From positions 248,001 to 312,000 of the forward strand of contig JAGYIR010000011.1 of NCBI GenBank assembly GCA_018402525.1: a stretch of 64,000 bases of DNA. The letters run 5' to 3'. The notes under the pieces are model-generated. The model had not been told where the DNA came from. It saw only the letters and a list, made by a program, of their open reading frames with translations, and ran no database searches. This document shows, piece after piece, positions 1-64,000 of the stretch; the stretch's first letter is position 1, and every line of letters begins with the position of its first letter. Origin of the DNA: Crocinitomicaceae bacterium (lineage in GTDB: Bacteria; Bacteroidota; Bacteroidia; Flavobacteriales_D; Crocinitomicaceae). Position numbers and translations under genes: made by a program.

Positions 1-510
1 TTTTCCGGTTTTTTTCTCAAAAATGTAGGTGTAAGTCGCTCCATTTCCATGTGCACCGCCCGTATAGGTCCAACCAGTAGTTTGCAATTGTACAATTTCT
101 GTTCGTGTATCATCTATTTCAATCATACCTTCCAATTCCCAACGCATGCGGTTTTCTCCAAAATCTTCCAAAAGATATATAGCTGCAAAGGAGTCTAGTT
201 GAGCCTTAAAAAATTGCGGAGACAGTTTAATACCATTCAATTTTGCTCTATCAAATTGCGTGAGTAAACTGGTGAATTGAACTATTTTTTTATTCACCGT
301 ATCCTTGTATGCCTGATCAGTAGGATAAAAATAACGGTAATCGATAGAGCACAGCGAAGAGTCCTTCATGTCTTCACTGTACAACGGCAACAACGCCTTA
401 CCATTGACCGTTGGAGATATAACAGTTTCTATAACGGCAGTTTTTGTTGTCGAACAACTAACCACCATCGAACTGATTGTCAATCCAAAAAAAAGATTTC
501 TAATTTTCAT
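1..510 (-). CDS. Lipoprotein with DUF4163/DUF3298-like (RsiV/PdaC-type) domain, partial
   Basis: The coding sequence runs off the left window edge, so only the first 170 residues are visible. It starts with a lipoprotein signal peptide: a hydrophobic stretch followed by VVSC with the lipidated cysteine at residue 19, so it should be anchored in a membrane facing the periplasm. The mature part carries ESxxP-like N-terminal segments and a YTGGAHGN motif near residue 155, typical of the DUF3298 half of DUF4163/DUF3298 proteins (RsiV, PdaC relatives). Its ATG overlaps the stop codon of the upstream cytidine deaminase gene (ATGA), which suggests translational coupling. A precise function cannot be assigned; in other bacteria the fold occurs in anti-sigma factors and polysaccharide deacetylases. 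Confidence 0.75.
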   Translation of the reverse strand, partial: MKIRNLFFGLTISSMVVSCSTTKTAVIETVISPTVNGKALLPLYSEDMKDSSLCSIDYRYFYPTDQAYKDTVNKKIVQFTSLLTQFDRAKLNGIKLSPQFFKAQLDSFAAIYLLEDFGENRMRWELEGMIEIDDTRTEIVQLQTTGWTYTGGAHGNGATYTYIFEKKTGK

Positions 511-986
511 GCTTCCACACCAAACGCTAGAGGCAACAATTCCTCTGCAGAATTAAATATTAAAGTTACACCGTTTTGACTTACCAAAATCACTTTGTAT
601 GGCGTTTTTTGGCGCATTTCGGTTTCTAACATGACTTGTCGACATCCACCACAAGGTGAAAGAATTTTATCCAGTGGTAGTAAGTCACCTTTAGCTACTA
701 CACATATGGTCGTAACAGTTTCATCAGGGTAATTTGCACCTACGTAAAATAGAGCCACACGTTCTGCACACAACCCTGATGGGTAGGCAATGTTTTCCTG
801 ATTGCTTCCTGTAACAATCTCACCATTACTCAACAACACTGCAGCACCAACATGAAACTTACTGTATGGCGCATACGCAGTACCACAAATTTCATAGGCC
901 TTTTCAACTAGCTTTACTTCACTCTCTCCCAACTCCTTCCAATGCTGGAAGCGCTGATAATTGATTGTAATTTTCTGATCCATCAT
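507..986 (-). CDS. cdd: Cytidine deaminase
   Basis: Hydrolytic deamination of cytidine or deoxycytidine to uridine in pyrimidine salvage, in the cytosol. At 159 residues it is near the usual length of the small homotetrameric family. The zinc site is visible: Cys73-Ala-Glu75 (CAE, with Glu as the proton shuttle) and PCGGC with Cys112 and Cys115 as the other ligands; FHVGAAV and NQENIAYPSGLCAER are family signatures. Family members more often have PCGxCRQ with a hydrophobic residue where Gly114 stands, a minor variation. Two adjacent ATG codons exist at the start (986 and 983), and either could be used. Its stop overlaps the start of the downstream lipoprotein by four bases, so the two are probably one transcript. 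Confidence 0.93.
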   Translation of the reverse strand: MMDQKITINYQRFQHWKELGESEVKLVEKAYEICGTAYAPYSKFHVGAAVLLSNGEIVTGSNQENIAYPSGLCAERVALFYVGANYPDETVTTICVVAKGDLLPLDKILSPCGGCRQVMLETEMRQKTPYKVILVSQNGVTLIFNSAEELLPLAFGVEA

Positions 987-1058
987 TTACAATTATTCCC
1001 TATCGGGGTACCAAAGAAATAAAAATTAATGCGTATTCACAATGGAATTCGAAAAGAC

Positions 1059-1089
1059 TTGTTTGATAAGGGCAATCTCACTAATTTTG
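1059..1089 (+). promoter_or_regulatory. Bacteroidota-type promoter of mtaB
   Basis: A TAATTTTG box (1082-1089) matches the Bacteroidota -7 consensus TAnnTTTG. A TTG at 1059-1061 lies 20 nt upstream and a TTTG at 1062-1065 lies 16 nt upstream, either of which can serve as the -33 element. The box ends only 7 nt before the mtaB ATG, so the predicted 5' leader is very short. Confidence 0.6.
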
Positions 1090-1096
1090 CGCCACA

Positions 1097-2404
1097 ATGA
1101 ATCAATACAAGAAAGTCGCTTTTTACACGCTCGGATGCAAACTGAATTTTTCAGAGACGTCCACGATTTCGCGTACTTTTCAAGAAGCCGGCTTTGCTAA
1201 AGTTGATTTTGATGCAAGTCCAGATGTCTTTGTCATCAACACGTGTTCTGTCACCGAAAACGCAGATAAAAAATGTCGACAATTGGTAAAGCGTGCGTTA
1301 AAATCTAATCCAAATGGTTTTGTAGCAATCATTGGTTGTTTTGCGCAGCTAAAACCGACTGAAATTGCAGAAATTCCTGGGGTTGATATCGTCCTTGGCG
1401 CAAATGAGAAATTCAACATCGTAGAACACATTGAGTCGCTGGACAAAAACGAACAAGCCGTTATTTCGAATGCACACATCAAGGAAACCAAAGAATTTAT
1501 TCCCGCATTTTCTATGGGTGATCGCACGCGGTCGTTCTTAAAAGTACAAGACGGATGTGATTATTTCTGCACCTTTTGTACAATTCCCCTAGCACGAGGA
1601 AAAAGTCGAAATGCAAGTATCGCTAGTACCATCCAGGAAGCGGAAAAAATTGCAGCAACGGACATCAAAGAAGTCGTTTTAACGGGTGTTAACATTGGTG
1701 ATTTCGGTCAAGGTGGCGATGAAAACTTCTTCGGATTGGTAAAAGCCCTGGATCAGGTGAATGGAATTGATCGTTATAGAATTTCGTCAATAGAACCAAA
1801 TCTTCTTTCGGACGAAATTATTTCGTATTGCCTTTCTGAAACTGCACGTTTCGTTCCGCATTTTCATATACCCCTTCAATCAGGCAGCAACAAGCTGCTA
1901 AAAACAATGCGCAGAAAATATGAGCGTGAATTGTTCGCCAATCGCGTAGCGCAAATAAAGTTATTGCGTCCTGATGCCTGTATAGGTGTCGATGTCATCG
2001 TTGGATTCCCTGGTGAAACGGACGAAGATTTTATGGAAACTGTCAATTTCATCAAAGATTTGGATGTTTCTTACTTACACGTGTTCACTTATTCTGAAAG
2101 AGCGAACACGACTGCGGTAAAATTAGGCGACCCCGTTCCAATGAACATTCGAAAAGAACGCAGCAAGCAATTGCACATTCTATCGGATAAAAAGAAACGT
2201 GCGTTCTACGAAGAAAATATTGGTAAATCGGAAGTTGTACTCTTCGAAAATGAGAACAACGACGGGTACATGCATGGATTCACGTCGAATTATGTAAAAA
2301 TTAAAATGCCGTTCGACGAAAATATGATCAATACATTTCAATCAATTCAAATGACTGCTGTCGGTCACGATGGATTAATGGTTGGGACGTTGATCGAACA
2401 ATAA
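1097..2404 (+). CDS. mtaB: tRNA t6A37 methylthiotransferase MtaB
   Basis: Radical-SAM enzyme that adds a methylthio group to C2 of N6-threonylcarbamoyladenosine at position 37 of tRNAs reading ANN codons. The 435-residue protein has the family order: an N-terminal UPF0004 domain with three cysteines binding the auxiliary Fe-S cluster (TLGCKLNFSE, NTCSVTENADKKC, GCFAQ), the radical-SAM core with CDYFCTFC (about residues 153-160), and a C-terminal TRAM-like segment. The TLGCK start and the sequence NTCSVTE point to MtaB rather than MiaB or RimO. It ends three bases before the convergent mnmD stop, so two tRNA-modification genes lie tail to tail. The start is set by the ATG 7 nt after a clear TAnnTTTG box. 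Confidence 0.93.
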   Translation: MNQYKKVAFYTLGCKLNFSETSTISRTFQEAGFAKVDFDASPDVFVINTCSVTENADKKCRQLVKRALKSNPNGFVAIIGCFAQLKPTEIAEIPGVDIVLGANEKFNIVEHIESLDKNEQAVISNAHIKETKEFIPAFSMGDRTRSFLKVQDGCDYFCTFCTIPLARGKSRNASIASTIQEAEKIAATDIKEVVLTGVNIGDFGQGGDENFFGLVKALDQVNGIDRYRISSIEPNLLSDEIISYCLSETARFVPHFHIPLQSGSNKLLKTMRRKYERELFANRVAQIKLLRPDACIGVDVIVGFPGETDEDFMETVNFIKDLDVSYLHVFTYSERANTTAVKLGDPVPMNIRKERSKQLHILSDKKKRAFYEENIGKSEVVLFENENNDGYMHGFTSNYVKIKMPFDENMINTFQSIQMTAVGHDGLMVGTLIEQ

Positions 2405-2406
2405 AT

Positions 2407-3066
2407 CTACAAGCTCTTTATTGCTCGTGTCATTTCTCGCTTTCCTGGAGGACCAGGCAATGATTCTACTCTAAATCCCAATGATTTTAAATCGCGCTTA
2501 AACTGACCTTGCGCACAATAGGTGACCAACACCCCATCGTCATTCAACGCTTTGTGCATCTTTTGCAAGATTTCTATATTCCATAATTCTGCTTGCGCTC
2601 GTGGACCGAAAGCATCGAAATAGATTAAGTCTACGCTTTGTTGCAGTTGAAAAATTTCGATTTTGGCTTCGATTTTTTGGAGCGTAAAGTATTCTGAAAT
2701 CACGACATCGGTTTCCCAAGCAGCAGCATGAATGGTTTTGAGTGTATCATTCGTATCTTCCAATAATTCAGAATAATTGAGCTGTTCCAACAGGGCGTTA
2801 TCGACAGGAAAAGCTTCAATAGAATAGTAAGTGACACGTATTTTGTGCTTTTCGGCGAACAGGGTTGTCAACAAAGCATTGAGTCCTGTGCCAAATCCCA
2901 ATTCAAAAATAGTGACTGATTCTTTCTCTACTTGTTGAATTCCATGCTTGATAAAAACGTGCTCGGCTTCTTGAATTGCGCCGTGTGAAGAATGATAATG
3001 TTCATTCAGCTCAGGAATAAAAATACTGCTCGATCCGTCACCTGTAATTATCACTTCATGCTTCAT
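2407..3066 (-). CDS. mnmD: tRNA mnm5s2U34 methyltransferase, MnmD-like
   Basis: SAM-dependent methyltransferase completing the methylaminomethyl group on U34 of tRNAs; it corresponds to the methyltransferase half of MnmC without the FAD oxidase half. The 219-residue length fits stand-alone MnmD. Motifs seen are GDGSSSIFIPELNEHYHS at the N-terminus, the SAM-binding FELGFGTGLNALLT, DLIYFDAFGPRAQAELW in the middle (the DAFxPxxxPxLW signature, here with AELW), and LPGPPGKREMTRA at the C-terminus. This is a well-conserved family in Bacteroidota. It is convergent with mtaB with a 2-base gap and no visible terminator hairpin. Confidence 0.9.
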   Translation of the reverse strand: MKHEVIITGDGSSSIFIPELNEHYHSSHGAIQEAEHVFIKHGIQQVEKESVTIFELGFGTGLNALLTTLFAEKHKIRVTYYSIEAFPVDNALLEQLNYSELLEDTNDTLKTIHAAAWETDVVISEYFTLQKIEAKIEIFQLQQSVDLIYFDAFGPRAQAELWNIEILQKMHKALNDDGVLVTYCAQGQFKRDLKSLGFRVESLPGPPGKREMTRAIKSL

Positions 3067-3162
3067 CGCTCAAAAATACATATTAACAAATGTTGAAAAC
3101 CGATCTTTATATCTTTTTCTGAAATAATCCACCGCAAATTCATTTCTGCAAAATTGATTCCT

Positions 3163-3170
3163 TATCTTTG
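3163..3170 (+). promoter_or_regulatory. -7 promoter box just upstream of dnaB
   Basis: TATCTTTG matches TAnnTTTG and ends 4 nt before the dnaB ATG at 3175. If used, the transcript would start at or next to the start codon (nearly leaderless). No convincing -33 TTG at the ideal 19-nt spacing was found. Confidence 0.45.
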
Positions 3171-3174
3171 GAAG

Positions 3175-4734
3175 ATGGAAAACAACTCCGATAAAGCAAA
3201 AAAAGTAGCAGCCAGAGTCCCTCGACCTGCAAATGCACAGGGCGACTTTGGTCGAATACCACCTCAAGCGGTTGACTTGGAACAGGCGGTATTAGGTGCG
3301 ATGATGCTTGAAAAAAATGCCGTAACGGACACTATAGATATTCTTCAAAGCGAGAGTTTCTACGATCCAAAGCACTTTTACATTTTTGCTGCAATTAAAG
3401 AGTTGTTCGGAACTTCCAAACCCATTGACATTTTAACGGTCATCGATTTACTGAAGAAAAAAGGTGAATTAGAAGCAGCTGGTGGATCTGTTTATATTTC
3501 TCAGTTGACTAGTCGTGTTGCATCTACAGCTCACGTCGAATACCATGCCCGCATCATTTCTGAAAAACATATCAAACGGGAATTGATCCGAATGAGTAAT
3601 GAAGTCATGAAAGAAGCGTATGACGACACGAATGATGTGTTTGATGTGCTCAACAAGGCAGAGGGCGATTTATTTAAAATTGCTGAAAACAATATGGGTC
3701 GATCTGCTGACCTCATGCAAAATGTCGTGCGCGAAGCAATTGAAGAAATTGAAAAAGCATCTAAAAACAAAGACGGGATTTCTGGAATTCCAACAGGATT
3801 CTACGCTTTAGATAAAATTACAGCGGGTTGGCAACGTTCGGACATGATTGTCATTGCAGCGCGACCTGCGATGGGTAAAACAGCCTTCGTTCTATCGATG
3901 GCTCGAAACACAGCTGTTGATCACGGCTTAGGCGTGGCAATCTTCTCACTGGAGATGTCCTCCGTGCAATTAGTAAAACGTTTGATCGCTTCTGAAACTA
4001 GAATTAGTGCTGAGAAATTGAGGAAAGGAGATTTACGTGACGATGAATTTCAGCAATTACACACTAGAATTAGTAAGTTAGCCACTGCCCCATTGTACAT
4101 TGACGATACGCCTGGAATTAGCATTTTTGACTTACGTGCAAAATGTCGACGTTTAAAAATGCAGTACGACATTCAAATGGTCATTATCGATTACCTTCAA
4201 TTGATGACAGCTGGTGGTGCAAAAGGTGCTGGAAATAGAGAGCAAGAAATATCGTCTATTTCAAGATCGATCAAGGAGATCGCAAAAGAATTGAATATTC
4301 CTATCATCGCACTGTCACAATTGAGTCGATCTGTAGAACAACGTGGTGGTGAGAAAAAACCAGTTCTTTCCGATTTAAGGGAATCTGGAGCGATTGAGCA
4401 GGATGCCGATATCGTTTCGTTTATCTACCGGCCAGAATATTATGGTTTCTTGCAGGATGAAGCCGGAAATTCCAACGCAGGTGTAGGAGAAATAATTATT
4501 GCAAAACACCGAAATGGTGCATTAGACAATGTGCGTTTGCGATTCGTGAAGGAATATGCACGATTTGACAACCTGGAAGGATTTGATGATGCTCCCAACT
4601 TCCCGTCTGAATCACCTTTAACAGCAAACGGTAATTTTGACAACCAAGGATCGTACACCATTCCAAGTAAAATGAATGACTTGAACGATCAAAACCTAGA
4701 TTTTAACTCATCTGACGGTGACACACCTTTTTAG
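3175..4734 (+). CDS. dnaB: Replicative DNA helicase DnaB
   Basis: Hexameric 5'-3' helicase that unwinds DNA ahead of the replisome. An N-terminal DnaB domain (about residues 25-130, beginning PPQAVDLEQAVLGAMML) is followed by the RecA-like helicase domain, with Walker A ARPAMGKTA, Walker B MVIIDYLQLM, and SRSVEQRGGEKKPVLSDLRESGAIEQDAD as the conserved loop and arginine-finger region. The C-terminal tail after the helicase domain is low-complexity and rich in Asn/Asp, ending DGDTPF, a tail pattern seen in Bacteroidota DnaB. No intein is present. I chose the ATG at 3175 (MENNSDKAKK) over an in-frame start 7 codons upstream because the upstream segment overlaps the promoter box and is not conserved-looking. 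Confidence 0.96.
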   Translation: MENNSDKAKKVAARVPRPANAQGDFGRIPPQAVDLEQAVLGAMMLEKNAVTDTIDILQSESFYDPKHFYIFAAIKELFGTSKPIDILTVIDLLKKKGELEAAGGSVYISQLTSRVASTAHVEYHARIISEKHIKRELIRMSNEVMKEAYDDTNDVFDVLNKAEGDLFKIAENNMGRSADLMQNVVREAIEEIEKASKNKDGISGIPTGFYALDKITAGWQRSDMIVIAARPAMGKTAFVLSMARNTAVDHGLGVAIFSLEMSSVQLVKRLIASETRISAEKLRKGDLRDDEFQQLHTRISKLATAPLYIDDTPGISIFDLRAKCRRLKMQYDIQMVIIDYLQLMTAGGAKGAGNREQEISSISRSIKEIAKELNIPIIALSQLSRSVEQRGGEKKPVLSDLRESGAIEQDADIVSFIYRPEYYGFLQDEAGNSNAGVGEIIIAKHRNGALDNVRLRFVKEYARFDNLEGFDDAPNFPSESPLTANGNFDNQGSYTIPSKMNDLNDQNLDFNSSDGDTPF

Positions 4735-4748
4735 GTAAGATTGTTGTA

Positions 4749-6017
4749 ATGAGATTCTTTATGAAAAAACTTACGTGTATTCTCGCCTTTTTGATCTTGG
4801 GATTTTCTGCTAAATCTTCTCAGATTTTGATTCCCATGGACGATTCCCAAACGAATCATCTAAAAGCTTACGGAATTGCTTATTACTTGCTGGAAAATGA
4901 TATTGTCATTGAGTGGTTGTTAAACTACCGAGGAGGATCGTTTTTAACACCTCATCTCTTGTCGATTGAAGAAGAATTGATTGTACGGGGTATTCGCTAC
5001 GAAATCCTTGCTGACGGCCAAACGAATGCAATTCGCAACAGAATTGGAAGTCCCGAAGAAAACATGGAGATCGTCCAATTAGAAACAGCTCCGAAAATTG
5101 CCGTTTACACTCCAGGAGGCAAACAACCTTGGGATGATGCGGTGACATTGGTACTTGAATACGCGGAAATTCCCTACGATAAAATCTACGATTCAGCAAT
5201 CATTAACGGTATGCTTCCTCAATACGATTGGTTGCATCTACATCATGAGGATTTCACCGGACAATACGGAAAATTTTACGCTGCCTTTGGTTCTTACCCA
5301 TGGTACAAACAGCAGGTAGCAGATTTAGAAGCATCAGCAAAAGCATTGGGATTCGATAAAGTTTCGAACTTAAAGCTTGCCGTTGCCAATAACATTAAGA
5401 ATTTTGTCATCGGTGGTGGCTTTCTCTTTACCATGTGCAGTGGAACAGATAGTTTTGACATCGCTTTAGCGGCACATGAAACCGACATTTGTGAATCGAT
5501 ATATGATCATGATCCCGCCGATAGGGACTGTCAAGAGCGGTTGGACTTTTCCAATACATTTGCATTCGAAGACTTCACGCTTTCTAGAGATCCATTGGAA
5601 TATGAATATTCGGACATTGACGGAACTCATTTGCACAAAAGAAATGAGAAACTGGACAAATTCACCTTATTTGAGTTTTCAGCAAAATGGGATATCGTTC
5701 CAACGATGTTGACCCAATGTCACACTAATGAAATCAGTGGTTTCATGGGTCAAACGACTGACTTTAAGAAGGATTTGATTAAATCAAATGTCCTTATCAT
5801 GGGTGAAGATGAATCCATTGGAACAGCACGCTACATTCATGGAGAATTGGGTCAAGGAACTTGGACATTTTACGGAGGTCATGATCCAGAAGATTATGAA
5901 CACCGTGTAGGTGATCCTCCCACCGATTTGAACCTACATCCAAACTCTCCAGGGTACCGTTTAATTTTAAATAACATACTTTTTCCAGCCGCAAAAAAGA
6001 AAAAGCGTAAGACTTAA
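4749..6017 (+). CDS. Conserved exported protein, often labelled asparagine synthetase B
   Basis: A 422-residue protein with a signal peptide (MKKLTCILAFLILGFSAKSS, the cleaved part of which could also start at the internal ATG at 4761). The mature protein has a PKIAVYTPGGKQPWDDAVTLVLEYAEIPYD segment and GGGFLFTMCSGTDSFDIAL, resembling class I glutamine-amidotransferase-like folds with a nucleophile-elbow-like Cys in MCSGTD. Homologues in Flavobacteria are, from memory, often annotated as asparagine synthetase B, but no ATP-pyrophosphatase domain or N-terminal catalytic Cys of AsnB is present, and an exported asparagine synthetase makes little sense. Residue HGELGQGTWTFYGGHDPEDY near the C-terminus is strikingly conserved-looking. 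Function unknown. It follows dnaB by 14 bases and may be read from the same transcript. Confidence 0.7.
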   Translation: MRFFMKKLTCILAFLILGFSAKSSQILIPMDDSQTNHLKAYGIAYYLLENDIVIEWLLNYRGGSFLTPHLLSIEEELIVRGIRYEILADGQTNAIRNRIGSPEENMEIVQLETAPKIAVYTPGGKQPWDDAVTLVLEYAEIPYDKIYDSAIINGMLPQYDWLHLHHEDFTGQYGKFYAAFGSYPWYKQQVADLEASAKALGFDKVSNLKLAVANNIKNFVIGGGFLFTMCSGTDSFDIALAAHETDICESIYDHDPADRDCQERLDFSNTFAFEDFTLSRDPLEYEYSDIDGTHLHKRNEKLDKFTLFEFSAKWDIVPTMLTQCHTNEISGFMGQTTDFKKDLIKSNVLIMGEDESIGTARYIHGELGQGTWTFYGGHDPEDYEHRVGDPPTDLNLHPNSPGYRLILNNILFPAAKKKKRKT

Positions 6018-6090
6018 AGTTATCAACAATTTTCTTCTTTATTATTGGTTTTCATTATATTGGTATCCATATTACTAAACAAAATAAACT

Positions 6091-9000
6091 ATGAAAACGA
6101 ACAAACTGCTCTCCGCTTGTGCGGTAGCTTTTGCTTTTTTGTCACTGAACACCACAGGTCAAATTCAGCAAAGCACGCAAGTTGTCAATGGGCAAATTCA
6201 ACCTCAGACGCAACCTGCATCAACTAATTACTACCAAACAAACTCAAGGCCTGTGCCGACATTGGGTGCTCCCTTACAAATGAGCACAAGTCCTGTTAGT
6301 AGCAGCGTTCCGGCTGGACAGCACGTGTGTAAAACACATGAATTAAATCAGCAGCATTATGCTGAGAGAGGAATTCAAGCTGAATTCAACCAAGATTATT
6401 TAACAGCGGCTGGAGCAATGGCAAGTTACGTACCGACGAAAACTTCGGGCGTGAATGAAATCGCGATTATTTTTCACGTAGTTCACAACCCAAACAATCC
6501 TGCGGAAAACGTGTCGAATGCATTGATCATGCAAGTTTACAATGATCTTGTCGAAGATTTTCTTTTGCAAAATGCGAATGCGGCGAACGCGCGACCAGCA
6601 TTTACACCGGCGGATGCGAATATCAATTTTTGCCTTGCCACGCAAGATCCTTTTGGGAATCCTTTAGCTGAGCCCGGAGTTATTCGTGTCGCTACGACGG
6701 AAGACTGGTATGATTCAGATAACGGCGAAGAAAATAAAATGAAAAGTTCAGCAACCGGTGGGTCACAAATATGGAACAGAAACAATTACCTCAACGTATG
6801 GATTTGTGACATTTCCAATGGAGCTGGTTCAGGAACAGCTGGCTATGCGTATCGACCAAGCCCTTCATTCTTGCCCGGTGCAAACATTGACGGTATCGTG
6901 TTGGATTATAACTTAGGTATGAATAATGAGAATGTTCTTACGCACGAAGTAGGTCACTACCTGGGATTAGATCACACTTGGGGTGGTTCAGGTGGATGTG
7001 GAAACGACGATGGATTCACGGACACACCAAATACTGCAGGTCCTTCATTTAACTACGCCGGATCTTGTAGCGGGAATCAACAAACCTGCCCTGGTACTGA
7101 AACACAATATGAAAACTACATGGATTATGCAAACTGTACCGTCATGTTTACGCAAGAACAAGCCGATTATATGTTAATGATTCTTCAAGGTATTCGTGGT
7201 TCATTGCTATTATCTCCAGGGTGTGACCCAACCAATACTCCACCTAACTCAGCATTCGTTTCTGTGCCAAATGGTCCAGCACCAGTAATTATTCCTCAGA
7301 ATGCAAGTGTCAGCTTTTTTGATCAGTCAACAAATGCGCCGACTGGCTGGACTTGGACAATCTCAGGAACACAAGGTGTTGATTGGGCTTGGGTGAATGC
7401 AACAAATCAGAATTCACAAGATCCTGTAGCTGAGTTTTATACAGTAGGCACCTACGATGTGACATTAACTGCTTCGAATGCATTTGGTGTAGATGCTACG
7501 CCAGCAATCGAAAATATGTATGTTCAAGTTGCAGCAGCAGCAACTGGTAACAGCTGTGACACATTGAGAAATTGGAACACCGCCGCTGGAGCTGGACCTA
7601 TTTCTTGGCTTGCACCAAGTGTTGGTTATGCGCATGGTAACTCCTTGGTAGGCTCTGACATTTCGTTGGAATGGGCGGAAATCTATACAGCAACAGTTAC
7701 AACAGATATTAGAGCAATTGAATTTGCTCCTGCTGTAATTGAAGATGCTGGTGGAAGTGTCATTTTTAAGGTTTGGCCAGACAACGGCGGAGAGCCAGGA
7801 GCAGTTCCATTAACCACTGAAACAGTTGCTTTAGCCGCCTTAACCGTAGACCAATGGAATTATGTTGAGTTTACAACTCCAGCCATCGGAGTTACGGGTG
7901 ACTTCTGGGTAGGTTACGAGTTAAGTTATAATGCCACTGACACCTTTGCACTATACAGCCAATTGCCAGCAGCTGCGCTTAACACAGCTTCCTTTAACGG
8001 ATCTGTTAATGGTTGGCTAGACATTGCGACGGTTACAGGAAATGCGGCAGGTCTTAACGGTCTCATTGATGTGTTAACATCGACTGGAAACCCTCCTTCA
8101 ATGGATTTTGCTGCTTCTGGAAACGAAGTATGCGTTGGTGGAGAAATATTAGTAGATGGATCAATATCTGTTGATAATCAAAATTACGAATGGTTTGTGA
8201 CCGATAATCCTGTTACCGTTATTTTGGAAACTTCGACCAGTTCAAGTAACACATTTGGTTTCCCCTATGCTCCTGGAGATTATAGCATTTACCTCTTTGG
8301 AGATGCATCCTGTGTAAGTGATGGCGTGGTTATGGACGTTACCGTTAACGCACCCGTTTCAGCAACGGTTACACCAACACATACAACGTGTGGAAACAAT
8401 AACGGTGCAATTACTTTCTCAGCACCTTCTGGTGGAGATGGAACGTATTATTATAGTATGGATGGTGTAAACTTTCAAACAGGAAATACATTCACCATGT
8501 TACCTTCAGGAACATACGATGTATATGTCGGTACGCTTGGTGACAACTGCATCACGTCATACTCGGTAACGATAAATCCTTCTTCTGAACTAGGCGCGAC
8601 TGTAAGTGCTAACACTTCTGTCTGCCCGGGAGGTAGTGCAACGATCACAGCCGGTGGAGGTATCACCTACAGCTGGTACGATGGTGCAATGTTAATTGCC
8701 TCCACACCGAGCACACTTGTAACTCCAGCCGCAACAACACAATATGAGTGTATTGTAGTTGACGGTTCTGGTTGTCAATCTACTGTTTATACAACTGTTA
8801 CGGTAAATCCATTGCCAGCAGTTCCGACAATTTCGGCTTCTGGACCTACTACAATTTGTGCCGGTGGTTCGGTCGATTTAACATCATCTTACCCAACTGG
8901 AAACGTGTGGTCTACGACTGAAACCTCTTCAGAAATTACTGCGAACAGTGCAGGAAGTTACACTGTAACCTATACCAACGCAAACGGATGCTCTTCAACA

Positions 9001-10626
9001 TCAGCTGCTACGAACGTTGTGGTTAACCCAATTCCAGTAATTTCATCAGGAACTGTTACAGATCCTATCACTTGCGCTACGACAACTGGTTCAATTCAAG
9101 TTACGGGAACAGGAACAGGAAATGTATCTTGGAGTGGAACAGCGACTGGGTCAGCGACTGCTGTCACTTTACCTTTCACAATCCCTACATTAGCTGCTGG
9201 ATCGTACAACATTACGTTTGAGGATGGTATCGGATGTACTTCTAATACTTTAAATGTGGCATTGACCGATCCTACTCCTCCAACTGCACCAACAATTACT
9301 CCTTCTGGAGCTACTACATTTTGTGCTGGAGGATCCGTTGACTTGACATCGTCCTATGGTTCTAATAACGCATGGTCAACGGCTGCTACAACAAACGCTA
9401 TTACGGTGACCACTTCGGGTACTTATTCTGTGACCTATACAGATGGCTTTGGTTGCTCAGCTAGTTCTGCACCGATAGTCGTAACTGTTAACAACAACCC
9501 AACCGCGCCAACAGTAACTCCTTCTGGGGCTACAACATTCTGTGACGGTGGAAGTGTTAACCTTACTTCTTCTCAAGGAACTGGAAACACGTGGTCGACA
9601 GCTGAAACTACTCAACAAATTACCGTAGCGACCTCAGGAAGTTATTCCGTTACATTTACAAATGCTAATGGATGTTCGACATCCTCGGCGCCAGTAGTTG
9701 TGACCGTTAATACTAATCCTGCAGTACCGACAATAACACCAAGCGGCGCAACAACGTTCTGTGCTGGTGGAAGTGTTGATCTGACATCATCAGCAGGATC
9801 AGGAAATACATGGTCGAATAGTTCAACAAGTAATTCGATTAACGTAACAACCTCTGGTAACTATACTGTAACAGTAATGAATGGAAATGGTTGTGAATCG
9901 ACATCTGCGCCAATTGCCGTTACAGTGAACGCTAATCCATCTGCACCAACCATCACGCCTTCTGGAGCAACATCTATTTGCGATGGAGATGACTTGACAT
10001 TGACTTCATCTCAAGCAACAGGCAATGTTTGGTCTTCGTCTGAAACAACAAATGCAATTACAGTGAATGCAGCTGGAAGTTTTACGGTGACTTATACTGA
10101 TGGAAATGGATGTTCAGCGACATCAGCAGCTACCAATGTTACGTTAAATACCAACCCAACTGTAACAATGACTCCACTGTCTACTGTTTGTGTTTACAAC
10201 AGTGTGGCGCCATTAACAGGTGGAGCTCCAGCGGGAGGAACATACACTGGTACTGGTGTTACGGGAGGTAGCTTTGATCCAGCTTCGGCAGGAATTGGAA
10301 CACATACAATTACATATACCTACATGGATGGTAACGGCTGCCAAGGAGTAGCAACTGAAGACATCATAGTTGATGGTTGTGCCTCAATCGAGGAGAACCA
10401 AATGAACAGTGTGAGTGTATATCCGAATCCAGCAGACAACAAATTGTTTATCGTTTTAGATGGAGATTTCAAGTTCGAAATTCTTGATACACGAGGACGA
10501 TTAATTGAAAATGGAATTAGTACTGGATCAATTGAACTGAACACATCTGCCTATACTGCCGGAGTATACTTTATTAAAGTGACTTCCGAAAGTGTAAATG
10601 CAACCGTGAGAGTAGTTAAAAACTAG
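6091..10626 (+). CDS. Secreted M43-like metalloprotease with PKD/Ig-like repeats and T9SS tail
   Basis: A 1511-residue exported enzyme. A signal peptide (MKTNKLLSACAVAFAFLSLNTTGQ) is followed by a pappalysin-like (M43) catalytic domain with the zinc motif HEVGHYLGLDH (His285, Glu286, His289, His295) and a downstream NYMDYANCTVMFTQEQ segment supplying the Met-turn. Next come a PKD-like domain (about residues 385-480), a SUN/lectin-like or MAM-like segment, a second PKD-like stretch, and five Ig-like repeats of about 80 residues starting PTITPSGATTFC (nt about 8820-10160), interrupted once by a SprB-type DPITCATTTGSIQV module. The last 80 residues (SVYPNPADNKLF...VRVVKN) are a type A T9SS sorting domain. 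It probably digests extracellular protein. The stalk is shared with the next gene. Confidence 0.88.
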   Translation: MKTNKLLSACAVAFAFLSLNTTGQIQQSTQVVNGQIQPQTQPASTNYYQTNSRPVPTLGAPLQMSTSPVSSSVPAGQHVCKTHELNQQHYAERGIQAEFNQDYLTAAGAMASYVPTKTSGVNEIAIIFHVVHNPNNPAENVSNALIMQVYNDLVEDFLLQNANAANARPAFTPADANINFCLATQDPFGNPLAEPGVIRVATTEDWYDSDNGEENKMKSSATGGSQIWNRNNYLNVWICDISNGAGSGTAGYAYRPSPSFLPGANIDGIVLDYNLGMNNENVLTHEVGHYLGLDHTWGGSGGCGNDDGFTDTPNTAGPSFNYAGSCSGNQQTCPGTETQYENYMDYANCTVMFTQEQADYMLMILQGIRGSLLLSPGCDPTNTPPNSAFVSVPNGPAPVIIPQNASVSFFDQSTNAPTGWTWTISGTQGVDWAWVNATNQNSQDPVAEFYTVGTYDVTLTASNAFGVDATPAIENMYVQVAAAATGNSCDTLRNWNTAAGAGPISWLAPSVGYAHGNSLVGSDISLEWAEIYTATVTTDIRAIEFAPAVIEDAGGSVIFKVWPDNGGEPGAVPLTTETVALAALTVDQWNYVEFTTPAIGVTGDFWVGYELSYNATDTFALYSQLPAAALNTASFNGSVNGWLDIATVTGNAAGLNGLIDVLTSTGNPPSMDFAASGNEVCVGGEILVDGSISVDNQNYEWFVTDNPVTVILETSTSSSNTFGFPYAPGDYSIYLFGDASCVSDGVVMDVTVNAPVSATVTPTHTTCGNNNGAITFSAPSGGDGTYYYSMDGVNFQTGNTFTMLPSGTYDVYVGTLGDNCITSYSVTINPSSELGATVSANTSVCPGGSATITAGGGITYSWYDGAMLIASTPSTLVTPAATTQYECIVVDGSGCQSTVYTTVTVNPLPAVPTISASGPTTICAGGSVDLTSSYPTGNVWSTTETSSEITANSAGSYTVTYTNANGCSSTSAATNVVVNPIPVISSGTVTDPITCATTTGSIQVTGTGTGNVSWSGTATGSATAVTLPFTIPTLAAGSYNITFEDGIGCTSNTLNVALTDPTPPTAPTITPSGATTFCAGGSVDLTSSYGSNNAWSTAATTNAITVTTSGTYSVTYTDGFGCSASSAPIVVTVNNNPTAPTVTPSGATTFCDGGSVNLTSSQGTGNTWSTAETTQQITVATSGSYSVTFTNANGCSTSSAPVVVTVNTNPAVPTITPSGATTFCAGGSVDLTSSAGSGNTWSNSSTSNSINVTTSGNYTVTVMNGNGCESTSAPIAVTVNANPSAPTITPSGATSICDGDDLTLTSSQATGNVWSSSETTNAITVNAAGSFTVTYTDGNGCSATSAATNVTLNTNPTVTMTPLSTVCVYNSVAPLTGGAPAGGTYTGTGVTGGSFDPASAGIGTHTITYTYMDGNGCQGVATEDIIVDGCASIEENQMNSVSVYPNPADNKLFIVLDGDFKFEILDTRGRLIENGISTGSIELNTSAYTAGVYFIKVTSESVNATVRVVKN

Positions 10627-10650
10627 TCCTACCAAATAATAATTTGAGTG

Positions 10651-10680
10651 AAAAGGCTTCCCGTTTGGGAGGCCTTTTTA
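10651..10680 (+). terminator. Rho-independent terminator after metalloprotease gene
   Basis: A 12-bp stem AAAAGGCTTCCC / GGGAGGCCTTTT with a GTTT loop, followed by T residues, 24 nt after the metalloprotease stop codon. The A and T tails make it potentially bidirectional. Confidence 0.85.
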
Positions 10681-10804
10681 ATTAATGACACTTTTAGCAT
10701 TACTAGATTGTTAAAAATTAATTCACGGTTAAAAGACTACTTTGTTTTTTTCTAAACACAAAATCACTATATTTAGGCAACTAAACTTTAAAAACTAGTA
10801 AACT

Positions 10805-13800
10805 ATGAAAACAAGAATTTCTCTGTTCTTGTCCTTTTTTCTATTGAGTTTCTTCAGTAGTATTGGACAAATAACTAATTTGGGACAACCAAAGTCTTGG
10901 TCACTCAAAACAGGAGTAACACCAATTAGTGCCATTAACATGCCTCCATTCGATGAAGCGGCCTATCGAGCTGAAGACTCGATTAACGACTTATTTAAAG
11001 TTGGACCTTGGCGTTTTGGTTACAAGCATCAAGTAAGTTACACACTTCAAAATTCAGGTGAATGGACAATTTTACCAAATGGGGACCGAATTTGGCAATT
11101 ATATGTCAAATCAAAGGACGCCATCAGTATGAACTTCATTTTTCAAGACCTCATTATTCCTGATGGAGCATCACTCTATTTGGTGAAACCTGATTATTCA
11201 GGATATCTTGGAGCTTACACTTCTATCAACAACAATGATGAAAAAATTCTCGGAACCGATTTAATTTCAGGAGAAGAGGTAATTATTGAATATTTCGAAC
11301 CATACAACGTTACTGGACAAGGTACACTAATGGTGACGGACATCGTACATGGATACCGTGATGTGTCCTTACATGAGAATGAAGTGATGAAAGCCCTTAA
11401 CGATTCGGGAGATTGTAACAGAGATGTGCGTTGTTTAACAGATCCAGAGCCTCTTTGGGTGAATGAATCTCATTCTGTAGCTATGATTGTTGTAAATGGG
11501 AACGGATCCTGTACTGGGACGTTAGTCAACAATACAACGCAAGATGGTACTCCCTACTTTTTAACTGCCAACCATTGTCTAGGAAATCCAGCTACATGGG
11601 CATTCCGTTTTAAATGGATTTCTCCAAATCCTGTCTGTGCAACCACAGCAAACTCGACAAACACAGCAAACCCGACCCAATTCCAAACCGCAAATGGCTC
11701 TACCCTAAGAGCCTCTAATGCAGGTTCTGATTTTGCGTTGGTAGAAATTAATAATTTAACATTGGCAACGGCTCAAGCTTGGGGATTATACTATGCTGGT
11801 TGGGATCACACTGGTAACCCAGTATCTGCTGCCATAGGAATACATCACCCGAGTGGCGATATTATGAAGTATGCACGAGAAAACAATGCGTTGACGCAAG
11901 TGGTTTCTGGTGGAGCGCAATGCTGGAATATTGCCAACTGGGACGAGGGAGTTACAGAGCCTGGATCCTCAGGTTCTGGACTTTGGGATTTAAACCATCG
12001 TCTTGTTGGTCAATTGTACGGCGGTGCCGCAGCTTGTCAAGGAACCAACGACAATAACCAATACGATGTTTACGGTAGATTTGATATCTCATGGAACGGT
12101 GCAAGTGCTGCAACGCGTTTGCACGACTGGCTAGATCCTTCAGGAAATTCAACTGGAACATTGGATGGTTGGGATCCAAATCAACCAACAGCGTCTTTAG
12201 ATGCGGGAATTCAAGGGGTTAATAATCCATCAGGAATTCTTTGTTCTACTGGAGATTTTACTCCAGAAGTTGTCTTAAGAAACTTCGGAAGCACTACTTT
12301 GACAAGTGTCGATATTGAATATTCAATTGATGGAGGAGCAACATCTACCTACCCTTGGACAGGTTCTTTGGCTTCCAATAATACAGTCGTTGTAGTTTTA
12401 CCAGCACAATCTGCTGGAAATGGAGTACACACTTTTGAAGCTTCTACAACGAATCCTAATGGTGGAACGGATGAAAACCTTACTAACAATGGACAAGTTG
12501 GTAATTTTGAAGTCGTTCTAAATGGACAACTAATTGATTTTGATATCACTCTAGATTGTTGGGGATCAGAAGTAACTTGGTTTGTAGAAGACGGTTCGAA
12601 CAACCAGATTTATACTGGTGGTCCATATACTGACGGAACTGGTGGAACAACAATTTCAGAACAGTGGTGTTTAAATGTTGGCTGTTATACCTTTACTATT
12701 GAAGATTCGTATGGTGATGGGATGCATGGGTCACAATATCCGTCATGTACATTTGATGGTACCTACTCCATTTCTCAAGGAGCCACAGTATTAGCTGAGA
12801 TAATTGCAGTAGATTCAGATTACGGCGATATTGAAGTCAATCCTTTCTGCGTAGCAGCATCCATAACTGCTGATTTTGAAGCCGACGTTACTACAATCTG
12901 TGCTGGTGAATCAGTAACTTTTACAGATTTGTCGTCCGGAACAATTACGACTTGGGATTGGACTTTTGAAGGTGGAGTTCCTGGAAACAGTGGAGATCAA
13001 AACCCTATAGTAAACTACCCAAACCCTGGAACATACGATGTCACTCTTACTGTCAGTGATGGTGTTGACAATGCATCAGTGACATTTACGGACTATATCA
13101 CGGTTCATGCAGCTCCGGCAGCTCCAATTGTTACTCCTTCGGGACCAACATCAATTTGTGCGGGCAGCTCCGTAAACTTGACTTCTTCTTATCCATCAGG
13201 AAATGTTTGGTCAACTACAGAAACCACATCCTCAATTTCTGTAAATTCGACTGGAGGCTACTCAGTAACTTACACCGATGGAAACGGTTGCCAATCTGTA
13301 TCTGGAGTTACCAATATCACCGTTAACCCAATTCCTACAATTTCTATTGGAACTATCGTTGATCCATCTGTATGTGGCACATCAACAGGAAGTATTCAGG
13401 TGCAAGGCTCAGGATCTGGAGTGGTTAACTGGTCTGGAACAGCAACAGGTAACTCTGGAACTGTTTCATTGCCTTATACGATTTCCAACTTAACTGCTGG
13501 ATCCTACAATATAACTTTCACAAGTGCAGCTGGGTGTACTTCTGGAAATATCAACCAGAATTTAACGGATCCAAATCCACCAGCAACACCAACAATTACA
13601 CCGAGTGGTGCTACAACTTTCTGTGCTGGAGGTTCAGTTAATTTAACATCATCGTATGGATCAGGGAACACGTGGTCGACAGGTGCCACTGCTAGCTCAA
13701 TAAATGTGACAACTTCTGGAACTTATTCTGTTACTTACACGGACGGATCTGGATGTTCTGCAAGTTCCGCACCGATTGTAGTTATGGTAAATGCTAATCC

Positions 13801-14707
13801 AGCTGCACCGATAATAACACCTTCTGGAGCAACAACGTTTTGTGATGGAGGAAGTGTAAACCTGACGTCTTCTCAAGCGAATGGCAACGTCTGGTCTACT
13901 AGTGCGACTAGTAACGCCATCAATGTTACAGGATCGGGAAGTTACACTGTTACTTACACCGATGGAAATGGTTGTTCCGCAACATCTGCAGCAACAGTTG
14001 TAACCGTAAACTCTAACCCTTCTGCCCCTTCAATCACTCCTTCTGGGGCAACAACATTCTGTGCAGGTGAAAGTGTGGATTTAACATCTTCACAAGCTAA
14101 TGGAAATACATGGTCAACCAGTGCGGCAAGTAATTCTATCACTGTCACAAGTTCAGGTAACTATACGGTGACCTATACCGATGGTAATGGTTGTTCGGCA
14201 ACATCTGGAGCAACAACAGTCACTGTTAACCCAGCACCGACTGTTTCCATAACACCTTTATCAACAGTTTGTGTATATGACAATTCAGGAGCGTTGACGG
14301 GTGGATCACCAGCAGGTGGAACCTATTCTGGAACTGGAGTTTCTGGTAGCAATTTTGATCCAGCAACTGCAGGAATTGGAACTCATACTATCACATATAC
14401 ATACATGGATGGAAACGGATGTGAAGGAATGGCAACAACAAATATAACTGTTGATGGATGTGCATCTTTAGAAGACTACCAATTGAATGGAGTGAGCGTT
14501 TATCCAAATCCAACAGATAACAAATTGTTTGTAGTTTTTGATGGTAATTTCAATGTTGAAATACTTGATATGCGAGGACGTGTTATTGAAAAGAGAACTG
14601 GAGAAGGTTCATTGATGTTAAACACGTCAAACTACAATGCAGGGGTATATTTTATCAAAGTGACTTCTGAAAGTTTGAATACTACGGTGAGAATAGTGAA
14701 AAACTAA
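10805..14707 (+). CDS. Secreted trypsin-like serine protease with PKD/Ig-like repeats and T9SS tail
   Basis: A 1300-residue exported protease. After the signal peptide and a propeptide-like region, the chymotrypsin-fold catalytic triad is visible: His257 in YFLTANHCLG, Asp309 in GSDFALVEI and Ser389 in PGSSGSGLW, an arrangement like lysyl endopeptidase or other Bacteroidota S1 proteases. Downstream are a CARDB-like segment (about residues 460-570), a region with ITLDCWGSEVTWF, a PKD domain (GTITTWDWTFEGG), four Ig-like repeats (PTITPSGATTFC type, nt about 13120-14235) with an inserted SprB-like module, and a type A T9SS sorting domain (SVYPNPTDNKLF...VRIVKN). Repeat and tail are close copies of those in the preceding metalloprotease, so the two genes arose by fusion of different heads to one stalk. 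Confidence 0.88.
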   Translation: MKTRISLFLSFFLLSFFSSIGQITNLGQPKSWSLKTGVTPISAINMPPFDEAAYRAEDSINDLFKVGPWRFGYKHQVSYTLQNSGEWTILPNGDRIWQLYVKSKDAISMNFIFQDLIIPDGASLYLVKPDYSGYLGAYTSINNNDEKILGTDLISGEEVIIEYFEPYNVTGQGTLMVTDIVHGYRDVSLHENEVMKALNDSGDCNRDVRCLTDPEPLWVNESHSVAMIVVNGNGSCTGTLVNNTTQDGTPYFLTANHCLGNPATWAFRFKWISPNPVCATTANSTNTANPTQFQTANGSTLRASNAGSDFALVEINNLTLATAQAWGLYYAGWDHTGNPVSAAIGIHHPSGDIMKYARENNALTQVVSGGAQCWNIANWDEGVTEPGSSGSGLWDLNHRLVGQLYGGAAACQGTNDNNQYDVYGRFDISWNGASAATRLHDWLDPSGNSTGTLDGWDPNQPTASLDAGIQGVNNPSGILCSTGDFTPEVVLRNFGSTTLTSVDIEYSIDGGATSTYPWTGSLASNNTVVVVLPAQSAGNGVHTFEASTTNPNGGTDENLTNNGQVGNFEVVLNGQLIDFDITLDCWGSEVTWFVEDGSNNQIYTGGPYTDGTGGTTISEQWCLNVGCYTFTIEDSYGDGMHGSQYPSCTFDGTYSISQGATVLAEIIAVDSDYGDIEVNPFCVAASITADFEADVTTICAGESVTFTDLSSGTITTWDWTFEGGVPGNSGDQNPIVNYPNPGTYDVTLTVSDGVDNASVTFTDYITVHAAPAAPIVTPSGPTSICAGSSVNLTSSYPSGNVWSTTETTSSISVNSTGGYSVTYTDGNGCQSVSGVTNITVNPIPTISIGTIVDPSVCGTSTGSIQVQGSGSGVVNWSGTATGNSGTVSLPYTISNLTAGSYNITFTSAAGCTSGNINQNLTDPNPPATPTITPSGATTFCAGGSVNLTSSYGSGNTWSTGATASSINVTTSGTYSVTYTDGSGCSASSAPIVVMVNANPAAPIITPSGATTFCDGGSVNLTSSQANGNVWSTSATSNAINVTGSGSYTVTYTDGNGCSATSAATVVTVNSNPSAPSITPSGATTFCAGESVDLTSSQANGNTWSTSAASNSITVTSSGNYTVTYTDGNGCSATSGATTVTVNPAPTVSITPLSTVCVYDNSGALTGGSPAGGTYSGTGVSGSNFDPATAGIGTHTITYTYMDGNGCEGMATTNITVDGCASLEDYQLNGVSVYPNPTDNKLFVVFDGNFNVEILDMRGRVIEKRTGEGSLMLNTSNYNAGVYFIKVTSESLNTTVRIVKN

Positions 14708-14737
14708 AACTCACTAAAAAAACAATATTTTTTTGGT

Positions 14738-14766
14738 AAAAGGCTTCCTGAAAAGGAAGCCTTTTC
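14738..14766 (+). terminator. Rho-independent terminator after serine protease gene
   Basis: A perfect 11-bp stem AAAAGGCTTCC / GGAAGCCTTTT with a TGAAAA loop, 30 nt after the stop codon. Its core is almost the same as the terminator at 10651, in line with the duplication of the gene ends. Confidence 0.85.
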
Positions 14767-14876
14767 TATACCTTGGAATTATAAGTGAAAAAATGACACT
14801 TCCCATTTCGTTACAAACTAAAAAATCTCCCCCAGACACAGCCCAAGGGAGATTTCACCTAACAGTTAAACAACTA

Positions 14877-16271
14877 CTACTGTTTAATTAACTTCTTAGT
14901 AATACGTTCATTTTCAATAGTGAAAGTGATAAAGTAACTTCCAGCTTCGAGGTACTGAATATCCACCTTAGATCCGTTTCCGACATTTTCCTCATTGACG
15001 AGTATCTTTCCATGAATGTCAGTGATAGCCACGTTAAAAAGCATGGAAGAGCTGATGCCAAAGACAATTGCTTCATTTGCTGGATTCGGATGTATTTGAA
15101 TATGATTGTTCAATTGTTCAATTAAACTAAGTGAGCTAGTAAAATCTACACATGCAGAAGTATCTCTGCATCCATTTACAGTAATTTGAACAGCATAGCT
15201 TCCGTCGATCGCAGGAGTAAAAATCTGACTTGTCTCATTTGAAATTGGTGCATAGCCATTGTTACAATCTAACCATTGATATGCGCTAGCAGCGTTTTCA
15301 TTCGAAGATAGTTGTGCAGCAGTCTCAGCAATAGTCGTGTTAATTGTTGGCACACTAAACAAACAAACTTGTGAATAGGTAACTCTAGTTGAGTTAGATA
15401 CAGAATCTTGAAATACTGTATATGATTCACAATTGTACTTAAGATTATAATCTAGCCACAACTTCACAAAATCATTTGTGACGTCTTGTTGCTCTGTTCG
15501 AGATATAGAAATTCCACTAGAAGCCGTAAGTTCACCAAAATCGCATGCAAGGTTTGTATTTGCAAAATAACAATGCGCACCACCAATTATATTTAAAATT
15601 GTTTTACAGGTCGCTGCCAAAGCACTGTACATAGGTATATGGTGATCATTTGGAGGCGTCACTCCATCTTGAATACCTGACAAAATAAGTGATGGTACAG
15701 TTACGTTCGCAGCGGAAGCTATGGAAGAAACCCCATTGGTTGAAGATTCCGCAGGAGCTAGCCCGATCAGGGTTCTTAAATTCGTGTTTCCATTTGAACA
15801 AAGTGAGTCTGCAGCCAAGAAAGCGGCTCCACCACCCATAGAGTGCCCCATCAAGGCTGTTTCTGGCGAAACGGCTTGGTAAATATCAGAACTTGCCAAC
15901 GCACCTTCATTCTGTAATTCCGTGACTAAAAATTGTAAATCCCAGCCAAACTCTTGGTGATTAGTTGAGGCTAGACTCCCTTCCGTTCGAGGAAACACCA
16001 TGATATAACCCTCTGGCACAAATGCTTCCCAAAGGTTCTCATATGCATCCCATGCCATAACAAAGCCGTGCCCAAATACAATGACAGGAAACTCACCGCT
16101 GGCAACAGGTGTATTATCACCTGCACTGGTTGCTGGATAGTACACTTCAGTAAGAATATCTCTATTATTACGCGATGGGTCGACAAAAGTCTTGCTAAAA
16201 TGTCCAACAGAGTGCTGTGCTAAAGCACTAAACACTAATAAGTTGGCTACTGTAAGAAATAAGGTTTTCAT
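14877..16271 (-). CDS. Secreted alpha/beta hydrolase with T9SS sorting domain
   Basis: A 464-residue exported hydrolase. After the signal peptide (MKTLFLTVANLLVFSALAQ) comes an alpha/beta hydrolase domain of the chlorophyllase/PAF-acetylhydrolase/dienelactone-hydrolase type: VIVFGHGF forms the oxyanion region, GHSMGGGAA the nucleophile elbow (serine), SGIQDGVTPPNDHH probably carries the acid residue, and GGAHCYF the catalytic histidine. The middle segment (QLSSNENAASAYQWLDCNNGYAPI) is an Ig-like module often seen in T9SS cargo, and the C-terminal 75 residues (IQIHPNPANEAIVFG...ITKKLIKQ) are a type A sorting domain. Likely an extracellular esterase; substrate unknown. It lies 10 bases after a tetR gene on the same strand, probably co-transcribed. 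Confidence 0.82.
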   Translation of the reverse strand: MKTLFLTVANLLVFSALAQHSVGHFSKTFVDPSRNNRDILTEVYYPATSAGDNTPVASGEFPVIVFGHGFVMAWDAYENLWEAFVPEGYIMVFPRTEGSLASTNHQEFGWDLQFLVTELQNEGALASSDIYQAVSPETALMGHSMGGGAAFLAADSLCSNGNTNLRTLIGLAPAESSTNGVSSIASAANVTVPSLILSGIQDGVTPPNDHHIPMYSALAATCKTILNIIGGAHCYFANTNLACDFGELTASSGISISRTEQQDVTNDFVKLWLDYNLKYNCESYTVFQDSVSNSTRVTYSQVCLFSVPTINTTIAETAAQLSSNENAASAYQWLDCNNGYAPISNETSQIFTPAIDGSYAVQITVNGCRDTSACVDFTSSLSLIEQLNNHIQIHPNPANEAIVFGISSSMLFNVAITDIHGKILVNEENVGNGSKVDIQYLEAGSYFITFTIENERITKKLIKQ

Positions 16272-16281
16272 AGTTTAAAAT

Positions 16282-16860
16282 TTATAGTTTATTGTTGATT
16301 ACTCCATATAACAAAAAATCCCTGAATTTTTTAATCTCATTCTCTGGGATAACGATTTGATCAGTTACGTACATTTGAACCTCAAGTCCCTTAATTGTAT
16401 TGATCAACATCTTTGCAGAAAAATCAATATCCTCGATCGTGGCATCACTCGTTTCATTCACATCCTCAAGAATGGCTTTGACGTATGTAATTTCTCTTTT
16501 ATCAGATTCAGTTCTATTCGCTTCTACAATTGGCATTAATTCAAAAAAATCCTGTTTCAAAAAGCTATACCGGCGGGATAACTGCTGCATCAGTTTCATC
16601 CGTGTCTCAACGTATAATTCGAGTTTTCGATTCGGTTCCCCCTCACCTTCCACAGTTGAAAACAAACTCTTATTAAACAACTCTGCCTCCATCTGGACAA
16701 GTTGAGCAAATATTTCTTCCTTTCCACTGAAATAATAATAAATTGCGGTTTTTACTTTACCGACTGATTTGGCAATATCTGTTAATGTGGTTTTTTGATA
16801 GCCGTATTGCTCAAATAGCTCTCTCGACTTAGATAAAATTTTTGTTTTATTAGTTGACAT
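16282..16860 (-). CDS. TetR/AcrR-family transcriptional regulator
   Basis: A 192-residue regulator with the N-terminal TetR helix-turn-helix: RELFEQYGYQKTTLTDIAKSVGKVKTAIYYYFSGKEEIFAQLV (about residues 12-55). The C-terminal ligand and dimerisation domain is unspecific. It is directly upstream of the secreted alpha/beta hydrolase with a 10-base gap, so it may control that gene together with its own synthesis. The ligand cannot be predicted; TetR proteins of this kind in Bacteroidota often sense lipids or toxic hydrophobic compounds. Confidence 0.85.
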   Translation of the reverse strand: MSTNKTKILSKSRELFEQYGYQKTTLTDIAKSVGKVKTAIYYYFSGKEEIFAQLVQMEAELFNKSLFSTVEGEGEPNRKLELYVETRMKLMQQLSRRYSFLKQDFFELMPIVEANRTESDKREITYVKAILEDVNETSDATIEDIDFSAKMLINTIKGLEVQMYVTDQIVIPENEIKKFRDFLLYGVINNKL

Positions 16861-17000
16861 ATAAATTATTTGAACAATTAAACATTTTGTTCAAAAGTAT
16901 AACTTATTCTTCTTGCTAAAACTGTTATTTTAGAAAGTGTTAATAACCAAACACTATAGCCCCCCCGTGTTAATTTAAACAGCACCTCACAATCGCGCAC

Positions 17001-17032
17001 AAAAAAACCACCTGCCTGAGACAGATGGTTTC
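17001..17032 (-). terminator. Terminator of gyrB
   Basis: Read on the minus strand, a 10-bp stem AAACCATCTG / CAGGTGGTTT with a 7-nt loop is followed by seven T residues, about 25 nt past the gyrB stop codon. Confidence 0.75.
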
Positions 17033-17056
17033 CAATAGTTAAGTATTATCTAATGC

Positions 17057-19012
<1,956 letters not shown>

Positions 19013-19056
19013 TTATAACTCAAAATAGGAACTCTCTCCTTGATTTCAATAACACA

Positions 19057-19064
19057 CAAAAATA
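19057..19064 (-). promoter_or_regulatory. -7 promoter box of gyrB
   Basis: On the minus strand TATTTTTG matches TAnnTTTG and lies 47 nt before the gyrB start codon. No perfect -33 TTG at 19 nt was seen; a GGAGAGAG purine run lies between the box and the start. Confidence 0.5.
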
Positions 19065-19253
19065 GTCAACACAACTGTGAATTGACAGTGGTTTTAACAA
19101 AAAAATTGGCAACTTATCAACAAATTTTTAAGCGTATTGTTAATTAATCGAATCATGGATGAGCCCGTGTTATTTTAACCACATAACTTCCATACGATGT
19201 AAAAAAAAATGTCTTTATTGGAACATTATTTGATTCGTTACGAATAAACAACT

Positions 19254-20114
19254 ATGAGGTTTTCAATTTTAGTATTCTTTTTCACAACAGTGACGTTTGT
19301 TGGATTTTCACAAAATCAACTCATGGGCACTTGGCAAGGAATTTTGCAGCAAGCAGGTCAACCAATGGAAAAAAGCACTTTAATCTACTTATCCATTACC
19401 AATGAAGGTGTTTTTGAAAGCTACACACGCGAAGAGATTTACGATACTGACGCATACGCCGTAAAGAAAATCAAGGGGAAAACTGAAAAGAACTCTGTAG
19501 TTTTTGATCAAATAGTAGTTCAAAAAAGCAAGCAATCTGGAAACATCAAATGGTGTAGATTCAAAGCTGAACTCAACTATAACGAAAACACTGGTTACTT
19601 GGAAGGTGAATACGTTAGCACAGACTGTAAAAGGGTCATGGGTACAATGAAACTCTACTCTATGGACATGAAAATTTCAACGGACGATCATCGCACAATA
19701 AGTCAACTTTGGTTCTCTCAATTTCTAAAGGACTTGAAAGCGGGTTTAAACGCTCCCTTGATCCGAAAGAAAGAACGTGAGAATTTTGTTTTCGAACCTG
19801 TTTACTTTGATTACGATGAATCTCTCTTGCGGGTTGAACATTATGATTTTCTTGACCGTATGATAAAAGTTATTAAGGGCCACTCTGATTTGCGGGTAAA
19901 AGTCACAGGACACACAGATGCCGATGGATCCGATGCCTACAACGACGAATTATCTAAACGCCGCGCGCAAGCAATTGTTGATTATTTTGTGCAACAAGGA
20001 TTAAGTTCAGATCGCCTTGTATTTGATTTTAAAGGAGAAAAGGAACCTGTTGACACCAACACTACACCTGAAGGAAAACAACGCAACAGAAGAGTCGATT
20101 TTCAGTTCATTTAA
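19254..20114 (+). CDS. OmpA-domain outer-membrane/periplasmic protein
   Basis: A 286-residue exported protein with a signal peptide (MRFSILVFFFTTVTFVGFSQ). Residues about 20-165 form a lipocalin-like or beta-rich domain (LMGTWQGILQQAGQ, then alternating strands), without a recognised family. Residues about 175-286 form an OmpA C-terminal peptidoglycan-binding domain: FEPVYFDYDESLLR, VTGHTDADGSDAYNDELSKRRAQAIVDYFVQQG, FKGEKEPV, and RNRRVDFQF, all as in the family. The Asp in GHTDADG and Arg in SKRRAQ that bind diaminopimelate are present. It probably anchors the outer membrane to the cell wall. It ends 16 bases from a convergent gene. Confidence 0.85.
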   Translation: MRFSILVFFFTTVTFVGFSQNQLMGTWQGILQQAGQPMEKSTLIYLSITNEGVFESYTREEIYDTDAYAVKKIKGKTEKNSVVFDQIVVQKSKQSGNIKWCRFKAELNYNENTGYLEGEYVSTDCKRVMGTMKLYSMDMKISTDDHRTISQLWFSQFLKDLKAGLNAPLIRKKERENFVFEPVYFDYDESLLRVEHYDFLDRMIKVIKGHSDLRVKVTGHTDADGSDAYNDELSKRRAQAIVDYFVQQGLSSDRLVFDFKGEKEPVDTNTTPEGKQRNRRVDFQFI

Positions 20115-20130
20115 CAAGCTAGAAAGACTT

Positions 20131-20697
20131 CTAAACCTTTCCTAACATCGCCGATTTAAGACCTTTGTCAGCCGGTGTGCTTCCCAACCATATTGAAAAT
20201 AAAGCTTTCTTGAATTCAAGACCTTTCATCGTTCCAATTTTCTGATCGTTTTTTAAAACAACAACTCCAGTTCCTGGCACGTACTCAATATGTATTTTAT
20301 CTCCCACCTTAAATTCACTTTTGAAAAACCCCATGAATTCAGAAATTTGCTCAGATGTTGCTTTTCCGTGACTTGCTTTACCAAAACCTTCTTTCACCGT
20401 CTCTACGAATTTATCTCTGGTCACCTTACTAGAAACTATTTCGATGTGAATTGCCACCTCAGCATCATCTGATATGATTTTATTAGCATCCATAGAAGGC
20501 CTCGCAAGGTACAAGGCAGCAACATACAAATCGAACGTATACTTCTCACGCAATCCAGCTCCATTGTATATTAAAGTCTTCTGATTCACCGTTGTTTTGG
20601 CTTCAAAAGTAACTCCCGCAATTGTTCTTTTTTGAGCATATGTTGAATTTACACCAACTCCCAACAAGAAAAATAATACCACTCCAATCTTTTTCAT
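20131..20697 (-). CDS. Chalcone isomerase-like exported protein
   Basis: A 188-residue protein with a signal peptide ending near TYAQ (about residue 22). The mature part matches bacterial chalcone-isomerase-fold proteins: VTFEAKTTVNQKTLIYNGAGLREKYTFDLYVAALYLARPSMDANKII is the signature start, with VSSKVTRDKFVETVKEGF and the C-terminal GLEFKKALFSIWLG. These proteins bind fatty acids or similar ligands and are not known to make flavonoids in bacteria. No operon partner; it faces an OmpA-domain gene on one side and a small lipoprotein gene, divergently, on the other. Confidence 0.75.
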   Translation of the reverse strand: MKKIGVVLFFLLGVGVNSTYAQKRTIAGVTFEAKTTVNQKTLIYNGAGLREKYTFDLYVAALYLARPSMDANKIISDDAEVAIHIEIVSSKVTRDKFVETVKEGFGKASHGKATSEQISEFMGFFKSEFKVGDKIHIEYVPGTGVVVLKNDQKIGTMKGLEFKKALFSIWLGSTPADKGLKSAMLGKV

Positions 20698-20754
20698 CTA
20701 ATATGTTTTAACTATTTTAGCAATCTACTAAATTACAAATAAATCCGAAATAAC

Positions 20755-21018
20755 ATGAAAAGAATCTACTTTTCTTTTGCATTACTTGCAACTACGCTTG
20801 TCTCCTGTGGAGATCCAAATGAATGGACAGATGAACGTAAACAAATCGTTAAAGACAAGTGCGATAGCGAGTTATTTGATTGTGATTGCTTCCTTAAATC
20901 GACCATGGAATCGTTTCCAAACGCTCAAGATTACAATACAACGTTAGAAAACGAAAGTAAGAATCAAGAAAAAGTCGACGCTTATTGGGATAAAGTGTAC
21001 GAAGAGTGCATGAATTAG
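20755..21018 (+). CDS. Small lipoprotein of unknown function
   Basis: An 87-residue protein with a lipoprotein signal peptide (lipobox LVSC, Cys18) and a short acidic mature part that contains four more cysteines (KDKCDSELFDCDCFLKS, and CMN at the C-terminus). The even number of cysteines in an exported protein suggests disulfides. Small Cys-containing lipoproteins of this layout are common in Flavobacteriales. I do not recognise a family. Divergent from the chalcone-isomerase-like gene. Confidence 0.7.
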   Translation: MKRIYFSFALLATTLVSCGDPNEWTDERKQIVKDKCDSELFDCDCFLKSTMESFPNAQDYNTTLENESKNQEKVDAYWDKVYEECMN

Positions 21019-21028
21019 CATTGCGCCG

Positions 21029-21592
21029 CTAAAATTTCCGCATTCGTATAAAATTCTCAACAATTTTATTGCCTTTCGGAGTCATAATCGATTCTGGATG
21101 GAACTGAACACCATACATGTTAAAACCAGTATTTTGAAGTGCCATAATCACCTTACTTTTTGAGCGTGCGATGACTTCGAAATCACCCTCTTCATGTATC
21201 GCCCATGAATGGTACAATCCTACTTCAATTTGACTTTCTAGTTCATTGAAAAGCGGAACATTTTCGAGCTCAATTAATTCTGAAACACCGTGTTTTACAC
21301 TGTTTTGGTTGTATAAATGTCCACCCAAGTATTCAGCAATGGCTTGCATCCCAAGGCAAACACCGAGGATAGGAATTTGTTGGCTATGTGCCAATTGAAG
21401 AATGCTCATCATATTCCCTGCATGTCTTGGTAAACCAGGACCGGGAGAAAGGACGATGTGACTATAATCCTCAATGCTACCAATTGAATCATCATTGCGC
21501 ACAGTCACGACTTCCACACCTAAACCGATAAGCAGGTGTTCTAGATTGTATGTAAAGGAATCATAATTATCAAGAAGTAATACTGGCTTCAA
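21029..21592 (-). CDS. pabA: Aminodeoxychorismate/anthranilate synthase glutamine amidotransferase component
   Basis: Class I glutamine amidotransferase that supplies ammonia to a chorismate-using synthase for folate (PabA) or tryptophan (TrpG). 187 residues, standard length. Motifs: LLDNYDSFTYNLEHLL at the N-terminus, SPGPGLP, the nucleophile elbow GVCLGMQAIAEYLGG with the catalytic Cys, SWAIHEEG, and the His-Glu pair in GVQFHPESIMTP. There is no trp or pab partner next to it, so PabA, TrpG or an amphibolic subunit cannot be separated here; the isolated context slightly favours PabA. It is divergent from ridA and shares the intergenic promoter zone. Confidence 0.88.
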   Translation of the reverse strand: MKPVLLLDNYDSFTYNLEHLLIGLGVEVVTVRNDDSIGSIEDYSHIVLSPGPGLPRHAGNMMSILQLAHSQQIPILGVCLGMQAIAEYLGGHLYNQNSVKHGVSELIELENVPLFNELESQIEVGLYHSWAIHEEGDFEVIARSKSKVIMALQNTGFNMYGVQFHPESIMTPKGNKIVENFIRMRKF

Positions 21593-21620
21593 AACTCAAT
21601 TTTTTTTACGTAAACTTGTA

Positions 21621-21628
21621 CAAAATTA
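21621..21628 (-). promoter_or_regulatory. -7 promoter box of pabA-type gene
   Basis: On the minus strand TAATTTTG matches TAnnTTTG, 28 nt upstream of the pabA ATG. The box lies between the divergent pabA and ridA starts. Confidence 0.5.
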
Positions 21629-21638
21629 GCAAAATTGA

Positions 21639-22019
21639 ATGATGAAGAAAGTGATTCAAATTCCTGGAGCCCCTGCCCCTATCGGTCCGTATAGTCAAGC
21701 TGTCTTAAAATCTGACACACTATACGTTTCGGGACAAATCCCACTCGATCCAGCAACTGGAAATTTGGTGCAAGATTCCATTGAAGAAGCAACCCATCAG
21801 GTTTTAAAAAACATTCAATCACTTCTCAACGAAGCTGGTATGACGATGGAAAACATTGTGAAATGTAGCATTTTCCTCAAGGATTTAAATGATTTTTCTA
21901 AAGTCAATGAAATTTATGGTAGCTATTTTCGTTCTTCGTTTCCAGCCAGAGAAACAGTTCAAGTCGCTCGTTTACCACTCGATGTAGACATAGAAATTTC
22001 CTGTATTGCCGTGCTATAA
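21639..22019 (+). CDS. ridA: RidA family reactive intermediate deaminase
   Basis: A 126-residue homotrimeric enzyme that hydrolyses enamine/imine intermediates (such as 2-aminoacrylate) released by PLP enzymes, protecting branched-chain amino-acid enzymes. Motifs are GAPAPIGPYSQAV at the start, LYVSGQIPLDPATG, TMENIVKCSIFLKDLNDFSKVNEIY in the middle, and the active-site Arg in FPARETVQVARLP. Two ATGs stand in tandem at the start (21639 and 21642). The next gene begins 3 bases after the stop in the same frame (see the glycosyltransferase). Confidence 0.92.
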   Translation: MMKKVIQIPGAPAPIGPYSQAVLKSDTLYVSGQIPLDPATGNLVQDSIEEATHQVLKNIQSLLNEAGMTMENIVKCSIFLKDLNDFSKVNEIYGSYFRSSFPARETVQVARLPLDVDIEISCIAVL

Positions 22020-22022
22020 ATT

Positions 22023-23933
22023 TTGACAAATGAACCAACATATCAACTCAGTATTGTCATCGTTAATTACAACGTTGAATACTTCTTGGATCAATGTCTG
22101 GATTCAGTCAAAAAAGCCATTCTCCCCATATCAGCTGAAGTGATTATCGTCGATAATTGTTCAGTTGATGGATCAATTGAAATGCTTAAGAGTAAATACC
22201 CTGAATTCGAACTCATTGAAAACAAAATCAACAGTGGCTTCTCCAAAGCAAACAATCAGGCAATTCGACAAGCAAAAGGGAAATATGTTCTCTTGTTAAA
22301 TCCAGATACAATTGTAGCGGAAGACACGTTTTCAAAAGTCGTAGCGTTCATGGATAATACTCCCGATTGCGGCGGATTAGGTGTTCACATGATCGACGGA
22401 AAAGGGTGCTTTCTTCCAGAATCAAAGCGAGGATTACCAACGCCAATGGTCGCATTTTATAAGATTTTTGGACTTTCAAAGATATTCCCAAAATCAAAAC
22501 GATTCGGCCAGTACCATTTAGGACATTTAGGTGAATTTGAGATAAACAAAATCGATGTGCTCAGCGGTGCGTTTATGTTACTTAGAGCTGAAGCGCTGGA
22601 AAAAGTTGGTTTGCTGGACGAAGATTTTTTTATGTACGGCGAAGACATCGATCTATCCTACCGAATTACTTTAGGAGGGTATAATAATTATTATTTTCCC
22701 GATACAAGTATTATCCACTACAAAGGCGAGAGCACAAAAAAGAGTTCAATCAATTACGTTTTTGTCTTTTACCGTGCCATGGTCATTTTCGCCAAAAAAC
22801 ACTTTTCAGGAAAAAACGCGCGACTTTATTCATTACTCATCAATTTTGCCATTTATATTCGAGCGTCACTCGCTCTGTTGGTAAGATTTGTGAAACAAGC
22901 ATTTCTTCCTGTGATTGATTTTATTTACATTGTTACTGGACTATATGCACTGACCAATTACTGGCGTCTTGCAGAAATAGAATTCCAGGAGGACTTAATA
23001 AAATACTCCATACCGATTTATGCTGCGACTTGGTTGATCACCAGTATTTTTAATGGTGGCTACGACGTGCCAATTCGCCTGTTCAAACTGTTAAAAGGCG
23101 TATTTTGGGGAACAATTTTCATCCTAATAGCATACGCTACTCTCCCTAAATCGCTACAGTTTTCGAGATTATTCATTTTTATTGGCGCCGCCTGGGTGTT
23201 CGGATATTATGTGATTTCGCGAATATTCCTTCACTTTGCGATACGTAAGAAATTCAACCTTAAGGTACGAAGTAAAAAGAACTTTGTAGTGATTGGTAGT
23301 CATCAAGAATTTCAACGAGTTGTGGATTTATTAAAACAAACCAACGACCGGATCGGAAAAATTAGCTCCATTTCAATAGAAGAACTTGCGCCAGAAATTG
23401 AATGTGATGAATTAGTCTTTTGCTCAAAAGACATGAGCTACATGGAAATAATTCATATCATGAGAACATTAGAAATGGACCATTTCGATTTTAAAATTGC
23501 TCCAGCAAACGCCATGCATGTGATTGGAAGTAATTCAATCGAAACGGCTGGCGATTTATACATTCTAAATTTAAACACACTCGTGTCTAAGGAAAATAAG
23601 CGTAAAAAGCGACTGTTTGATGTACTTGGTTCAGGCCTCCTACTTGTTACAATTCCCGTGAGTGCTTTCATGTTTAAACACAAAAAGAAATACATTCAAA
23701 ATCTCGCTGCAATTTTTATCGGTAGAAAATCATTTATTGGCTTCTCAGATGAAGATATGCAGCGTGACGTTCGGTTACCGAAAATCAAAGCTGGAGTCTT
23801 ATCTCCTTGTGACGGTGTCACAATTGACCTCCCTTCGATTCACGAAAAAATCAATCTTTTATACGCACGTGATTACTCGATGCGAAAGGATTTTTCAATC
23901 ATTCTTAACTCGTGGACGAAGCTGGATCAATAA
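22023..23933 (+). CDS. GT2 glycosyltransferase fused to degenerate sugar-phosphate transferase
   Basis: A 636-residue membrane protein. Residues 8-260 are a family 2 glycosyltransferase of the WbbL-like rhamnosyltransferase type: LSIVIVNYNVEYFLDQCLDSV, DNCSVDGS, LLLNPDTIV and GEDIDLSYRI. Four to six hydrophobic segments follow (about 285-405), then a nucleotide-binding-like segment KNFVVIGSHQEFQRVVDLL. The tail (KRLFDVLGSGLLLVTIPV, RKSFIGF, LPKIKAGVL, ARDYSMRKDFSIILNSW) resembles a bacterial sugar transferase (PssE/WcaJ fold) but lacks the central LDExPQ catalytic block seen in the full enzyme at 31473. No ATG is available before the GT core; the only plausible start is TTG at 22023. Likely makes cell-surface glycan; the tail is probably a non-catalytic remnant. 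Confidence 0.75.
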   Translation: MTNEPTYQLSIVIVNYNVEYFLDQCLDSVKKAILPISAEVIIVDNCSVDGSIEMLKSKYPEFELIENKINSGFSKANNQAIRQAKGKYVLLLNPDTIVAEDTFSKVVAFMDNTPDCGGLGVHMIDGKGCFLPESKRGLPTPMVAFYKIFGLSKIFPKSKRFGQYHLGHLGEFEINKIDVLSGAFMLLRAEALEKVGLLDEDFFMYGEDIDLSYRITLGGYNNYYFPDTSIIHYKGESTKKSSINYVFVFYRAMVIFAKKHFSGKNARLYSLLINFAIYIRASLALLVRFVKQAFLPVIDFIYIVTGLYALTNYWRLAEIEFQEDLIKYSIPIYAATWLITSIFNGGYDVPIRLFKLLKGVFWGTIFILIAYATLPKSLQFSRLFIFIGAAWVFGYYVISRIFLHFAIRKKFNLKVRSKKNFVVIGSHQEFQRVVDLLKQTNDRIGKISSISIEELAPEIECDELVFCSKDMSYMEIIHIMRTLEMDHFDFKIAPANAMHVIGSNSIETAGDLYILNLNTLVSKENKRKKRLFDVLGSGLLLVTIPVSAFMFKHKKKYIQNLAAIFIGRKSFIGFSDEDMQRDVRLPKIKAGVLSPCDGVTIDLPSIHEKINLLYARDYSMRKDFSIILNSWTKLDQ

Positions 23934-23950
23934 TTCATTGTCTAACAATG

Positions 23951-23980
23951 TTGAAAAAAACGAAATTTCAGTTATTTTTG
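23951..23980 (+). promoter_or_regulatory. Promoter of E2 acyltransferase gene
   Basis: TTG at 23951-23953 and TATTTTTG at 23973-23980 are separated by exactly 19 nt, the textbook Bacteroidota promoter layout. The ATG follows 30 nt after the -7 box. Confidence 0.75.
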
Positions 23981-24010
23981 TACGCAGAATAAAGTCTTTA
24001 GAATATAATT

Positions 24011-25366
24011 ATGTCACAGATTGAAATAAGACTCCCGAAAATGGGAGAAAGTGTAACGGAAGCAACGATTACTAATTGGTTGAAAAATGTTGGAGATAGC
24101 GTAGCAATGGACGAACCATTGGTTGAAGTCGCAACAGACAAAGTAGACAATGAGTTGCCCTCGGAAGCTGAAGGTGTTCTTATTCAGAGGCTTTTCGAAG
24201 TCGATGACGTTGTTCAAGTGGGTGACGTAATTGCGATTATTTCTACAGACGGTGATGCTGGTCCTGCCGAGTCAAAAGCTCCTGCTACCAAAGTTGAAGT
24301 TGAGGTAGCAGAAGTTACTTCCTCAGTTCAATCAAACGCTACAGCGCCTCAAGTTACGCTTGAAAAGAACGGTTCATCGGGAAGATTTTATTCTCCTCTT
24401 GTTCGCAGCATAGCTGAAAAAGAAGGGGTTTCTCTTCAGCAATTGGATGGCATCAATGGAACAGGACAAGGAGAACGTGTAACAAAAAAAGATATCCTGT
24501 CTTTCATCGATAATGGTGGAGCGAAGCAGACTTCAGTAGCTACGCCGACTCCAACACAGCAAGTAGCGAAAACTTCTGCTCCAGCAACAAACGGTGCGGT
24601 ACAAACAGGCGGAGGATTCCTTTCCAACATCAAAGAACCGGTTGTAACCGTTGGTCCTAACGATGAAATCATTGAGATGGATCGCATGCGTAAAATTATC
24701 GCTGATCACATGGTCATGTCTACACATGTTGCTCCTCACGTAACAAGTTATGTTGAAGCGGATGTTACGAAGATTGTTAACTGGAGAAACAAAGTGAAAA
24801 AATCATACGCTGATAGAGAAGGTGAAAACATTACGTTTACCCCCATTTTCATGGAAGCAATCGTTAAGGCGATTAAAGATTTTCCAATGGTCAATGTTTC
24901 TGTATCTGGCAATCAAATCATTAAACGTAACGATATCAATATTGGTATGGCGACCGCACTGCCATCTGGAAATTTAATTGTACCTGTGATCAAAAATGCA
25001 GATCGATTGAACCTAAACGGTTTGACCAAATCAGTCAACCAGTTAGCCAACAATGCACGTAATAACGCATTAAAACCTGAAGACATTCAAGGTGGAACTT
25101 ACACGATAACAAATGTGGGAACATTTGGAAACGTGATGGGAACACCAATTATCAATCAACCACAAGTGGCTATTTTAGCGCTTGGAGCTATACGAAAAGT
25201 TCCTGCAGTGATTGAAACTCCGGAAGGAGATTTTATCGGTATTCGTCACAAAATGTTTTTGTCGCATTCATACGACCACCGCGTGGTAGATGGAGCGTTG
25301 GGAGGAATGTTTGTGAAACGAGTTGCTGATTACTTAGAACAATTTGACGAAAAAAGAGAGATTTAA
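24011..25366 (+). CDS. 2-oxoacid dehydrogenase E2 (dihydrolipoamide acyltransferase)
   Basis: A 451-residue E2 component that carries acyl groups on a lipoyl arm and transfers them to CoA. A single lipoyl domain (residues 1-80) has the lipoylated Lys44 in VEVATDKVDNEL. An Ala/Pro/Val-rich linker follows, then a peripheral-subunit-binding domain (about 124-168, YSPLVRSIAEKEGVSL...GERVTKKDILSF), a second linker, and the catalytic domain ending in SHSYDHRVVDGALGG with the HxxxDG active site. The TDKVDNELPS lipoyl motif is the branched-chain/2-oxoglutarate-like version rather than the pyruvate TDKA one, so it may serve branched-chain 2-oxoacids. E1 and E3 genes are not nearby, as is common in this group. 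Confidence 0.88.
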   Translation: MSQIEIRLPKMGESVTEATITNWLKNVGDSVAMDEPLVEVATDKVDNELPSEAEGVLIQRLFEVDDVVQVGDVIAIISTDGDAGPAESKAPATKVEVEVAEVTSSVQSNATAPQVTLEKNGSSGRFYSPLVRSIAEKEGVSLQQLDGINGTGQGERVTKKDILSFIDNGGAKQTSVATPTPTQQVAKTSAPATNGAVQTGGGFLSNIKEPVVTVGPNDEIIEMDRMRKIIADHMVMSTHVAPHVTSYVEADVTKIVNWRNKVKKSYADREGENITFTPIFMEAIVKAIKDFPMVNVSVSGNQIIKRNDINIGMATALPSGNLIVPVIKNADRLNLNGLTKSVNQLANNARNNALKPEDIQGGTYTITNVGTFGNVMGTPIINQPQVAILALGAIRKVPAVIETPEGDFIGIRHKMFLSHSYDHRVVDGALGGMFVKRVADYLEQFDEKREI

Positions 25367-25403
25367 AACGATTGACACCACACTAATCAAATAAACAATC
25401 CAC

Positions 25404-27713
25404 ATGAAAAATTTACACCTATTAGTTACCGCCCTGCTCTTTGCCACGACATCCATGGCACAAATGACAGCGGAGGAATTAAGAACTTTCCTTAACACTG
25501 CTTCTGAACAAGAGTTGTTGATTGAATGTTCAAGTATGACGCAGGAATACTATTACTACAATGGCGAAAAAGTGATCGATAAACTATTGACATTTCAACC
25601 AGAAAGCGCCAATTACAACTACAGAAAGGGCTACTTAGTCCTAAACTCTCGTTTGGATTATGCAACCGCAATTCCGTACTTAGAAAAAGCGATTAAAGAT
25701 ATCAATAAAAATTTTGACGCCTATTCTACCCGCGAGACGAGCGCTCCACCTGATGCTATTTATCATTTAGCTGCGTGCTATCACTTGGATGACCAATTAG
25801 ATAAAGCTAAGGAGCACTATGCGCTTTTCATATCAAGCAGTGCTAAGAAATCAGGTTTAATTCCAATTGCAGAGATGAACATCAAACAATGCGATGTCGC
25901 AAAGCATGAAATGAAAAATCCAAAAAAGGTGAAAGTCAATAATCTTGGAAACACTGTCAATACAAGTATGGCTGAGTATTCTCCAGCTGTATCGTTAGAC
26001 GGTCAATCACTCTATTTCACTTCTCGTAGACCTTGGGAAGATGGTAGTACAGAACAGTACAGAGATCCTAAGTTAAACAACTATCCTGAAGACGTTTATG
26101 TTAGTTATTTAGGCGAAGGGAATACATGGACAGCACCGGAGAAATTGGCATTTTGCGATGCTCAATTGAACGAAGCAACCATTTCTGTCAGCGGTGATGA
26201 AAGACGTATCTATATCTATCAAGATTACACGGGTGGTGGTGATATTTATTATTCTGATTTTTCCAACAATGACTTTGAGCAACTGCGCGCGTTAAAAAAT
26301 GATGAGGTCAACACTAAATCTTGGGAAACACATTGCACAGTAACACCTGATGGTGAAAACATGTATTTTGTATCGGATCGTCCAGGTGGTTATGGCGGAC
26401 GCGATATCTACCGTGTTACGAAGCTTCCAAATGGGGAGTGGAGTAAGGCTCAAAATTTGGGACCTGGAATCAATACCCCTTATGACGAAGACGCACCATT
26501 TATTGCAGTGGACAATAAGACACTTTATTTTTCAAGTAATGGTGATAAGAGTATGGGTGGATTTGATGTTTTTGTCACCTTCAGAGATGAGATGAACAAT
26601 TGGTCAACGCCTTTGAATATGGGATATCCAATTAACTCGACTGGAAATGACATTTTCTACACCACAACATTTGACGGTACACGTGGCTACCTTTCTTCGT
26701 TTAGAAAAGATGGCTTTGGCGAGAAGGATATCTATGAAATTCAAAATGACTACATGGGTAGCAATGCTATTAGCGCTGTCAGAGGTAAAGTTATTACAAC
26801 AGATGACTCCCCTCTTCCAGACAATTTGACTGTTCGAATAGAATGTTTAAACTGTGCTATCGATGAAGAAAAGGAAATACTACCACGTGTTAAAAATGGA
26901 ACCTATTTTTCTCTTCTATCACGCTGCAAAGAGTACAAAGTTCACTTTATGGATGGTGATCAAACGCTTAGAACTGAAAACATCGTAACAAAATGTAATG
27001 CTGAAAGCGAGGAACTTGAGCGAAATTACATAATTGGGCGTTACACACTTGCTGGTACAGTGACAAATAAGAACACATCTGCTCCGATCGCAAATGCAAC
27101 CGTTGAAATTATTGATGCTACCACAGAAAAGACATTGGCAACAGTTAAAACCGATGCAAACGGAGCGTATACCTCGTCCATCCTAGATGACAAAAACTAC
27201 GAGGACGTCCTAGATTTGAAAGTCAAATCAAGTGCAAAAGACTATTTAGCTCAAACTAACGTGGAGACTATTACCCTTGGTATGGAGCCGAACATTCAGT
27301 TGAACTACAAATTGAAACAAATTGAAGTTGGAATTGAAGTCGGAACAGAGCTGGCGCTTAATCCAATCTACTTCGACGTAGACAAGGCTGATATTCGCCC
27401 TGACGCTGCTTTAGAACTCGATAAAATTGTCGCTTTCATGAACGAGAACCCGACAGTTGTTATAGAGCTGGGATCGCACACTGACTGTCGCGCTTCAGAA
27501 GCATACAACAAAGCGCTGTCAAATCGTCGTGCAATTTCTTCTGCAAACTATATCAAGCAGCGAATTACCAACAAGAAGCGGATCAACGGTAAAGGTTTTG
27601 GTGAGTCGCAGTTAGTGAACGATTGTGGTTGTGAAGGCGATGTTGTTTCGGATTGCTCAGAAGAAGAGCACCAAGCAAATCGTAGAACTGAATTCAAGAT
27701 TATTAAAATGTAG
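25404..27713 (+). CDS. PorE-like protein: TPR, PD40 propeller, CNA-B-like and OmpA domain
   Basis: A 769-residue exported protein. Signal peptide MKNLHLLVTALLFATTSMAQ; TPR region about 35-165 (PESANYNYRKGYLVL, DYATAIPYLEKAI, YHLAACYHLDDQLDKAKEHY); WD40-like PD40 beta-propeller about 185-455 (YSPAVSLDGQSLYFTSRRPW, VTPDGENMYFVSDRPGGYGGRDIY, DNKTLYFSSNGDKSMGGFDVF); a carboxypeptidase-regulatory-like/CNA-B domain about 560-640; and an OmpA domain about 655-769 (PIYFDVDKADIRPDAALELDKI, ELGSHTDCRASEAYNKALSNRRA). This domain order matches PorE, the T9SS-associated peptidoglycan-binding protein, and its paralogues. Family membership is clear; whether this one serves T9SS is inference. It is followed by a tandem paralogue. 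Confidence 0.82.
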   Translation: MKNLHLLVTALLFATTSMAQMTAEELRTFLNTASEQELLIECSSMTQEYYYYNGEKVIDKLLTFQPESANYNYRKGYLVLNSRLDYATAIPYLEKAIKDINKNFDAYSTRETSAPPDAIYHLAACYHLDDQLDKAKEHYALFISSSAKKSGLIPIAEMNIKQCDVAKHEMKNPKKVKVNNLGNTVNTSMAEYSPAVSLDGQSLYFTSRRPWEDGSTEQYRDPKLNNYPEDVYVSYLGEGNTWTAPEKLAFCDAQLNEATISVSGDERRIYIYQDYTGGGDIYYSDFSNNDFEQLRALKNDEVNTKSWETHCTVTPDGENMYFVSDRPGGYGGRDIYRVTKLPNGEWSKAQNLGPGINTPYDEDAPFIAVDNKTLYFSSNGDKSMGGFDVFVTFRDEMNNWSTPLNMGYPINSTGNDIFYTTTFDGTRGYLSSFRKDGFGEKDIYEIQNDYMGSNAISAVRGKVITTDDSPLPDNLTVRIECLNCAIDEEKEILPRVKNGTYFSLLSRCKEYKVHFMDGDQTLRTENIVTKCNAESEELERNYIIGRYTLAGTVTNKNTSAPIANATVEIIDATTEKTLATVKTDANGAYTSSILDDKNYEDVLDLKVKSSAKDYLAQTNVETITLGMEPNIQLNYKLKQIEVGIEVGTELALNPIYFDVDKADIRPDAALELDKIVAFMNENPTVVIELGSHTDCRASEAYNKALSNRRAISSANYIKQRITNKKRINGKGFGESQLVNDCGCEGDVVSDCSEEEHQANRRTEFKIIKM

Positions 27714-27802
27714 TAGTTGATAACTATCAATTAGTTCACTTAATTGATTTTCATTTATTTACTAGTTTTGCTTTGTTCAATATAAAATATTGTAAATTGT
27801 AA

Positions 27803-27810
27803 TATTTTTG
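27803..27810 (+). promoter_or_regulatory. -7 promoter box of second PorE-like gene
   Basis: TATTTTTG matches TAnnTTTG and ends 12 nt before the ATG at 27823. Its presence argues against translation starting at the TTG at 27808, which lies inside the box. Confidence 0.5.
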
Positions 27811-27822
27811 AAATTATTGTTT

Positions 27823-29913
27823 ATGAAGATATACCGCCTTTTACCACTATTTTTAAGTCTGTTTTTGGTGACGTTTTCCTATAGTCAAGAGACTGAGGTA
27901 GACGTCCGAACAAAAATAATTAACTATTCTGAAAGTCAACTTTTAACAGAAGCCTCCATGTATACGCAAGATGGTTTTTTGTTCTTTGCTGAAATCTTAA
28001 CGGATAAATTAATAACGTTCAAACCGGAAAGTTCTAACTACAATTATCGAAAGGGATTTTTAGTGCTACAAATTAGAAAGAATCATACGGAAGCCATCCC
28101 CTATTTAGAAAAAGCAGTAAAGAAAACTTCTGCGAACTATGATATGTATTCGACAAAGGAGCTAAGTGCTCCCACCGATGCATTCTTTCACTTGGCAACT
28201 TGCTACCACTTGAATGAGGACATTGCAAAGGCAGAAGAAAATTACACGAAATTCATCGAAACATCAAAACAGAAATCGGAATTGATTCCTGTGGCCAAAC
28301 TGCGTCTAAAGCAATGTGCTGAGGCAAAAGTTCAAATGGGAGCACCGGTAAGTGTCTACCTGAGAAATGTTGGAAGTTCAATTAACTCAGAGTATCCTGA
28401 ATACAGCCCTGTTGTCTCCCTAGACGGTTCGGCTTTGTATTTCACTTCACGCCGTCCATGGTCAAATGGTGAAACTGAGTTGTATAAAGATGAAATGATC
28501 AATCAGTATCCAGAAGATGTATACGTGAGTTACATGGACTTCGATTCAACTTGGACCTCTCCAACACGTTTGGAATTTTGTACACCCATGCGAAATGAAG
28601 CCACGTTGGCTGTGAGTAGTGATGAAAGAAAGATATACCTGTATCAAGACACAACAGGTAACGGTGATATTTACTACACCGATTTTTACCATGCAAAGTT
28701 TCAAGAAATTACAAAACTGGAAATCGATGGTGTTAACACGGATGACTGGGAGACACACTGTATGATGTCGCACGATAAAAAAATGTTGCTTTTTGTTTCT
28801 GACCGAAAAGGTGGATTTGGAGGTCGTGATATTTACATGATGACAAATAAAGGCGATGGAAACTGGTCTGCCCCTGTCAATTTAGGCCCTGGTATTAACG
28901 GACCAAATGATGAAGATGCACCGTTTATATCCATTGACAACAAAACACTCTACTTTTCCTCCAATGGAGCAAATAGTATCGGTGGCTTTGATATCTTCTA
29001 TAGCAGCTTAAATGATGATGGGACATGGTCAGATGCTAAAAATCTTGGATACCCATTCAACTCAACGAACGACGACATTTTCTATACGACTACGATTGAT
29101 GGTTTAAAGGGATATATGACTTCTTTCAGAGGAGACGGTTATGGAGAAAAAGACATCTACGAGATTCATAATGACTACCTGGGCGTAAACAATATTGCAG
29201 TATTGAGAGGGCTAATTAAAACTGTTGATGATAAACCAATTCCAGAAGATTTCGCTTTTAGTGTGAAGTTGATTTGCTTGGATTGTGAAGATCAAGGTAA
29301 TGCACGATTGGTATTCCCTCGCTTACGAGATGGTATTTTCATGACAGCATTGGAACCGTGTAAAACGTACCGTTTAGAGTACATGAATGCATCTGATAAC
29401 AAAATAATGCACGAAGATGGTTTCACCACTGATTGTACAGAAGAATACCAAGAAATTTATAAAGAATTGCTGTTGGACGTAGATTCAAGAACTATTATCG
29501 TTCCAGAAGATCCAGAGCCGGAAGTTGGACCTGATTTCCCTGAGCTTGAGTTTATGCACTACTTTACTTACAACAAGAATGAACTTTCAACGTCATCAGG
29601 TGACTTAAAGAAATTCGTTCAAGGAGTAGAAAAACAATTGAGCGAAGGACGCGAAAATATTACTATTAGCATTTATTCCTCCGCTTCAAACGTGCCGACC
29701 TCAACGTACAAAACAAATCAAAACTTAGCACACATACGTGCTGAGAATATGAAAAAGGAGTTACTTAAGTACTTTGAAGGAAAAGAAGCACTGAAAGGTA
29801 AAATTGACATCATTGTTGGTTCTGAATTGGTCCAGGGTCCTACATATGAAAAAGATGCTGGTAACCTCGATAAATACAAACCTTATCAATACGTCGGTTT
29901 GAAAACTAATTAA
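27823..29913 (+). CDS. PorE-like paralogue lacking the CNA-B-like module
   Basis: A 696-residue exported protein, clearly a tandem paralogue of the preceding gene: after the signal peptide come the same TPR segment (PESSNYNYRKGFLVLQIRKNHTEAIPYLEKAV) and PD40 propeller (YSPVVSLDGSALYFTSRRPW, FVSDRKGGFGGRDIYMM, DNKTLYFSSNGANSIGGFDIF, FRGDGYGEKDIYEIHNDYLG). The Cys-rich strand pair after the propeller is kept, but the regulatory-like domain is missing. The C-terminal region (LEFMHYFTYNKNELSTSSGDLKKFV...NQNLAHIRAENMKKELLKYF) is a divergent OmpA-like domain in which the GHTD motif is replaced by IYSSASN, so peptidoglycan binding is doubtful. I use the ATG at 27823 because the upstream TTG sits in a promoter box. 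Confidence 0.78.
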   Translation: MKIYRLLPLFLSLFLVTFSYSQETEVDVRTKIINYSESQLLTEASMYTQDGFLFFAEILTDKLITFKPESSNYNYRKGFLVLQIRKNHTEAIPYLEKAVKKTSANYDMYSTKELSAPTDAFFHLATCYHLNEDIAKAEENYTKFIETSKQKSELIPVAKLRLKQCAEAKVQMGAPVSVYLRNVGSSINSEYPEYSPVVSLDGSALYFTSRRPWSNGETELYKDEMINQYPEDVYVSYMDFDSTWTSPTRLEFCTPMRNEATLAVSSDERKIYLYQDTTGNGDIYYTDFYHAKFQEITKLEIDGVNTDDWETHCMMSHDKKMLLFVSDRKGGFGGRDIYMMTNKGDGNWSAPVNLGPGINGPNDEDAPFISIDNKTLYFSSNGANSIGGFDIFYSSLNDDGTWSDAKNLGYPFNSTNDDIFYTTTIDGLKGYMTSFRGDGYGEKDIYEIHNDYLGVNNIAVLRGLIKTVDDKPIPEDFAFSVKLICLDCEDQGNARLVFPRLRDGIFMTALEPCKTYRLEYMNASDNKIMHEDGFTTDCTEEYQEIYKELLLDVDSRTIIVPEDPEPEVGPDFPELEFMHYFTYNKNELSTSSGDLKKFVQGVEKQLSEGRENITISIYSSASNVPTSTYKTNQNLAHIRAENMKKELLKYFEGKEALKGKIDIIVGSELVQGPTYEKDAGNLDKYKPYQYVGLKTN

Positions 29914-29914
29914 A

Positions 29915-29946
29915 AAAAAAGTCCGGTTGATCCGGACTTTTTTTTG
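29915..29946 (+). terminator. Rho-independent terminator after PorE-like gene pair
   Basis: A perfect stem GTCCGG / CCGGAC extended by A9 and T9 tracts with loop TTGAT, right after the stop codon of the second PorE-like gene. Confidence 0.88.
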
Positions 29947-30014
29947 TTTTATCGCAGTTCTCTTGTGAGAAAGCATTATCAAAAAGCTAAAGCTTTTTCT
30001 TTTATCTTTATCGC

Positions 30015-30854
30015 ATGAATATATCCTTAAAAAAATCATTGGCCATATTTGACATTGAGGCAACTGGTTTAAGCATAACACAAGATCGAATTGTTGAAAT
30101 AGCAATTGTCAAAATTGATCCCTCAGGCGAACGATCGGAATTTTTAAAACGAGTAAATCCAGAAATTCCTATTCCAAAAGAAGTGAGTGAAATCCATGGA
30201 ATATATGATGAAGATATCAAGGATGCACCTATTTTCAAAGATATTTTACCAGAACTGGAAGCCTTTTTAGAAAATGCAGATTTTGCTGGATACAATTCAA
30301 ATAAATTTGATTTACCATTATTGGCAGAAGAAATGCTTCGCGCTGGCAGTAAATTCGACCTGACATCAAAAAAACACATCGACGTTCAAAATATTTTCCA
30401 CAAAATGGAGCAGCGTACCTTAATCGCGGCTTACGCCTTTTATTGCAACAAAGACCTTACAAATGCACACAGCGCTCTAGCAGATGCAGAAGCGACATGG
30501 GAAGTACTTGATGCACAAATCGAACGGTACAAGGACCTGAAAAACGATGTGGATTTTCTTTCCGAATTTTCAGTATTTGGAGATGTTAAACGTTTGGACT
30601 TTGCTGGCCGACTTGCCTATAATAAAAAAAATGAAGTCATTTATAACTTTGGTAAGCACAAAGGGAAAACTGTGGAAGAAGTCACAAAAATAGAACCTGG
30701 TTATTACGGCTGGATGTTAGATGCAGATTTCCCATTGTATACCAAAGAATGCCTTAGGAGAGAAATGGAACGGTTAAAATCAGTTAAAGAGAGTGCTTCT
30801 AGCGGTCAAAGTATGGAAGACAAACTTAATGCGTTGAAAAATAAATTCAAATAA
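30015..30854 (+). CDS. DEDDh 3'-5' exonuclease (DNA polymerase III epsilon-like, ExoX-type tail)
   Basis: A 279-residue exonuclease. The DEDDh core spans residues about 9-175: IFDIEATGLSITQDRIVEIAIV (Asp and Glu of Exo I), GYNSNKFDLPLLAEEM (Exo II Asp) and NAHSALADAEATWEVL (Exo III with the His and Asp). The C-terminal part (about 205-250, YNFGKHKGKTVEEVTKIEPGYYGWMLDADFPLYTK) is the ExoX-like C-terminal domain. It may act in proofreading or DNA repair. The product overlaps in operon with the FAH-family gene that starts one base after its stop codon. Confidence 0.85.
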   Translation: MNISLKKSLAIFDIEATGLSITQDRIVEIAIVKIDPSGERSEFLKRVNPEIPIPKEVSEIHGIYDEDIKDAPIFKDILPELEAFLENADFAGYNSNKFDLPLLAEEMLRAGSKFDLTSKKHIDVQNIFHKMEQRTLIAAYAFYCNKDLTNAHSALADAEATWEVLDAQIERYKDLKNDVDFLSEFSVFGDVKRLDFAGRLAYNKKNEVIYNFGKHKGKTVEEVTKIEPGYYGWMLDADFPLYTKECLRREMERLKSVKESASSGQSMEDKLNALKNKFK

Positions 30855-30855
30855 A

Positions 30856-31467
30856 ATGAAGATTATCTGTATCGGAAGAAATTTTGCGGATCACGCAAAG
30901 GAAATGAATGCTGAAACACCTAGTCAACCCATGTTTTTCATGAAACCTGACATTGCTCTGCTACGTCCAGGGACTCCATTTTTTTATCCAAATTTCTCCA
31001 ATGATATTCATTATGAATGTGAACTCGTCGTTAAAATTGACCGAGTTGGAAAAAACATTGCAGAAAAATTTGCACATAAATATTATTCAGAAATTGGATT
31101 GGGCATCGACTTTACTGCGCGTGACTTGCAACAACAATGCAAGGAAAAAGGTCACCCATGGGAAATTGCCAAATCATTCGAAGGAAGTGCCGCTATCTGT
31201 GCTCAGTTTATTGATAAATCAGATTTAGACCTTGACAATATAACTTTTTCACTGCGTAAAAATGATGAGATCGTACAAGAAGGGAATTCAAACGATATGA
31301 TTTTCACTATTGACCAGCTGATTTCCTATGTGTCACAATTTATGACGCTTAAAAAAGGAGACTTGATTTATACAGGAACACCTAAAGGTGTAGGCTCTAT
31401 TCAGATTGGAGATGTTTTGACTGGCTCTATTGGCGAACAGCAGATGTTTGAGGTAAAAGTGAAGTAG
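30856..31467 (+). CDS. Fumarylacetoacetate hydrolase family protein (FAHD1-like)
   Basis: A 203-residue enzyme of the FAH fold. The short form starts directly with the core: IICIGRNFADHAKEMNAETPSQPMFFMKPDIAL, then the metal-binding IHYECELVVKI (Glu-x-Glu), GIDFTARDLQQQCKEKGHPWEIAKSFEGSA, and TGTPKGVGSIQIGD. This is the layout of FAHD1/YcgM acylpyruvate hydrolase or oxaloacetate decarboxylase. The substrate is not determined by sequence. It starts one base after the exonuclease stop (TAA A ATG), so both are likely co-transcribed, and it is convergent with the sugar transferase gene 5 bases downstream. Confidence 0.88.
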   Translation: MKIICIGRNFADHAKEMNAETPSQPMFFMKPDIALLRPGTPFFYPNFSNDIHYECELVVKIDRVGKNIAEKFAHKYYSEIGLGIDFTARDLQQQCKEKGHPWEIAKSFEGSAAICAQFIDKSDLDLDNITFSLRKNDEIVQEGNSNDMIFTIDQLISYVSQFMTLKKGDLIYTGTPKGVGSIQIGDVLTGSIGEQQMFEVKVK

Positions 31468-31472
31468 CAATA

Positions 31473-32867
31473 CTACTTCCCTGTTCCTTTGAAGATAATC
31501 AAAATCGTGTAGAGCATGATTTTAATGTCCAGCGACAAACTGCGGTTCTTAAGGTATAACAAGTCGAACTTCATACGGTCCAACATTTGCTGAATATTCT
31601 CCGCATAACCGTATTTCACTTGTCCCCATGAAGTAATACCTGGTCGTACTTTCGTTAATTCCAAAAATTGGGGTTCTATTTCTATAATTTGATCGATGTA
31701 AAATTGACGTTCTGGTCGTGGACCAACCAATGACATTTGTCCGAACAAAACATTGAAAAACTGTGGAAACTCATCCAAACGTGATTTCCGCATAAACTTT
31801 CCAATCTTCGTAATTCGGGGATCATCCGTAGAAGATAATTGTGGCCCATCCTTCTCAGAATCAAGGTACATCGTTCGAAACTTAATAATATTGAAAGTTG
31901 TACCGTTTCTTCCTATTCGTTCCTGGAGGAAAAAGATAGGACCCGGAGAAGATAATTTCACTAAAATCGCTAAAACAATATACAGGGGAAGTAAGAGGAT
32001 GATTGAAATAAGTGAGATTACGATATCCATCAGTCGCTTCATGGTGACTTGCCAAACGGGCATGACATCTGTCGTGACATTGATCAGAAGAGCTCCGAAA
32101 ATATTACTCATTTCCACAGTTCCAGAAAGAATATCGTACATATCAGGAAGAATCTTAATACGCACATTTGCACATTCAATGCGAGATATAATTTTTTTCA
32201 ACCGATCGTGTTCGACACTTTCCAGTGCTATAATTACTTCTTCAATTTTTTGCTCTTTTAAAATCGTTTCAATATCATCCAAATGCCCTAAATGATTCAA
32301 TTTGCTCGACAATTGTTTATCCACTCCATTGATATTAATGAAACCAACAAAATCATGACCTATTCCTTTCGGAAGATTGTTTATTTCATTGTAGATGTCC
32401 ACTGCCTTGTCACTTCCACCTACCAACAAGGTTTTAAATCCAGCCTTTCGCTGATGTATTTTTCTTACAATTCCACTAACTATAATCAGTCTTGGTGTTA
32501 GAATAAGGAGGAACTGCAAAAGAAACAAGAGACCCAGTGCTGAATAATATTGTTGGTATTCGGAGATTTCATCATCTAATAGAAACAGAAAGAAAATGCC
32601 AATCGTCCCCAACACTGTCCCCATGAAGGTTAAACTAAGTGTTTTTAAGCGGTATAAGCGACGAACATCTTGATACGTCCCTTGCAGTGCAAAAAGTAAT
32701 ACCCACATGATTGGTATTAGAAGAACACCCCAATAAAACGTAGAATTAATGGTGAAATCAGTTTCTTCAATCTTGGATTTTCGGAAATAATAGAACACGC
32801 TCCAAGCAATACTAGATCCTATCCAATCAAAAAAGACTAAAGCAAAGGTTAAAAGTCTTGGGTTCAT
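31473..32867 (-). CDS. Exopolysaccharide polyprenyl glycosylphosphotransferase (WcaJ/WbaP type)
   Basis: A 464-residue membrane enzyme that transfers a sugar 1-phosphate from a nucleotide sugar onto undecaprenyl phosphate to start exopolysaccharide or O-antigen repeat synthesis. Four or five N-terminal transmembrane helices (residues about 8-125) precede a CoA-binding/NAD-like domain (FKTLLVGGSDKAVDIYNEI) and the C-terminal catalytic domain with a membrane re-entrant helix (KRLMDIVISLISIILLLPLYIVLAILVKL), SRLDEFPQFFNVL containing the catalytic Asp-Glu, QMSLVGPRPE and VRPGITSWGQV. All expected blocks are intact. It overlaps the stop of the upstream lipoprotein gene by one base (TAATG), so the two are translationally coupled. 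Confidence 0.9.
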   Translation of the reverse strand: MNPRLLTFALVFFDWIGSSIAWSVFYYFRKSKIEETDFTINSTFYWGVLLIPIMWVLLFALQGTYQDVRRLYRLKTLSLTFMGTVLGTIGIFFLFLLDDEISEYQQYYSALGLLFLLQFLLILTPRLIIVSGIVRKIHQRKAGFKTLLVGGSDKAVDIYNEINNLPKGIGHDFVGFININGVDKQLSSKLNHLGHLDDIETILKEQKIEEVIIALESVEHDRLKKIISRIECANVRIKILPDMYDILSGTVEMSNIFGALLINVTTDVMPVWQVTMKRLMDIVISLISIILLLPLYIVLAILVKLSSPGPIFFLQERIGRNGTTFNIIKFRTMYLDSEKDGPQLSSTDDPRITKIGKFMRKSRLDEFPQFFNVLFGQMSLVGPRPERQFYIDQIIEIEPQFLELTKVRPGITSWGQVKYGYAENIQQMLDRMKFDLLYLKNRSLSLDIKIMLYTILIIFKGTGK

Positions 32868-33757
32868 TAAAAATACACGGCTTTAATATTGTCAATATTT
32901 ACTTCACCTGTAATATCTCCAGCATCCAAAAGTGCTTTGAATGAAAACTCAAAATATTGAGCACTTGTCGAAGCCGATACAATTTCTCTTAAGTCAATGT
33001 AAATCTTTTTCCAGACGACTTCTGTATCCTCTTGAGCATTCAGCCTCACATGTACATTGTCGGTTGGAAATCCTGCGCTGTTAATGGCTAAAACGCCTGT
33101 CACAAGCTGATTCGTATTGTGGTAATCAATCTCCAAATACACCTCTCTTCCACGCGGTAAATCCATTTCTAGCGTACCACTGCTATTTGCAATCGTAGAG
33201 CCCACCCAATTGTCATTTGAACTGTTCAATTGAATTCTTCCATAGTACCCCTCATTGATAGCGCTGTTCAATACCGAAGGATCGTTTGTTCTTTCTAGAG
33301 TAACTGAACTTGATGGACCATCTGCAATTTCGACCACGCTATCTTCAAAATCTTCTATCCAAAATTTAACCCCTGCATAATAACGGGTTACAGGATTAAT
33401 ACTTACCGTCTCATTTTGAACTAATTCGACATTAATTTCGTAAGGTTCCAAAAATGGGTAAATCTTCTTTGTTGCTGAAATACCGTTATTCTTTACGGTT
33501 GGATAAATCGTAATCGTATGGTTTCCTTTGTCCAAAATTGGAACTTTAAATGGTACTTCAAAGACTCCTATCAATTCACCATCCATAAATACCCACGCAT
33601 CAGTGATGTTTGAAGTTAAAACACCTGTGGCGTTTACCGAATTAGGATTCTCTTCCAAAACCCAAGTTCCAACACTAATCCACGAAGGATCTGGATTGTT
33701 TTTAATACAACCCAATAAGAACAAGTACGGAAGAAAAAGTATAAATATCCTTTTCAT
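32867..33757 (-). CDS. Lipoprotein of unknown function, PEGA-like N-terminal strand
   Basis: A 296-residue exported lipoprotein with lipobox LLGC (Cys17). Residues about 45-115 (TDAWVFMDGELIGVFEVPFKVPILDKGNHTITIYPTVKNNG) look like a PEGA-type beta domain seen in surface proteins. Residues about 130-296 form a beta-rich, lectin-like region (NDNWVGSTIANSSGTLEMDLPRGREVYLEIDYHNTNQLVTGVLAI ...) that resembles carbohydrate-binding folds. Homologues are found next to sugar transferases in Flavobacteria, to my memory. The 1-base TAATG overlap with the downstream sugar transferase gene ties them functionally, for example in surface polysaccharide export or anchoring. Confidence 0.68.
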   Translation of the reverse strand: MKRIFILFLPYLFLLGCIKNNPDPSWISVGTWVLEENPNSVNATGVLTSNITDAWVFMDGELIGVFEVPFKVPILDKGNHTITIYPTVKNNGISATKKIYPFLEPYEINVELVQNETVSINPVTRYYAGVKFWIEDFEDSVVEIADGPSSSVTLERTNDPSVLNSAINEGYYGRIQLNSSNDNWVGSTIANSSGTLEMDLPRGREVYLEIDYHNTNQLVTGVLAINSAGFPTDNVHVRLNAQEDTEVVWKKIYIDLREIVSASTSAQYFEFSFKALLDAGDITGEVNIDNIKAVYF

Positions 33758-33794
33758 AAAGTAACAGTTGATGAAATCAGAACGGTGAATTAAA

Positions 33795-34790
33795 CTAAAT
33801 ATTGTTTGAGATTTGCGTAGAAGCCTTTAATTTTTCCATTATTCGCTGCGCGACATCGAGTGCGTTATATCCATCTTCAATGGGAACAATTGGAACTGTG
33901 TCATTTACGATCGCATCGTAGAAAGTAGATAACTCTTCTTTGATTGCATTTGTTTCGACGATGGTCGGTTTATCAAACAAAATTTTCTTGATGGGCTTTC
34001 CTGCACCCATATCAAACACCATATCAAAAGGATCAGGTTCTCCTTGGACATCTTCCATGCGTACAACTTCCATTTCCTTTGCCAAGAAATCAACGCTGAT
34101 GTAGGCATCTTTTTGGAAGAAGCGAGATTTACGCATGTTCTTCATGGAAATTCGGCTTGCGGTAAGATTGGCAACGCAGCCATTGTCAAACTCAATGCGG
34201 GCATTGGCAATATCTGGTGTATCACTCACAACAGCAACTCCTGATGCAGAGATCCTTCTAACTCCTGACTTAACAACACTTAAAATAGCGTCCAAATCGT
34301 GAATCATCAGATCAAGTACGACAGGGACATCTGTACCTCGAGGGTTGAATTGCGCTAATCGGTGCGTCTCAATAAACATAGGGTTATTGAAGTATGGCAA
34401 CGCTGCTTGAAACGCTGGATTAAAGCGTTCCACATGTCCAACCTGCACCTTCACTCCTGCTTCATGTGCAAGATCAATCAATATTTTTGCTTCTGCGGTT
34501 GTCTCGGTGATTGGTTTTTCAATAAAAACGTGTTTACTCATTCGAAGTGCACTTACGGCACATTCATAATGAGAAAGTGTTGGTGTAACGATGTCAATAC
34601 AATCGACAACTTGCAACAATTCATCCACAGATGAAAACGCTTTAATGCCAAATGTCGCGGCAACTTCCTTCGAATTATTCTCATTTGGATCATAGAACCC
34701 AACAAACTCATACTTATCGTTCAACTCTAGCAACAAACGGATGTGAATTTTACCCAAGTGTCCAGCTCCCAATACTCCAATCTTTAACAT
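33795..34790 (-). CDS. Gfo/Idh/MocA family NAD(P)-dependent oxidoreductase
   Basis: A 331-residue oxidoreductase. N-terminal Rossmann fold IGVLGAGHLGKIHIRLLLEL with the dinucleotide GxGxxG, the EKPITETTAEAKILIDLA signature around residue 95, and the substrate-binding domain with HVERFNPAFQAALPYF and VVLDLMIHDLDAILSV. The C-terminal domain has GVAVVSDTPDIANARIEFDNGCVANLTASRIS. Family members act on sugars, inositols or nucleotide sugars; near a sugar transferase, UDP-sugar modification is a fair inference. Three or four genes (33757 to 31473) on the same strand could form one surface-glycan group, but there is a 37-base gap before the next gene. Confidence 0.85.
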   Translation of the reverse strand: MLKIGVLGAGHLGKIHIRLLLELNDKYEFVGFYDPNENNSKEVAATFGIKAFSSVDELLQVVDCIDIVTPTLSHYECAVSALRMSKHVFIEKPITETTAEAKILIDLAHEAGVKVQVGHVERFNPAFQAALPYFNNPMFIETHRLAQFNPRGTDVPVVLDLMIHDLDAILSVVKSGVRRISASGVAVVSDTPDIANARIEFDNGCVANLTASRISMKNMRKSRFFQKDAYISVDFLAKEMEVVRMEDVQGEPDPFDMVFDMGAGKPIKKILFDKPTIVETNAIKEELSTFYDAIVNDTVPIVPIEDGYNALDVAQRIMEKLKASTQISNNI

Positions 34791-34878
34791 AATTATGAAT
34801 TTCTTACAAAAATAACAGAGAATCCGAAGTTCTAGAATGAAACTTCCTAAAGTTTATCAACATGAAAGACTAGGTAAT

Positions 34879-35391
34879 TTAATTAAGGCGATTGTGGGTG
34901 TCCAGATTCAATCCTGAATAATAATCTGTTTCTTGGTTCGTATACAGCTTGGTTAATGTTGTAATCTGCCCAGTATGGTAAGAAAAATGCTCAATAACAT
35001 GAACTATCACAGAAAAACCCGTTACCTTGAATCCTTGAATCTCTGTAACTTTCTCTAATTGTACATCTGGTAAATCCTTTAAACAATTTTTGAGTTGCAC
35101 TTTTAGGTTTTCGAGCAAGAAAATAAAATCCGCTTTTCTAATATTTCTATGAATCAAGAATTCATCATTGCGATTTCTATTGTCGCGCTCCCCTCCGAGT
35201 CCAGATAGAATCCACTGTCGTGCATTGCCAGAAAGGTGAAGGATCAATGAACCAATAGAAGGAATATTTCCCTGAGGTGAATTCCACAGTTGCTGCTCAT
35301 CAATGATTGATAAACATTTATAGATCCGTGGGTAAGATTCCTCAAACACACGTCGCTCAAATTCTTCGACTATTGTACGCTTTGAAACCAT
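34879..35391 (-). CDS. DinB-like putative metalloprotein (DUF1572-like)
   Basis: A 170-residue four-helix-bundle protein of the DinB/YfiT superfamily. Putative metal-binding histidines are in LILHLSGNARQWI and VIVHVIEHFSYHTGQITTLTK. In better studied members such as bacillithiol transferase or DinB of Bacillus the metal-ligating His residues sit at these positions. Function unknown; thiol-transfer or nuclease-like roles have been proposed for relatives. It is flanked downstream on the same strand by the Gfo/Idh gene and upstream by the tRNA-His zone. Confidence 0.75.
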   Translation of the reverse strand: MVSKRTIVEEFERRVFEESYPRIYKCLSIIDEQQLWNSPQGNIPSIGSLILHLSGNARQWILSGLGGERDNRNRNDEFLIHRNIRKADFIFLLENLKVQLKNCLKDLPDVQLEKVTEIQGFKVTGFSVIVHVIEHFSYHTGQITTLTKLYTNQETDYYSGLNLDTHNRLN

Positions 35392-35514
35392 AATTTATTC
35401 AACTAGAATGTATTATTACCTAAATTTAAAAAAAATGATTGAGATTAATAAATTATTTGAAGTTTTACATATCTTTGCGCTTCAATTCAGCGGGTAACTG
35501 GTGAAATTTGAAAA

Positions 35515-35640
35515 TAAATGGTGGTTGTAGCTTCCCGATACGCCACTCACATTCGACAAGCTCAGTGCAAGTCGTTTTGATCGGGACGGGCAACTTCGCC
35601 ACAACGAATTGCTAGAAGAAATTAAATGGTGGTTGTAGCT
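35515..35640 (+). repeat. 18-nt duplication of tRNA-His 5' end flanking a hairpin
   Basis: The 18-nt sequence TAAATGGTGGTTGTAGCT occurs at 35515-35532 and again at 35623-35640, where it is the start of tRNA-His. Between them is an inverted repeat with 7-bp arms, TCCCGAT at 35533-35539 and ATCGGGA at 35580-35586, whose loop contains the short motif TTCGACAAGCTCAG also seen near 53.4 and 55.2 kb. The arrangement looks like the trace of a small element that inserted into, or recombined with, the tRNA 5' end and left a partial copy. Confidence 0.8.
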
Positions 35641-35702
35641 CAGTTGGTTAGAGCATCGGTTTGTGGTACCGAGGGTCGCCGGTTCGAGCCCGGTCTTCCA
35701 CC
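35628..35702 (+). tRNA. tRNA-His (GTG)
   Basis: A cloverleaf can be drawn: G-1 (35628), acceptor GTGGTTG / CTTCCAC, D arm GCTC-GAGC, anticodon stem TCGGT / ACCGA with loop TTGTGGT giving anticodon GTG, 5-nt variable loop, T arm GCCGG-TTCGAGC-CCGGT. The extra G at -1 facing C73 is specific to tRNA-His. Unusually, acceptor positions 5-68 and 6-67 are T-T mismatches, see findings. CCA is not fully encoded. Confidence 0.9.
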
Positions 35703-35811
35703 CAGAAGGATTGTCAGAAATGATGATCCTTTTTTTTTCTAAGATTTTACTTCCGGCGACCCTAGGTCGTACCTCGAACTATACGAGCCTCCAGCTCGTG
35801 TTCTCGTCTTC
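35694..35811 (+). repeat. 118-nt repeat copy 1, overlapping tRNA-His 3' end
   Basis: Copy 1 of a repeat that begins with the last 9 nt of tRNA-His (TCTTCCACC) and continues to the GTCTTC at 35811; it matches 35922-36041 over its whole length except for 2 extra nt and two or three substitutions. It contains CCGGCGACCC (35753-35762), the reverse complement of the tRNA's variable/T-stem segment GGGTCGCCGG, and the hairpin ACGAGC-CTCCA-GCTCGT. Confidence 0.85.
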
Positions 35812-35921
35812 CAATGCTGCGCATTGTCTGGTTCCCTGTCTGGCGACAGGCAGGGAGCCCTAACTTGCTCTGTTGAACTTCCCGTTCAAGTCGCTGCGCC
35901 TTCGAAAGCAGTGCTTTCTCT
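35812..35921 (+). other. Hairpin-rich spacer between the two tRNA-His-linked repeats
   Basis: No gene is seen here. Successive hairpins are visible: AATGC-TGC-GCATT, then a 13-bp stem 35830-35842 / 35847-35859 closed by a GCGA tetraloop with two G-T pairs, then TTGAAC-TTCCC-GTTCAA (35873-35889), then GAAAGC-AGT-GCTTTC (about 35904-35918). The loops TTCCC and flanks match those in the next copy while stems differ. Confidence 0.7.
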
Positions 35922-36126
35922 TCTTCCACCCAGAAGGATTGTCAGAAATGATGATCCTTTTTTTGTTTCTAAGATTTTACTTCCGGCGACCCTAGGTCGT
36001 ACCTCGAACTATACGAGCTTCCAGCTCGTGTTCTCGTCTTCGAAAACTTCGTTTTGTCCTTCGTCTTTTCGGACTTCCCGTCCGAGCCTCAGTCTTCGAA
36101 AACTATCGTTTTCTCTTCTTCCACCC
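35922..36126 (+). repeat. 120-nt repeat copy 2 plus hairpin spacer and third TCTTCCACCC
   Basis: Copy 2 (35922-36041) repeats the tRNA 3' end sequence TCTTCCACC, the inverted tRNA fragment and ACGAGC-TTCCA-GCTCGT. It is followed by hairpins GAAAAC-TTC-GTTTT, CGGAC-TTCCC-GTCCG (36070-36084) and GAAAAC-TATC-GTTTTC, then a third TCTTCCACCC (36117-36126). The 20-mer GAGCCTCAGTCTTCGAAAAC (36084-36103) recurs in opposite orientation at 55314-55333. No coding capacity is supported. Confidence 0.85.
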
Positions 36127-36292
36127 AAAAAAACAGAGTGAGACCATTTCGGTCATCGAGCTGAATGCCCCAAGCATTCAATGCCGAGATGCCGAAATCA
36201 TGTGACTTTCACTTCTATTCTATTTCAAGATGTATTACTTTTTGTTTACTTTAGGAGTTCAATGAACAGGATAACGCCACTAAATAATTACA

Positions 36293-36508
36293 ATGAGTGA
36301 TTTTATGGATTATATCATACACTCCTATCTCTTTGGATTTGTGATTCTTTGTATTGGAACATATAGTCTATGGTATACAATTAAGAATCCACTCCCGAAA
36401 AACGAAACGCGCCCAATGGAAGAAAATTATCGCGGTATCATTTTTGGAATAGGTTTTATGTTAATCGGTGGGTTTATTGTTATTGCCAAGTTATTTTTTA
36501 ATTGGTAA
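36293..36508 (+). CDS. Small two-TM membrane protein of unknown function
   Basis: A 71-residue protein with two predicted transmembrane helices (about residues 13-32, FGFVILCIGTYSLWYTIK, and about 48-68, GIIFGIGFMLIGGFIVIAKLF) joined by a polar loop KNPLPKNETRPMEEN. No family is recognised. Separated from its neighbours by the tRNA-His repeat zone upstream and a bidirectional terminator downstream. Confidence 0.5.
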   Translation: MSDFMDYIIHSYLFGFVILCIGTYSLWYTIKNPLPKNETRPMEENYRGIIFGIGFMLIGGFIVIAKLFFNW

Positions 36509-36544
36509 TGCTCTTTTACTATACACTAGGTTATGTGATAGAAT

Positions 36545-36575
36545 AAAAAGCGCCTTTGTAAAAGACGCTTTTTTT
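36545..36575. terminator. Bidirectional terminator between small membrane protein and MBL-rhodanese genes
   Basis: Stem AAAAAGCG / CGCTTTTT extended by the CTTT-AAAG inner pairs, with A-run on one side and T-run on the other. It lies between convergent genes and could stop both. Confidence 0.75.
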
Positions 36576-36605
36576 GTTCAGTTCTATTATCAAGTTCCCT
36601 AAACC

Positions 36606-38018
36606 TTACAACAACGTCGTTGGGCAAACGTATTCTGTTTTTGGAATGTCTGTTTTTAACAATTCTGTCATTCCGCCTTCGACATCTTTAAAATTGTGGT
36701 AGCCACGGGATTTCAAAATGGAAGCGGCAATCATACTTCGGTATCCACCAGCACAGTGCATCACAAATTGCTTTTCCTTTGGAATTTCACTTAAGTGTTG
36801 GTTTATTTCGTTTAACGGAATATTGATTGCATTCACCACGTGTTCTGAATCAAACTCGCTCTTTCTACGGACATCTATGATGATTGGATCATCTGCGTAG
36901 ATGGTATTTAAATCATTTGCTGTCAATCGCTCGACTGCATCTGTCTCCTTACCAGCTTCCTTCCACGATTTAAATCCTCCTTCAAGATAACCTATGGAAT
37001 TATCGTAACCGACTCTGGACAATCGGATGATTGCTTCTTCCTCTTTACCTTCGTCTGTAACCAGTAAGATTTGCTGCTTAATATCTGGAATCATCTCCCC
37101 TACCCACATCGCGAAGTTTCCTTCGAGTCCAATGTTAATCGAGTTTGGAATAAATCCCTTAGCGAAAACTTCTGGAGCTCTCGTATCAAGTACCAAAGCA
37201 CCTGTTTCGTTTGCTAGTAGTTCGAATGCATTTGGAGATAATCCATTTTTCCCTCGATCCAAAACTGTGTCGAGACTTTCGTATCCTTGGATATTCATCA
37301 ACACATTTTTCGGAAAGTATCCTGGAGGCGCTGTCAAACCTGTGAGCAATTCTTCAATAAACTCCTCACGCGTCATGTCTGCACGCAATGCGTAATTGGT
37401 CTTCTTTTGATTTCCTAACGTATCCGTCGTTTCCTTGCTCATTTTCTTGCCACAAGCGCTTCCTGCACCGTGATTCGGGTAAACAATTAAATCGTCCGAC
37501 AGAGGCATAATTTTGTTGCGCAATGAGTCGTACAAGTGACTTGCCAATTTTTCTTGTGTTAGATCAGCAATGACGTGTTGCGCTAAATCAGGTCGCCCGA
37601 CATCGCCAATAAACAAGGTATCACCCGTGATAATTCCATGTTCTTTCCCGTTTTCATCGATTAACAAATACGTTGTACTTTCCATTGTGTGACCTGGCGT
37701 GTGGATTACCTTGATTTTGTAATCACCCAATTCAAATACTTGATTGTCTTCTGCAACGATGGCCTCAAATCCAGGTTTTGCTGTTGGACCGTAAATGATG
37801 TCAGCTCCAGTTTTCTTTGCAAGATCTAAGTGACCACTGACGAAATCTGCGTGAAAATGCGTTTCAAAAACATACTTCACTTTGGCATTGTCCGCATTTG
37901 CTCGATCGATGTACGGTTGTACTTCTCTCAAGGGGTCGAAAATCGCGACTTCTCCTTTACTTTCTATATAATACGCCGCATGTGCAATGCATCCTGTATA
38001 AATTTGTTCTACTTTCAT
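36606..38018 (-). CDS. MBL-fold hydrolase with two rhodanese domains (persulfide dioxygenase-like)
   Basis: A 470-residue protein. The N-terminal metallo-beta-lactamase domain (about 1-240) has the ETHE1-like metal motif THFHADFVSGH, GHTMESTTYLL, and GDTLFIGDVGRPDL, and should bind a single iron as in persulfide dioxygenases. Two rhodanese domains follow: the first (about 268-355) lacks the active-site Cys, and the second (about 375-465) keeps CAGGYRS. Such MBL-rhodanese proteins oxidise glutathione or other persulfides or move sulfane sulfur. It is the last gene of the arsenic operon, 86 bases after acr3; a link between arsenic response and sulfur handling is plausible but inferred. Confidence 0.85.
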   Translation of the reverse strand: MKVEQIYTGCIAHAAYYIESKGEVAIFDPLREVQPYIDRANADNAKVKYVFETHFHADFVSGHLDLAKKTGADIIYGPTAKPGFEAIVAEDNQVFELGDYKIKVIHTPGHTMESTTYLLIDENGKEHGIITGDTLFIGDVGRPDLAQHVIADLTQEKLASHLYDSLRNKIMPLSDDLIVYPNHGAGSACGKKMSKETTDTLGNQKKTNYALRADMTREEFIEELLTGLTAPPGYFPKNVLMNIQGYESLDTVLDRGKNGLSPNAFELLANETGALVLDTRAPEVFAKGFIPNSINIGLEGNFAMWVGEMIPDIKQQILLVTDEGKEEEAIIRLSRVGYDNSIGYLEGGFKSWKEAGKETDAVERLTANDLNTIYADDPIIIDVRRKSEFDSEHVVNAINIPLNEINQHLSEIPKEKQFVMHCAGGYRSMIAASILKSRGYHNFKDVEGGMTELLKTDIPKTEYVCPTTLL

Positions 38019-38104
38019 ATTTCTTAGTTTTTAATTTCATAACAAAGATACGGCAGCGCACTAGAACGAATTGTAATCTATGTTACGTTGAGACATGATT
38101 TTCA

Positions 38105-39163
38105 TCATAAATACCTGTTTCTATTAGCAAAGTAGACGAGTGAAAGCATGATCGGAACTTCAATTAATACTCCAACGACTGTTGCCAAAGATGCACCTGA
38201 ATTGAGTCCAAAAAGGGCAATTGCAACCGCTACTGCTAATTCAAAGAAGTTACTTGCTCCAATCATTGCGGACGGTGCGCAAATGCTGTGTTTTAGTTTT
38301 AATCGCTTTCCTGCAAACCACGAGATAAAAAAGATGAAATACGTTTGCAAAGTCAGTGGAATTGCAATCAACAAAATCGCTAATGGATTAGAGATGATTT
38401 TCTCACCTTGAAAGGCGAAGATCAATACAAGAGTCGACAACAAAGCAATGATGGAAATCGGTTTCAGTCGACGTAAAAAGGTATCGTGAAACCACGCTTC
38501 ACCTTTGACTTTTCTCAATATTTTATTCGACAAATACCCAGCAATTAACGGAATGACCACAAAAACGATCACCGAAGTAATCAATGTTTTGTAAGGAATT
38601 CCAATTTGTCCATCTTCTCCTGAAAAGGAAATTCCAAACCAAGAGAATAAAAATCCAACGATGGGGATGAAAGCGACCAGCAAAATCAGATCATTGACCG
38701 AGACCTGCACCAGCGTGTAATTTGCATCGCCTTTTGTCAAATACGACCAGACAAATACCATTGCCGTGCACGGCGCTGCACCCAGTAGAATCGCTCCAGC
38801 TAGGTATTGTTCAGCATCTTCGGGTGTGATCCATGCTTCGTACACGAAATAGAAAAATACATAGCCAAAAATTGCCATGGTGAACGGTTTGATTAACCAA
38901 TTCACCACGACAGTTAAACTCAATCCCGTCATGTTTTTTGAAACGTCTCGAATGGATGAAAAATCAATCTGGACCATCATTGGGTAGATCATGAACCACA
39001 CCAATATCGCTACTGGTAGGTTGACCGTCCCAATGTTCCAATCGCTCAACACATGAACCGCATCACCTGAAACAAAGCCAAGTACAATTCCTGCAATCAT
39101 GCAGAGGATCACCCAAACGGTCAGATATTTTTCGAAAAAACCTATCTTACCTTCGGTACTCAT
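38105..39163 (-). CDS. acr3: ACR3-family arsenite efflux transporter
   Basis: A 352-residue inner-membrane transporter expelling As(III) (arsenite) from the cell. About ten hydrophobic segments are visible; LGAAPCTAMVFVWS in the middle carries the conserved Cys needed for arsenite transport in ACR3, and the later QTYFIFFISWFAGKRLKL and MIGASNFFELAVAVAIALFG segments are typical of the family. I start it at the ATG at 39163 (MSTEGKIGFFEKYL), which overlaps the arsC-like stop by four bases (ATGA), rather than 19 codons upstream. Family ACR3(1) or (2) is not resolved here. Confidence 0.93.
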   Translation of the reverse strand: MSTEGKIGFFEKYLTVWVILCMIAGIVLGFVSGDAVHVLSDWNIGTVNLPVAILVWFMIYPMMVQIDFSSIRDVSKNMTGLSLTVVVNWLIKPFTMAIFGYVFFYFVYEAWITPEDAEQYLAGAILLGAAPCTAMVFVWSYLTKGDANYTLVQVSVNDLILLVAFIPIVGFLFSWFGISFSGEDGQIGIPYKTLITSVIVFVVIPLIAGYLSNKILRKVKGEAWFHDTFLRRLKPISIIALLSTLVLIFAFQGEKIISNPLAILLIAIPLTLQTYFIFFISWFAGKRLKLKHSICAPSAMIGASNFFELAVAVAIALFGLNSGASLATVVGVLIEVPIMLSLVYFANRNRYL

Positions 39164-39768
39164 TTTACGCGCACCTTTGAAAATATATACAACATCTCGC
39201 TTGCAATTTTTAATGAACAAGCATCGTATCTTTCCGATTCTTCGGGCGTATCATCCGCAGACTTTGGATCCTCATATCGAAGTGGAATGCGCACATCAGC
39301 TCCTGGAATGAATGGACAATTGTCATCGGCATCTGAACACGTCATAATTGCTGCAAAATCATCTGCTGGATTCGTAATGTCATTGTACAGCTTTGAATAC
39401 AAAACGAGATTTCTCTCCGAATCATCGTAATTCACCACATGCCTTGGATTTTCATCGCCTTCAGAAGTAATTTCAAACCCAAAGCGTTTCAAGGAAGCAA
39501 TGGTACGTTCATTACAAGCTGTCACCTCTACGCCACCCGAAAATGCTGTCATAGGGACATCGTAAAAATCAGCTGCTACTTCTGACCAAACTTGTGCAAA
39601 CTGACTTCGGCGAGAATTATGTGTGCAAATAAAATTGAGTTTCACCGTTTCATCAGCGTTGATTTTCGATTGAATGTAGGCGACAACTTCCTCCAATTCC
39701 AACTTGCGTTCATACTCAATTGAACCAACATCCAATTTCTCTACAACTTCTTTTACTTTTTCCAACAT
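39160..39768 (-). CDS. arsC: Arsenate reductase-like low-molecular-weight phosphatase
   Basis: A 202-residue protein of the LMW protein-tyrosine-phosphatase fold with the P-loop FICTHNSRRSQFAQ (C-T-H-N-S-R-R-S; CX5R) near residue 50, RFGFEITSEGDENPRH in the middle and AAIMTCSDADDNCPFIPGADVRIPLRYEDP later. The sequence MTCSDADDNCP provides cysteines that could take part in the disulfide cascade reducing As(V) to As(III), as in thioredoxin- or mycothiol-coupled ArsC proteins. The gene lies between DUF6428 and acr3 on one transcript, with a four-base overlap to acr3, so arsenate reduction is the best call. Reductant is unknown. Confidence 0.85.
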   Translation of the reverse strand: MLEKVKEVVEKLDVGSIEYERKLELEEVVAYIQSKINADETVKLNFICTHNSRRSQFAQVWSEVAADFYDVPMTAFSGGVEVTACNERTIASLKRFGFEITSEGDENPRHVVNYDDSERNLVLYSKLYNDITNPADDFAAIMTCSDADDNCPFIPGADVRIPLRYEDPKSADDTPEESERYDACSLKIASEMLYIFSKVRVK

Positions 39769-39780
39769 ACTTTTTTTTTG

Positions 39781-40251
39781 TTAACAGCATCCACCACCTG
39801 GGGTGCAACAGCTTTCTGATTTTCCTACGGAAGCTAACTGAACCTTCTGTTTTTCGACTGGGATTCCGCATTTATCTTTGGCCAGACAGTCTGTAGTCTT
39901 TGAAGTTAACAAAAAATGCTCACCTTGATAGTCAAGTCCGTATTTTCCTATGGTACCACCTTGGTATTCGACTTCAATTTCCGCATTCTCTAATCCCAGC
40001 AATTTCTCTGACAACTCAATGATGTTGACCAATTTCTCTGGGTGCAAACGGTGATCGTAATCATTCGCTTCCCACAATTGAAAATTCACCACCTTTTCGT
40101 CGCGAATGGTTCCTCCGCAATCAATGAACTTCTTTGTCACCTGTCCTACTTCTGTCACGTGAAAGTGACTTGGCACTAATTCTCCATTTGGTAATTGAAA
40201 TCCAATCGTCACTTTGCCTTTTAAAATCTCTTTAAATTCTACTAAGTTCAT
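39781..40251 (-). CDS. DUF6428 family protein of arsenic operons
   Basis: A 156-residue protein. FHVTEVGQVTKKFIDCGGTIRDEKVVNFQLWEANDYDHRL fits the DUF6428 family that Bacteroidota arsenic operons often contain. The C-terminal tail SESCCTPGGGCC has four closely spaced cysteines, a design suited to trivalent arsenic or metal binding; the ArsR of this operon ends with a similar HTCCGGSSCC. The body has no obvious enzyme motif. Co-transcribed with arsR (33-base gap) and arsC (12-base gap). Role unknown; a metalloid carrier or sensor is my inference. Confidence 0.78.
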   Translation of the reverse strand: MNLVEFKEILKGKVTIGFQLPNGELVPSHFHVTEVGQVTKKFIDCGGTIRDEKVVNFQLWEANDYDHRLHPEKLVNIIELSEKLLGLENAEIEVEYQGGTIGKYGLDYQGEHFLLTSKTTDCLAKDKCGIPVEKQKVQLASVGKSESCCTPGGGCC

Positions 40252-40283
40252 CCTCTGTTTTTTTTATGACTTTTATTTTTCTT

Positions 40284-40619
40284 CTAGCAACAACTTGATC
40301 CGCCACAACACGTGTGTTGATCGAACAGGGAGTTAAACGTTTCTTTAATTTTCAACCATGTTGCTGGATGAATGCAATAATTCATCGCAGTTCCCTCAAC
40401 TGTTCCCTGAATAATTCCTATCGCTTTCAACTCCTTTAAATGTTGACTGATGGTCGCTTGAGCCAATCCCAGTTCACTCATTAAATCAGAGTTTATGCAT
40501 GCGTTCTGCTTCAATAAATATTGCAGAATTGCGACACGTGCTGGGTGATTAAACGCTTTTGCCATCAAGGCGATGGTGTTTTGTTCTTCGGTAAATAAAT
40601 CTGTTCGTGTAAGTCCCAT
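40284..40619 (-). CDS. arsR: ArsR/SmtB-family transcriptional repressor
   Basis: A 111-residue winged-helix repressor: FNHPARVAILQYLLKQNACINSDLMSELGLAQATISQHLKELKAIGIIQG carries the HTH. Instead of the ELCVCDL thiol triad of enterobacterial ArsR, the sensing cysteines appear to be at the C-terminus (QHTCCGGSSCC). It is the first gene of the operon and most likely represses it until As(III) binds. The in-frame TTG two codons upstream is possible but ATG at 40619 (MGLTRTDLF) is preferred. Divergent from thrS with about 140 bases between the starts. Confidence 0.9.
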   Translation of the reverse strand: MGLTRTDLFTEEQNTIALMAKAFNHPARVAILQYLLKQNACINSDLMSELGLAQATISQHLKELKAIGIIQGTVEGTAMNYCIHPATWLKIKETFNSLFDQHTCCGGSSCC

Positions 40620-40728
40620 AATCAATTGTTACATTGCAATATTACGATGAATAAAAGACTTCACCAAACATTCACAGATATTTTATTTTTAATTCACTCT
40701 GTCAGCGACTATTCTCATAGGATTTCAT

Positions 40729-40736
40729 TACATTTG
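40729..40736 (+). promoter_or_regulatory. -7 promoter box of thrS
   Basis: TACATTTG matches TAnnTTTG, 23 nt before the thrS ATG, giving a short leader of about 18-20 nt. No T-box-like structure is seen upstream. Confidence 0.55.
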
Positions 40737-40759
40737 CCCTCTAATTTTAGAAACATAGA

Positions 40760-42703
40760 ATGATAAAAATTACGTTACCAGACGGATCGGTAAGACAAGT
40801 AGATGCAGGAACTTCTGCCATGGATATTGCATTGAGCATCTCAGAAGGTTTAGCGCGCAACGTACTTGCAGCAAAGGTAAACGACGAGGTAATTGACGCC
40901 AATCGTCCAATTGAAAATGATGCAACCTTGCAGTTACTGACCTGGAATGATACGGATGGAAAATCGACTATGTGGCACTCTTCCGCTCACCTGATGGCTG
41001 AGGCGTTGGAGTTTTATTATCCTGGAATTAAATTAGCAATCGGACCTCCGGTGAAAAACGGATTCTACTACGATGTCGATTTCATGGAGTACTCGATTGT
41101 TGAGGCTGATTTGGAGAAGATTGAGCAGAAAATGAAGGAATTGGCGAAAGAAAAAAGCGAATTTGTTCGAAAAGAGATCTCAAAAGATGAAGCGATTGCC
41201 TATTTCAAAGAAAAAGGCGACGAATATAAATTGGAATTGTTGGAAGGATTGGAAGACGGTTCTATCACGTTCTACACGCAAGGTGCATTTACAGATCTTT
41301 GTCGTGGACCGCACATTCCAAACACTGGTTTTATCAAAGCGGTGAAATTAACATCGATTGCCGGTGCTTATTGGCGTGGTGATGAAACACGTAAACAACT
41401 AACACGTATTTACGGCATCACTTTCCCGAAAAGCAGCGAGTTGACTGAATACCTAGAAAAAGTTGAACAAGCAAAAGCACGTGATCACAGAAAGTTAGGG
41501 AAGGAAATGGATTTATTCACTTTCTCTCAACGGGTTGGTCAAGGTCTCCCCTTATGGTTGCCGAAAGGTGCTGCATTGCGTGAGCGTTTGGAGAACTTTT
41601 TAAAGAAAGCACAGCGAAAAGCAGGATACGATCAAGTCATTACACCACATATTGGAAGCAAGGAATTGTATGTATGTTCTGGACATTACGCGAAATATGG
41701 GAAGGATTCTTTTCAACCGATCAACACGCCTGATGAAGACGAGGAGTTCTTGTTGAAACCGATGAACTGTCCGCACCACTGCGAGATTTTCAAGGCACGT
41801 CCACGTTCGTACAAAGATCTTCCAATTCGTTTTGCCGAATTTGGGACTGTTTACCGTTACGAGCAATCGGGTGAGTTACACGGATTAACACGTGTACGTG
41901 GATTTACACAAGATGATGCGCACATTTTCTGTATGCAAGATCAAGTGAAGGATGAATTTAAAAAGGTAATTGATTTAGTCTTGTACATTTTCAAAACATT
42001 AAAATTTGAAAATTTCAAGGCGCAAATCTCTCTACGCGACCCTGAAACACCAGAAAAATATATTGGTTCGAATGAAAATTGGGACAAAGCTGAGCGTTCA
42101 ATTATTGAAGCGACTGAAGAAAAAAATCTGAATACTTTTATCGAATACGGTGAAGCAGCCTTCTACGGTCCAAAACTCGATTTCATGGTCGAAGATGCGT
42201 TAGGGCGCGAATGGCAATTAGGAACAATTCAAGTCGATTACAACCTGCCAGAGCGATTTGAACTGGAATATACAGGTGCTGACAACCAAAAACATCGCCC
42301 AGTCATGATTCACCGAGCACCTTTTGGTTCGATGGAGCGTTTTGTCGCGGTATTGTTGGAACACTGTGGTGGAGACTTCCCGTTGTGGCTGACAACAGAT
42401 CAGGTCACACTATTACCAATTAGTGATAAATACAACGAATACGCAGAAAATGTTTTGCAATTGCTAAATAATTACGATATTCGCGGTTTCGTTGACGATC
42501 GTAATGAAAAGATAGGTAAGAAGATACGCGAGTCAGAACTCAACAAAATTCCGTTTATGTTGATCATTGGTGAACAAGAAGCTGAGGGCAACAAGGTTTC
42601 TGTGAGACAACGTAGTGCGGGAGATGTAGGAGTAATGACAGCTGAAGCGTTTGCCGAAATAGTGAACAAAGCGATAGTTGAGGAATTAGCTTTAAATGAT
42701 TAA
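40760..42703 (+). CDS. thrS: Threonyl-tRNA synthetase
   Basis: Charges tRNA-Thr. At 647 residues it has the full domain order: TGS/ubiquitin-like N-terminal domain ([21 protein letters not shown]), the editing/HxxxH domain ([36 protein letters not shown]), the class II catalytic core with motif 2 ([34 protein letters not shown]) and motif 3 ([21 protein letters not shown]), and the anticodon-binding domain ([19 protein letters not shown]). Zinc ligands are in MNCPHHC and DDAHIFC. The gene leads a thrS-infC-rpmI-rplT cluster, a conserved order. Confidence 0.97.
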
Positions 42704-42711
42704 ATAACTGA

Positions 42712-43263
42712 ATGAGAAGACCGAGTAACAAAAGAAATTTCGTAAAAAGAGAAGAAGTAGACCAGCATAGAATCAACGATAAGATTTTTGCGCGTCAAAT
42801 TCGATTAGTACGAGACGGACAAGAGCCTGTTGTCATGGCAACATCTGAAGCGATTAAATTAGCGGACGAACAAGAACTCGATTTAGTTGAAATATCACCA
42901 AAGGCTGATCCTCCGGTGTGTAAGATTATGGATTACCGTAAGTTCTTGTACAACCAGAAGAAAAAAGAGAAAGAATTAAAAGCGAAACAAAGCAAGGTTG
43001 AATTGAAAGAAATTCGTTTTGGTCCGAACACGGACGATCACGATTTTGACTTCAAATTGGCGCATGCGAAGAAGTTCCTAAGCGAAGGAAATAAAGTGAA
43101 AGCGTATGTTTTCTTTAGAGGACGTACAATTGTATTTAAAGACCGAGGAGAGATTCTTTTATTGAAATTGGCGCAAGAATTAGCGGATTACGGTGTAATT
43201 GAGCAATTGCCAAAATTGGAAGGGAAGCGAATGATTATGATGATCAACTCGAAGAAAAAGTAG
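42712..43263 (+). CDS. infC: Translation initiation factor IF-3
   Basis: A 183-residue IF-3 that helps dissociate ribosomes and proofreads the start codon. The N-terminal half has [62 protein letters not shown], and the C-terminal half has [39 protein letters not shown]. Here it uses ATG ([10 protein letters not shown]), unlike the non-AUG start of many infC genes. It begins 8 bases after the thrS stop. Confidence 0.96.
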
Positions 43264-43349
43264 ATTTGCGAATTGCTGATTGGCTAATTAGCTAATTGGT
43301 AATCATACATAAAGAAGCTAGATAGAGGTAACTAAAAAAACGAAGAGAG

Positions 43350-43547
43350 ATGCCAAAAATGAAAACTAAATCCAGTGCAAAGAAGAGATTCACAATCACT
43401 GGAAGCGGTAAAATTAAAAGAAAGCATGCTTTTAAAAGTCACATCTTAACAAAGAAGACGAAAAAGCAAAAGCGTAACTTGACACATGCTGGATTGGTGA
43501 ATAAAGCCGACGAAGCAAACATCAAGCAACAATTGTGCATGAAATAG
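43350..43547 (+). CDS. rpmI: Ribosomal protein L35
   Basis: A 65-residue 50S subunit protein: [44 protein letters not shown], ending in LCMK. The 86-base gap from infC contains an AT-rich inverted repeat (GCTAATTAGC) at about 43289, which may be an attenuator or simply a spacer. Confidence 0.97.
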
Positions 43548-43610
43548 TTTCAGCACAGGTTTATTAATTGTTTAACCCGGTAATAAGTAACCAAGCCATC
43601 TGATCGCATG

Positions 43611-43628
43611 TCGCTAAAGCTTTAGCGA
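43611..43628. promoter_or_regulatory. 18-bp perfect palindrome between rpmI and rplT
   Basis: TCGCTAAAGCTTTAGCGA is a perfect palindrome in a 124-base rpmI-rplT gap, unusually long for this pair. On RNA it could form a short hairpin, so it could be the operator for L20-mediated control of the operon or a processing site. Confidence 0.6.
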
Positions 43629-43671
43629 AGGAACAAATAGAGATGCACTTCTTATCAAAAAACTCAAAATT

Positions 43672-44019
43672 ATGCCAAGATCGGTAAATCATGTTGCTTC
43701 AAAAGCGCGTCGTAAGAACGTAATGAAGCACGCCAAAGGTTACTTTGGAAGAAGAAAAAATGTCTGGACTGTTGCTAAAAATGCAGTAGAAAAAGGTATG
43801 TTGTATGCATACACTGGACGAAAACAAAAGAAAAGAAACTTCCGTTCATTGTGGATCATGCGTATTAACGCTGGTGCTCGTGAACACGGAATGAGCTATT
43901 CTCAATTCATTGGACTTGTTAACAAAAGTGACATGGAACTGAACCGTAAAGTACTTGCGGATTTAGCAATGAATCACCCAGAGGCTTTTAAAGCCGTAGT
44001 TGACGCAGTCAAAAAATAA
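43672..44019 (+). CDS. rplT: Ribosomal protein L20
   Basis: A 115-residue 50S assembly protein: [83 protein letters not shown], normal length. The N-terminal basic arm that threads into 23S rRNA is visible. L20 often represses its own operon by binding mRNA; the palindrome upstream would be a candidate target. Confidence 0.97.
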
Positions 44020-44044
44020 ATAGATTTAACTCTATCATAGCACT

Positions 44045-44081
44045 AACGCTATCCGACTTTGTTGGGTAGCGTTATTTTTTT
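44045..44081 (+). terminator. Terminator of the thrS-infC-rpmI-rplT cluster
   Basis: Stem AACGCTATCC / GGGTAGCGTT with a 9-nt loop, followed by a T7 run, 26 nt after the rplT stop. Confidence 0.8.
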
Positions 44082-44166
44082 ACCCTACGGTGTGTTAATA
44101 ATATTTGAACAACATTTAAAGAAAATGTTGTAATTTGGTCGTTGAATTTAAACTAAATAAATACCT

Positions 44167-45096
44167 ATGAAAAAACTATTACTTTTTATGTCATTTTCTA
44201 TAGTGGCAATTTCTAGCGCGAATGCACAATGCGTTCCAGACCCAGCTTATACGAATGTTGGAATTTACCCTGATAGTGCGACTGGTTTTAGCAGCGGCTG
44301 TGTTGGTGTACAATACGATCAGTTAATCACCAATGTAGTCCCTGCAGATACTTGTGTGGTTGTCGTTCCTGGATTCCCTTGTGTGACTGTAAGCATTGAC
44401 AGTATTAAAATTGTTAGTTTTACTGGATTACCAGCTGGTTTCACTTACTCATGTTACGATGCTGGAAACAGCACTAGTCCACCTGATCAATGTACGTACG
44501 AAGGTGGAACAATTGGTTGTGCCGCAATTACCGGTATGCCAACTGCAGGAGAAGTTGGAATACACAATTTGGTAATCACTGTAGATGTCTATGCTGGAGG
44601 TCAAACTTCACCTCAAGGAACAGAAGTCATTGATTGGTACTTCATCGAAATTGAAGATGTTCCAACAATTTCTACAGATGGATATACATTAACCTCTAGT
44701 ATACCAAATAACAATCAGTGGCACCTCGATGGTTCACCAATCAGTGGAGCAACAGGACAAGACCATATCCCGTTGGCCAACGGAACATACACTGTTGAGG
44801 GGAACTGTGGAATGTCAGCTGATTTTATTTTGAACGACTTGGGAATTGATGAAAATTTGGTTTCAAACTTCAAATTGTTTCCAAATCCAGCCAATGAAGT
44901 CATAACCGTTCGTTCAAACAACGATGTCATGATCGACGAAATTTCAGTTAGAAGTCTGAACGGTCACCTTGTGCACACCTCTGCCCCACTTTCATCTGTT
45001 CAAACAATTGACGTAAATCGTCTAGAAAACGGAATTTACTTTGTAAATGTGACAAGCAGTAAAGGAACAGAAACGATTCGTTTTGTAAAAAAATAA
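44167..45096 (+). CDS. Secreted protein of unknown function with T9SS sorting domain
   Basis: A 309-residue exported protein with signal peptide MKKLLLFMSFSIVAISSANAQ. The mature part starts with a beta-rich domain containing several cysteines (GCVGVQYDQLITNVVPADTC) and IVSFTGLPAGFTYSCYDAG, a pattern seen often in Bacteroidota cell-surface cargo. The last 75 residues (FKLFPNPANEVITVRSNNDVMID...GTETIRFVKK) are a type A T9SS sorting domain. No enzymatic motif is visible. It sits alone between two terminators. Confidence 0.75.
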   Translation: MKKLLLFMSFSIVAISSANAQCVPDPAYTNVGIYPDSATGFSSGCVGVQYDQLITNVVPADTCVVVVPGFPCVTVSIDSIKIVSFTGLPAGFTYSCYDAGNSTSPPDQCTYEGGTIGCAAITGMPTAGEVGIHNLVITVDVYAGGQTSPQGTEVIDWYFIEIEDVPTISTDGYTLTSSIPNNNQWHLDGSPISGATGQDHIPLANGTYTVEGNCGMSADFILNDLGIDENLVSNFKLFPNPANEVITVRSNNDVMIDEISVRSLNGHLVHTSAPLSSVQTIDVNRLENGIYFVNVTSSKGTETIRFVKK

Positions 45097-45113
45097 AAGC
45101 TTAACTTTCATTG

Positions 45114-45148
45114 AAAGAGTCAATTATTCCAATTGGCTCTTTTTTTTG
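45114..45148 (+). terminator. Terminator after the 309-residue secreted protein gene
   Basis: Stem AAAGAGTCAATT / AATTGGCTCTTT (one G-T pair) with loop ATTCC and a T-run, 18 nt past the stop codon. Confidence 0.85.
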
Positions 45149-45276
45149 TACTTTTTTTAGCTCTTTTCTTGTGTCGAAAAGAAATTTTGTATTACATTTG
45201 CCAACGCTTTAAACGAAAAGCATTACACAATTCTCATAATTCGACTGTTGTCGAGGTTTGTAAAGACAGAGAAATT

Positions 45277-45350
45277 GGTTTGGTAGTTCAGTTGGTTAGA
45301 ATATCGCCCTGTCACGGCGAGGGTCGCGGGTTCGAGTCCCGTCCAGACCG
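45277..45350 (+). tRNA. tRNA-Asp (GTC)
   Basis: 74-nt cloverleaf: acceptor GGTTTGG / CCAGACC with one G-T pair, D arm, anticodon stem closing the loop CTGTCAC with anticodon GTC, T arm GCGGG-TTCGAGT-CCCGT, discriminator G. Nearly the standard Bacteroidota tRNA-Asp. An integrase gene follows directly, and tRNA 3' ends are typical attachment sites. Confidence 0.95.
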
Positions 45351-45363
45351 CTAAAGTTAAAGC

Positions 45364-45390
45364 GAAAGCCTCCAATCGGAGGCTTTTTTT
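45364..45390 (+). terminator. Terminator of tRNA-Asp
   Basis: Stem AAAGCCTCC / GGAGGCTTT with AATC loop and a T-run, 14 nt after the tRNA. Confidence 0.8.
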
Positions 45391-45508
45391 ATACCCAAAA
45401 GTATCGTTTTTCAGTGTTTACAAGGCTTTCAGATACTTTGTGCTATTTCCACATTTGGACAAAAACATCAAATAATATCAATTGAAAACAAAGTTTTAGT
45501 GAACAATA

Positions 45509-45545
45509 CGGTGAACAAAAATAAAATCACCATTTTTGTTCACCG
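45509..45545. promoter_or_regulatory. Perfect 13-bp inverted repeat upstream of integrase
   Basis: CGGTGAACAAAAA (45509-45521) and TTTTTGTTCACCG (45533-45545), separated by 11 nt. Further GTGAACAA copies occur at 45499 and at 45636. Together with the inverted pair AAAGTATC/GATACTTT at 45398-45439 they look like integrase or regulator binding sites at the element end. Confidence 0.65.
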
Positions 45546-45644
45546 AAAGTTCTGTACTCCTTTATGGAACTGGCTTTGGTGTGTTCGCTATATGATTTAA
45601 AATAACGTGTTCAAGGTAAATTATTAACTAATTCCGTGAACAAA

Positions 45645-46925
45645 ATGGAGAATCAAAAATTCAATGTCCAGTTATGGTTAAACCACAACAGACAAAAAGA
45701 CAATCAATCCAAACTATTCATTCGAATAGTTGTGGACGGTAAACGTGCAGAAATTGCTACTACCTATTTCATTAAAAAGTCCGAATGGGATAGTGCCCAC
45801 GGCCAAGTCAAACACAATGCACCCCATTCAGTTTTAATCAATGGTTTCATCGAGCACACAACCAATGTAATCAAAAAGCACTTTCTATCCTATGCGGCAC
45901 ATGGCAAAAGAATCACTGCGAAAGAATTGAAAGACCTCTTTTTAGGTAAAGAGGAAAAAGTCGAAACCAAATCACTCAAGGAAGCTTTCGAATACCACAA
46001 GGTAAAAATGGAAGCAATGATCAAAGTGGGAAAAGTTGCCAAAACAACTTTGGCCAAGTACAATTATTGCCAGGGCAAAGTTGAAAGCTTTTTACAATTT
46101 CGATTTAAGAAAAAAGACATCTTACTTACTGAATTAAGCTTAAAATTTGTTACTGAATTCGAACACTTCTTACTAGTCAACGAACGCATGCAAACCAATT
46201 CAGCACACAAATACATTGTGAATTTGAAACGGATCATTAACGTGGCTGTTAGCGTGGAATGGATTCCGAAAAATCCTTTCGATAATTTTAGATGCACTTA
46301 CACCAATCCGGAACGTGAAATATTGACTCAAACCGAACTGGATGTAATGCAGGACAGAATAATAATGATGCCTCGTTTAGCGGAAGTTCGTGATGTATTC
46401 CTTTTCTGTTGTTATACGGGTTTTGCGTATTCGGATATTTACAAATTCGAACAAGATGCTTTATCTATTGGCATAGATGGAGAATACTGGCTTTCAACGA
46501 TTCGCCAAAAGACGGGTACCCGGGAAAGTGTTCCTCTCCTACCCTTGCCGATGGAAATCATCAACCGCTACAAGGATCATCCTGTGTGTGTGAAATACAA
46601 TAAGCTGCTTCCTGTAAACAGTAACCAAAAGTACAATGCTTATTTGAAGGAAATAGCTGACCTGTGTGGTATAAAAAAGGTATTGACCTCACATATGGCC
46701 AGACATACTTTTGCAACAACAGTAACGCTCTCAAATGGCGTTCCTTTGGAAACTGTTTCGAAGATGCTGGGACACACAAAAATCTCTACCACGCAAATCT
46801 ATGCTAAGGTCCTCGACACGAAGGTCAGCCATGATATGAGTACGTTAAAATCCATCTTTGCTAATAAAGAAAAAACCAAGGTATCAATAGATAATCAAAA
46901 GGTTTCGGAGAAAAAGATTGGGTAA
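45645..46925 (+). CDS. Tyrosine recombinase/integrase (IntDOT-like)
   Basis: A 426-residue site-specific recombinase. The N-terminal arm-binding domain (about 1-90, VQLWLNHNRQKDNQSKLFIRIVVDGKRAEIATT) and the SAM-like core-binding domain (about 110-215) precede the catalytic domain. The C-terminus keeps HMARHTFA (His and Arg), LGHTKISTTQIYAKV (His and the nucleophilic Tyr). The first catalytic Arg position in CCYTGFAYSDI is occupied by a non-Arg residue, as in Bacteroidota elements such as CTnDOT. An in-frame GTG 9 bases upstream (45636) is an alternative start, but it falls inside a GTGAACAA motif repeated in the region, so ATG is preferred. It lies 295 bases after tRNA-Asp. Confidence 0.88.
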   Translation: MENQKFNVQLWLNHNRQKDNQSKLFIRIVVDGKRAEIATTYFIKKSEWDSAHGQVKHNAPHSVLINGFIEHTTNVIKKHFLSYAAHGKRITAKELKDLFLGKEEKVETKSLKEAFEYHKVKMEAMIKVGKVAKTTLAKYNYCQGKVESFLQFRFKKKDILLTELSLKFVTEFEHFLLVNERMQTNSAHKYIVNLKRIINVAVSVEWIPKNPFDNFRCTYTNPEREILTQTELDVMQDRIIMMPRLAEVRDVFLFCCYTGFAYSDIYKFEQDALSIGIDGEYWLSTIRQKTGTRESVPLLPLPMEIINRYKDHPVCVKYNKLLPVNSNQKYNAYLKEIADLCGIKKVLTSHMARHTFATTVTLSNGVPLETVSKMLGHTKISTTQIYAKVLDTKVSHDMSTLKSIFANKEKTKVSIDNQKVSEKKIG

Positions 46926-46928
46926 TTC

Positions 46929-46956
46929 AAAAGCGACTTCGGTCGTTTTTTTTTTT
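46929..46956 (+). terminator. Terminator of the integrase gene
   Basis: Stem AAAAGCGAC / GTCGTTTTT with a TTCG tetraloop followed by a T-run; it begins 4 nt after the integrase stop. Confidence 0.78.
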
Positions 46957-46978
46957 CACTAGCCAAAAGTTAAAGATT

Positions 46979-47015
46979 GAATAGTAGTACGTAAATAGTT
47001 TACGCACTACTATTC
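46979..47015. promoter_or_regulatory. 17-bp near-perfect palindrome between integrase and rteC
   Basis: Arms 46979-46995 and 46999-47015 are complementary at 16 of 17 positions around a TAG centre. It is about 70 nt upstream of the RteC-like start codon. In CTnDOT the RteC protein binds an inverted repeat near the excision genes; here the site is next to its own gene and could be an operator. Confidence 0.65.
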
Positions 47016-47085
47016 TAGTTTTGGTCTGTTATGATATGCACTAATCTAGAATTCAAATGAACTTAAATCCGATTATCAAAAAACT

Positions 47086-47907
47086 ATGGAATACTACATT
47101 TCCTCTACAAAAAAGCTCTGCGAAGAGTTGGAGCAGTTGCATTATTGTGAGTCTGACATAAACATCAGTTCTAATAAAGCCGCTAAACAAATAAAAAAAA
47201 CATTGACAAACTTTCGAGATAAAATAAGACGAGAGGGTTTCGATTCGACAGAAGATGAGGTTCACTTTTTCAAATACGTTAAGCCTAAAATTCAGGCATA
47301 TCTTATTTTCTATTCTGTACTGGCTGAAATTGAGTCCAGTAAATTGCACATGGGTGATGCAGAGCTCTTGGACCTTATAGAGAAAAAGGTGCGTATGTTC
47401 AGACACATCATGCGCGAGAATCTTGAGTTTGTCAAATACTACAATTCTGGACTTACTCATTTGGATAAACTCTACTTTATCCGGGACACAGAAATTGATT
47501 CGATTAGCAAAAATATTACGAATATGTTATTAGATCCAGAATTCAATGCTTCCCATGATTTTGTCGCATCAAACATCATAGCATTTGATTTATTCAAAAA
47601 ACACCTGATACCTCATCCTGAATTGAAAATATCTGTTGCTTCTGTAAAATCAAAACTGAAATGGACAGCTACAAAATTGGATTTAGTTGAGCTCATTTAT
47701 GCGCTTCAAGCTTCAGGTGCTATCAATTATGGTGGTGCTGATTTGAAAGATATTTGTTCTGCATTAGAATCTATTTTCTGTATCCAAGTGGGTGATTTGT
47801 ATCGTGCATTTCATGATATTTCTAACCGGAAAAAAGAGAGAATTAAATACGTGAATCGATTGGAGAGTGATTTGGAAAGGAAGATTTTGGAGTTGGAAGG
47901 GATGTGA
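47086..47907 (+). CDS. rteC: RteC-like regulator
   Basis: A 273-residue protein matching the RteC family known from the tetracycline-regulated excision operon of Bacteroides CTnDOT: LHYCESDINISSNKAAKQIKKTLTNFRDKIRREGFDSTEDEVHFFKYVKPKIQAYLIFYS and the C-terminal winged-helix-like region SKLKWTATKLDLVELIYALQASGAINYGGADLKDICSALESIFCIQVGDLYRAFHDISNRKKERIKYVNRLESDLERKI. In CTnDOT RteC binds upstream of the excision genes and activates them. Here neither rteA nor rteB is nearby, so the signal input is unknown. The family assignment is made on length and motif pattern. Confidence 0.8.
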   Translation: MEYYISSTKKLCEELEQLHYCESDINISSNKAAKQIKKTLTNFRDKIRREGFDSTEDEVHFFKYVKPKIQAYLIFYSVLAEIESSKLHMGDAELLDLIEKKVRMFRHIMRENLEFVKYYNSGLTHLDKLYFIRDTEIDSISKNITNMLLDPEFNASHDFVASNIIAFDLFKKHLIPHPELKISVASVKSKLKWTATKLDLVELIYALQASGAINYGGADLKDICSALESIFCIQVGDLYRAFHDISNRKKERIKYVNRLESDLERKILELEGM

Positions 47908-48010
47908 TAACGTTCTAAATTATTAGATGTGAGTTTCTCATTTATGATTGTTCACACTAAACTTTTAAATAGTTCTTAGTTTGAAATCAATAAACTTGGA
48001 TATTTAATAT

Positions 48011-48979
48011 TTAGTAATATTGAATTTCTCTTTCGATTAATACTCGTTCTCCCATATATGGATTCTCACCACTGTCCAACATCCATTTTGCTACAATAAA
48101 ATCAGAGTAATCAGAGTAATCAGTTATAATGTGGCTTATCCAGCAAGTTTCTTTTGAGATCCAATTGCCATGATCATCATATTTAAATTTATTAATAATT
48201 GATAATTTATTGTGGACTCTCTCTTCAATAATATCGCCAAAATCGTTCCTAACATAATTTCTTTTAGAAACTGTGTTTTTTTCATTATCAAGAGTTTCTT
48301 TTTGAATTAGGTGTTGATTTGAATCATATTTATAACTGGTTGTCGTTTGTATAGAATCACAATGTTCATAATCTTCTTTTCGAATTAGGTTGCCTAAATT
48401 GTCATAGAAGAAAGTCTTTTTTTCTTTCGATATTTTTTGAGATCCACTTTTATTCGGCACAGTTAAACTTTGAATTCGATTTCCTTTTTCATCATAGGAA
48501 TAATGATCTTTATACACTAATTTGTTGTTTTCATCAAGGACCTTTTTAATAATAACTTCTCCTTTCGAATTATATATGTATACAAATTTTGTTCGCACTT
48601 TATAGTCACCGCATTGCGTGTTAAAGTCATAGAAATATGCTTCTGATAGTAAATTCGTCTTACTATAAATATATTTGAATCCATAATAATTATTACCATG
48701 AGCGTTATCAAAATTTTGATAAGGTTGCCTTCTCTCGAGTTTGTCTCCAAACTCATTAAATAGGTAATAATAACAATCATAGTTCTCTGAAAGTTCAATA
48801 AGCTGTCCTCTTTTAAGACTTCCGCCTACTGCGTCTAATTCAAAAGGTACAAGGTTTATTGATTTTATTTTTCCTTTTAGCCCCATTTTTATTAAATCAG
48901 ATTTGCGTGAATTATTTTTAGATATAAAACGGGAGTTTGATTTTGACGCGAAAAATGAGGAGAACAATTTTGATAACAT
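48011..48979 (-). CDS. Protein with YD/RHS-like repeats, function unknown
   Basis: A 322-residue protein made largely of 20-25-residue repeats with YxYDExGNxI-like cores (YSYDEKGNRIQSL, FFYDNLGNLIRKEDY, YKYDSNQHLIQKETL, FKYDDHGNWISKE). This pattern resembles RHS/YD repeats or the toast-rack-like repeats of Bacteroidota exported proteins. The first 30 residues are basic and Ser-rich with no clear signal peptide; an internal Met before GLKGKIKSINLVPFE is an alternative start. A duplicated 9-bp unit (ATCAGAGTA twice on the plus strand) encodes DYSDYS near 48103. Function unknown; no neighbour in the same direction forms an obvious operon. Confidence 0.5.
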   Translation of the reverse strand: MLSKLFSSFFASKSNSRFISKNNSRKSDLIKMGLKGKIKSINLVPFELDAVGGSLKRGQLIELSENYDCYYYLFNEFGDKLERRQPYQNFDNAHGNNYYGFKYIYSKTNLLSEAYFYDFNTQCGDYKVRTKFVYIYNSKGEVIIKKVLDENNKLVYKDHYSYDEKGNRIQSLTVPNKSGSQKISKEKKTFFYDNLGNLIRKEDYEHCDSIQTTTSYKYDSNQHLIQKETLDNEKNTVSKRNYVRNDFGDIIEERVHNKLSIINKFKYDDHGNWISKETCWISHIITDYSDYSDFIVAKWMLDSGENPYMGERVLIEREIQYY

Positions 48980-49104
48980 GGTTTCTGTTTATTTTTTATT
49001 GACTATAAGCTGTTTTAAACAATCCTCTGGAGTAATACTTGTAATTTATCTTAGAAAGTTCTGTGGTTGTTTTTTTGTAAATATGCTTAATCACTATCAG
49101 ATTG

Positions 49105-49550
49105 TCACTTAATGGAATTAATACTTCCTCTGCAAGTATTCCCTTCTGTTTGCCCAATAATCCATCTGTTTAAATAACTAACTCTTTCTTGTGTGAGATT
49201 TGTCATCTCATTATAATAACATGAGTTAAAAGCACTTCCATCTCGTAACGGCTCGTTTTCAGTATAAAGCATTAACATTTGAGCGTCTCTATATTCGATC
49301 CATTTATTTTGTGCAGTAAGAAAGTTTGGAATAAATAAAGAATCATCTGACTGGTACGAATTGAGAAGTATTATAACAGAATCTAATTCATATTTTACTA
49401 ATTTATATCTTTCTTCCGCAGATAAATTAATTTCAGTTTGAGACAATTCGGAATAATCACTTTGACTTCACTTGGTTCGTTTTCCTCTGTTTTCATATCC
49501 TGCGAACATGAAACAGAAATAAGACAACACAAAACAACAATGAGTTTCAT
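49105..49550 (-). pseudogene. Frameshifted lipoprotein with LprI/DUF1311-like domain
   Basis: The start ATG at 49550 opens a lipoprotein signal peptide (CLISVSC, lipobox Cys15) followed by about 20 residues, but this frame hits a TAG about 50 codons in. The frame continuing to 49105 reads SQTEINLSAEERYKLVKYELDS..QNKWIEYRDAQMLMLY..RDGSAFNSCYYNEMTNLTQERVSYLNRWI, a DUF1311/LprI-like lysozyme-inhibitor pattern, and has an upstream TGA just before 49474. So one base must have been lost or gained between about 49447 and 49475. Either the gene is decaying or the sequence has an error. Confidence 0.65.
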
Positions 49551-49571
49551 ACCAACCGTTTTATATTTTGT

Positions 49572-50039
49572 TTAATTTGTCTTTTCTAATGAATGAAAAG
49601 AATCGGTTTTTATTTGGATATTCTTGTTGAATTTAAAATGTTCTGAATTTTGATAGCCAGTAAATAACATTAATTCGTTATATCGCTCGTTGATGTATGC
49701 AATAAAAAATTGAGCACCTTCTCCAATTGTTAAAATGTCATGATCTATTTTATAAGGATAGGATTCTCTGTCTTCTTTATTTTTAAACATAACTATTAAA
49801 CTATCGGAAGTAAATTCATAAGAATAATAACTTTCTGAATTTACAAATCCCCATGATTCATTACCGTCCGCATCGATAATACTACCATATTGATCCGTTA
49901 GATGCCACAATCCTAAAATACGTTCTGCATATTCGTTGTCAGTGATAGTTTCTCCTGTGTCCGGATTGTACGTTGATGTTTGACCTATTAATGAAGTCGC
50001 GATTATCATGGAAATAGTGATTAAGATCAATTGTTTCAT
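49572..50039 (-). CDS. Exported lipocalin-like protein of unknown function
   Basis: A 155-residue secreted protein with signal peptide ending near LIGQ (about residue 20). The mature part contains AERILGLWHLTDQYGSIIDADGNESW followed by alternating strands (YYSYEFTSDSLIVMFKNKEDRESYPYKIDHDILTIGEGAQFFIAYINERYNELMLFTG), a lipocalin-like or DUF-type beta-barrel pattern with the GLWxLTD start motif. No function known. Between the two frameshifted genes on the same strand. Confidence 0.55.
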   Translation of the reverse strand: MKQLILITISMIIATSLIGQTSTYNPDTGETITDNEYAERILGLWHLTDQYGSIIDADGNESWGFVNSESYYSYEFTSDSLIVMFKNKEDRESYPYKIDHDILTIGEGAQFFIAYINERYNELMLFTGYQNSEHFKFNKNIQIKTDSFHSLEKTN

Positions 50040-50124
50040 CGAAAAAGATATATTTTTTAATACTTATAGATTGTTTCTATTGTTGTGAATTAAATTCTTG
50101 AATTCCTAAAATTAATATTATAAT

Positions 50125-50152
50125 CAAAAAACATCATCTTTCTTTGATGTTA
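50125..50152 (-). terminator. Probable minus-strand terminator
   Basis: On the minus strand AACATCA / TGATGTT stem (7 bp, loop 8) followed by T6, located 100 nt downstream of the frameshifted lipoprotein gene that starts at 50496. Confidence 0.55.
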
Positions 50153-50251
50153 TTATCAAATCCTTGTTGATTCTAACAATGGAAAAATGTTTTGTCTAAT
50201 TCGACATTGTTTTTGTATCCGAAATAAAATACAAAAATCGTTTCTCTTCAA

Positions 50252-50496
50252 TTAATGGTCATAGAACTCATCAGGAATAGGATCACCTTCTAAAACGGGG
50301 ACCATATATGCTGGACCTCTATAGTCTGTATCAACCGTTGTTTGATCAAAAGTATAGCCTATATCAATCTTCCATCTGAAGATGCGCAGTCAGGATTTTT
50401 AATACATGATTTTAATTCTGGAGACAGGCCTCCCTGCCCTCCGCAAGACATTAATAGAAGTGTCAGAGATAGGGTGAAATAGAGTCGTTTTTTCAT
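50252..50496 (-). pseudogene. Frameshifted small lipoprotein
   Basis: ATG at 50496 opens a lipoprotein signal peptide (lipobox LMSC, Cys18) and reads to TAG after about 48 codons. The -1 frame carries FRWKIDIGYTFDQTTVDTDYRGPAYMVPVLEGDPIPDEFYDH and stops at 50252, which continues the composition of a short exported protein. A one-base change around 50375-50400 would join both. No family recognised. This is the second broken lipoprotein gene within 1 kb. Confidence 0.55.
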
Positions 50497-50583
50497 TTTT
50501 AAAGCTTTGTGTTTTAAAAATAGCAAATATTATGAAAAATCGAATGCGATAATGATGCTTTTTATCATTCCAGTAATAGATTG

Positions 50584-51294
50584 TCATTCTTCTGAGAAAG
50601 TCACTTCATTCATGATTACAAGATTTTCGGTATCCAATCCTTTGAAAGTATAATTATATAGCTGTACGGAATTAAATAACTCCTCGGAACATTCGTTTTT
50701 TCGTATAGTTGTTTTGTTTGATGGAGCTTTCCAAACAGCCACTTTTAACGTTTTTCGATTCCAAATCTTCCCAGTCATCAGTTCAATGAATTCCGTGAAG
50801 AATTCCATTTCATTAAGGACGACTTTCTTTTCAAAGTCAATTGTTTGTTGTTTGACTTTGTTGCTCCTCAATGATTTTAATTCAATAATTGCGAGACTAT
50901 TGTTCGAGTCAAGCGCAAGAATATCATTTACGATTCTTTTACCTTCTGGGAGTTGAAAAGCAATTTCAGAAGTAATAAAAGTGAAATCCCCAAAAGGCAG
51001 GTGTCCGTTATTATTCATCGCGAAATTAATGATGAATGCTTGTAGGTTTTTTTCTTCAGTTTTACGTCCTGGACTTTTAATTCCATTTGTTTTTAAATCG
51101 TGCATAGCTTTTTCCGCTTGAGAAATTGACTTTAATCTACTTATACCACATTCAGGTGTGTTCTGATTTAGAGAGATAATTGAAAAAGATTTTAAACTCC
51201 CTCTAAAATGCAACTGATTTTGTATTAAAAAATCATGGTGCTTTTCATTTAATTCTTTAGCAATTTTAAAATATATCAATCTTTCGTTTGTCAT
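50584..51294 (-). CDS. Predicted PD-(D/E)XK nuclease of unknown family
   Basis: A 236-residue protein of the nuclease/DHH operon. The core pattern is IVNDILALDSNNSLAIIELKSLRSNKVKQQTIDFEKK with Asp124 and Glu138-Leu-Lys140 (E-x-K), a PD-(D/E)XK active site; the strand and helix spacing fits. The N-terminal half (residues 1-115) shows no known family. It starts 10 bases after the DHH gene stop on the same strand, so it is the third gene of an operon with the PGN_0703-like nuclease and the DHH phosphoesterase. Two nuclease candidates in one operon suggest genome defence or a toxic effector; that is inference. C-terminal part not classified. Confidence 0.6.
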   Translation of the reverse strand: MTNERLIYFKIAKELNEKHHDFLIQNQLHFRGSLKSFSIISLNQNTPECGISRLKSISQAEKAMHDLKTNGIKSPGRKTEEKNLQAFIINFAMNNNGHLPFGDFTFITSEIAFQLPEGKRIVNDILALDSNNSLAIIELKSLRSNKVKQQTIDFEKKVVLNEMEFFTEFIELMTGKIWNRKTLKVAVWKAPSNKTTIRKNECSEELFNSVQLYNYTFKGLDTENLVIMNEVTFSEE

Positions 51295-51304
51295 TTTTTA
51301 GGAC

Positions 51305-52240
51305 TTAATTTCTATTCATTGGTCGGATGTTCTTAATAACGTCAAAAACATTATCAATTGTAAAGGCTGCTGCGTTTTTATGGCCGCCACCACCATACTT
51401 TTCTGCAATTTTAGATAGGTCAATTGAATTATTGTCTTCCGCATACATAGCAACGACCCATTTCTGAGTTGGTAACAATAAAAATGAAACACAAAATGAG
51501 TAAATTTCTTTTTGAAAGATATTTTTAAAAATCTGAGAACCTCCAGACCTCATGTTTAAAGCAACCACTTTATTTCCTTCTAGTTCAGCTTCAAATGCAT
51601 AACTTTTTGCGACTTTATAATCATTATTTTCAAGGTAATCAGAGATAATATTTCCTCTTTCAATTATGTGTTCAATAAATTCTACAGAGTTATTAAGAAT
51701 TTTTACCCATTTAGTATCTGTTGCCATTGAAAAACAAGATTTCATTCCCATCTGAAACGGAACGATATTCTTATCATAATCGTGCTTCCAAAGATCATAT
51801 CTTCCTAACAGTCTGACTGAGTATGGAATAGGTAAGGAATTGTAATATTCGTCGGAATAAGCACCTATCGTTTTGAAACCTTCCATTAAATAAAGCCAAG
51901 TTAATTCACAAGCAGCATATTCTGTACTTAACAAACCGTTGGTTTGGAACTCTTCAGATTCGCAACTATTAATTGCAGATACGTGATGGTCTATCCATAT
52001 CAGCTCTTTTACCTTTTCACTAATTTCTTTAAATGTTTGAGGAGAAAATGAAAAATCAACGACGTAAACTGTGTCCCCTGTTTCAATAACACTTATAATT
52101 TTTGCGAGTTTCTCCTTTTGATCTAATACTGGATAATTTATTGGGATTGCTTTTGCATTTGGAAATTTTCTCAAAACAATTGCTCCGGAGCTCCAACCAT
52201 CAAAATCTGCTGAATGGTAGAATACGATAGTTTTACTCAT
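51305..52240 (-). CDS. DHH-family phosphoesterase (DHH/DHHA1)
   Basis: A 311-residue metallo-phosphoesterase. Motifs: HSADFDG (His9, Asp12, Asp14), VVDFS (Asp62), IDHHVSA (Asp84, His85, His86) and the DHHA1 C-terminal glycine-rich KYGGGGHKNAAAF. The layout is that of the small DHH proteins like NrnA or GdpP/DisA-type phosphoesterases, which hydrolyse nanoRNA, pAp or cyclic dinucleotides. Here it is embedded between two predicted nucleases: ATGA overlap with the upstream nuclease gene stop at 52237-52240 and 10 bases to the next. Such coupling suggests cooperation. Substrate unknown. Confidence 0.8.
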   Translation of the reverse strand: MSKTIVFYHSADFDGWSSGAIVLRKFPNAKAIPINYPVLDQKEKLAKIISVIETGDTVYVVDFSFSPQTFKEISEKVKELIWIDHHVSAINSCESEEFQTNGLLSTEYAACELTWLYLMEGFKTIGAYSDEYYNSLPIPYSVRLLGRYDLWKHDYDKNIVPFQMGMKSCFSMATDTKWVKILNNSVEFIEHIIERGNIISDYLENNDYKVAKSYAFEAELEGNKVVALNMRSGGSQIFKNIFQKEIYSFCVSFLLLPTQKWVVAMYAEDNNSIDLSKIAEKYGGGGHKNAAAFTIDNVFDVIKNIRPMNRN

Positions 52241-53139
52241 TTGACGATATAGCGTTTCTCAAGATAATTGACCCATTCAGCATATTCTTTATTTGATTGA
52301 GTTTTTTCAATGGATTGGTTGATTGTTTGAAAAAAGGATTCGAATGTTACTCCGAAAACGTCATTTTTAAATGGTGTTTTAATGAATTGAGGAAATTCAG
52401 TTAGAATCTTTTCCATGTGCTTATTTCCTGATGGGTATAGAGTCATTGAGTAAAACAATTCGACATCTTTGTTAATCATAGAAAGTCCAAGGATATAATT
52501 CCTCCAAACCTGGCGATAGTCATCTTTTTTCATTTCGGAAATTGCACCAGTTTCAAATTTTCCCGAATCGTTGGTCACTATGTGGTAAATTGATTTATCA
52601 GAATTCACTTTTACATACTCTGGTGAACCTTGAGTTAGTTTATAGGCTTGTTCTGTATATTTCACTTCAATACCCAATCCACACTTTTTGCCATCGTCAT
52701 TTATGAATTCCACATACGCATCAAAAGAAGTGGCATCATTTAAATAGTTTGTTTTATCCTGAGGGGCATATTCAAGTTCGATTCTTCGTACTTCTTTAAT
52801 TTTTAAATTCGAGAATGTTTTAAATATTTCTGTGGCTAATGCAAGATTACCTTTTAATGGTCCAAAAATGTTAAAGGGTATGTGTTCACTTCTAAGTAAA
52901 TCTGCATCTCTTGTTTTTGAATAATTTGGATACCTTTCATTTTTAACTTGAATGACTCCGAGTTTACTGTAATAATTCAAATGTTTTCGAGCATCATCAT
53001 CTTGTAATCGATTGCCATATTCATTGAAGTCAACCTGTAATTCATTTGCTCGGTAGTTCGATTGATGTTCACGTGCTACTTTTTTAAAAGGATCGTCTTT
53101 AATGTATTGTGGACCTAGATTGAATTTACTATTCGTCAT
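52237..53139 (-). CDS. PGN_0703-like putative restriction endonuclease
   Basis: A 300-residue protein that I recognise as a relative of the PGN_0703 family of putative restriction endonucleases by RANELQVDFNEYGNRLQDDDARKHLNYYSKLGVIQVKNERYPNYSKTRDADLLRSEHIPFNIFGPL. The PD-(D/E)XK site is plausible: SFDAYVEFINDDGKKCGLGIEVKY with Asp140 and Glu158-Val-Lys160. No methyltransferase gene is next to it, so self-DNA protection must come otherwise, or the partner is the DHH gene that overlaps its stop by four bases (ATGA). It is the first gene of the three-gene operon and ends about 380 bases from the divergent HTH gene. Confidence 0.75.
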   Translation of the reverse strand: MTNSKFNLGPQYIKDDPFKKVAREHQSNYRANELQVDFNEYGNRLQDDDARKHLNYYSKLGVIQVKNERYPNYSKTRDADLLRSEHIPFNIFGPLKGNLALATEIFKTFSNLKIKEVRRIELEYAPQDKTNYLNDATSFDAYVEFINDDGKKCGLGIEVKYTEQAYKLTQGSPEYVKVNSDKSIYHIVTNDSGKFETGAISEMKKDDYRQVWRNYILGLSMINKDVELFYSMTLYPSGNKHMEKILTEFPQFIKTPFKNDVFGVTFESFFQTINQSIEKTQSNKEYAEWVNYLEKRYIVK

Positions 53140-53517
53140 AATTTCAGTTTAATAATATTAAGAATTCTTACATTCTTGAAATTGTCATACATATTATAAC
53201 GTAGCAGTTTATAAAAGGATAACAAAGAATAGAAATATAATAAAAATAAATATACAAATCTATTCCACCCAAGTTACACCCAACTTGGTCGTTTTTCTCA
53301 AATCTTTTACACCCCCCATTTTACTGTTCAAAATCACTCCGTATTTCATACTTTTTTAGCCCATAAACTGATACAATTAGTGTTGGCTGAGCGAAGTCGA
53401 AGCCAAACCTATATAAACAGGGACTTTCAAAAAAAAAATCACCCAAGGTGCGACCAACTTGGGAAAAATCCCCATCAAACTGCCACAATTTTGCCAAGAA
53501 CACTTAAAACAAATCAT
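53140..53517. promoter_or_regulatory. Noncoding region with two related inverted repeats and a REP-like motif
   Basis: No gene is seen. A 23-nt element CACCCAAG...CCAACTTGG occurs at 53266-53288 and, with five changes, at 53440-53462; each contains an inverted repeat (CCAAGTT/AACTTGG and CCCAAG/CTTGGG). The second copy is 55 nt upstream of the HTH gene start. A REP-like hairpin TTGGCT-gagcgaagtcga-AGCCAA lies at 53383-53406. Confidence 0.55.
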
Positions 53518-53817
53518 ATGGCAGCAAACATTATAACAGCTGAAGACCTAGAAGAATTCAAATGGGATCTTCTAGCAAACATCAAAGAGTACCTCGATAA
53601 AAAAGACGGTAAAAATGAAAACCAACAACACGAAGACAAGGTTTGGATCAAATCCCATCAAGTGCAACGCATGTTGGGAATTTCTCCTGGCACACTGCAA
53701 ACACTGCGCTTGAACGGTACCATCCCCTATTCAAAAGTTGGTGGAGTATTATTCTACAATAAGGCTGATATAGCCAGAATTCTAGATGACAATATGCGCA
53801 ATCGAATTATTGACTAA
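53518..53817 (+). CDS. Excisionase-like helix-turn-helix DNA-binding protein
   Basis: A 99-residue HTH protein: EDKVWIKSHQVQRMLGISPGTLQTLRLNGTIPYSKVGGVLFYNKADIARILDD has the MerR/excisionase-like HTH plus wing (HTH_17). An N-terminal coil (NIITAEDLEEFKWDLLANIKEYLDKK) may dimerise. In Bacteroidota mobile elements paired genes of this kind control excision. The start at 53518 (MAANII) is chosen because the two inverted-repeat elements lie upstream and an in-frame extension would run through the noncoding repeats. A second HTH gene follows after 25 bases. Confidence 0.8.
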   Translation: MAANIITAEDLEEFKWDLLANIKEYLDKKDGKNENQQHEDKVWIKSHQVQRMLGISPGTLQTLRLNGTIPYSKVGGVLFYNKADIARILDDNMRNRIID

Positions 53818-53842
53818 TCACAAACAATTAAAAACTTACAAA

Positions 53843-54127
53843 ATGAAATCTACAGTGAAAAAAATGCAGCAAATTCTTGAAGAAATGAAAACCATCAAAA
53901 AAGAGGTCGTAATGCAAGAACCTATCAAAGATGCCTGGATTGATGGCGTTGAAGTTCAATCAGTTCTACACATCTCCGAAAGGACCTTATACCGCCACAG
54001 AAAATCAGGCAGACTTCCTTACAGCCGTATCCGAGGAAAAATCTATTACAAAAAATCAGACATCAGGGAATTACTTGAAAAAAACTATCGAATAGAAAAA
54101 CCCAAATGCTGTTGCTGTTGCAGGTAA
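53843..54127 (+). CDS. Second HTH protein with a five-cysteine tail
   Basis: A 94-residue HTH protein: AWIDGVEVQSVLHISERTLYRHRKSGRLPYSRIRGKIYYKKSDIRELLEKNY, the same fold as the preceding protein. An N-terminal helix (MKSTVKKMQQILEEMKTIKKEVVMQ) probably makes a dimer. The tail is KPKCCCCCR, with five consecutive Cys, very unusual for a DNA-binding protein. Probably a tandem duplicate of the previous gene that diverged. I take the ATG at 53843 as start because it matches the length of the neighbour. Confidence 0.75.
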   Translation: MKSTVKKMQQILEEMKTIKKEVVMQEPIKDAWIDGVEVQSVLHISERTLYRHRKSGRLPYSRIRGKIYYKKSDIRELLEKNYRIEKPKCCCCCR

Positions 54128-54257
54128 TTAATAATCAAACCTTAATATCAAAACCCAATGACAGCAATAACTATGTTAATCCTTTGGATCTCTAAGAGAA
54201 TTAAAAAGCGCTCGCAAAGAGCATCATCGAAGTGTAAATCCTCTAAAAAGAATTGAT

Positions 54258-54498
54258 AATCCCACGAAGAAGAATCCCCAACCGGCCTAGGAAACATCCG
54301 CAAGAAAAGCCGAATAAGTGCCGGGAAGTGCACCCTTGTTTGAGCTCAGCTGTCTTGAGCCATGAAAGGATCAAGGAAACAGCGTTTGCGAGTTTGGGTA
54401 AACGACCAGAGCGTTTCGTTGCTTTTCGAGGACGGTTTCCAAGCCTTGAATTTCTTTTTGGTTTCGTTTTTCTTGTTTCAAGACAAGAAAAAGGAAAG
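54258..54498 (+). repeat. Structured leader repeat, copy A (241 nt)
   Basis: First copy of a long direct repeat. It lies just upstream of the DnaD-like gene (ATG 15 nt after it) and is about 97 percent identical to copy B in the shared parts. It contains three predicted hairpins: alternative pairings GCTCA (54344-54348) with TGAGC (54356-54360), or CTTGAGCC (54354-54361) with GGATCAAG (54368-54375), and TTCTTGT-ACAAGAA (54470-54476, 54483-54489) close to the gene start. Apparent reading frames inside are not likely coding. Confidence 0.8.
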
Positions 54499-54512
54499 TA
54501 ACAAATACAATT

Positions 54513-55223
54513 ATGAAAGTAAACTACATAAAACAACTAGAAGCTGTCACCCTAAGAATGTCCGACGACACGCGACTAAATTCTAGTCATGTAAGCATGT
54601 ATTTGGCTTTATTCTTAATCTGGAACCATCACCGTTTTCAAAACCCACTTTCTATAAATCGTTCAGAAGTTATGAAAGTTTCCAAAATAGGTTCAGCGAA
54701 CACTTACACCAGGTGCTTAAAACAATTGGACGAATGGGGGTACATCCAGTATCTCCCTTCCTTCAATCCCTTGCGAGGTAGCTTGGTCAACCTGTACACA
54801 TTTGATAATAGTAGTGATAAAGGTACTGATAAAGCTAGTGGTAAGGCTAGTGATTATAGTTCTGTAATAGCTGTGCGACCTTCTATAAACAACTTAAACA
54901 ATAGAAACAATAAAACTGATAAACCTTTAAAAGGAGTAAAGGGAAAATTTACAAAACCATCCATTCAAGAAGTCATTGATTTTTTTTCTGAAAAGAAACA
55001 CGATCAAGTGGATGCCGAAAAATTCTTCAATCATTTCGAATCAAACGGTTGGTTGGTGAGTGGAAAAACACCAATGAAAAATTGGCAAGCTGCAGCGAGA
55101 AATTGGATGATCAATTCCGAGAAATTCAACTCATCAAGTAATTCCACCGGGTCCCTGAGCCAGTCGAAGGGCGCGGGACATCTAAATGTCAATCAAAACA
55201 AAGATTATTCAGTCCCACTGTAA
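54513..55223 (+). CDS. DnaD-like replication initiation protein
   Basis: A 236-residue protein. The N-terminal part (residues 20-95, RLNSSHVSMYLALFLIWNHHRFQNPLSINRSEVMKVSKIGSANTYTRCLKQLDEWGYIQYLPSFNPLRGSLVNLY) is a winged-helix replication-protein domain, and the C-terminal part (VDAEKFFNHFESNGWLVSGKTPMKNWQAAARNWMIN) is the C-terminal domain found in phage and element replication organisers. The Ser/Asp-rich linker is low complexity. A REP-like motif (55153-55171, CCCTGAGCCAGTCGAAGGG) encodes part of the C-terminus. Together with the DnaC-like gene it probably loads the replicative helicase on the element or phage origin. Preceded by leader copy A. Confidence 0.72.
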   Translation: MKVNYIKQLEAVTLRMSDDTRLNSSHVSMYLALFLIWNHHRFQNPLSINRSEVMKVSKIGSANTYTRCLKQLDEWGYIQYLPSFNPLRGSLVNLYTFDNSSDKGTDKASGKASDYSSVIAVRPSINNLNNRNNKTDKPLKGVKGKFTKPSIQEVIDFFSEKKHDQVDAEKFFNHFESNGWLVSGKTPMKNWQAAARNWMINSEKFNSSSNSTGSLSQSKGAGHLNVNQNKDYSVPL

Positions 55224-55253
55224 TCCAAAATCCACAACAATGAAAAAAATCCA

Positions 55254-55548
55254 AATCCCACGAAGAAGAATCCCCAACCGGCCTAGGAAACATCCGCAAG
55301 AAGAGAAAACAACGTTTTCGAAGACTGAGGCTCCTTCAGGAAGAAGGAAAAGCCGAGGGACGAATAAGTGCCGGGAAGTGCACCCTTGTTTGAGCTCAGC
55401 TGTCTTGAGCCATGAAAGGCTCAAGGGAACAGCGTTTGCGAGTTTGGGTAAACGACAAGAGCGTTTCGCTGCTTTTCGAGGACGGTTTCCAAGCCTTGAA
55501 TTTCTTTTTGGTTTCGTTTTTCTTGTTTCAAGACAAGAAAAACGAAAG
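55254..55548 (+). repeat. Structured leader repeat, copy B (295 nt)
   Basis: Second copy, 996 nt from copy A at its start. Compared with A it carries a 54-nt insertion near 55303-55356, which holds the GAAAAC-AAC-GTTTTC hairpin and the 20-mer 55314-55333, and the CCTTC-AGGAA-GAAGG hairpin (55333-55347), both related to the tRNA-His zone. The CTTGAGCC (55404-55411)/GGCTCAAG (55418-55425) stem is perfect here. It ends 23 nt before the DnaC-like ATG. Confidence 0.8.
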
Positions 55549-55570
55549 GTATAATTTAAAATCCTTCATC

Positions 55571-56197
55571 ATGTTAGACAAATGCTATACTATAATCGAC
55601 AATTACCGTCAATACGACTTCACTAAATGCCTCCAATACCTCAACTATTTAGGAAAGGAAAAATACGGCCCAAAATTCAAAATCCACACTTCCGATCGGG
55701 AGCTGATTTATAAACTTATTGTCTACGCTATTCGCGATGAAGAAAACTGCGCGAAGTACGAAATGGATCTCAACAAAGGAATTCTGTTGATAGGTCCAGT
55801 CGGTTGTGGCAAAACCTCCCTCCTAACCTTACTCAACGAATTTTCCTATCCCCATCAACGGTACCAGGTCAAAAATACGCGACAAATAGCGACTGAATTT
55901 CACAAGGATGGTTTTGAAATAATTCACCGCTATGGCCGCAGGGAGAAAATTATTTGTTTGGATGACCTTGGCGTGGAACAAAATATGAAGCATTATGGAA
56001 ATGAGTGCAACACCATCGGCGAAATCCTACTGCACAGGTATGACATGCATGTCAACTACCAAATTGTTACACATGCCACAACGAACTTAAATGCTGAAGA
56101 ACTGGAAAAATTGTACGGGAATCGAGTGAGATCAAGGTTAAGATCGATGTTTAATTTGATTTCATTTCCAAATACCGTTGAGGATAAGAGGAAATGA
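55571..56197 (+). CDS. DnaC-like P-loop ATPase
   Basis: A 208-residue ATPase with Walker A GPVGCGKTSL and Walker B IICLDDLG, plus sensor-like THATTNL and the DnaC/IstB-like ATPase order: KGILLIGPVGCGKTSLLTLLNEF, NTRQIATEFHKDGFEI, LLHRYDMHVNYQIVTHATTNLNAEELEKLYGNRVRSRLRSMFN. It would load the DnaB-type helicase for an element-encoded replication system, matching the DnaD-like gene upstream. I start it at the ATG 55571 (MLDKCYT) since the 53-residue upstream extension is only the translation of leader copy B. Complete and standard in size. Confidence 0.82.
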   Translation: MLDKCYTIIDNYRQYDFTKCLQYLNYLGKEKYGPKFKIHTSDRELIYKLIVYAIRDEENCAKYEMDLNKGILLIGPVGCGKTSLLTLLNEFSYPHQRYQVKNTRQIATEFHKDGFEIIHRYGRREKIICLDDLGVEQNMKHYGNECNTIGEILLHRYDMHVNYQIVTHATTNLNAEELEKLYGNRVRSRLRSMFNLISFPNTVEDKRK

Positions 56198-56354
56198 AAT
56201 TTCCGAAGAAGAGCAAACGAAGTTTGTGAAGACGAACAACAACAAACGTTAGAGCGGAAGTTGTGAGGTAAGCATAGGCGAACTCGCGCCGTAATGCGAA
56301 GGACTAAGTGAAACTTTCGAAGAAGACCAAAAGGGGAAGGCTACAGTTTCATTT
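56198..56354. other. Noncoding stretch with hairpin modules
   Basis: No gene is seen. It holds CAAAC-GAA-GTTTG (56214-56226) flanked by GAAGAAGAG and TGAAGAC, the same format as the hairpin modules near tRNA-His read in reverse, and a second GAAGAAGAC tract near 56315. Confidence 0.55.
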
Positions 56355-56771
56355 TTAAAATTTCTCAGCGATTAAATAATCCCATTTAATATCTTGAATC
56401 GCTAGCATTGATTCGTCTTTCCATATAACGATGTTCACTACGCCCCGATCTGTCATAATACCGAAAACATATAACAAATCATTTTCAAGACAACGCATAA
56501 TTTTATGCTTCCACATCTTTACGACTTCTCTGCCATCACCTTTATACTCAATGTAGCTTATTGTTTGATTGGATGAATTGACTTTATACACTCCTGTATT
56601 TAACGATTTCCAAGAATCCACCATTTCGTCCGTTTCTTGATTGAATTTACCCACTATAATTGGCGCAAACGTAATCTTCAGGTTCGGTACACTTCCTATC
56701 AACAATTCTTGAGCATACACCGAGGAAAAAACCCCGAGAAATATTACCATTACTACGTGCTTAGATTTCAT
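56355..56771 (-). CDS. Exported protein of unknown function
   Basis: A 138-residue protein with signal peptide MKSKHVVMVIFLGVFSSVYAQ. The mature part (LLIGSVPNLKITFAPIIVGKFNQETDEMVDSWKSLNTGVYKVNSSNQTISYIEYKGDGREVVKMWKHKIMRCLENDLLYVFGIMTDRGVVNIVIWKDESMLAI) looks like a beta-strand-rich small domain. I recognise no family. Isolated on the minus strand between the DnaC-like gene and the divergent 147-residue gene. Confidence 0.5.
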   Translation of the reverse strand: MKSKHVVMVIFLGVFSSVYAQELLIGSVPNLKITFAPIIVGKFNQETDEMVDSWKSLNTGVYKVNSSNQTISYIEYKGDGREVVKMWKHKIMRCLENDLLYVFGIMTDRGVVNIVIWKDESMLAIQDIKWDYLIAEKF

Positions 56772-56941
56772 ACTGTCTATTTTTTAGTTAACCACAGTAA
56801 ACATCCCTTTTATAGAAACAAATGATCCAAAGGCGCAATGCTTATGTACTTAGTGAATTCAATTAGATTCGAAAAGTAACAGGTATGGAACTCACCAATT
56901 AACAAAATCGTTACTTTTTACATTTACCTCATTTAAAAATT

Positions 56942-57385
56942 ATGGTAAAAGAAAAAATAAGCAATAAAGACATTTTGAAATTGTTCTCAAATGCGCTGCT
57001 AAAGGGAGACTTAACTTTAATTGAACCTTTGTTAAGCAAGGATGGTTGTTTTGACATTCAAAACAATAAATTAAAAACCGTTGAAGTAAGTAAGGAAAAA
57101 TACCTCTCTTGGTTAAAATCAAAACTAACCAAGACAAAAATTACAAGCATCTATTTTGACCAATGCCTGCATTGTAAAATTGGGAACTCTGTATTGATCG
57201 TTAATCATGGGGAATTTCCGAGAAAGATAAAAGACAGCTCCGAACGCTCCAAAACAGGATTGATGATTGATACTGAGGATGGTGAAATAAAAATGATTCG
57301 GTTTTGCTATGTGTTCGTCAAAACAGAAAATAAATGGTTTTTTGAGCTACAGAGACCGAATGGAAATGACTTCGAAATAATGTGA
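56942..57385 (+). CDS. NTF2/SnoaL-like protein of unknown function
   Basis: A 147-residue cytosolic protein. An early helix pair (KDILKLFSNALLKGDLTLIEPLLSKDGCFDI) followed by strands (SIYFDQCLHCKIGNSVLIVNHGEFPRK, GEIKMIRFCYVFVKTENKWFFEL) follow the nuclear transport factor 2-like/SnoaL-like fold pattern, a common small-molecule-binding or isomerase scaffold. No catalytic residues can be named. It is followed by a bidirectional terminator and convergent with a lipoprotein gene. Confidence 0.5.
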   Translation: MVKEKISNKDILKLFSNALLKGDLTLIEPLLSKDGCFDIQNNKLKTVEVSKEKYLSWLKSKLTKTKITSIYFDQCLHCKIGNSVLIVNHGEFPRKIKDSSERSKTGLMIDTEDGEIKMIRFCYVFVKTENKWFFELQRPNGNDFEIM

Positions 57386-57487
57386 AAAACAAGAATTGAA
57401 GCTAAAAAAAGTAATTTTAGAAAAGTGAATGCACCTTATTTGGAAAACTATCGTATCTACTATAGACAGCAGAATTTACCCCACAAA

Positions 57488-57514
57488 AAAAGTCCTAAAA
57501 CAAATAGGACTTTT
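57488..57514. terminator. Bidirectional terminator between convergent genes
   Basis: AAAAGTCCTA (57488-57497) / TAGGACTTTT (57505-57514), with loop AAACAAA, between the NTF2-like gene and the lipoprotein gene on the other strand. Confidence 0.8.
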
Positions 57515-57536
57515 ATTTTCAGTGAATAGTTTACCT

Positions 57537-58382
57537 TCAAAGTGAAATCAGCTGTTGTAAATAATCAGATTGATTAAATGGAACAATGCAAATCATACTT
57601 TTATCATCAACCAATTGAATTTTCTTAAGTCGGTGTGTCCTAATTTTTTCTTTTTGATCAGTACTTAAAGGCTCAAAGTAGGAATTACCATCACAGTTAA
57701 AATCATTCCAAGAAATTAATTTGATTTCCTCATCATTTTCAAGTATTAAAATTAACCATGTACCATCATCCACACAACCCAAAGAACTAGAAACAATTAT
57801 AGAACCATTCTTCCCAGGAAATAAACTTAAGTTTTCAGTTCCATCATGACTATATAATTCCAAGCTTCGATTAATATATCCATCTTTATATGCTAAAGGT
57901 TTAAGTTGTATTTCATCTTCCAAATCAACTATTTTTGAATCCTGTAAATAAAATGATTGAACCCCTTCACCTTCAAGCTCATTTCCATAACCGTTCTTAG
58001 CAATATACTTGTACTCTACCAGTACATTCACAACGTTCTGAAGTTTCTTTTTGGTTTTTGCTGAAATCAAAGAGTCTTCTTTTATTAAGGTTAAAGTAAT
58101 TCCTTTTGGTTTGAAACTTAAAGGGTAATTCATACTGTTTCTTGTTCTTTCTGTGGCCTCTTTTACAAGCATATCAAACTCCTTTTTTGACGTTAATTCA
58201 TCAGTACAGTTTAAACATGTAAAAGAAATTGTGTCCTTTTCGCCAGCTCCATTTTCAACAATAACATTACCCGAATTTTTAAGTTCGTCTGTGTTTTCGG
58301 TTGTAGAAATTGCGTCTGAACAAGAATTGAATGTTAACATGACCAATGCTGTAATAAACAGCTGAAGTAGTAAATTTTTCAT
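57537..58382 (-). CDS. Lipoprotein of unknown function
   Basis: A 281-residue lipoprotein with lipobox FNSC (Cys21). The mature part has FTCLNCTDELTSKKEFDMLVKEATERTRNSMNYPLSFKPKGITLTLIKEDSLI, and LSSSLGCVDDGTWLILILENDEEIKLISWNDFNCDGNSYFEPLSTDQKEKI, a beta-rich region with paired cysteines. I recognise no family. It is divergent from the WYL regulator across a region with three TTAGGTCAA-like sites. Confidence 0.5.
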   Translation of the reverse strand: MKNLLLQLFITALVMLTFNSCSDAISTTENTDELKNSGNVIVENGAGEKDTISFTCLNCTDELTSKKEFDMLVKEATERTRNSMNYPLSFKPKGITLTLIKEDSLISAKTKKKLQNVVNVLVEYKYIAKNGYGNELEGEGVQSFYLQDSKIVDLEDEIQLKPLAYKDGYINRSLELYSHDGTENLSLFPGKNGSIIVSSSLGCVDDGTWLILILENDEEIKLISWNDFNCDGNSYFEPLSTDQKEKIRTHRLKKIQLVDDKSMICIVPFNQSDYLQQLISL

Positions 58383-58430
58383 AGATATATTTATTTTGTT
58401 TCGTCAAATATTAAAATCTATTGTGACAAC

Positions 58431-58480
58431 TTAGGTCAATCACTTGCACACCTCCTATGTTTTGACCTTATTTGTCCTAA
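58431..58480. promoter_or_regulatory. Three TWAGGWCAA sites upstream of WYL regulator
   Basis: The 9-mer TTAGGTCAA (58431-58439), and on the other strand TAAGGTCAA (58462-58470) and TTAGGACAA (58472-58480). They are arranged between the divergent lipoprotein and WYL gene starts, ending 14 nt before the WYL ATG, as expected of an autoregulatory operator. Confidence 0.5.
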
Positions 58481-58493
58481 ATATTTGGTCAGT

Positions 58494-59339
58494 ATGCTCA
58501 ATCAACATAAAATTCTGAGGGTTTTACAATTAATTTCACTTCTTCAGCAAACTCCACCTAAATCCGTCAAACACCTCGCTACCATAATGGATACAACACA
58601 CCGAACCGCGTACCGCTACCTAGATTTAATACGCGAGCTAGGTTTTGATCTACAACGCGACCACAACAACAAATACTTTATTATTCACAATGATGAGATT
58701 TCACCCGTTCATTTCAATCCGGATGAAACTGAATTCTTGAGGCAATTGGTCTTATCTTCAGGAAAAGATTCTCAGTTAAAGGATGCTGTTCTCAAGAAAA
58801 TCTATTTGTCCAGTGAAACAACCATTATCGGAAATCACTTGTTGAAAGCCCACCTAGGAAAAATTATAGAGGATCTATGTGAGGCCATTATTTGTAAGCT
58901 ACAGGTAAAACTGAAAAACTACCATTCGTTGAATGGTGAAACGATTTCAGATAGAATCGTAGAACCTTTGGCATTCACAGACAACTACAGTTCGCTGATT
59001 GCCTTCGAAATTGACAGCAACAAAAATAAGTATTTCAATGTTCAGAGAATTGGTACAGTTGACATTCTTGATAAGTCATGGGAATACACTGCAAACCATC
59101 AAATTGAGCTCCCCGATGCTTTTGGTTTCGCTCCTGGGGAAGAATCACATGCCATTCATTTGGAACTTTCAATGAAAGCCTACCTCCTACTCAAAGAAGA
59201 ATATCCGCTATGCAGTCCACACCTCAAACCGATAACAAAAAGCAACAAATACGAATTAAAAATGGAGGTAAATGATCTTAAACCTATCAATCGTTTTATT
59301 GAAGGATTGAAGGGCGAAATTCAAATTATTAACCTGTGA
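58494..59339 (+). CDS. WYL-domain transcriptional regulator
   Basis: A 281-residue regulator: an N-terminal winged HTH (HKILRVLQLISLLQQTPPKSVKHLATIMDTTHRTAYRYLDLIRELGFDLQRDHNNKYFI) and a middle WYL-like SH3-type region (NYHSLNGETISDRIVEPLAFTDNYSSLIAFEIDSNKNKYFNVQRIGTVDILDKSWEY) followed by a C-terminal WCX-like segment. The order matches BrxR/CapW-type regulators that control anti-phage loci. It lies just upstream of a type I restriction-modification locus, so control of that locus is likely but not shown. The upstream in-frame TTG (58485) is possible; I use ATG 58494. Divergent from the lipoprotein. Confidence 0.75.
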   Translation: MLNQHKILRVLQLISLLQQTPPKSVKHLATIMDTTHRTAYRYLDLIRELGFDLQRDHNNKYFIIHNDEISPVHFNPDETEFLRQLVLSSGKDSQLKDAVLKKIYLSSETTIIGNHLLKAHLGKIIEDLCEAIICKLQVKLKNYHSLNGETISDRIVEPLAFTDNYSSLIAFEIDSNKNKYFNVQRIGTVDILDKSWEYTANHQIELPDAFGFAPGEESHAIHLELSMKAYLLLKEEYPLCSPHLKPITKSNKYELKMEVNDLKPINRFIEGLKGEIQIINL

Positions 59340-59530
59340 TTTTTGAAACTCCAGACACTACTCATCAAGTAGAAAGGAATGCAGTTCGGAAAGTAAATAA
59401 TTGTTTGTTAGATGGATTAGTAAATAACTTAAAAAAGAAGACACCGGTATCTATACAAAAATCAACCACACTAAATTATAGTATGTTTTTTGTTTGTAAT
59501 GCTTATATTCACATCTCACAAAAAGGCTCA

Positions 59531-59731
59531 ATGAATCGCATCAAAGACGTTCTAGAAGAGAAGGGTATAAAACAAATATGGCTTGCTGAGCAATTGGGCA
59601 AGAGCTACAATATCGTTAATGGATATTGCAACAACAATCGTCAACCTAGTTTAGAAGATTTAAACCGAATAGCAAATATCTTGAGTGTTGATGTCAGAAC
59701 TCTAATAATTTCAAACCAAGAAAACAAATGA
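59531..59731 (+). CDS. XRE-family HTH regulator preceding hsdM
   Basis: A 66-residue HTH protein: MNRIKDVLEEKGIKQIWLAEQLGKSYNIVNGYCNNNRQPSLEDLNRIANILSVDVRTLIIS is a standard XRE (Cro/C1-type) DNA-binding domain. It overlaps the hsdM start by four bases (ATGA) and so belongs to the RM operon. An open frame continues upstream to a GTG overlapping the WYL stop, but that extra 65 residues have no recognised content. Such small HTH proteins often act as controllers (C protein) of restriction-modification genes. Confidence 0.8.
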   Translation: MNRIKDVLEEKGIKQIWLAEQLGKSYNIVNGYCNNNRQPSLEDLNRIANILSVDVRTLIISNQENK

Positions 59732-62076
59732 ACCAATCCGTACACAATAGATTAATATCCTTCATCTGGTCAATAGCAGACGACTGCCTCAGAGATGTTT
59801 ATGTAAGAGGTAAATACAGAGACGTTATACTTCCAATGGTTGTATTGCGAAGATTAGATGCGCTGCTTGAACCTACTAAGGATGCAGTAATGGAAGAACT
59901 CGCTTTTCAACGAGATGAAGCAGGTTTCACTGAATGGGACGAAGCTGGGCTTAGAGATGCTAGCGGTTATGTATTTTACAATACAAGCGAATGGACCTTG
60001 CAACGCCTTCACGATACAGCGACAAACAGTCAGCAAATTTTACTAACGAATTTTGAGGATTACTTGAATGGCTTTAGTCCGAATGTCAAAGAAATCATCG
60101 ATAAATTCAAATTGAAAAGCCAGATTCGTCACATGGCAGCAAAAGACGTGCTGTTAGACGTTTTGGAAAAATTTACATCATCACATATCAACCTCACTCC
60201 ATTTGAAAAAGAAGATCCAGACGGAAGAAAGCTTCCTCCACTTTCGAACTTGGGAATGGGATATGTTTTTGAAGAATTGATTCGAAAATTCAACGAAGAA
60301 AACAACGAAGAAGCCGGAGAACACTTTACACCGCGTGAAGTGATTGACTTGATGACACACATAGTTTTTGATCCCATTAAAGATAATTTACCCCCTGTAA
60401 TGACCATTTACGACCCAGCTTGTGGTTCGGGTGGAATGCTCACGGAATCACAAAATTTCATCAAAGATGAAGAGGGTGAAATTCGGGCGAAAGGTGATGT
60501 GTATTTATACGGTAAAGAAATCAACGATGAAACCTATGCCATCTGTAAATCAGACATGATGATTAAGGGAAATAATCCTGAAAACATTCGCGTTGGTTCC
60601 ACACTTTCTACCAATGAATTTTCTGGAAACACATTTGATTTCATGCTGTCCAATCCACCTTATGGAAAGTCATGGGCGACAGATTTAAAATACATCAAAG
60701 ACGGCAAAGATATTATAGACCCTCGTTTTCAAATTAACCTAAAAGATTATTGGGGCAATGAGGAAGAAGTAGATGCTACACCACGTTCATCGGATGGGCA
60801 GTTACTATTCTTAATGGAAATGGTCGATAAAATGAAGCCTTTGAGCCAAAGTCCGCATGGGTCTAGGATTGCTTCTGTGCACAACGGTTCAAGTTTATTT
60901 ACAGGAGATGCCGGTGGTGGCGAAAGCAATATTAGAAGATACATTATTGAGAATGATTGGCTGGATTGCATTGTACAATTACCCAATAATTTATTCTACA
61001 ACACAGGAATAACAACTTACATTTGGTTTTTAACCAATAATAAACCCAAATCGAGAAAGGGTAAAGTCATTTTGATTGATGCCTCACAACGTTTTGCTAA
61101 ACTCCGTAAAAACTTAGGTGCGAAAAACTGTGAGCTAACGTCAGACCATGTCTCTGAAATTCAAAATGCCTACATGAATTTTGTGGATGTGGAACGCAAA
61201 ACGGAAGACGGATTAGCCGTTAAGGTATTTAACAACACTGATTTTGGTTATTACAAAGTAGTCATAGACAGACCTGCGCGTTTAAAAGCGCAATTCACAG
61301 AAGAGCGTATTACAGAACTCCGTTTTGAAAAAACGCTCAAAGAGCCGATGATGTGGGCGTATGAAACACACGGTGATAAAGTATATACGAACATCAAATC
61401 TCTGGAGAAAGAAATCATAGAATGGTCAGAGAAAAACGGCTTAGATTTGAGTGCTAAAAAACGTAAAGAGCTAACATCGCCTGATACGTGGAAAAAACAC
61501 AAAGGAATTTTAGAAACAGCCCGTTTACTTTTGCAAAAAATCGGAACGGAGGAATTCAATAATTTCAATGTGTTCAGTGCTAAAGTAGATGAGGTATTGA
61601 AAAAGGAAAAAATCAAACTTTCTGCCAGCGAGAAAAACCTGATTTTCGCAACAGTAAGTTGGTATGATGAAAGCGCTGAAAAGGTGATCAAAAAAACCGA
61701 GAAATTAAATGGCGATAAGTTAAATAAACTGCTTTACCATTTAGATTGCACCGCAGCTCAATTACCTGATTTCGGCTATTATCCAAGTGGAAAGAAAGAT
61801 GAATACATCATCTACGAAACGCAAACCGATTTGCGCGACAGTGAAAATGTGCCACTCAACGAAAGCATACACGATTACTTTTTACGAGAAGTAAAACCGC
61901 ATGTGGATGAAGCGTGGATTGATTTAGACAAAACCAAAATTGGTTATGAAATCAGTTTCAATAAATACTTCTACCAACACAAACCTTTGAGAAGCATTGA
62001 AGAAGTAAGTGCGGAAATATTGGCTTTAGATAAGGAGAGCGATGGTTTAATCATGGAAATTCTAAACCTGAACTAA
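59728..62076 (+). CDS. hsdM: Type I restriction-modification methyltransferase subunit HsdM
   Basis: A 782-residue N6-adenine methyltransferase that modifies the recognition site together with HsdS. N-terminal HsdM domain (SFIWSIADDCLRDVYVRGKYRDVILPMVVLRRLDALLEPTKD), GEHFTPREVIDLMTHIV, the SAM motif DPACGSGGMLTE (Asp229) and the catalytic NPPYGKSW (Asn309). It is longer than the usual 500-550 residues, with about 200 extra C-terminal residues (VWSYDESAEKVIKKTEKLNGDKLNKLLYHLDC and later) typical of a subfamily found with HsdR in Bacteroidota. The stop TAA overlaps the hsdS ATG by one base. Confidence 0.95.
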   Translation: MNQSVHNRLISFIWSIADDCLRDVYVRGKYRDVILPMVVLRRLDALLEPTKDAVMEELAFQRDEAGFTEWDEAGLRDASGYVFYNTSEWTLQRLHDTATNSQQILLTNFEDYLNGFSPNVKEIIDKFKLKSQIRHMAAKDVLLDVLEKFTSSHINLTPFEKEDPDGRKLPPLSNLGMGYVFEELIRKFNEENNEEAGEHFTPREVIDLMTHIVFDPIKDNLPPVMTIYDPACGSGGMLTESQNFIKDEEGEIRAKGDVYLYGKEINDETYAICKSDMMIKGNNPENIRVGSTLSTNEFSGNTFDFMLSNPPYGKSWATDLKYIKDGKDIIDPRFQINLKDYWGNEEEVDATPRSSDGQLLFLMEMVDKMKPLSQSPHGSRIASVHNGSSLFTGDAGGGESNIRRYIIENDWLDCIVQLPNNLFYNTGITTYIWFLTNNKPKSRKGKVILIDASQRFAKLRKNLGAKNCELTSDHVSEIQNAYMNFVDVERKTEDGLAVKVFNNTDFGYYKVVIDRPARLKAQFTEERITELRFEKTLKEPMMWAYETHGDKVYTNIKSLEKEIIEWSEKNGLDLSAKKRKELTSPDTWKKHKGILETARLLLQKIGTEEFNNFNVFSAKVDEVLKKEKIKLSASEKNLIFATVSWYDESAEKVIKKTEKLNGDKLNKLLYHLDCTAAQLPDFGYYPSGKKDEYIIYETQTDLRDSENVPLNESIHDYFLREVKPHVDEAWIDLDKTKIGYEISFNKYFYQHKPLRSIEEVSAEILALDKESDGLIMEILNLN

Positions 62077-63374
62077 TGGAAGTAACAGCAAAAAATGCAA
62101 CCTTTCAAAAATATCCTATCTACAAAGATACTGGTGTGGAATGGTTAGAGGAAATTCCTGAGAAGTGGGAGGTATTGCCATCCAAAAGATTCCATCAAGT
62201 AAAAAAGAAATCGAATAGCAAAAGAGAATGTGATAATGTATTATCACTCACATTAAGAGGTGTTGTAAATAATGACCCTGATTCTCCAGAAGGAATGGTA
62301 CCAAAAGATTATGGTACTTATCAAATATTTGATAAAAATAATTTAGTTTTTAAATTAATTGATTTAGAAAATGTAAAAACTAGCAGAGTTGGTATTGTTC
62401 ACGAAAAAGGTATTATGAGCTCTGCATATATTAGATTGATAGTTGGCGATGAGAACTTTGCGAGGTATACCTATTACTATTTTTATAGCTTATATATTAA
62501 TGAAGTATATAATAAACTTGGATCAGGTGTAAGATCTACACTTGGCCCATCAGACTTATTAAACATCCCTTACATTAAACCACCTCTCCAAGAACAAATC
62601 ACCATTGCCCATTTCTTAGACGACAAAACCACCAAAATAGACCGTGTCATTGCCCAAAAACAACAAATGATTGCCTTGCTCAAAGAACGCAAGCAAATTA
62701 TTATACAAAATGCGGTAACCAAAGGATTAGACCCAAATGCCAAAATGAAAGATAGCGGTGCGGTATGGATTGGGGAGATACCGGAGAGTTGGAGTTTTAT
62801 TTCATTGAAGTATATACTCAAAGAGAGAAATGAAAGATCAGAAGAAGGAAAAGAACCAATTCTTATGATGAGCCAAGTTCATGGTTTGGTTATTCGTTCA
62901 GACTTTCACGATAAAGCAGAAGTTGCTCAAACTACAGTAGGAAGTAAAATTGTCTATACAAATGACTTGGTGTTTAATAAGTTAAAAGCTCATCTTGGCG
63001 TCTTTTTCAAAAGCACAATACCGTTTAATGGTATAGTCAGCCCTGATTATGCAGTATATTATGGCAACGGCATGTTTAAAGACATGAAATATTTAGAACT
63101 GTTATTTAGGCACCCCGCCTACATCAGTCAATTTATTTGTAAGGCAACAGGAATTGTTGAAGGTTTAATCCGCTTATATACAAGCGAATTATTTAGTATT
63201 AAGGTTCCTGTTCCACCAATAAATGAACAAGAAAATATTTTAGCTTACATCGAAACCCAATCCGCCAAAATTGACAAGGCGATAAAACTGCAAGAGCAGC
63301 AGATTGAGAAAATAAAAGAGTTGAAAGCTACATTGATAGATGGGGCTGTGACGGGTAAAATAAAGATTTTTTAA
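62076..63374 (+). CDS. hsdS: Type I restriction-modification specificity subunit HsdS
   Basis: A 432-residue specificity subunit with two target recognition domains and two conserved coiled-coil regions: first half YPIYKDTGVEWLEEIPEKWEVLPSKRF...PLQEQITIAHFLDDKTTKIDRVIAQKQQMIALLKERKQ, second half PNAKMKDSGAVWIGEIPESWSFISLKYIL...PPINEQENILAYIETQSAKIDKAIKLQEQQIEKIKELKATLIDGAVTGKI. These paired halves match the internal duplication typical of HsdS. It is translationally coupled to hsdM. The recognition site cannot be read from sequence. Confidence 0.95.
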   Translation: MEVTAKNATFQKYPIYKDTGVEWLEEIPEKWEVLPSKRFHQVKKKSNSKRECDNVLSLTLRGVVNNDPDSPEGMVPKDYGTYQIFDKNNLVFKLIDLENVKTSRVGIVHEKGIMSSAYIRLIVGDENFARYTYYYFYSLYINEVYNKLGSGVRSTLGPSDLLNIPYIKPPLQEQITIAHFLDDKTTKIDRVIAQKQQMIALLKERKQIIIQNAVTKGLDPNAKMKDSGAVWIGEIPESWSFISLKYILKERNERSEEGKEPILMMSQVHGLVIRSDFHDKAEVAQTTVGSKIVYTNDLVFNKLKAHLGVFFKSTIPFNGIVSPDYAVYYGNGMFKDMKYLELLFRHPAYISQFICKATGIVEGLIRLYTSELFSIKVPVPPINEQENILAYIETQSAKIDKAIKLQEQQIEKIKELKATLIDGAVTGKIKIF

Positions 63375-63385
63375 TACATTAGATA

Positions 63386-64000
63386 ATGGACAGATACATA
63401 ACAAAACACATCAATAAACTGGTATTAGATCCTAATAATTATCGATTCATCGATAGTAAGGATTATACACTAGTGCCTGAAGAAAATATTGCTGAAGAAC
63501 GCATTCAAACCAGAACCTATAATTTACTCATAGGAAAGAATGAATCGCTTATCGAAGATTTGATTCTTAGTTTTAAGTCGAATGGCATCTTAAAACTGGA
63601 TCCTATCCAAGTGAAAACAATAGATGATGGAAGATTTTTAGTTGTTGAAGGAAACAGAAGGACTGCAGCTCTCAAGTATCTCTACAATGAATTCCTAAAA
63701 GGAAACGATGTAGGTGATTTAACCGAAACGGACTTTAAAAGTATAGAGATTGTTCAAATTTCTGATGAGCAGCCTATCCAGCATCTTATAACAATGGGTT
63801 TACATCATATTAGTGGAAAAAAGAAATGGAGTCCTGTAAATCAAGCCCAATTAGTTCACGACTTAAGGTTTAAGCACGGTTTAGAAGAAGAAGAGATATG
63901 CCGTAAACTGGCAATTACGAAGCATAATCTTCGCAGAAGTTTACGAGTTTTGGCGCTTATTGAATGTTACAAGGATTCGGATTTTGGTGATCAGTTTCAC
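63386..64000 (+). CDS. ParB-like protein of the type I RM locus, partial
   Basis: The first 205 codons of a gene starting at ATG 63386, cut by the window end, not terminated inside. YRFIDSKDYTLVPEENIAEERIQTRTYNLLIGKNESLIEDLILSFKSNGILKLDPIQVKTIDDGRFLVVEGNRRTAALKYLYN is a ParB/Srx-like N-terminal domain (the VEGNRRTAAL core matches GERRxRA of ParB), and VNQAQLVHDLRFKHGLEEEEICRKLAITKHNLRRSLRVL is a HTH as in ParB. In many Bacteroidota RM loci such a gene sits between hsdS and hsdR. Here hsdR would be expected beyond 64 kb. Start chosen 12 bases after the hsdS stop. Confidence 0.72.
   Translation, partial: MDRYITKHINKLVLDPNNYRFIDSKDYTLVPEENIAEERIQTRTYNLLIGKNESLIEDLILSFKSNGILKLDPIQVKTIDDGRFLVVEGNRRTAALKYLYNEFLKGNDVGDLTETDFKSIEIVQISDEQPIQHLITMGLHHISGKKKWSPVNQAQLVHDLRFKHGLEEEEICRKLAITKHNLRRSLRVLALIECYKDSDFGDQFH

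Follow-up and report, generated by a model that had tools for sequence, protein, structure and literature searches.

The DNA behind the tRNA-His gene of the window (the whole 64,000-nucleotide stretch analysed here, from a Crocinitomicaceae genome) is probably a nested array of a non-autonomous, REP-like mobile palindromic element, which is restricted to this family and has accumulated at this place. The gene itself (anticodon GTG) was located by ARAGORN and Rfam at positions 35629-35703 of the plus strand (RF00005, 57.1 bits), the strand on which all features of the array are given. A first-pass annotation of this locus had reported the tRNA tail TCTTCCACCC at 35694, 35922 and 36117, which an exact search bore out; the window holds no further exact copy, and three sites with one mismatch lie elsewhere. 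Checking of the positions in the window confirmed that the features are present as it had described them. Its "118-120-nt tandem repeat" is correct as to the shared length, about 115-120 nt, but not as to the period: the tails are spaced by 228 and 195 nt, so that 118-120 nt is the extent of the shared part. Downstream of tails 1 and 2, identity is 100% over 43 nt and 92% over 99 nt. The two units differ by 2 nt in the length of a T run and are nearly alike as far as the linker CTCGTCTTC, after which they diverge. When the alignment is read by eye, the 15-nt hairpin past the linker shows six differences, four of which make up two complete base-pair exchanges, and the remaining shared stretch has two mismatches besides the 2-nt difference in the T run.

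Tails 1 and 2 are directly followed by hairpins resembling intrinsic terminators (35704-35733 and 35932-35961), which had not been annotated before. The terminator of the functional tRNA-His gene, with a stem of 13 pairs and its T run, covers 35704-35738; the terminator copy behind tail 2 (35922-35931, an exact 10-nt repeat of the tail) has a like hairpin and covers 35932-35966, and tail 3 (36117-36126, again an exact 10-nt repeat) has no terminator. As was noted in the first pass, CCGGCGACCC at 35753 is the reverse complement of GGGTCGCCGG. This inverted piece of the variable loop and T stem forms the left hairpin of unit 1 (35753-35770, inverted repeat I2), and a second one lies at 35983-35997 (inverted repeat I3); the arm 35668-35682 is 93% complementary over 15 nt both to 35753-35767 and to 35983-35997. 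Since the terminator stands directly behind the tail, the inverted piece sits past it. The remainder of each unit, which had also escaped annotation, is a chain of short hairpins from a dispersed family, scored here with the covariance model R1 (see below). Unit 1 contains a core two-hairpin element of the TACCTC..CGTCTTC type (35768-35833, 70.7 bits). A degenerate core element follows (35859-35925, 39.9 bits), and between the two an unrelated second small palindrome (35834-35856) can be read within T-loop-like sequence of the pseudo-copy; a related palindrome exists elsewhere in the genome (L003/L038). The core element of unit 2 (35998-36058, 65.1 bits at C7:283998-284058) differs on alignment from the unit-1 copy mainly in the second hairpin, and it is followed by a core element of the CCTTC..CTCAGTCTTC type (36054-36120, 75.5 bits), the top match of R1 in the genome. 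The three core elements other than the degenerate one belong to the training set of the model. The 522-nt stretch as a whole folds far better than shuffled sequences (z -8.0, 0 of 100 shuffles).

Two further features were seen at or near the arrays. On the 5' side of the gene (35510-35640), a second copy of the first 14 nt of tRNA-His and its leader (23 nt, 96%) lies 108 nt upstream; the two copies enclose a palindromic sequence of another kind, and the arrangement mirrors the events at the 3' end. Other small dispersed palindromes, of the types CCTGCCTGTCGRCAGACAGG, CCCGATAGCTATCGGG and TTCGACNNNGCTCAG are nested in or near the same arrays (window 35834-35856; L206; L035), twice inside T-loop-like sequence.

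When the tRNA-His stretch was used as a query, matches were obtained in the window genome and its relatives behind tRNA-Pro and 5S rRNA genes, at tRNA-Met and SRP RNA genes, and in plain intergenic DNA. The core is about 60 nt long and consists of two hairpins joined by GTCTTC. In 24 aligned copies it starts with CCTTC or TACCTC, continues with a hairpin of two stems, outer and inner, which is bulged on its 5' side alone and whose loop is often TTCCC, and then passes through CTCGTCTTC or CTCAGTCTTC (a linker of the form CTC(A)GTCTTC) into a second hairpin of 5-6 pairs, followed by TCT. Among these hand-picked copies, paired cells reached 84.4% against 60.8% in shuffles, and covariation was 0.627 against 0.205. 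Changes on both sides were found in 13 of the 14 pairs of the core stems, the sequence varying freely but in pairs, and the covariation signal was lost when the partner column was shifted by 1-3 positions. Most of the 24 copies had been selected by a script for a hairpin after the linker, a selection that favours the second stem; the first hairpin is therefore the more independent evidence. R1, which was built from this alignment, reached E 1 or better at seven places of the window, and at five of these E was 4.3e-10 or less. Besides those in the array, dispersed copies were located on the minus strand at 55298-55363 (72.9 bits) and 56206-56272 (53.9 bits), both of which were in the training set.

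The first of these dispersed copies, placed by alignment within the repeat 55254-55548, shows that the core moves as a discrete unit, at one resolved site. The same repeat is present without the element on the plus strand at 54258-54498 (aligned at C7:302258-302306 and 302311-302498), and the two repeat copies are 97-100% identical except at one place, where the copy at 55254-55548 has about 58 extra nucleotides replacing 4 nt. These extra nucleotides correspond to one two-hairpin core on the minus strand, and no target duplication is visible at this insertion. This was the only empty site found within the genome. The duplicated repeat of about 240 nt has several ORFs beside it (53380-56197): two small ones are HTH-like, one may be of replication type and one encodes a DnaC-like ATPase, an arrangement that by eye suggests a resident mobile element.

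The distribution of the core is that of a family-restricted element. At E 0.01, R1 was positive in 40 of 80 genomes, including the window genome, and all positives fall within one family, f1 (40 of 49 genomes), with none among the 31 genomes from other families of the order. A class-wide search at E 1e-4 returned 2 of 295 genomes, both from f1. Named relatives of a neighbouring gene, Fluviicola sp. XM-24bin1 among them, identify this family as Crocinitomicaceae, to which the window genome belongs. Within the genus, the number of copies per genome ranges from 0 to 42. Since arrays of this kind are found in many independent genomes, an artefact of a single assembly was rejected. A phage origin was also considered and dropped, as R1 gave no convincing carrier on at least 144 viral-contig loci obtained from two pattern scans, with four matches at E 0.01 or better and a top match of 29.6 bits at 67% GC.

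The position of the element relative to RNA genes was analysed at 93 sites, derived from 128 matches in 94 sources, with L035 dropped as a duplicate of L179 and L041 counted as one site though it comprises two places. These are the best-scoring listed R1 matches plus those of the window genome, with G028 (42 matches, in arrays on several contigs) left out, and therefore not a random sample. RNA genes were called with ARAGORN and Rfam in 60 sources and with ARAGORN only in the remainder. Among the matches listed, the 3' end of an RNA gene was found within 600 nt of the nearest element at 37 of the 93 sites (30 tRNA, 4 5S rRNA, 2 SRP RNA and 1 tmRNA), the distance between gene and element being 57-118 nt in 29 of the 37 and the element having the orientation of the gene in 35. 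When the loci used for model building were excluded, 26 of 77 sites were RNA-linked. As an expectation, about 0.6% of the window genome lies within 600 nt behind a tRNA (32 tRNAs, 3.157 Mb). The element is thus strongly enriched behind RNA genes, in gene orientation.

The proposal that an element targets the 3' end of tRNA-His is supported as to a preference for tRNA 3' ends and not supported as to specificity for tRNA-His: the RNA-linked sites lie behind genes for tRNA-His, Gln, Lys, Asn, Arg, Ser, Pro, Met, Leu and Val, 5S rRNA, SRP RNA and tmRNA. The first-pass annotation had itself named, as an outcome that would speak against it, the presence of the repeat at many places unrelated to tRNA-His, and this is largely what was encountered: among the matches listed, 56 of the 93 sites are not preceded by a recognised RNA gene, a number that includes L231, whose tRNA lies on the opposite side, as well as at least three sites on short contigs where fragments of RNA genes were recognised by eye (L204, L205 and L050). 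Of the 56, 4 fall within an ORF of at least 100 aa, 20 have co-oriented genes on either side, 10 convergent ones and 4 divergent ones, and 18 are unclassed.

Copies of the gene's own tail accompany the element at other loci as well. At 16 of the 37 RNA-linked sites, the terminal 12 nt of the gene are present once more within 900 nt, with at most one mismatch, compared with 0 of 37 in a control with shuffled tails, and the extra copy is usually at the right edge of the element. At the other 21 sites no copy of the 12-mer was detectable; the window locus is among them since just the last 10 nt are kept there. The 133 nt that directly follow tRNA-His in G003 are found 334-466 nt after tRNA-His in G029 (77% identity over 134 nt). 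Between the gene and this flank, G029 has two units, each ending in the tRNA tail, and the terminator adjoining its tRNA-His gene differs from that of G003. This pair of genomes provides the clearest evidence for a putative insertion, with one well-supported displaced flank. An empty-site comparison of G020 with G023 points in the same direction over 36 nt, resting mostly on a recurrent terminator type. At tRNA-Gln, the flank is contiguous in G016 (115 nt) and G019 (108 nt) and displaced in G024 and the window genome, a comparison which again depends mostly on a terminator type common to several loci. Each of the two genes upstream of tRNA-His is conserved in 16 of 22 relatives and the two genes downstream in the window in none of the 22, counts which are lower bounds because the flanks are of unequal length. 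The DNA behind tRNA-His is a hotspot. Of the rolling or slipped recombination suggested for this locus, a tandem duplication of the tail-containing unit, by slippage or unequal exchange, is supported, and some tail copies could be explained by tandem duplication alone. We also observed identical terminator sequences behind different tRNA genes in different species, as if swapped between RNA genes.

The element shares features with several known repeats. REP, BIME and REPIN sequences of the GTAG type, associated with RAYT transposases, are short, extragenic, palindromic, dispersed, mosaic and lineage-specific, and are interpreted as non-autonomous mobile DNA (PMC2817692). The present element is likewise short, extragenic, palindromic, dispersed, mosaic and lineage-specific, with 4 of the 56 sites away from RNA genes inside a long ORF and 18 unclassed. 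In contrast to GTAG REPs, it combines two dissimilar hairpins, which keep the same order and are joined by GTCTTC, strongly prefers the 3' ends of RNA genes and varies in number independently of Y1 genes; the GTAG tag occurs anywhere in 6 of 123 distinct copies, and a single one of 12 Y1 loci has an R1 match nearby. CGTC-tagged palindromic repeats, among them RPE-4 and RPE-6 of Rickettsia and dRS3 of Neisseria, occur in five phyla including Bacteroidetes, have one 8-9-bp stem whose first pairs are AT, a loop of 4-5 nt and a CCA tail, and are mostly arranged as head-to-head dimers with no associated transposase (PMC3733652). The element is also palindromic and carries CGTC in the linker of about a third of its copies (CGTCTTC in 43 of 123 distinct copies), but TTC stands between CGTC and the stem, CAGTC is present in a similar number of copies (CAGTCTTC in 45 of the 123), and a tag directly at an 8-9-bp stem, first pairs of AT and a CCA tail were not seen. 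Because it differs from the former in tag and RAYT association and from the latter in tag position, stem and tail, the element is REP-like in kind, yet outside the GTAG REPs and the CGTC repeats as described (PMC3733652). No earlier description of it was found in the open-access full-text literature, which does not prove that none exists.

The 178-bp repeats of E. coli tyrT, which encode rtT RNA, are tandem units behind a tRNA, each beginning with the tRNA 3' end; they are transcribed and are not known outside one tRNA-Tyr locus. The present units are likewise arranged in tandem behind a tRNA gene and start with its 3' end, and they differ in being dispersed over many RNA genes and in lying behind a terminator. 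The RtT family is present in Rfam, and a search of the locus against all Rfam families up to E 1 returned tRNA only and no RtT. BOX elements of pneumococcus are modular strings of hairpins near genes and are similar to our element in this description, which is the level at which they were compared; they are not known to prefer RNA genes, in contrast to the element studied here.

The left side of the core at tRNA loci is usually a hairpin made of that tRNA's own sequence. It reads CCGGCGACCC..GGTCG in the window, inverted CCTCGGTAC followed by direct GTACCGAGGGTCG in G029, and an inverted T loop followed by CGAGCC at tRNA-Gln. These hairpins fit a core situated inside a second tRNA copy, the left remnant of which has turned palindromic. 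A conserved antisense function does not fit, since the part of the tRNA that is inverted changes from species to species. Among 1633 cells, the non-standard hairpin cells were 26 G-T and 51 A-C, from which a preference for the opposite strand had at first seemed to emerge; this was abandoned, as 25 of the 51 A-C cells belong to a single outer pair, perhaps not a true one, the two kinds being otherwise equal in number, and the claim is therefore limited to the absence of a G-T excess. A tRNA control was set aside for its poor alignment, 159 of 648 cells being neither standard, G-T nor A-C. Without a G-T excess in the hairpins, nothing indicates that selection has acted on an RNA strand. That the DNA works as a transcribed RNA, whether as tRNA antisense, as a processing signal or as an rtT-like transcript, is thus very improbable, despite the co-orientation at 35 of 37 sites and the strong fold predicted for a read-through RNA: a terminator precedes the element, the inverted piece varies between species, G-T is no commoner than A-C and Rfam recognised only the tRNA. 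On the first three of these grounds, antisense or read-through function was rejected as the main reading; pairing of a read-through transcript back onto the tRNA, as had been suggested for this locus, is unlikely to be a function, and looks incidental. A plain duplication of the tRNA tail, by slippage or unequal exchange and without any mobile element, would account for the near-identical stretches of the window units and for similar units in several other arrays. As a complete explanation it is refuted, and we give it hardly any weight, because the same core is found at many unrelated loci and genomes and a pair of sites with and without it exists; as a contributor it is likely.

Two further explanations concern the machinery that would move the element. 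Mobilisation of the kind known for GTAG REPs, through a resident RAYT/Y1 HUH transposase, would agree with the hairpins, the extragenic location, the lack of a target duplication at the single resolved insertion and the presence of Y1_Tnp (PF01797) genes in 42 of 80 relatives, but the number of elements does not follow that of Y1 genes (Spearman -0.02, p 0.90, 34 genomes of the genus), and 12 of the 19 genomes of the genus with five or more elements have no Y1 gene. In addition, an R1 match was found near 1 of 12 Y1 loci, a subset of the many Y1 loci listed, and in the window genome other inverted repeats, unlike the studied element, flank the two longest Y1 genes (L300 and L301, on C5 and C7). 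RAYT mobilisation was accordingly disfavoured, and we regard it as quite improbable. A retro-element was disfavoured too, most carriers being without reverse transcriptase: RVT_1 (PF00078) was detected in 9 of 40 genomes and was absent from the window genome, G018, G019, G021, G023 and G024. Islands inserted by tyrosine recombinases integrate at the 3' end of a tRNA, restore this end and displace the old tail. The arrays could accordingly be scars of larger elements inserted in this way, the units of about 150-230 nt being attachment ends left after the loss of cargo. The restored tRNA end and displaced flank of G029 relative to G003, with a new terminator adjoining the gene, resemble such integration, and tyrosine recombinases scoring below the TIGR02249 cut-off are present in 50 of 50 relatives, so that they are a possible mobiliser, though not an indicated one; the integron integrase itself was found in none of the 50 above the cut-off. 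In G004 (L041, 560-9741), moreover, ten accessory genes are enclosed by two 167-nt repeats, 99% identical and 9015 nt apart, which contain the tRNA tail, the terminator and the element. Against this, the units are too short for an integrase, the core of about 60 nt also inserts alone, lacking a tRNA tail and away from RNA genes, no cargo separates the units in the arrays that were read, and Pfam detected no integrase in the ten cargo ORFs of G004. We consider this explanation possible but rather unlikely.

In the G004 locus, all ten accessory genes point in the direction of tRNA-His, and one intergenic stretch is attC-like by eye. In G028 (L193, L194 and L195) there are cassette-like arrays, in which the genes are unrelated, share for the most part one direction and have a long repeat behind each of them; in our own reading these long repeats resemble integron attC sites, and most of them contain the hairpin element, one without it lying near 6748 of L193. 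No integron integrase above the NCBIfam cut-off was found to go with these arrays.

For the preferred reading, an array of a REP-like mobile element, the following course of events can be proposed. The element would insert at or near the 3' end of an RNA gene, and the end would be restored as in tRNA-targeting integration; at several loci the 3' end is again present beside the element, so that the functional gene is intact and the older tail and flank are downstream. The array would then lengthen through tandem duplication of whole units and exchange of modules, and the inverted tRNA piece may represent palindromic remodelling of the tRNA sequence next to the insertion, with no conserved role. 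As a guess, the mover might be a recombinase that acts in trans on DNA hairpins. More tentatively, and with a low probability in our estimation, Crocinitomicaceae may possess an insertion route specialised in the 3' ends of structured-RNA genes, in which a host recombinase would work in trans on folded DNA and move hairpin units that bring a fresh 3' end and terminator, push the old end downstream and sometimes bound cargo, as in the 9-kb region of G004 and the arrays of G028.

Short palindromic repeats for which no transposase is known have long been puzzling. The structure of the present family is defined, its host range narrow and its target preference clear, and nature offers comparisons of sites with and without it, so that its movement is directly testable. 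The tRNA-His locus shows how a tRNA gene can gain tandem copies of its tail and terminators without being broken.
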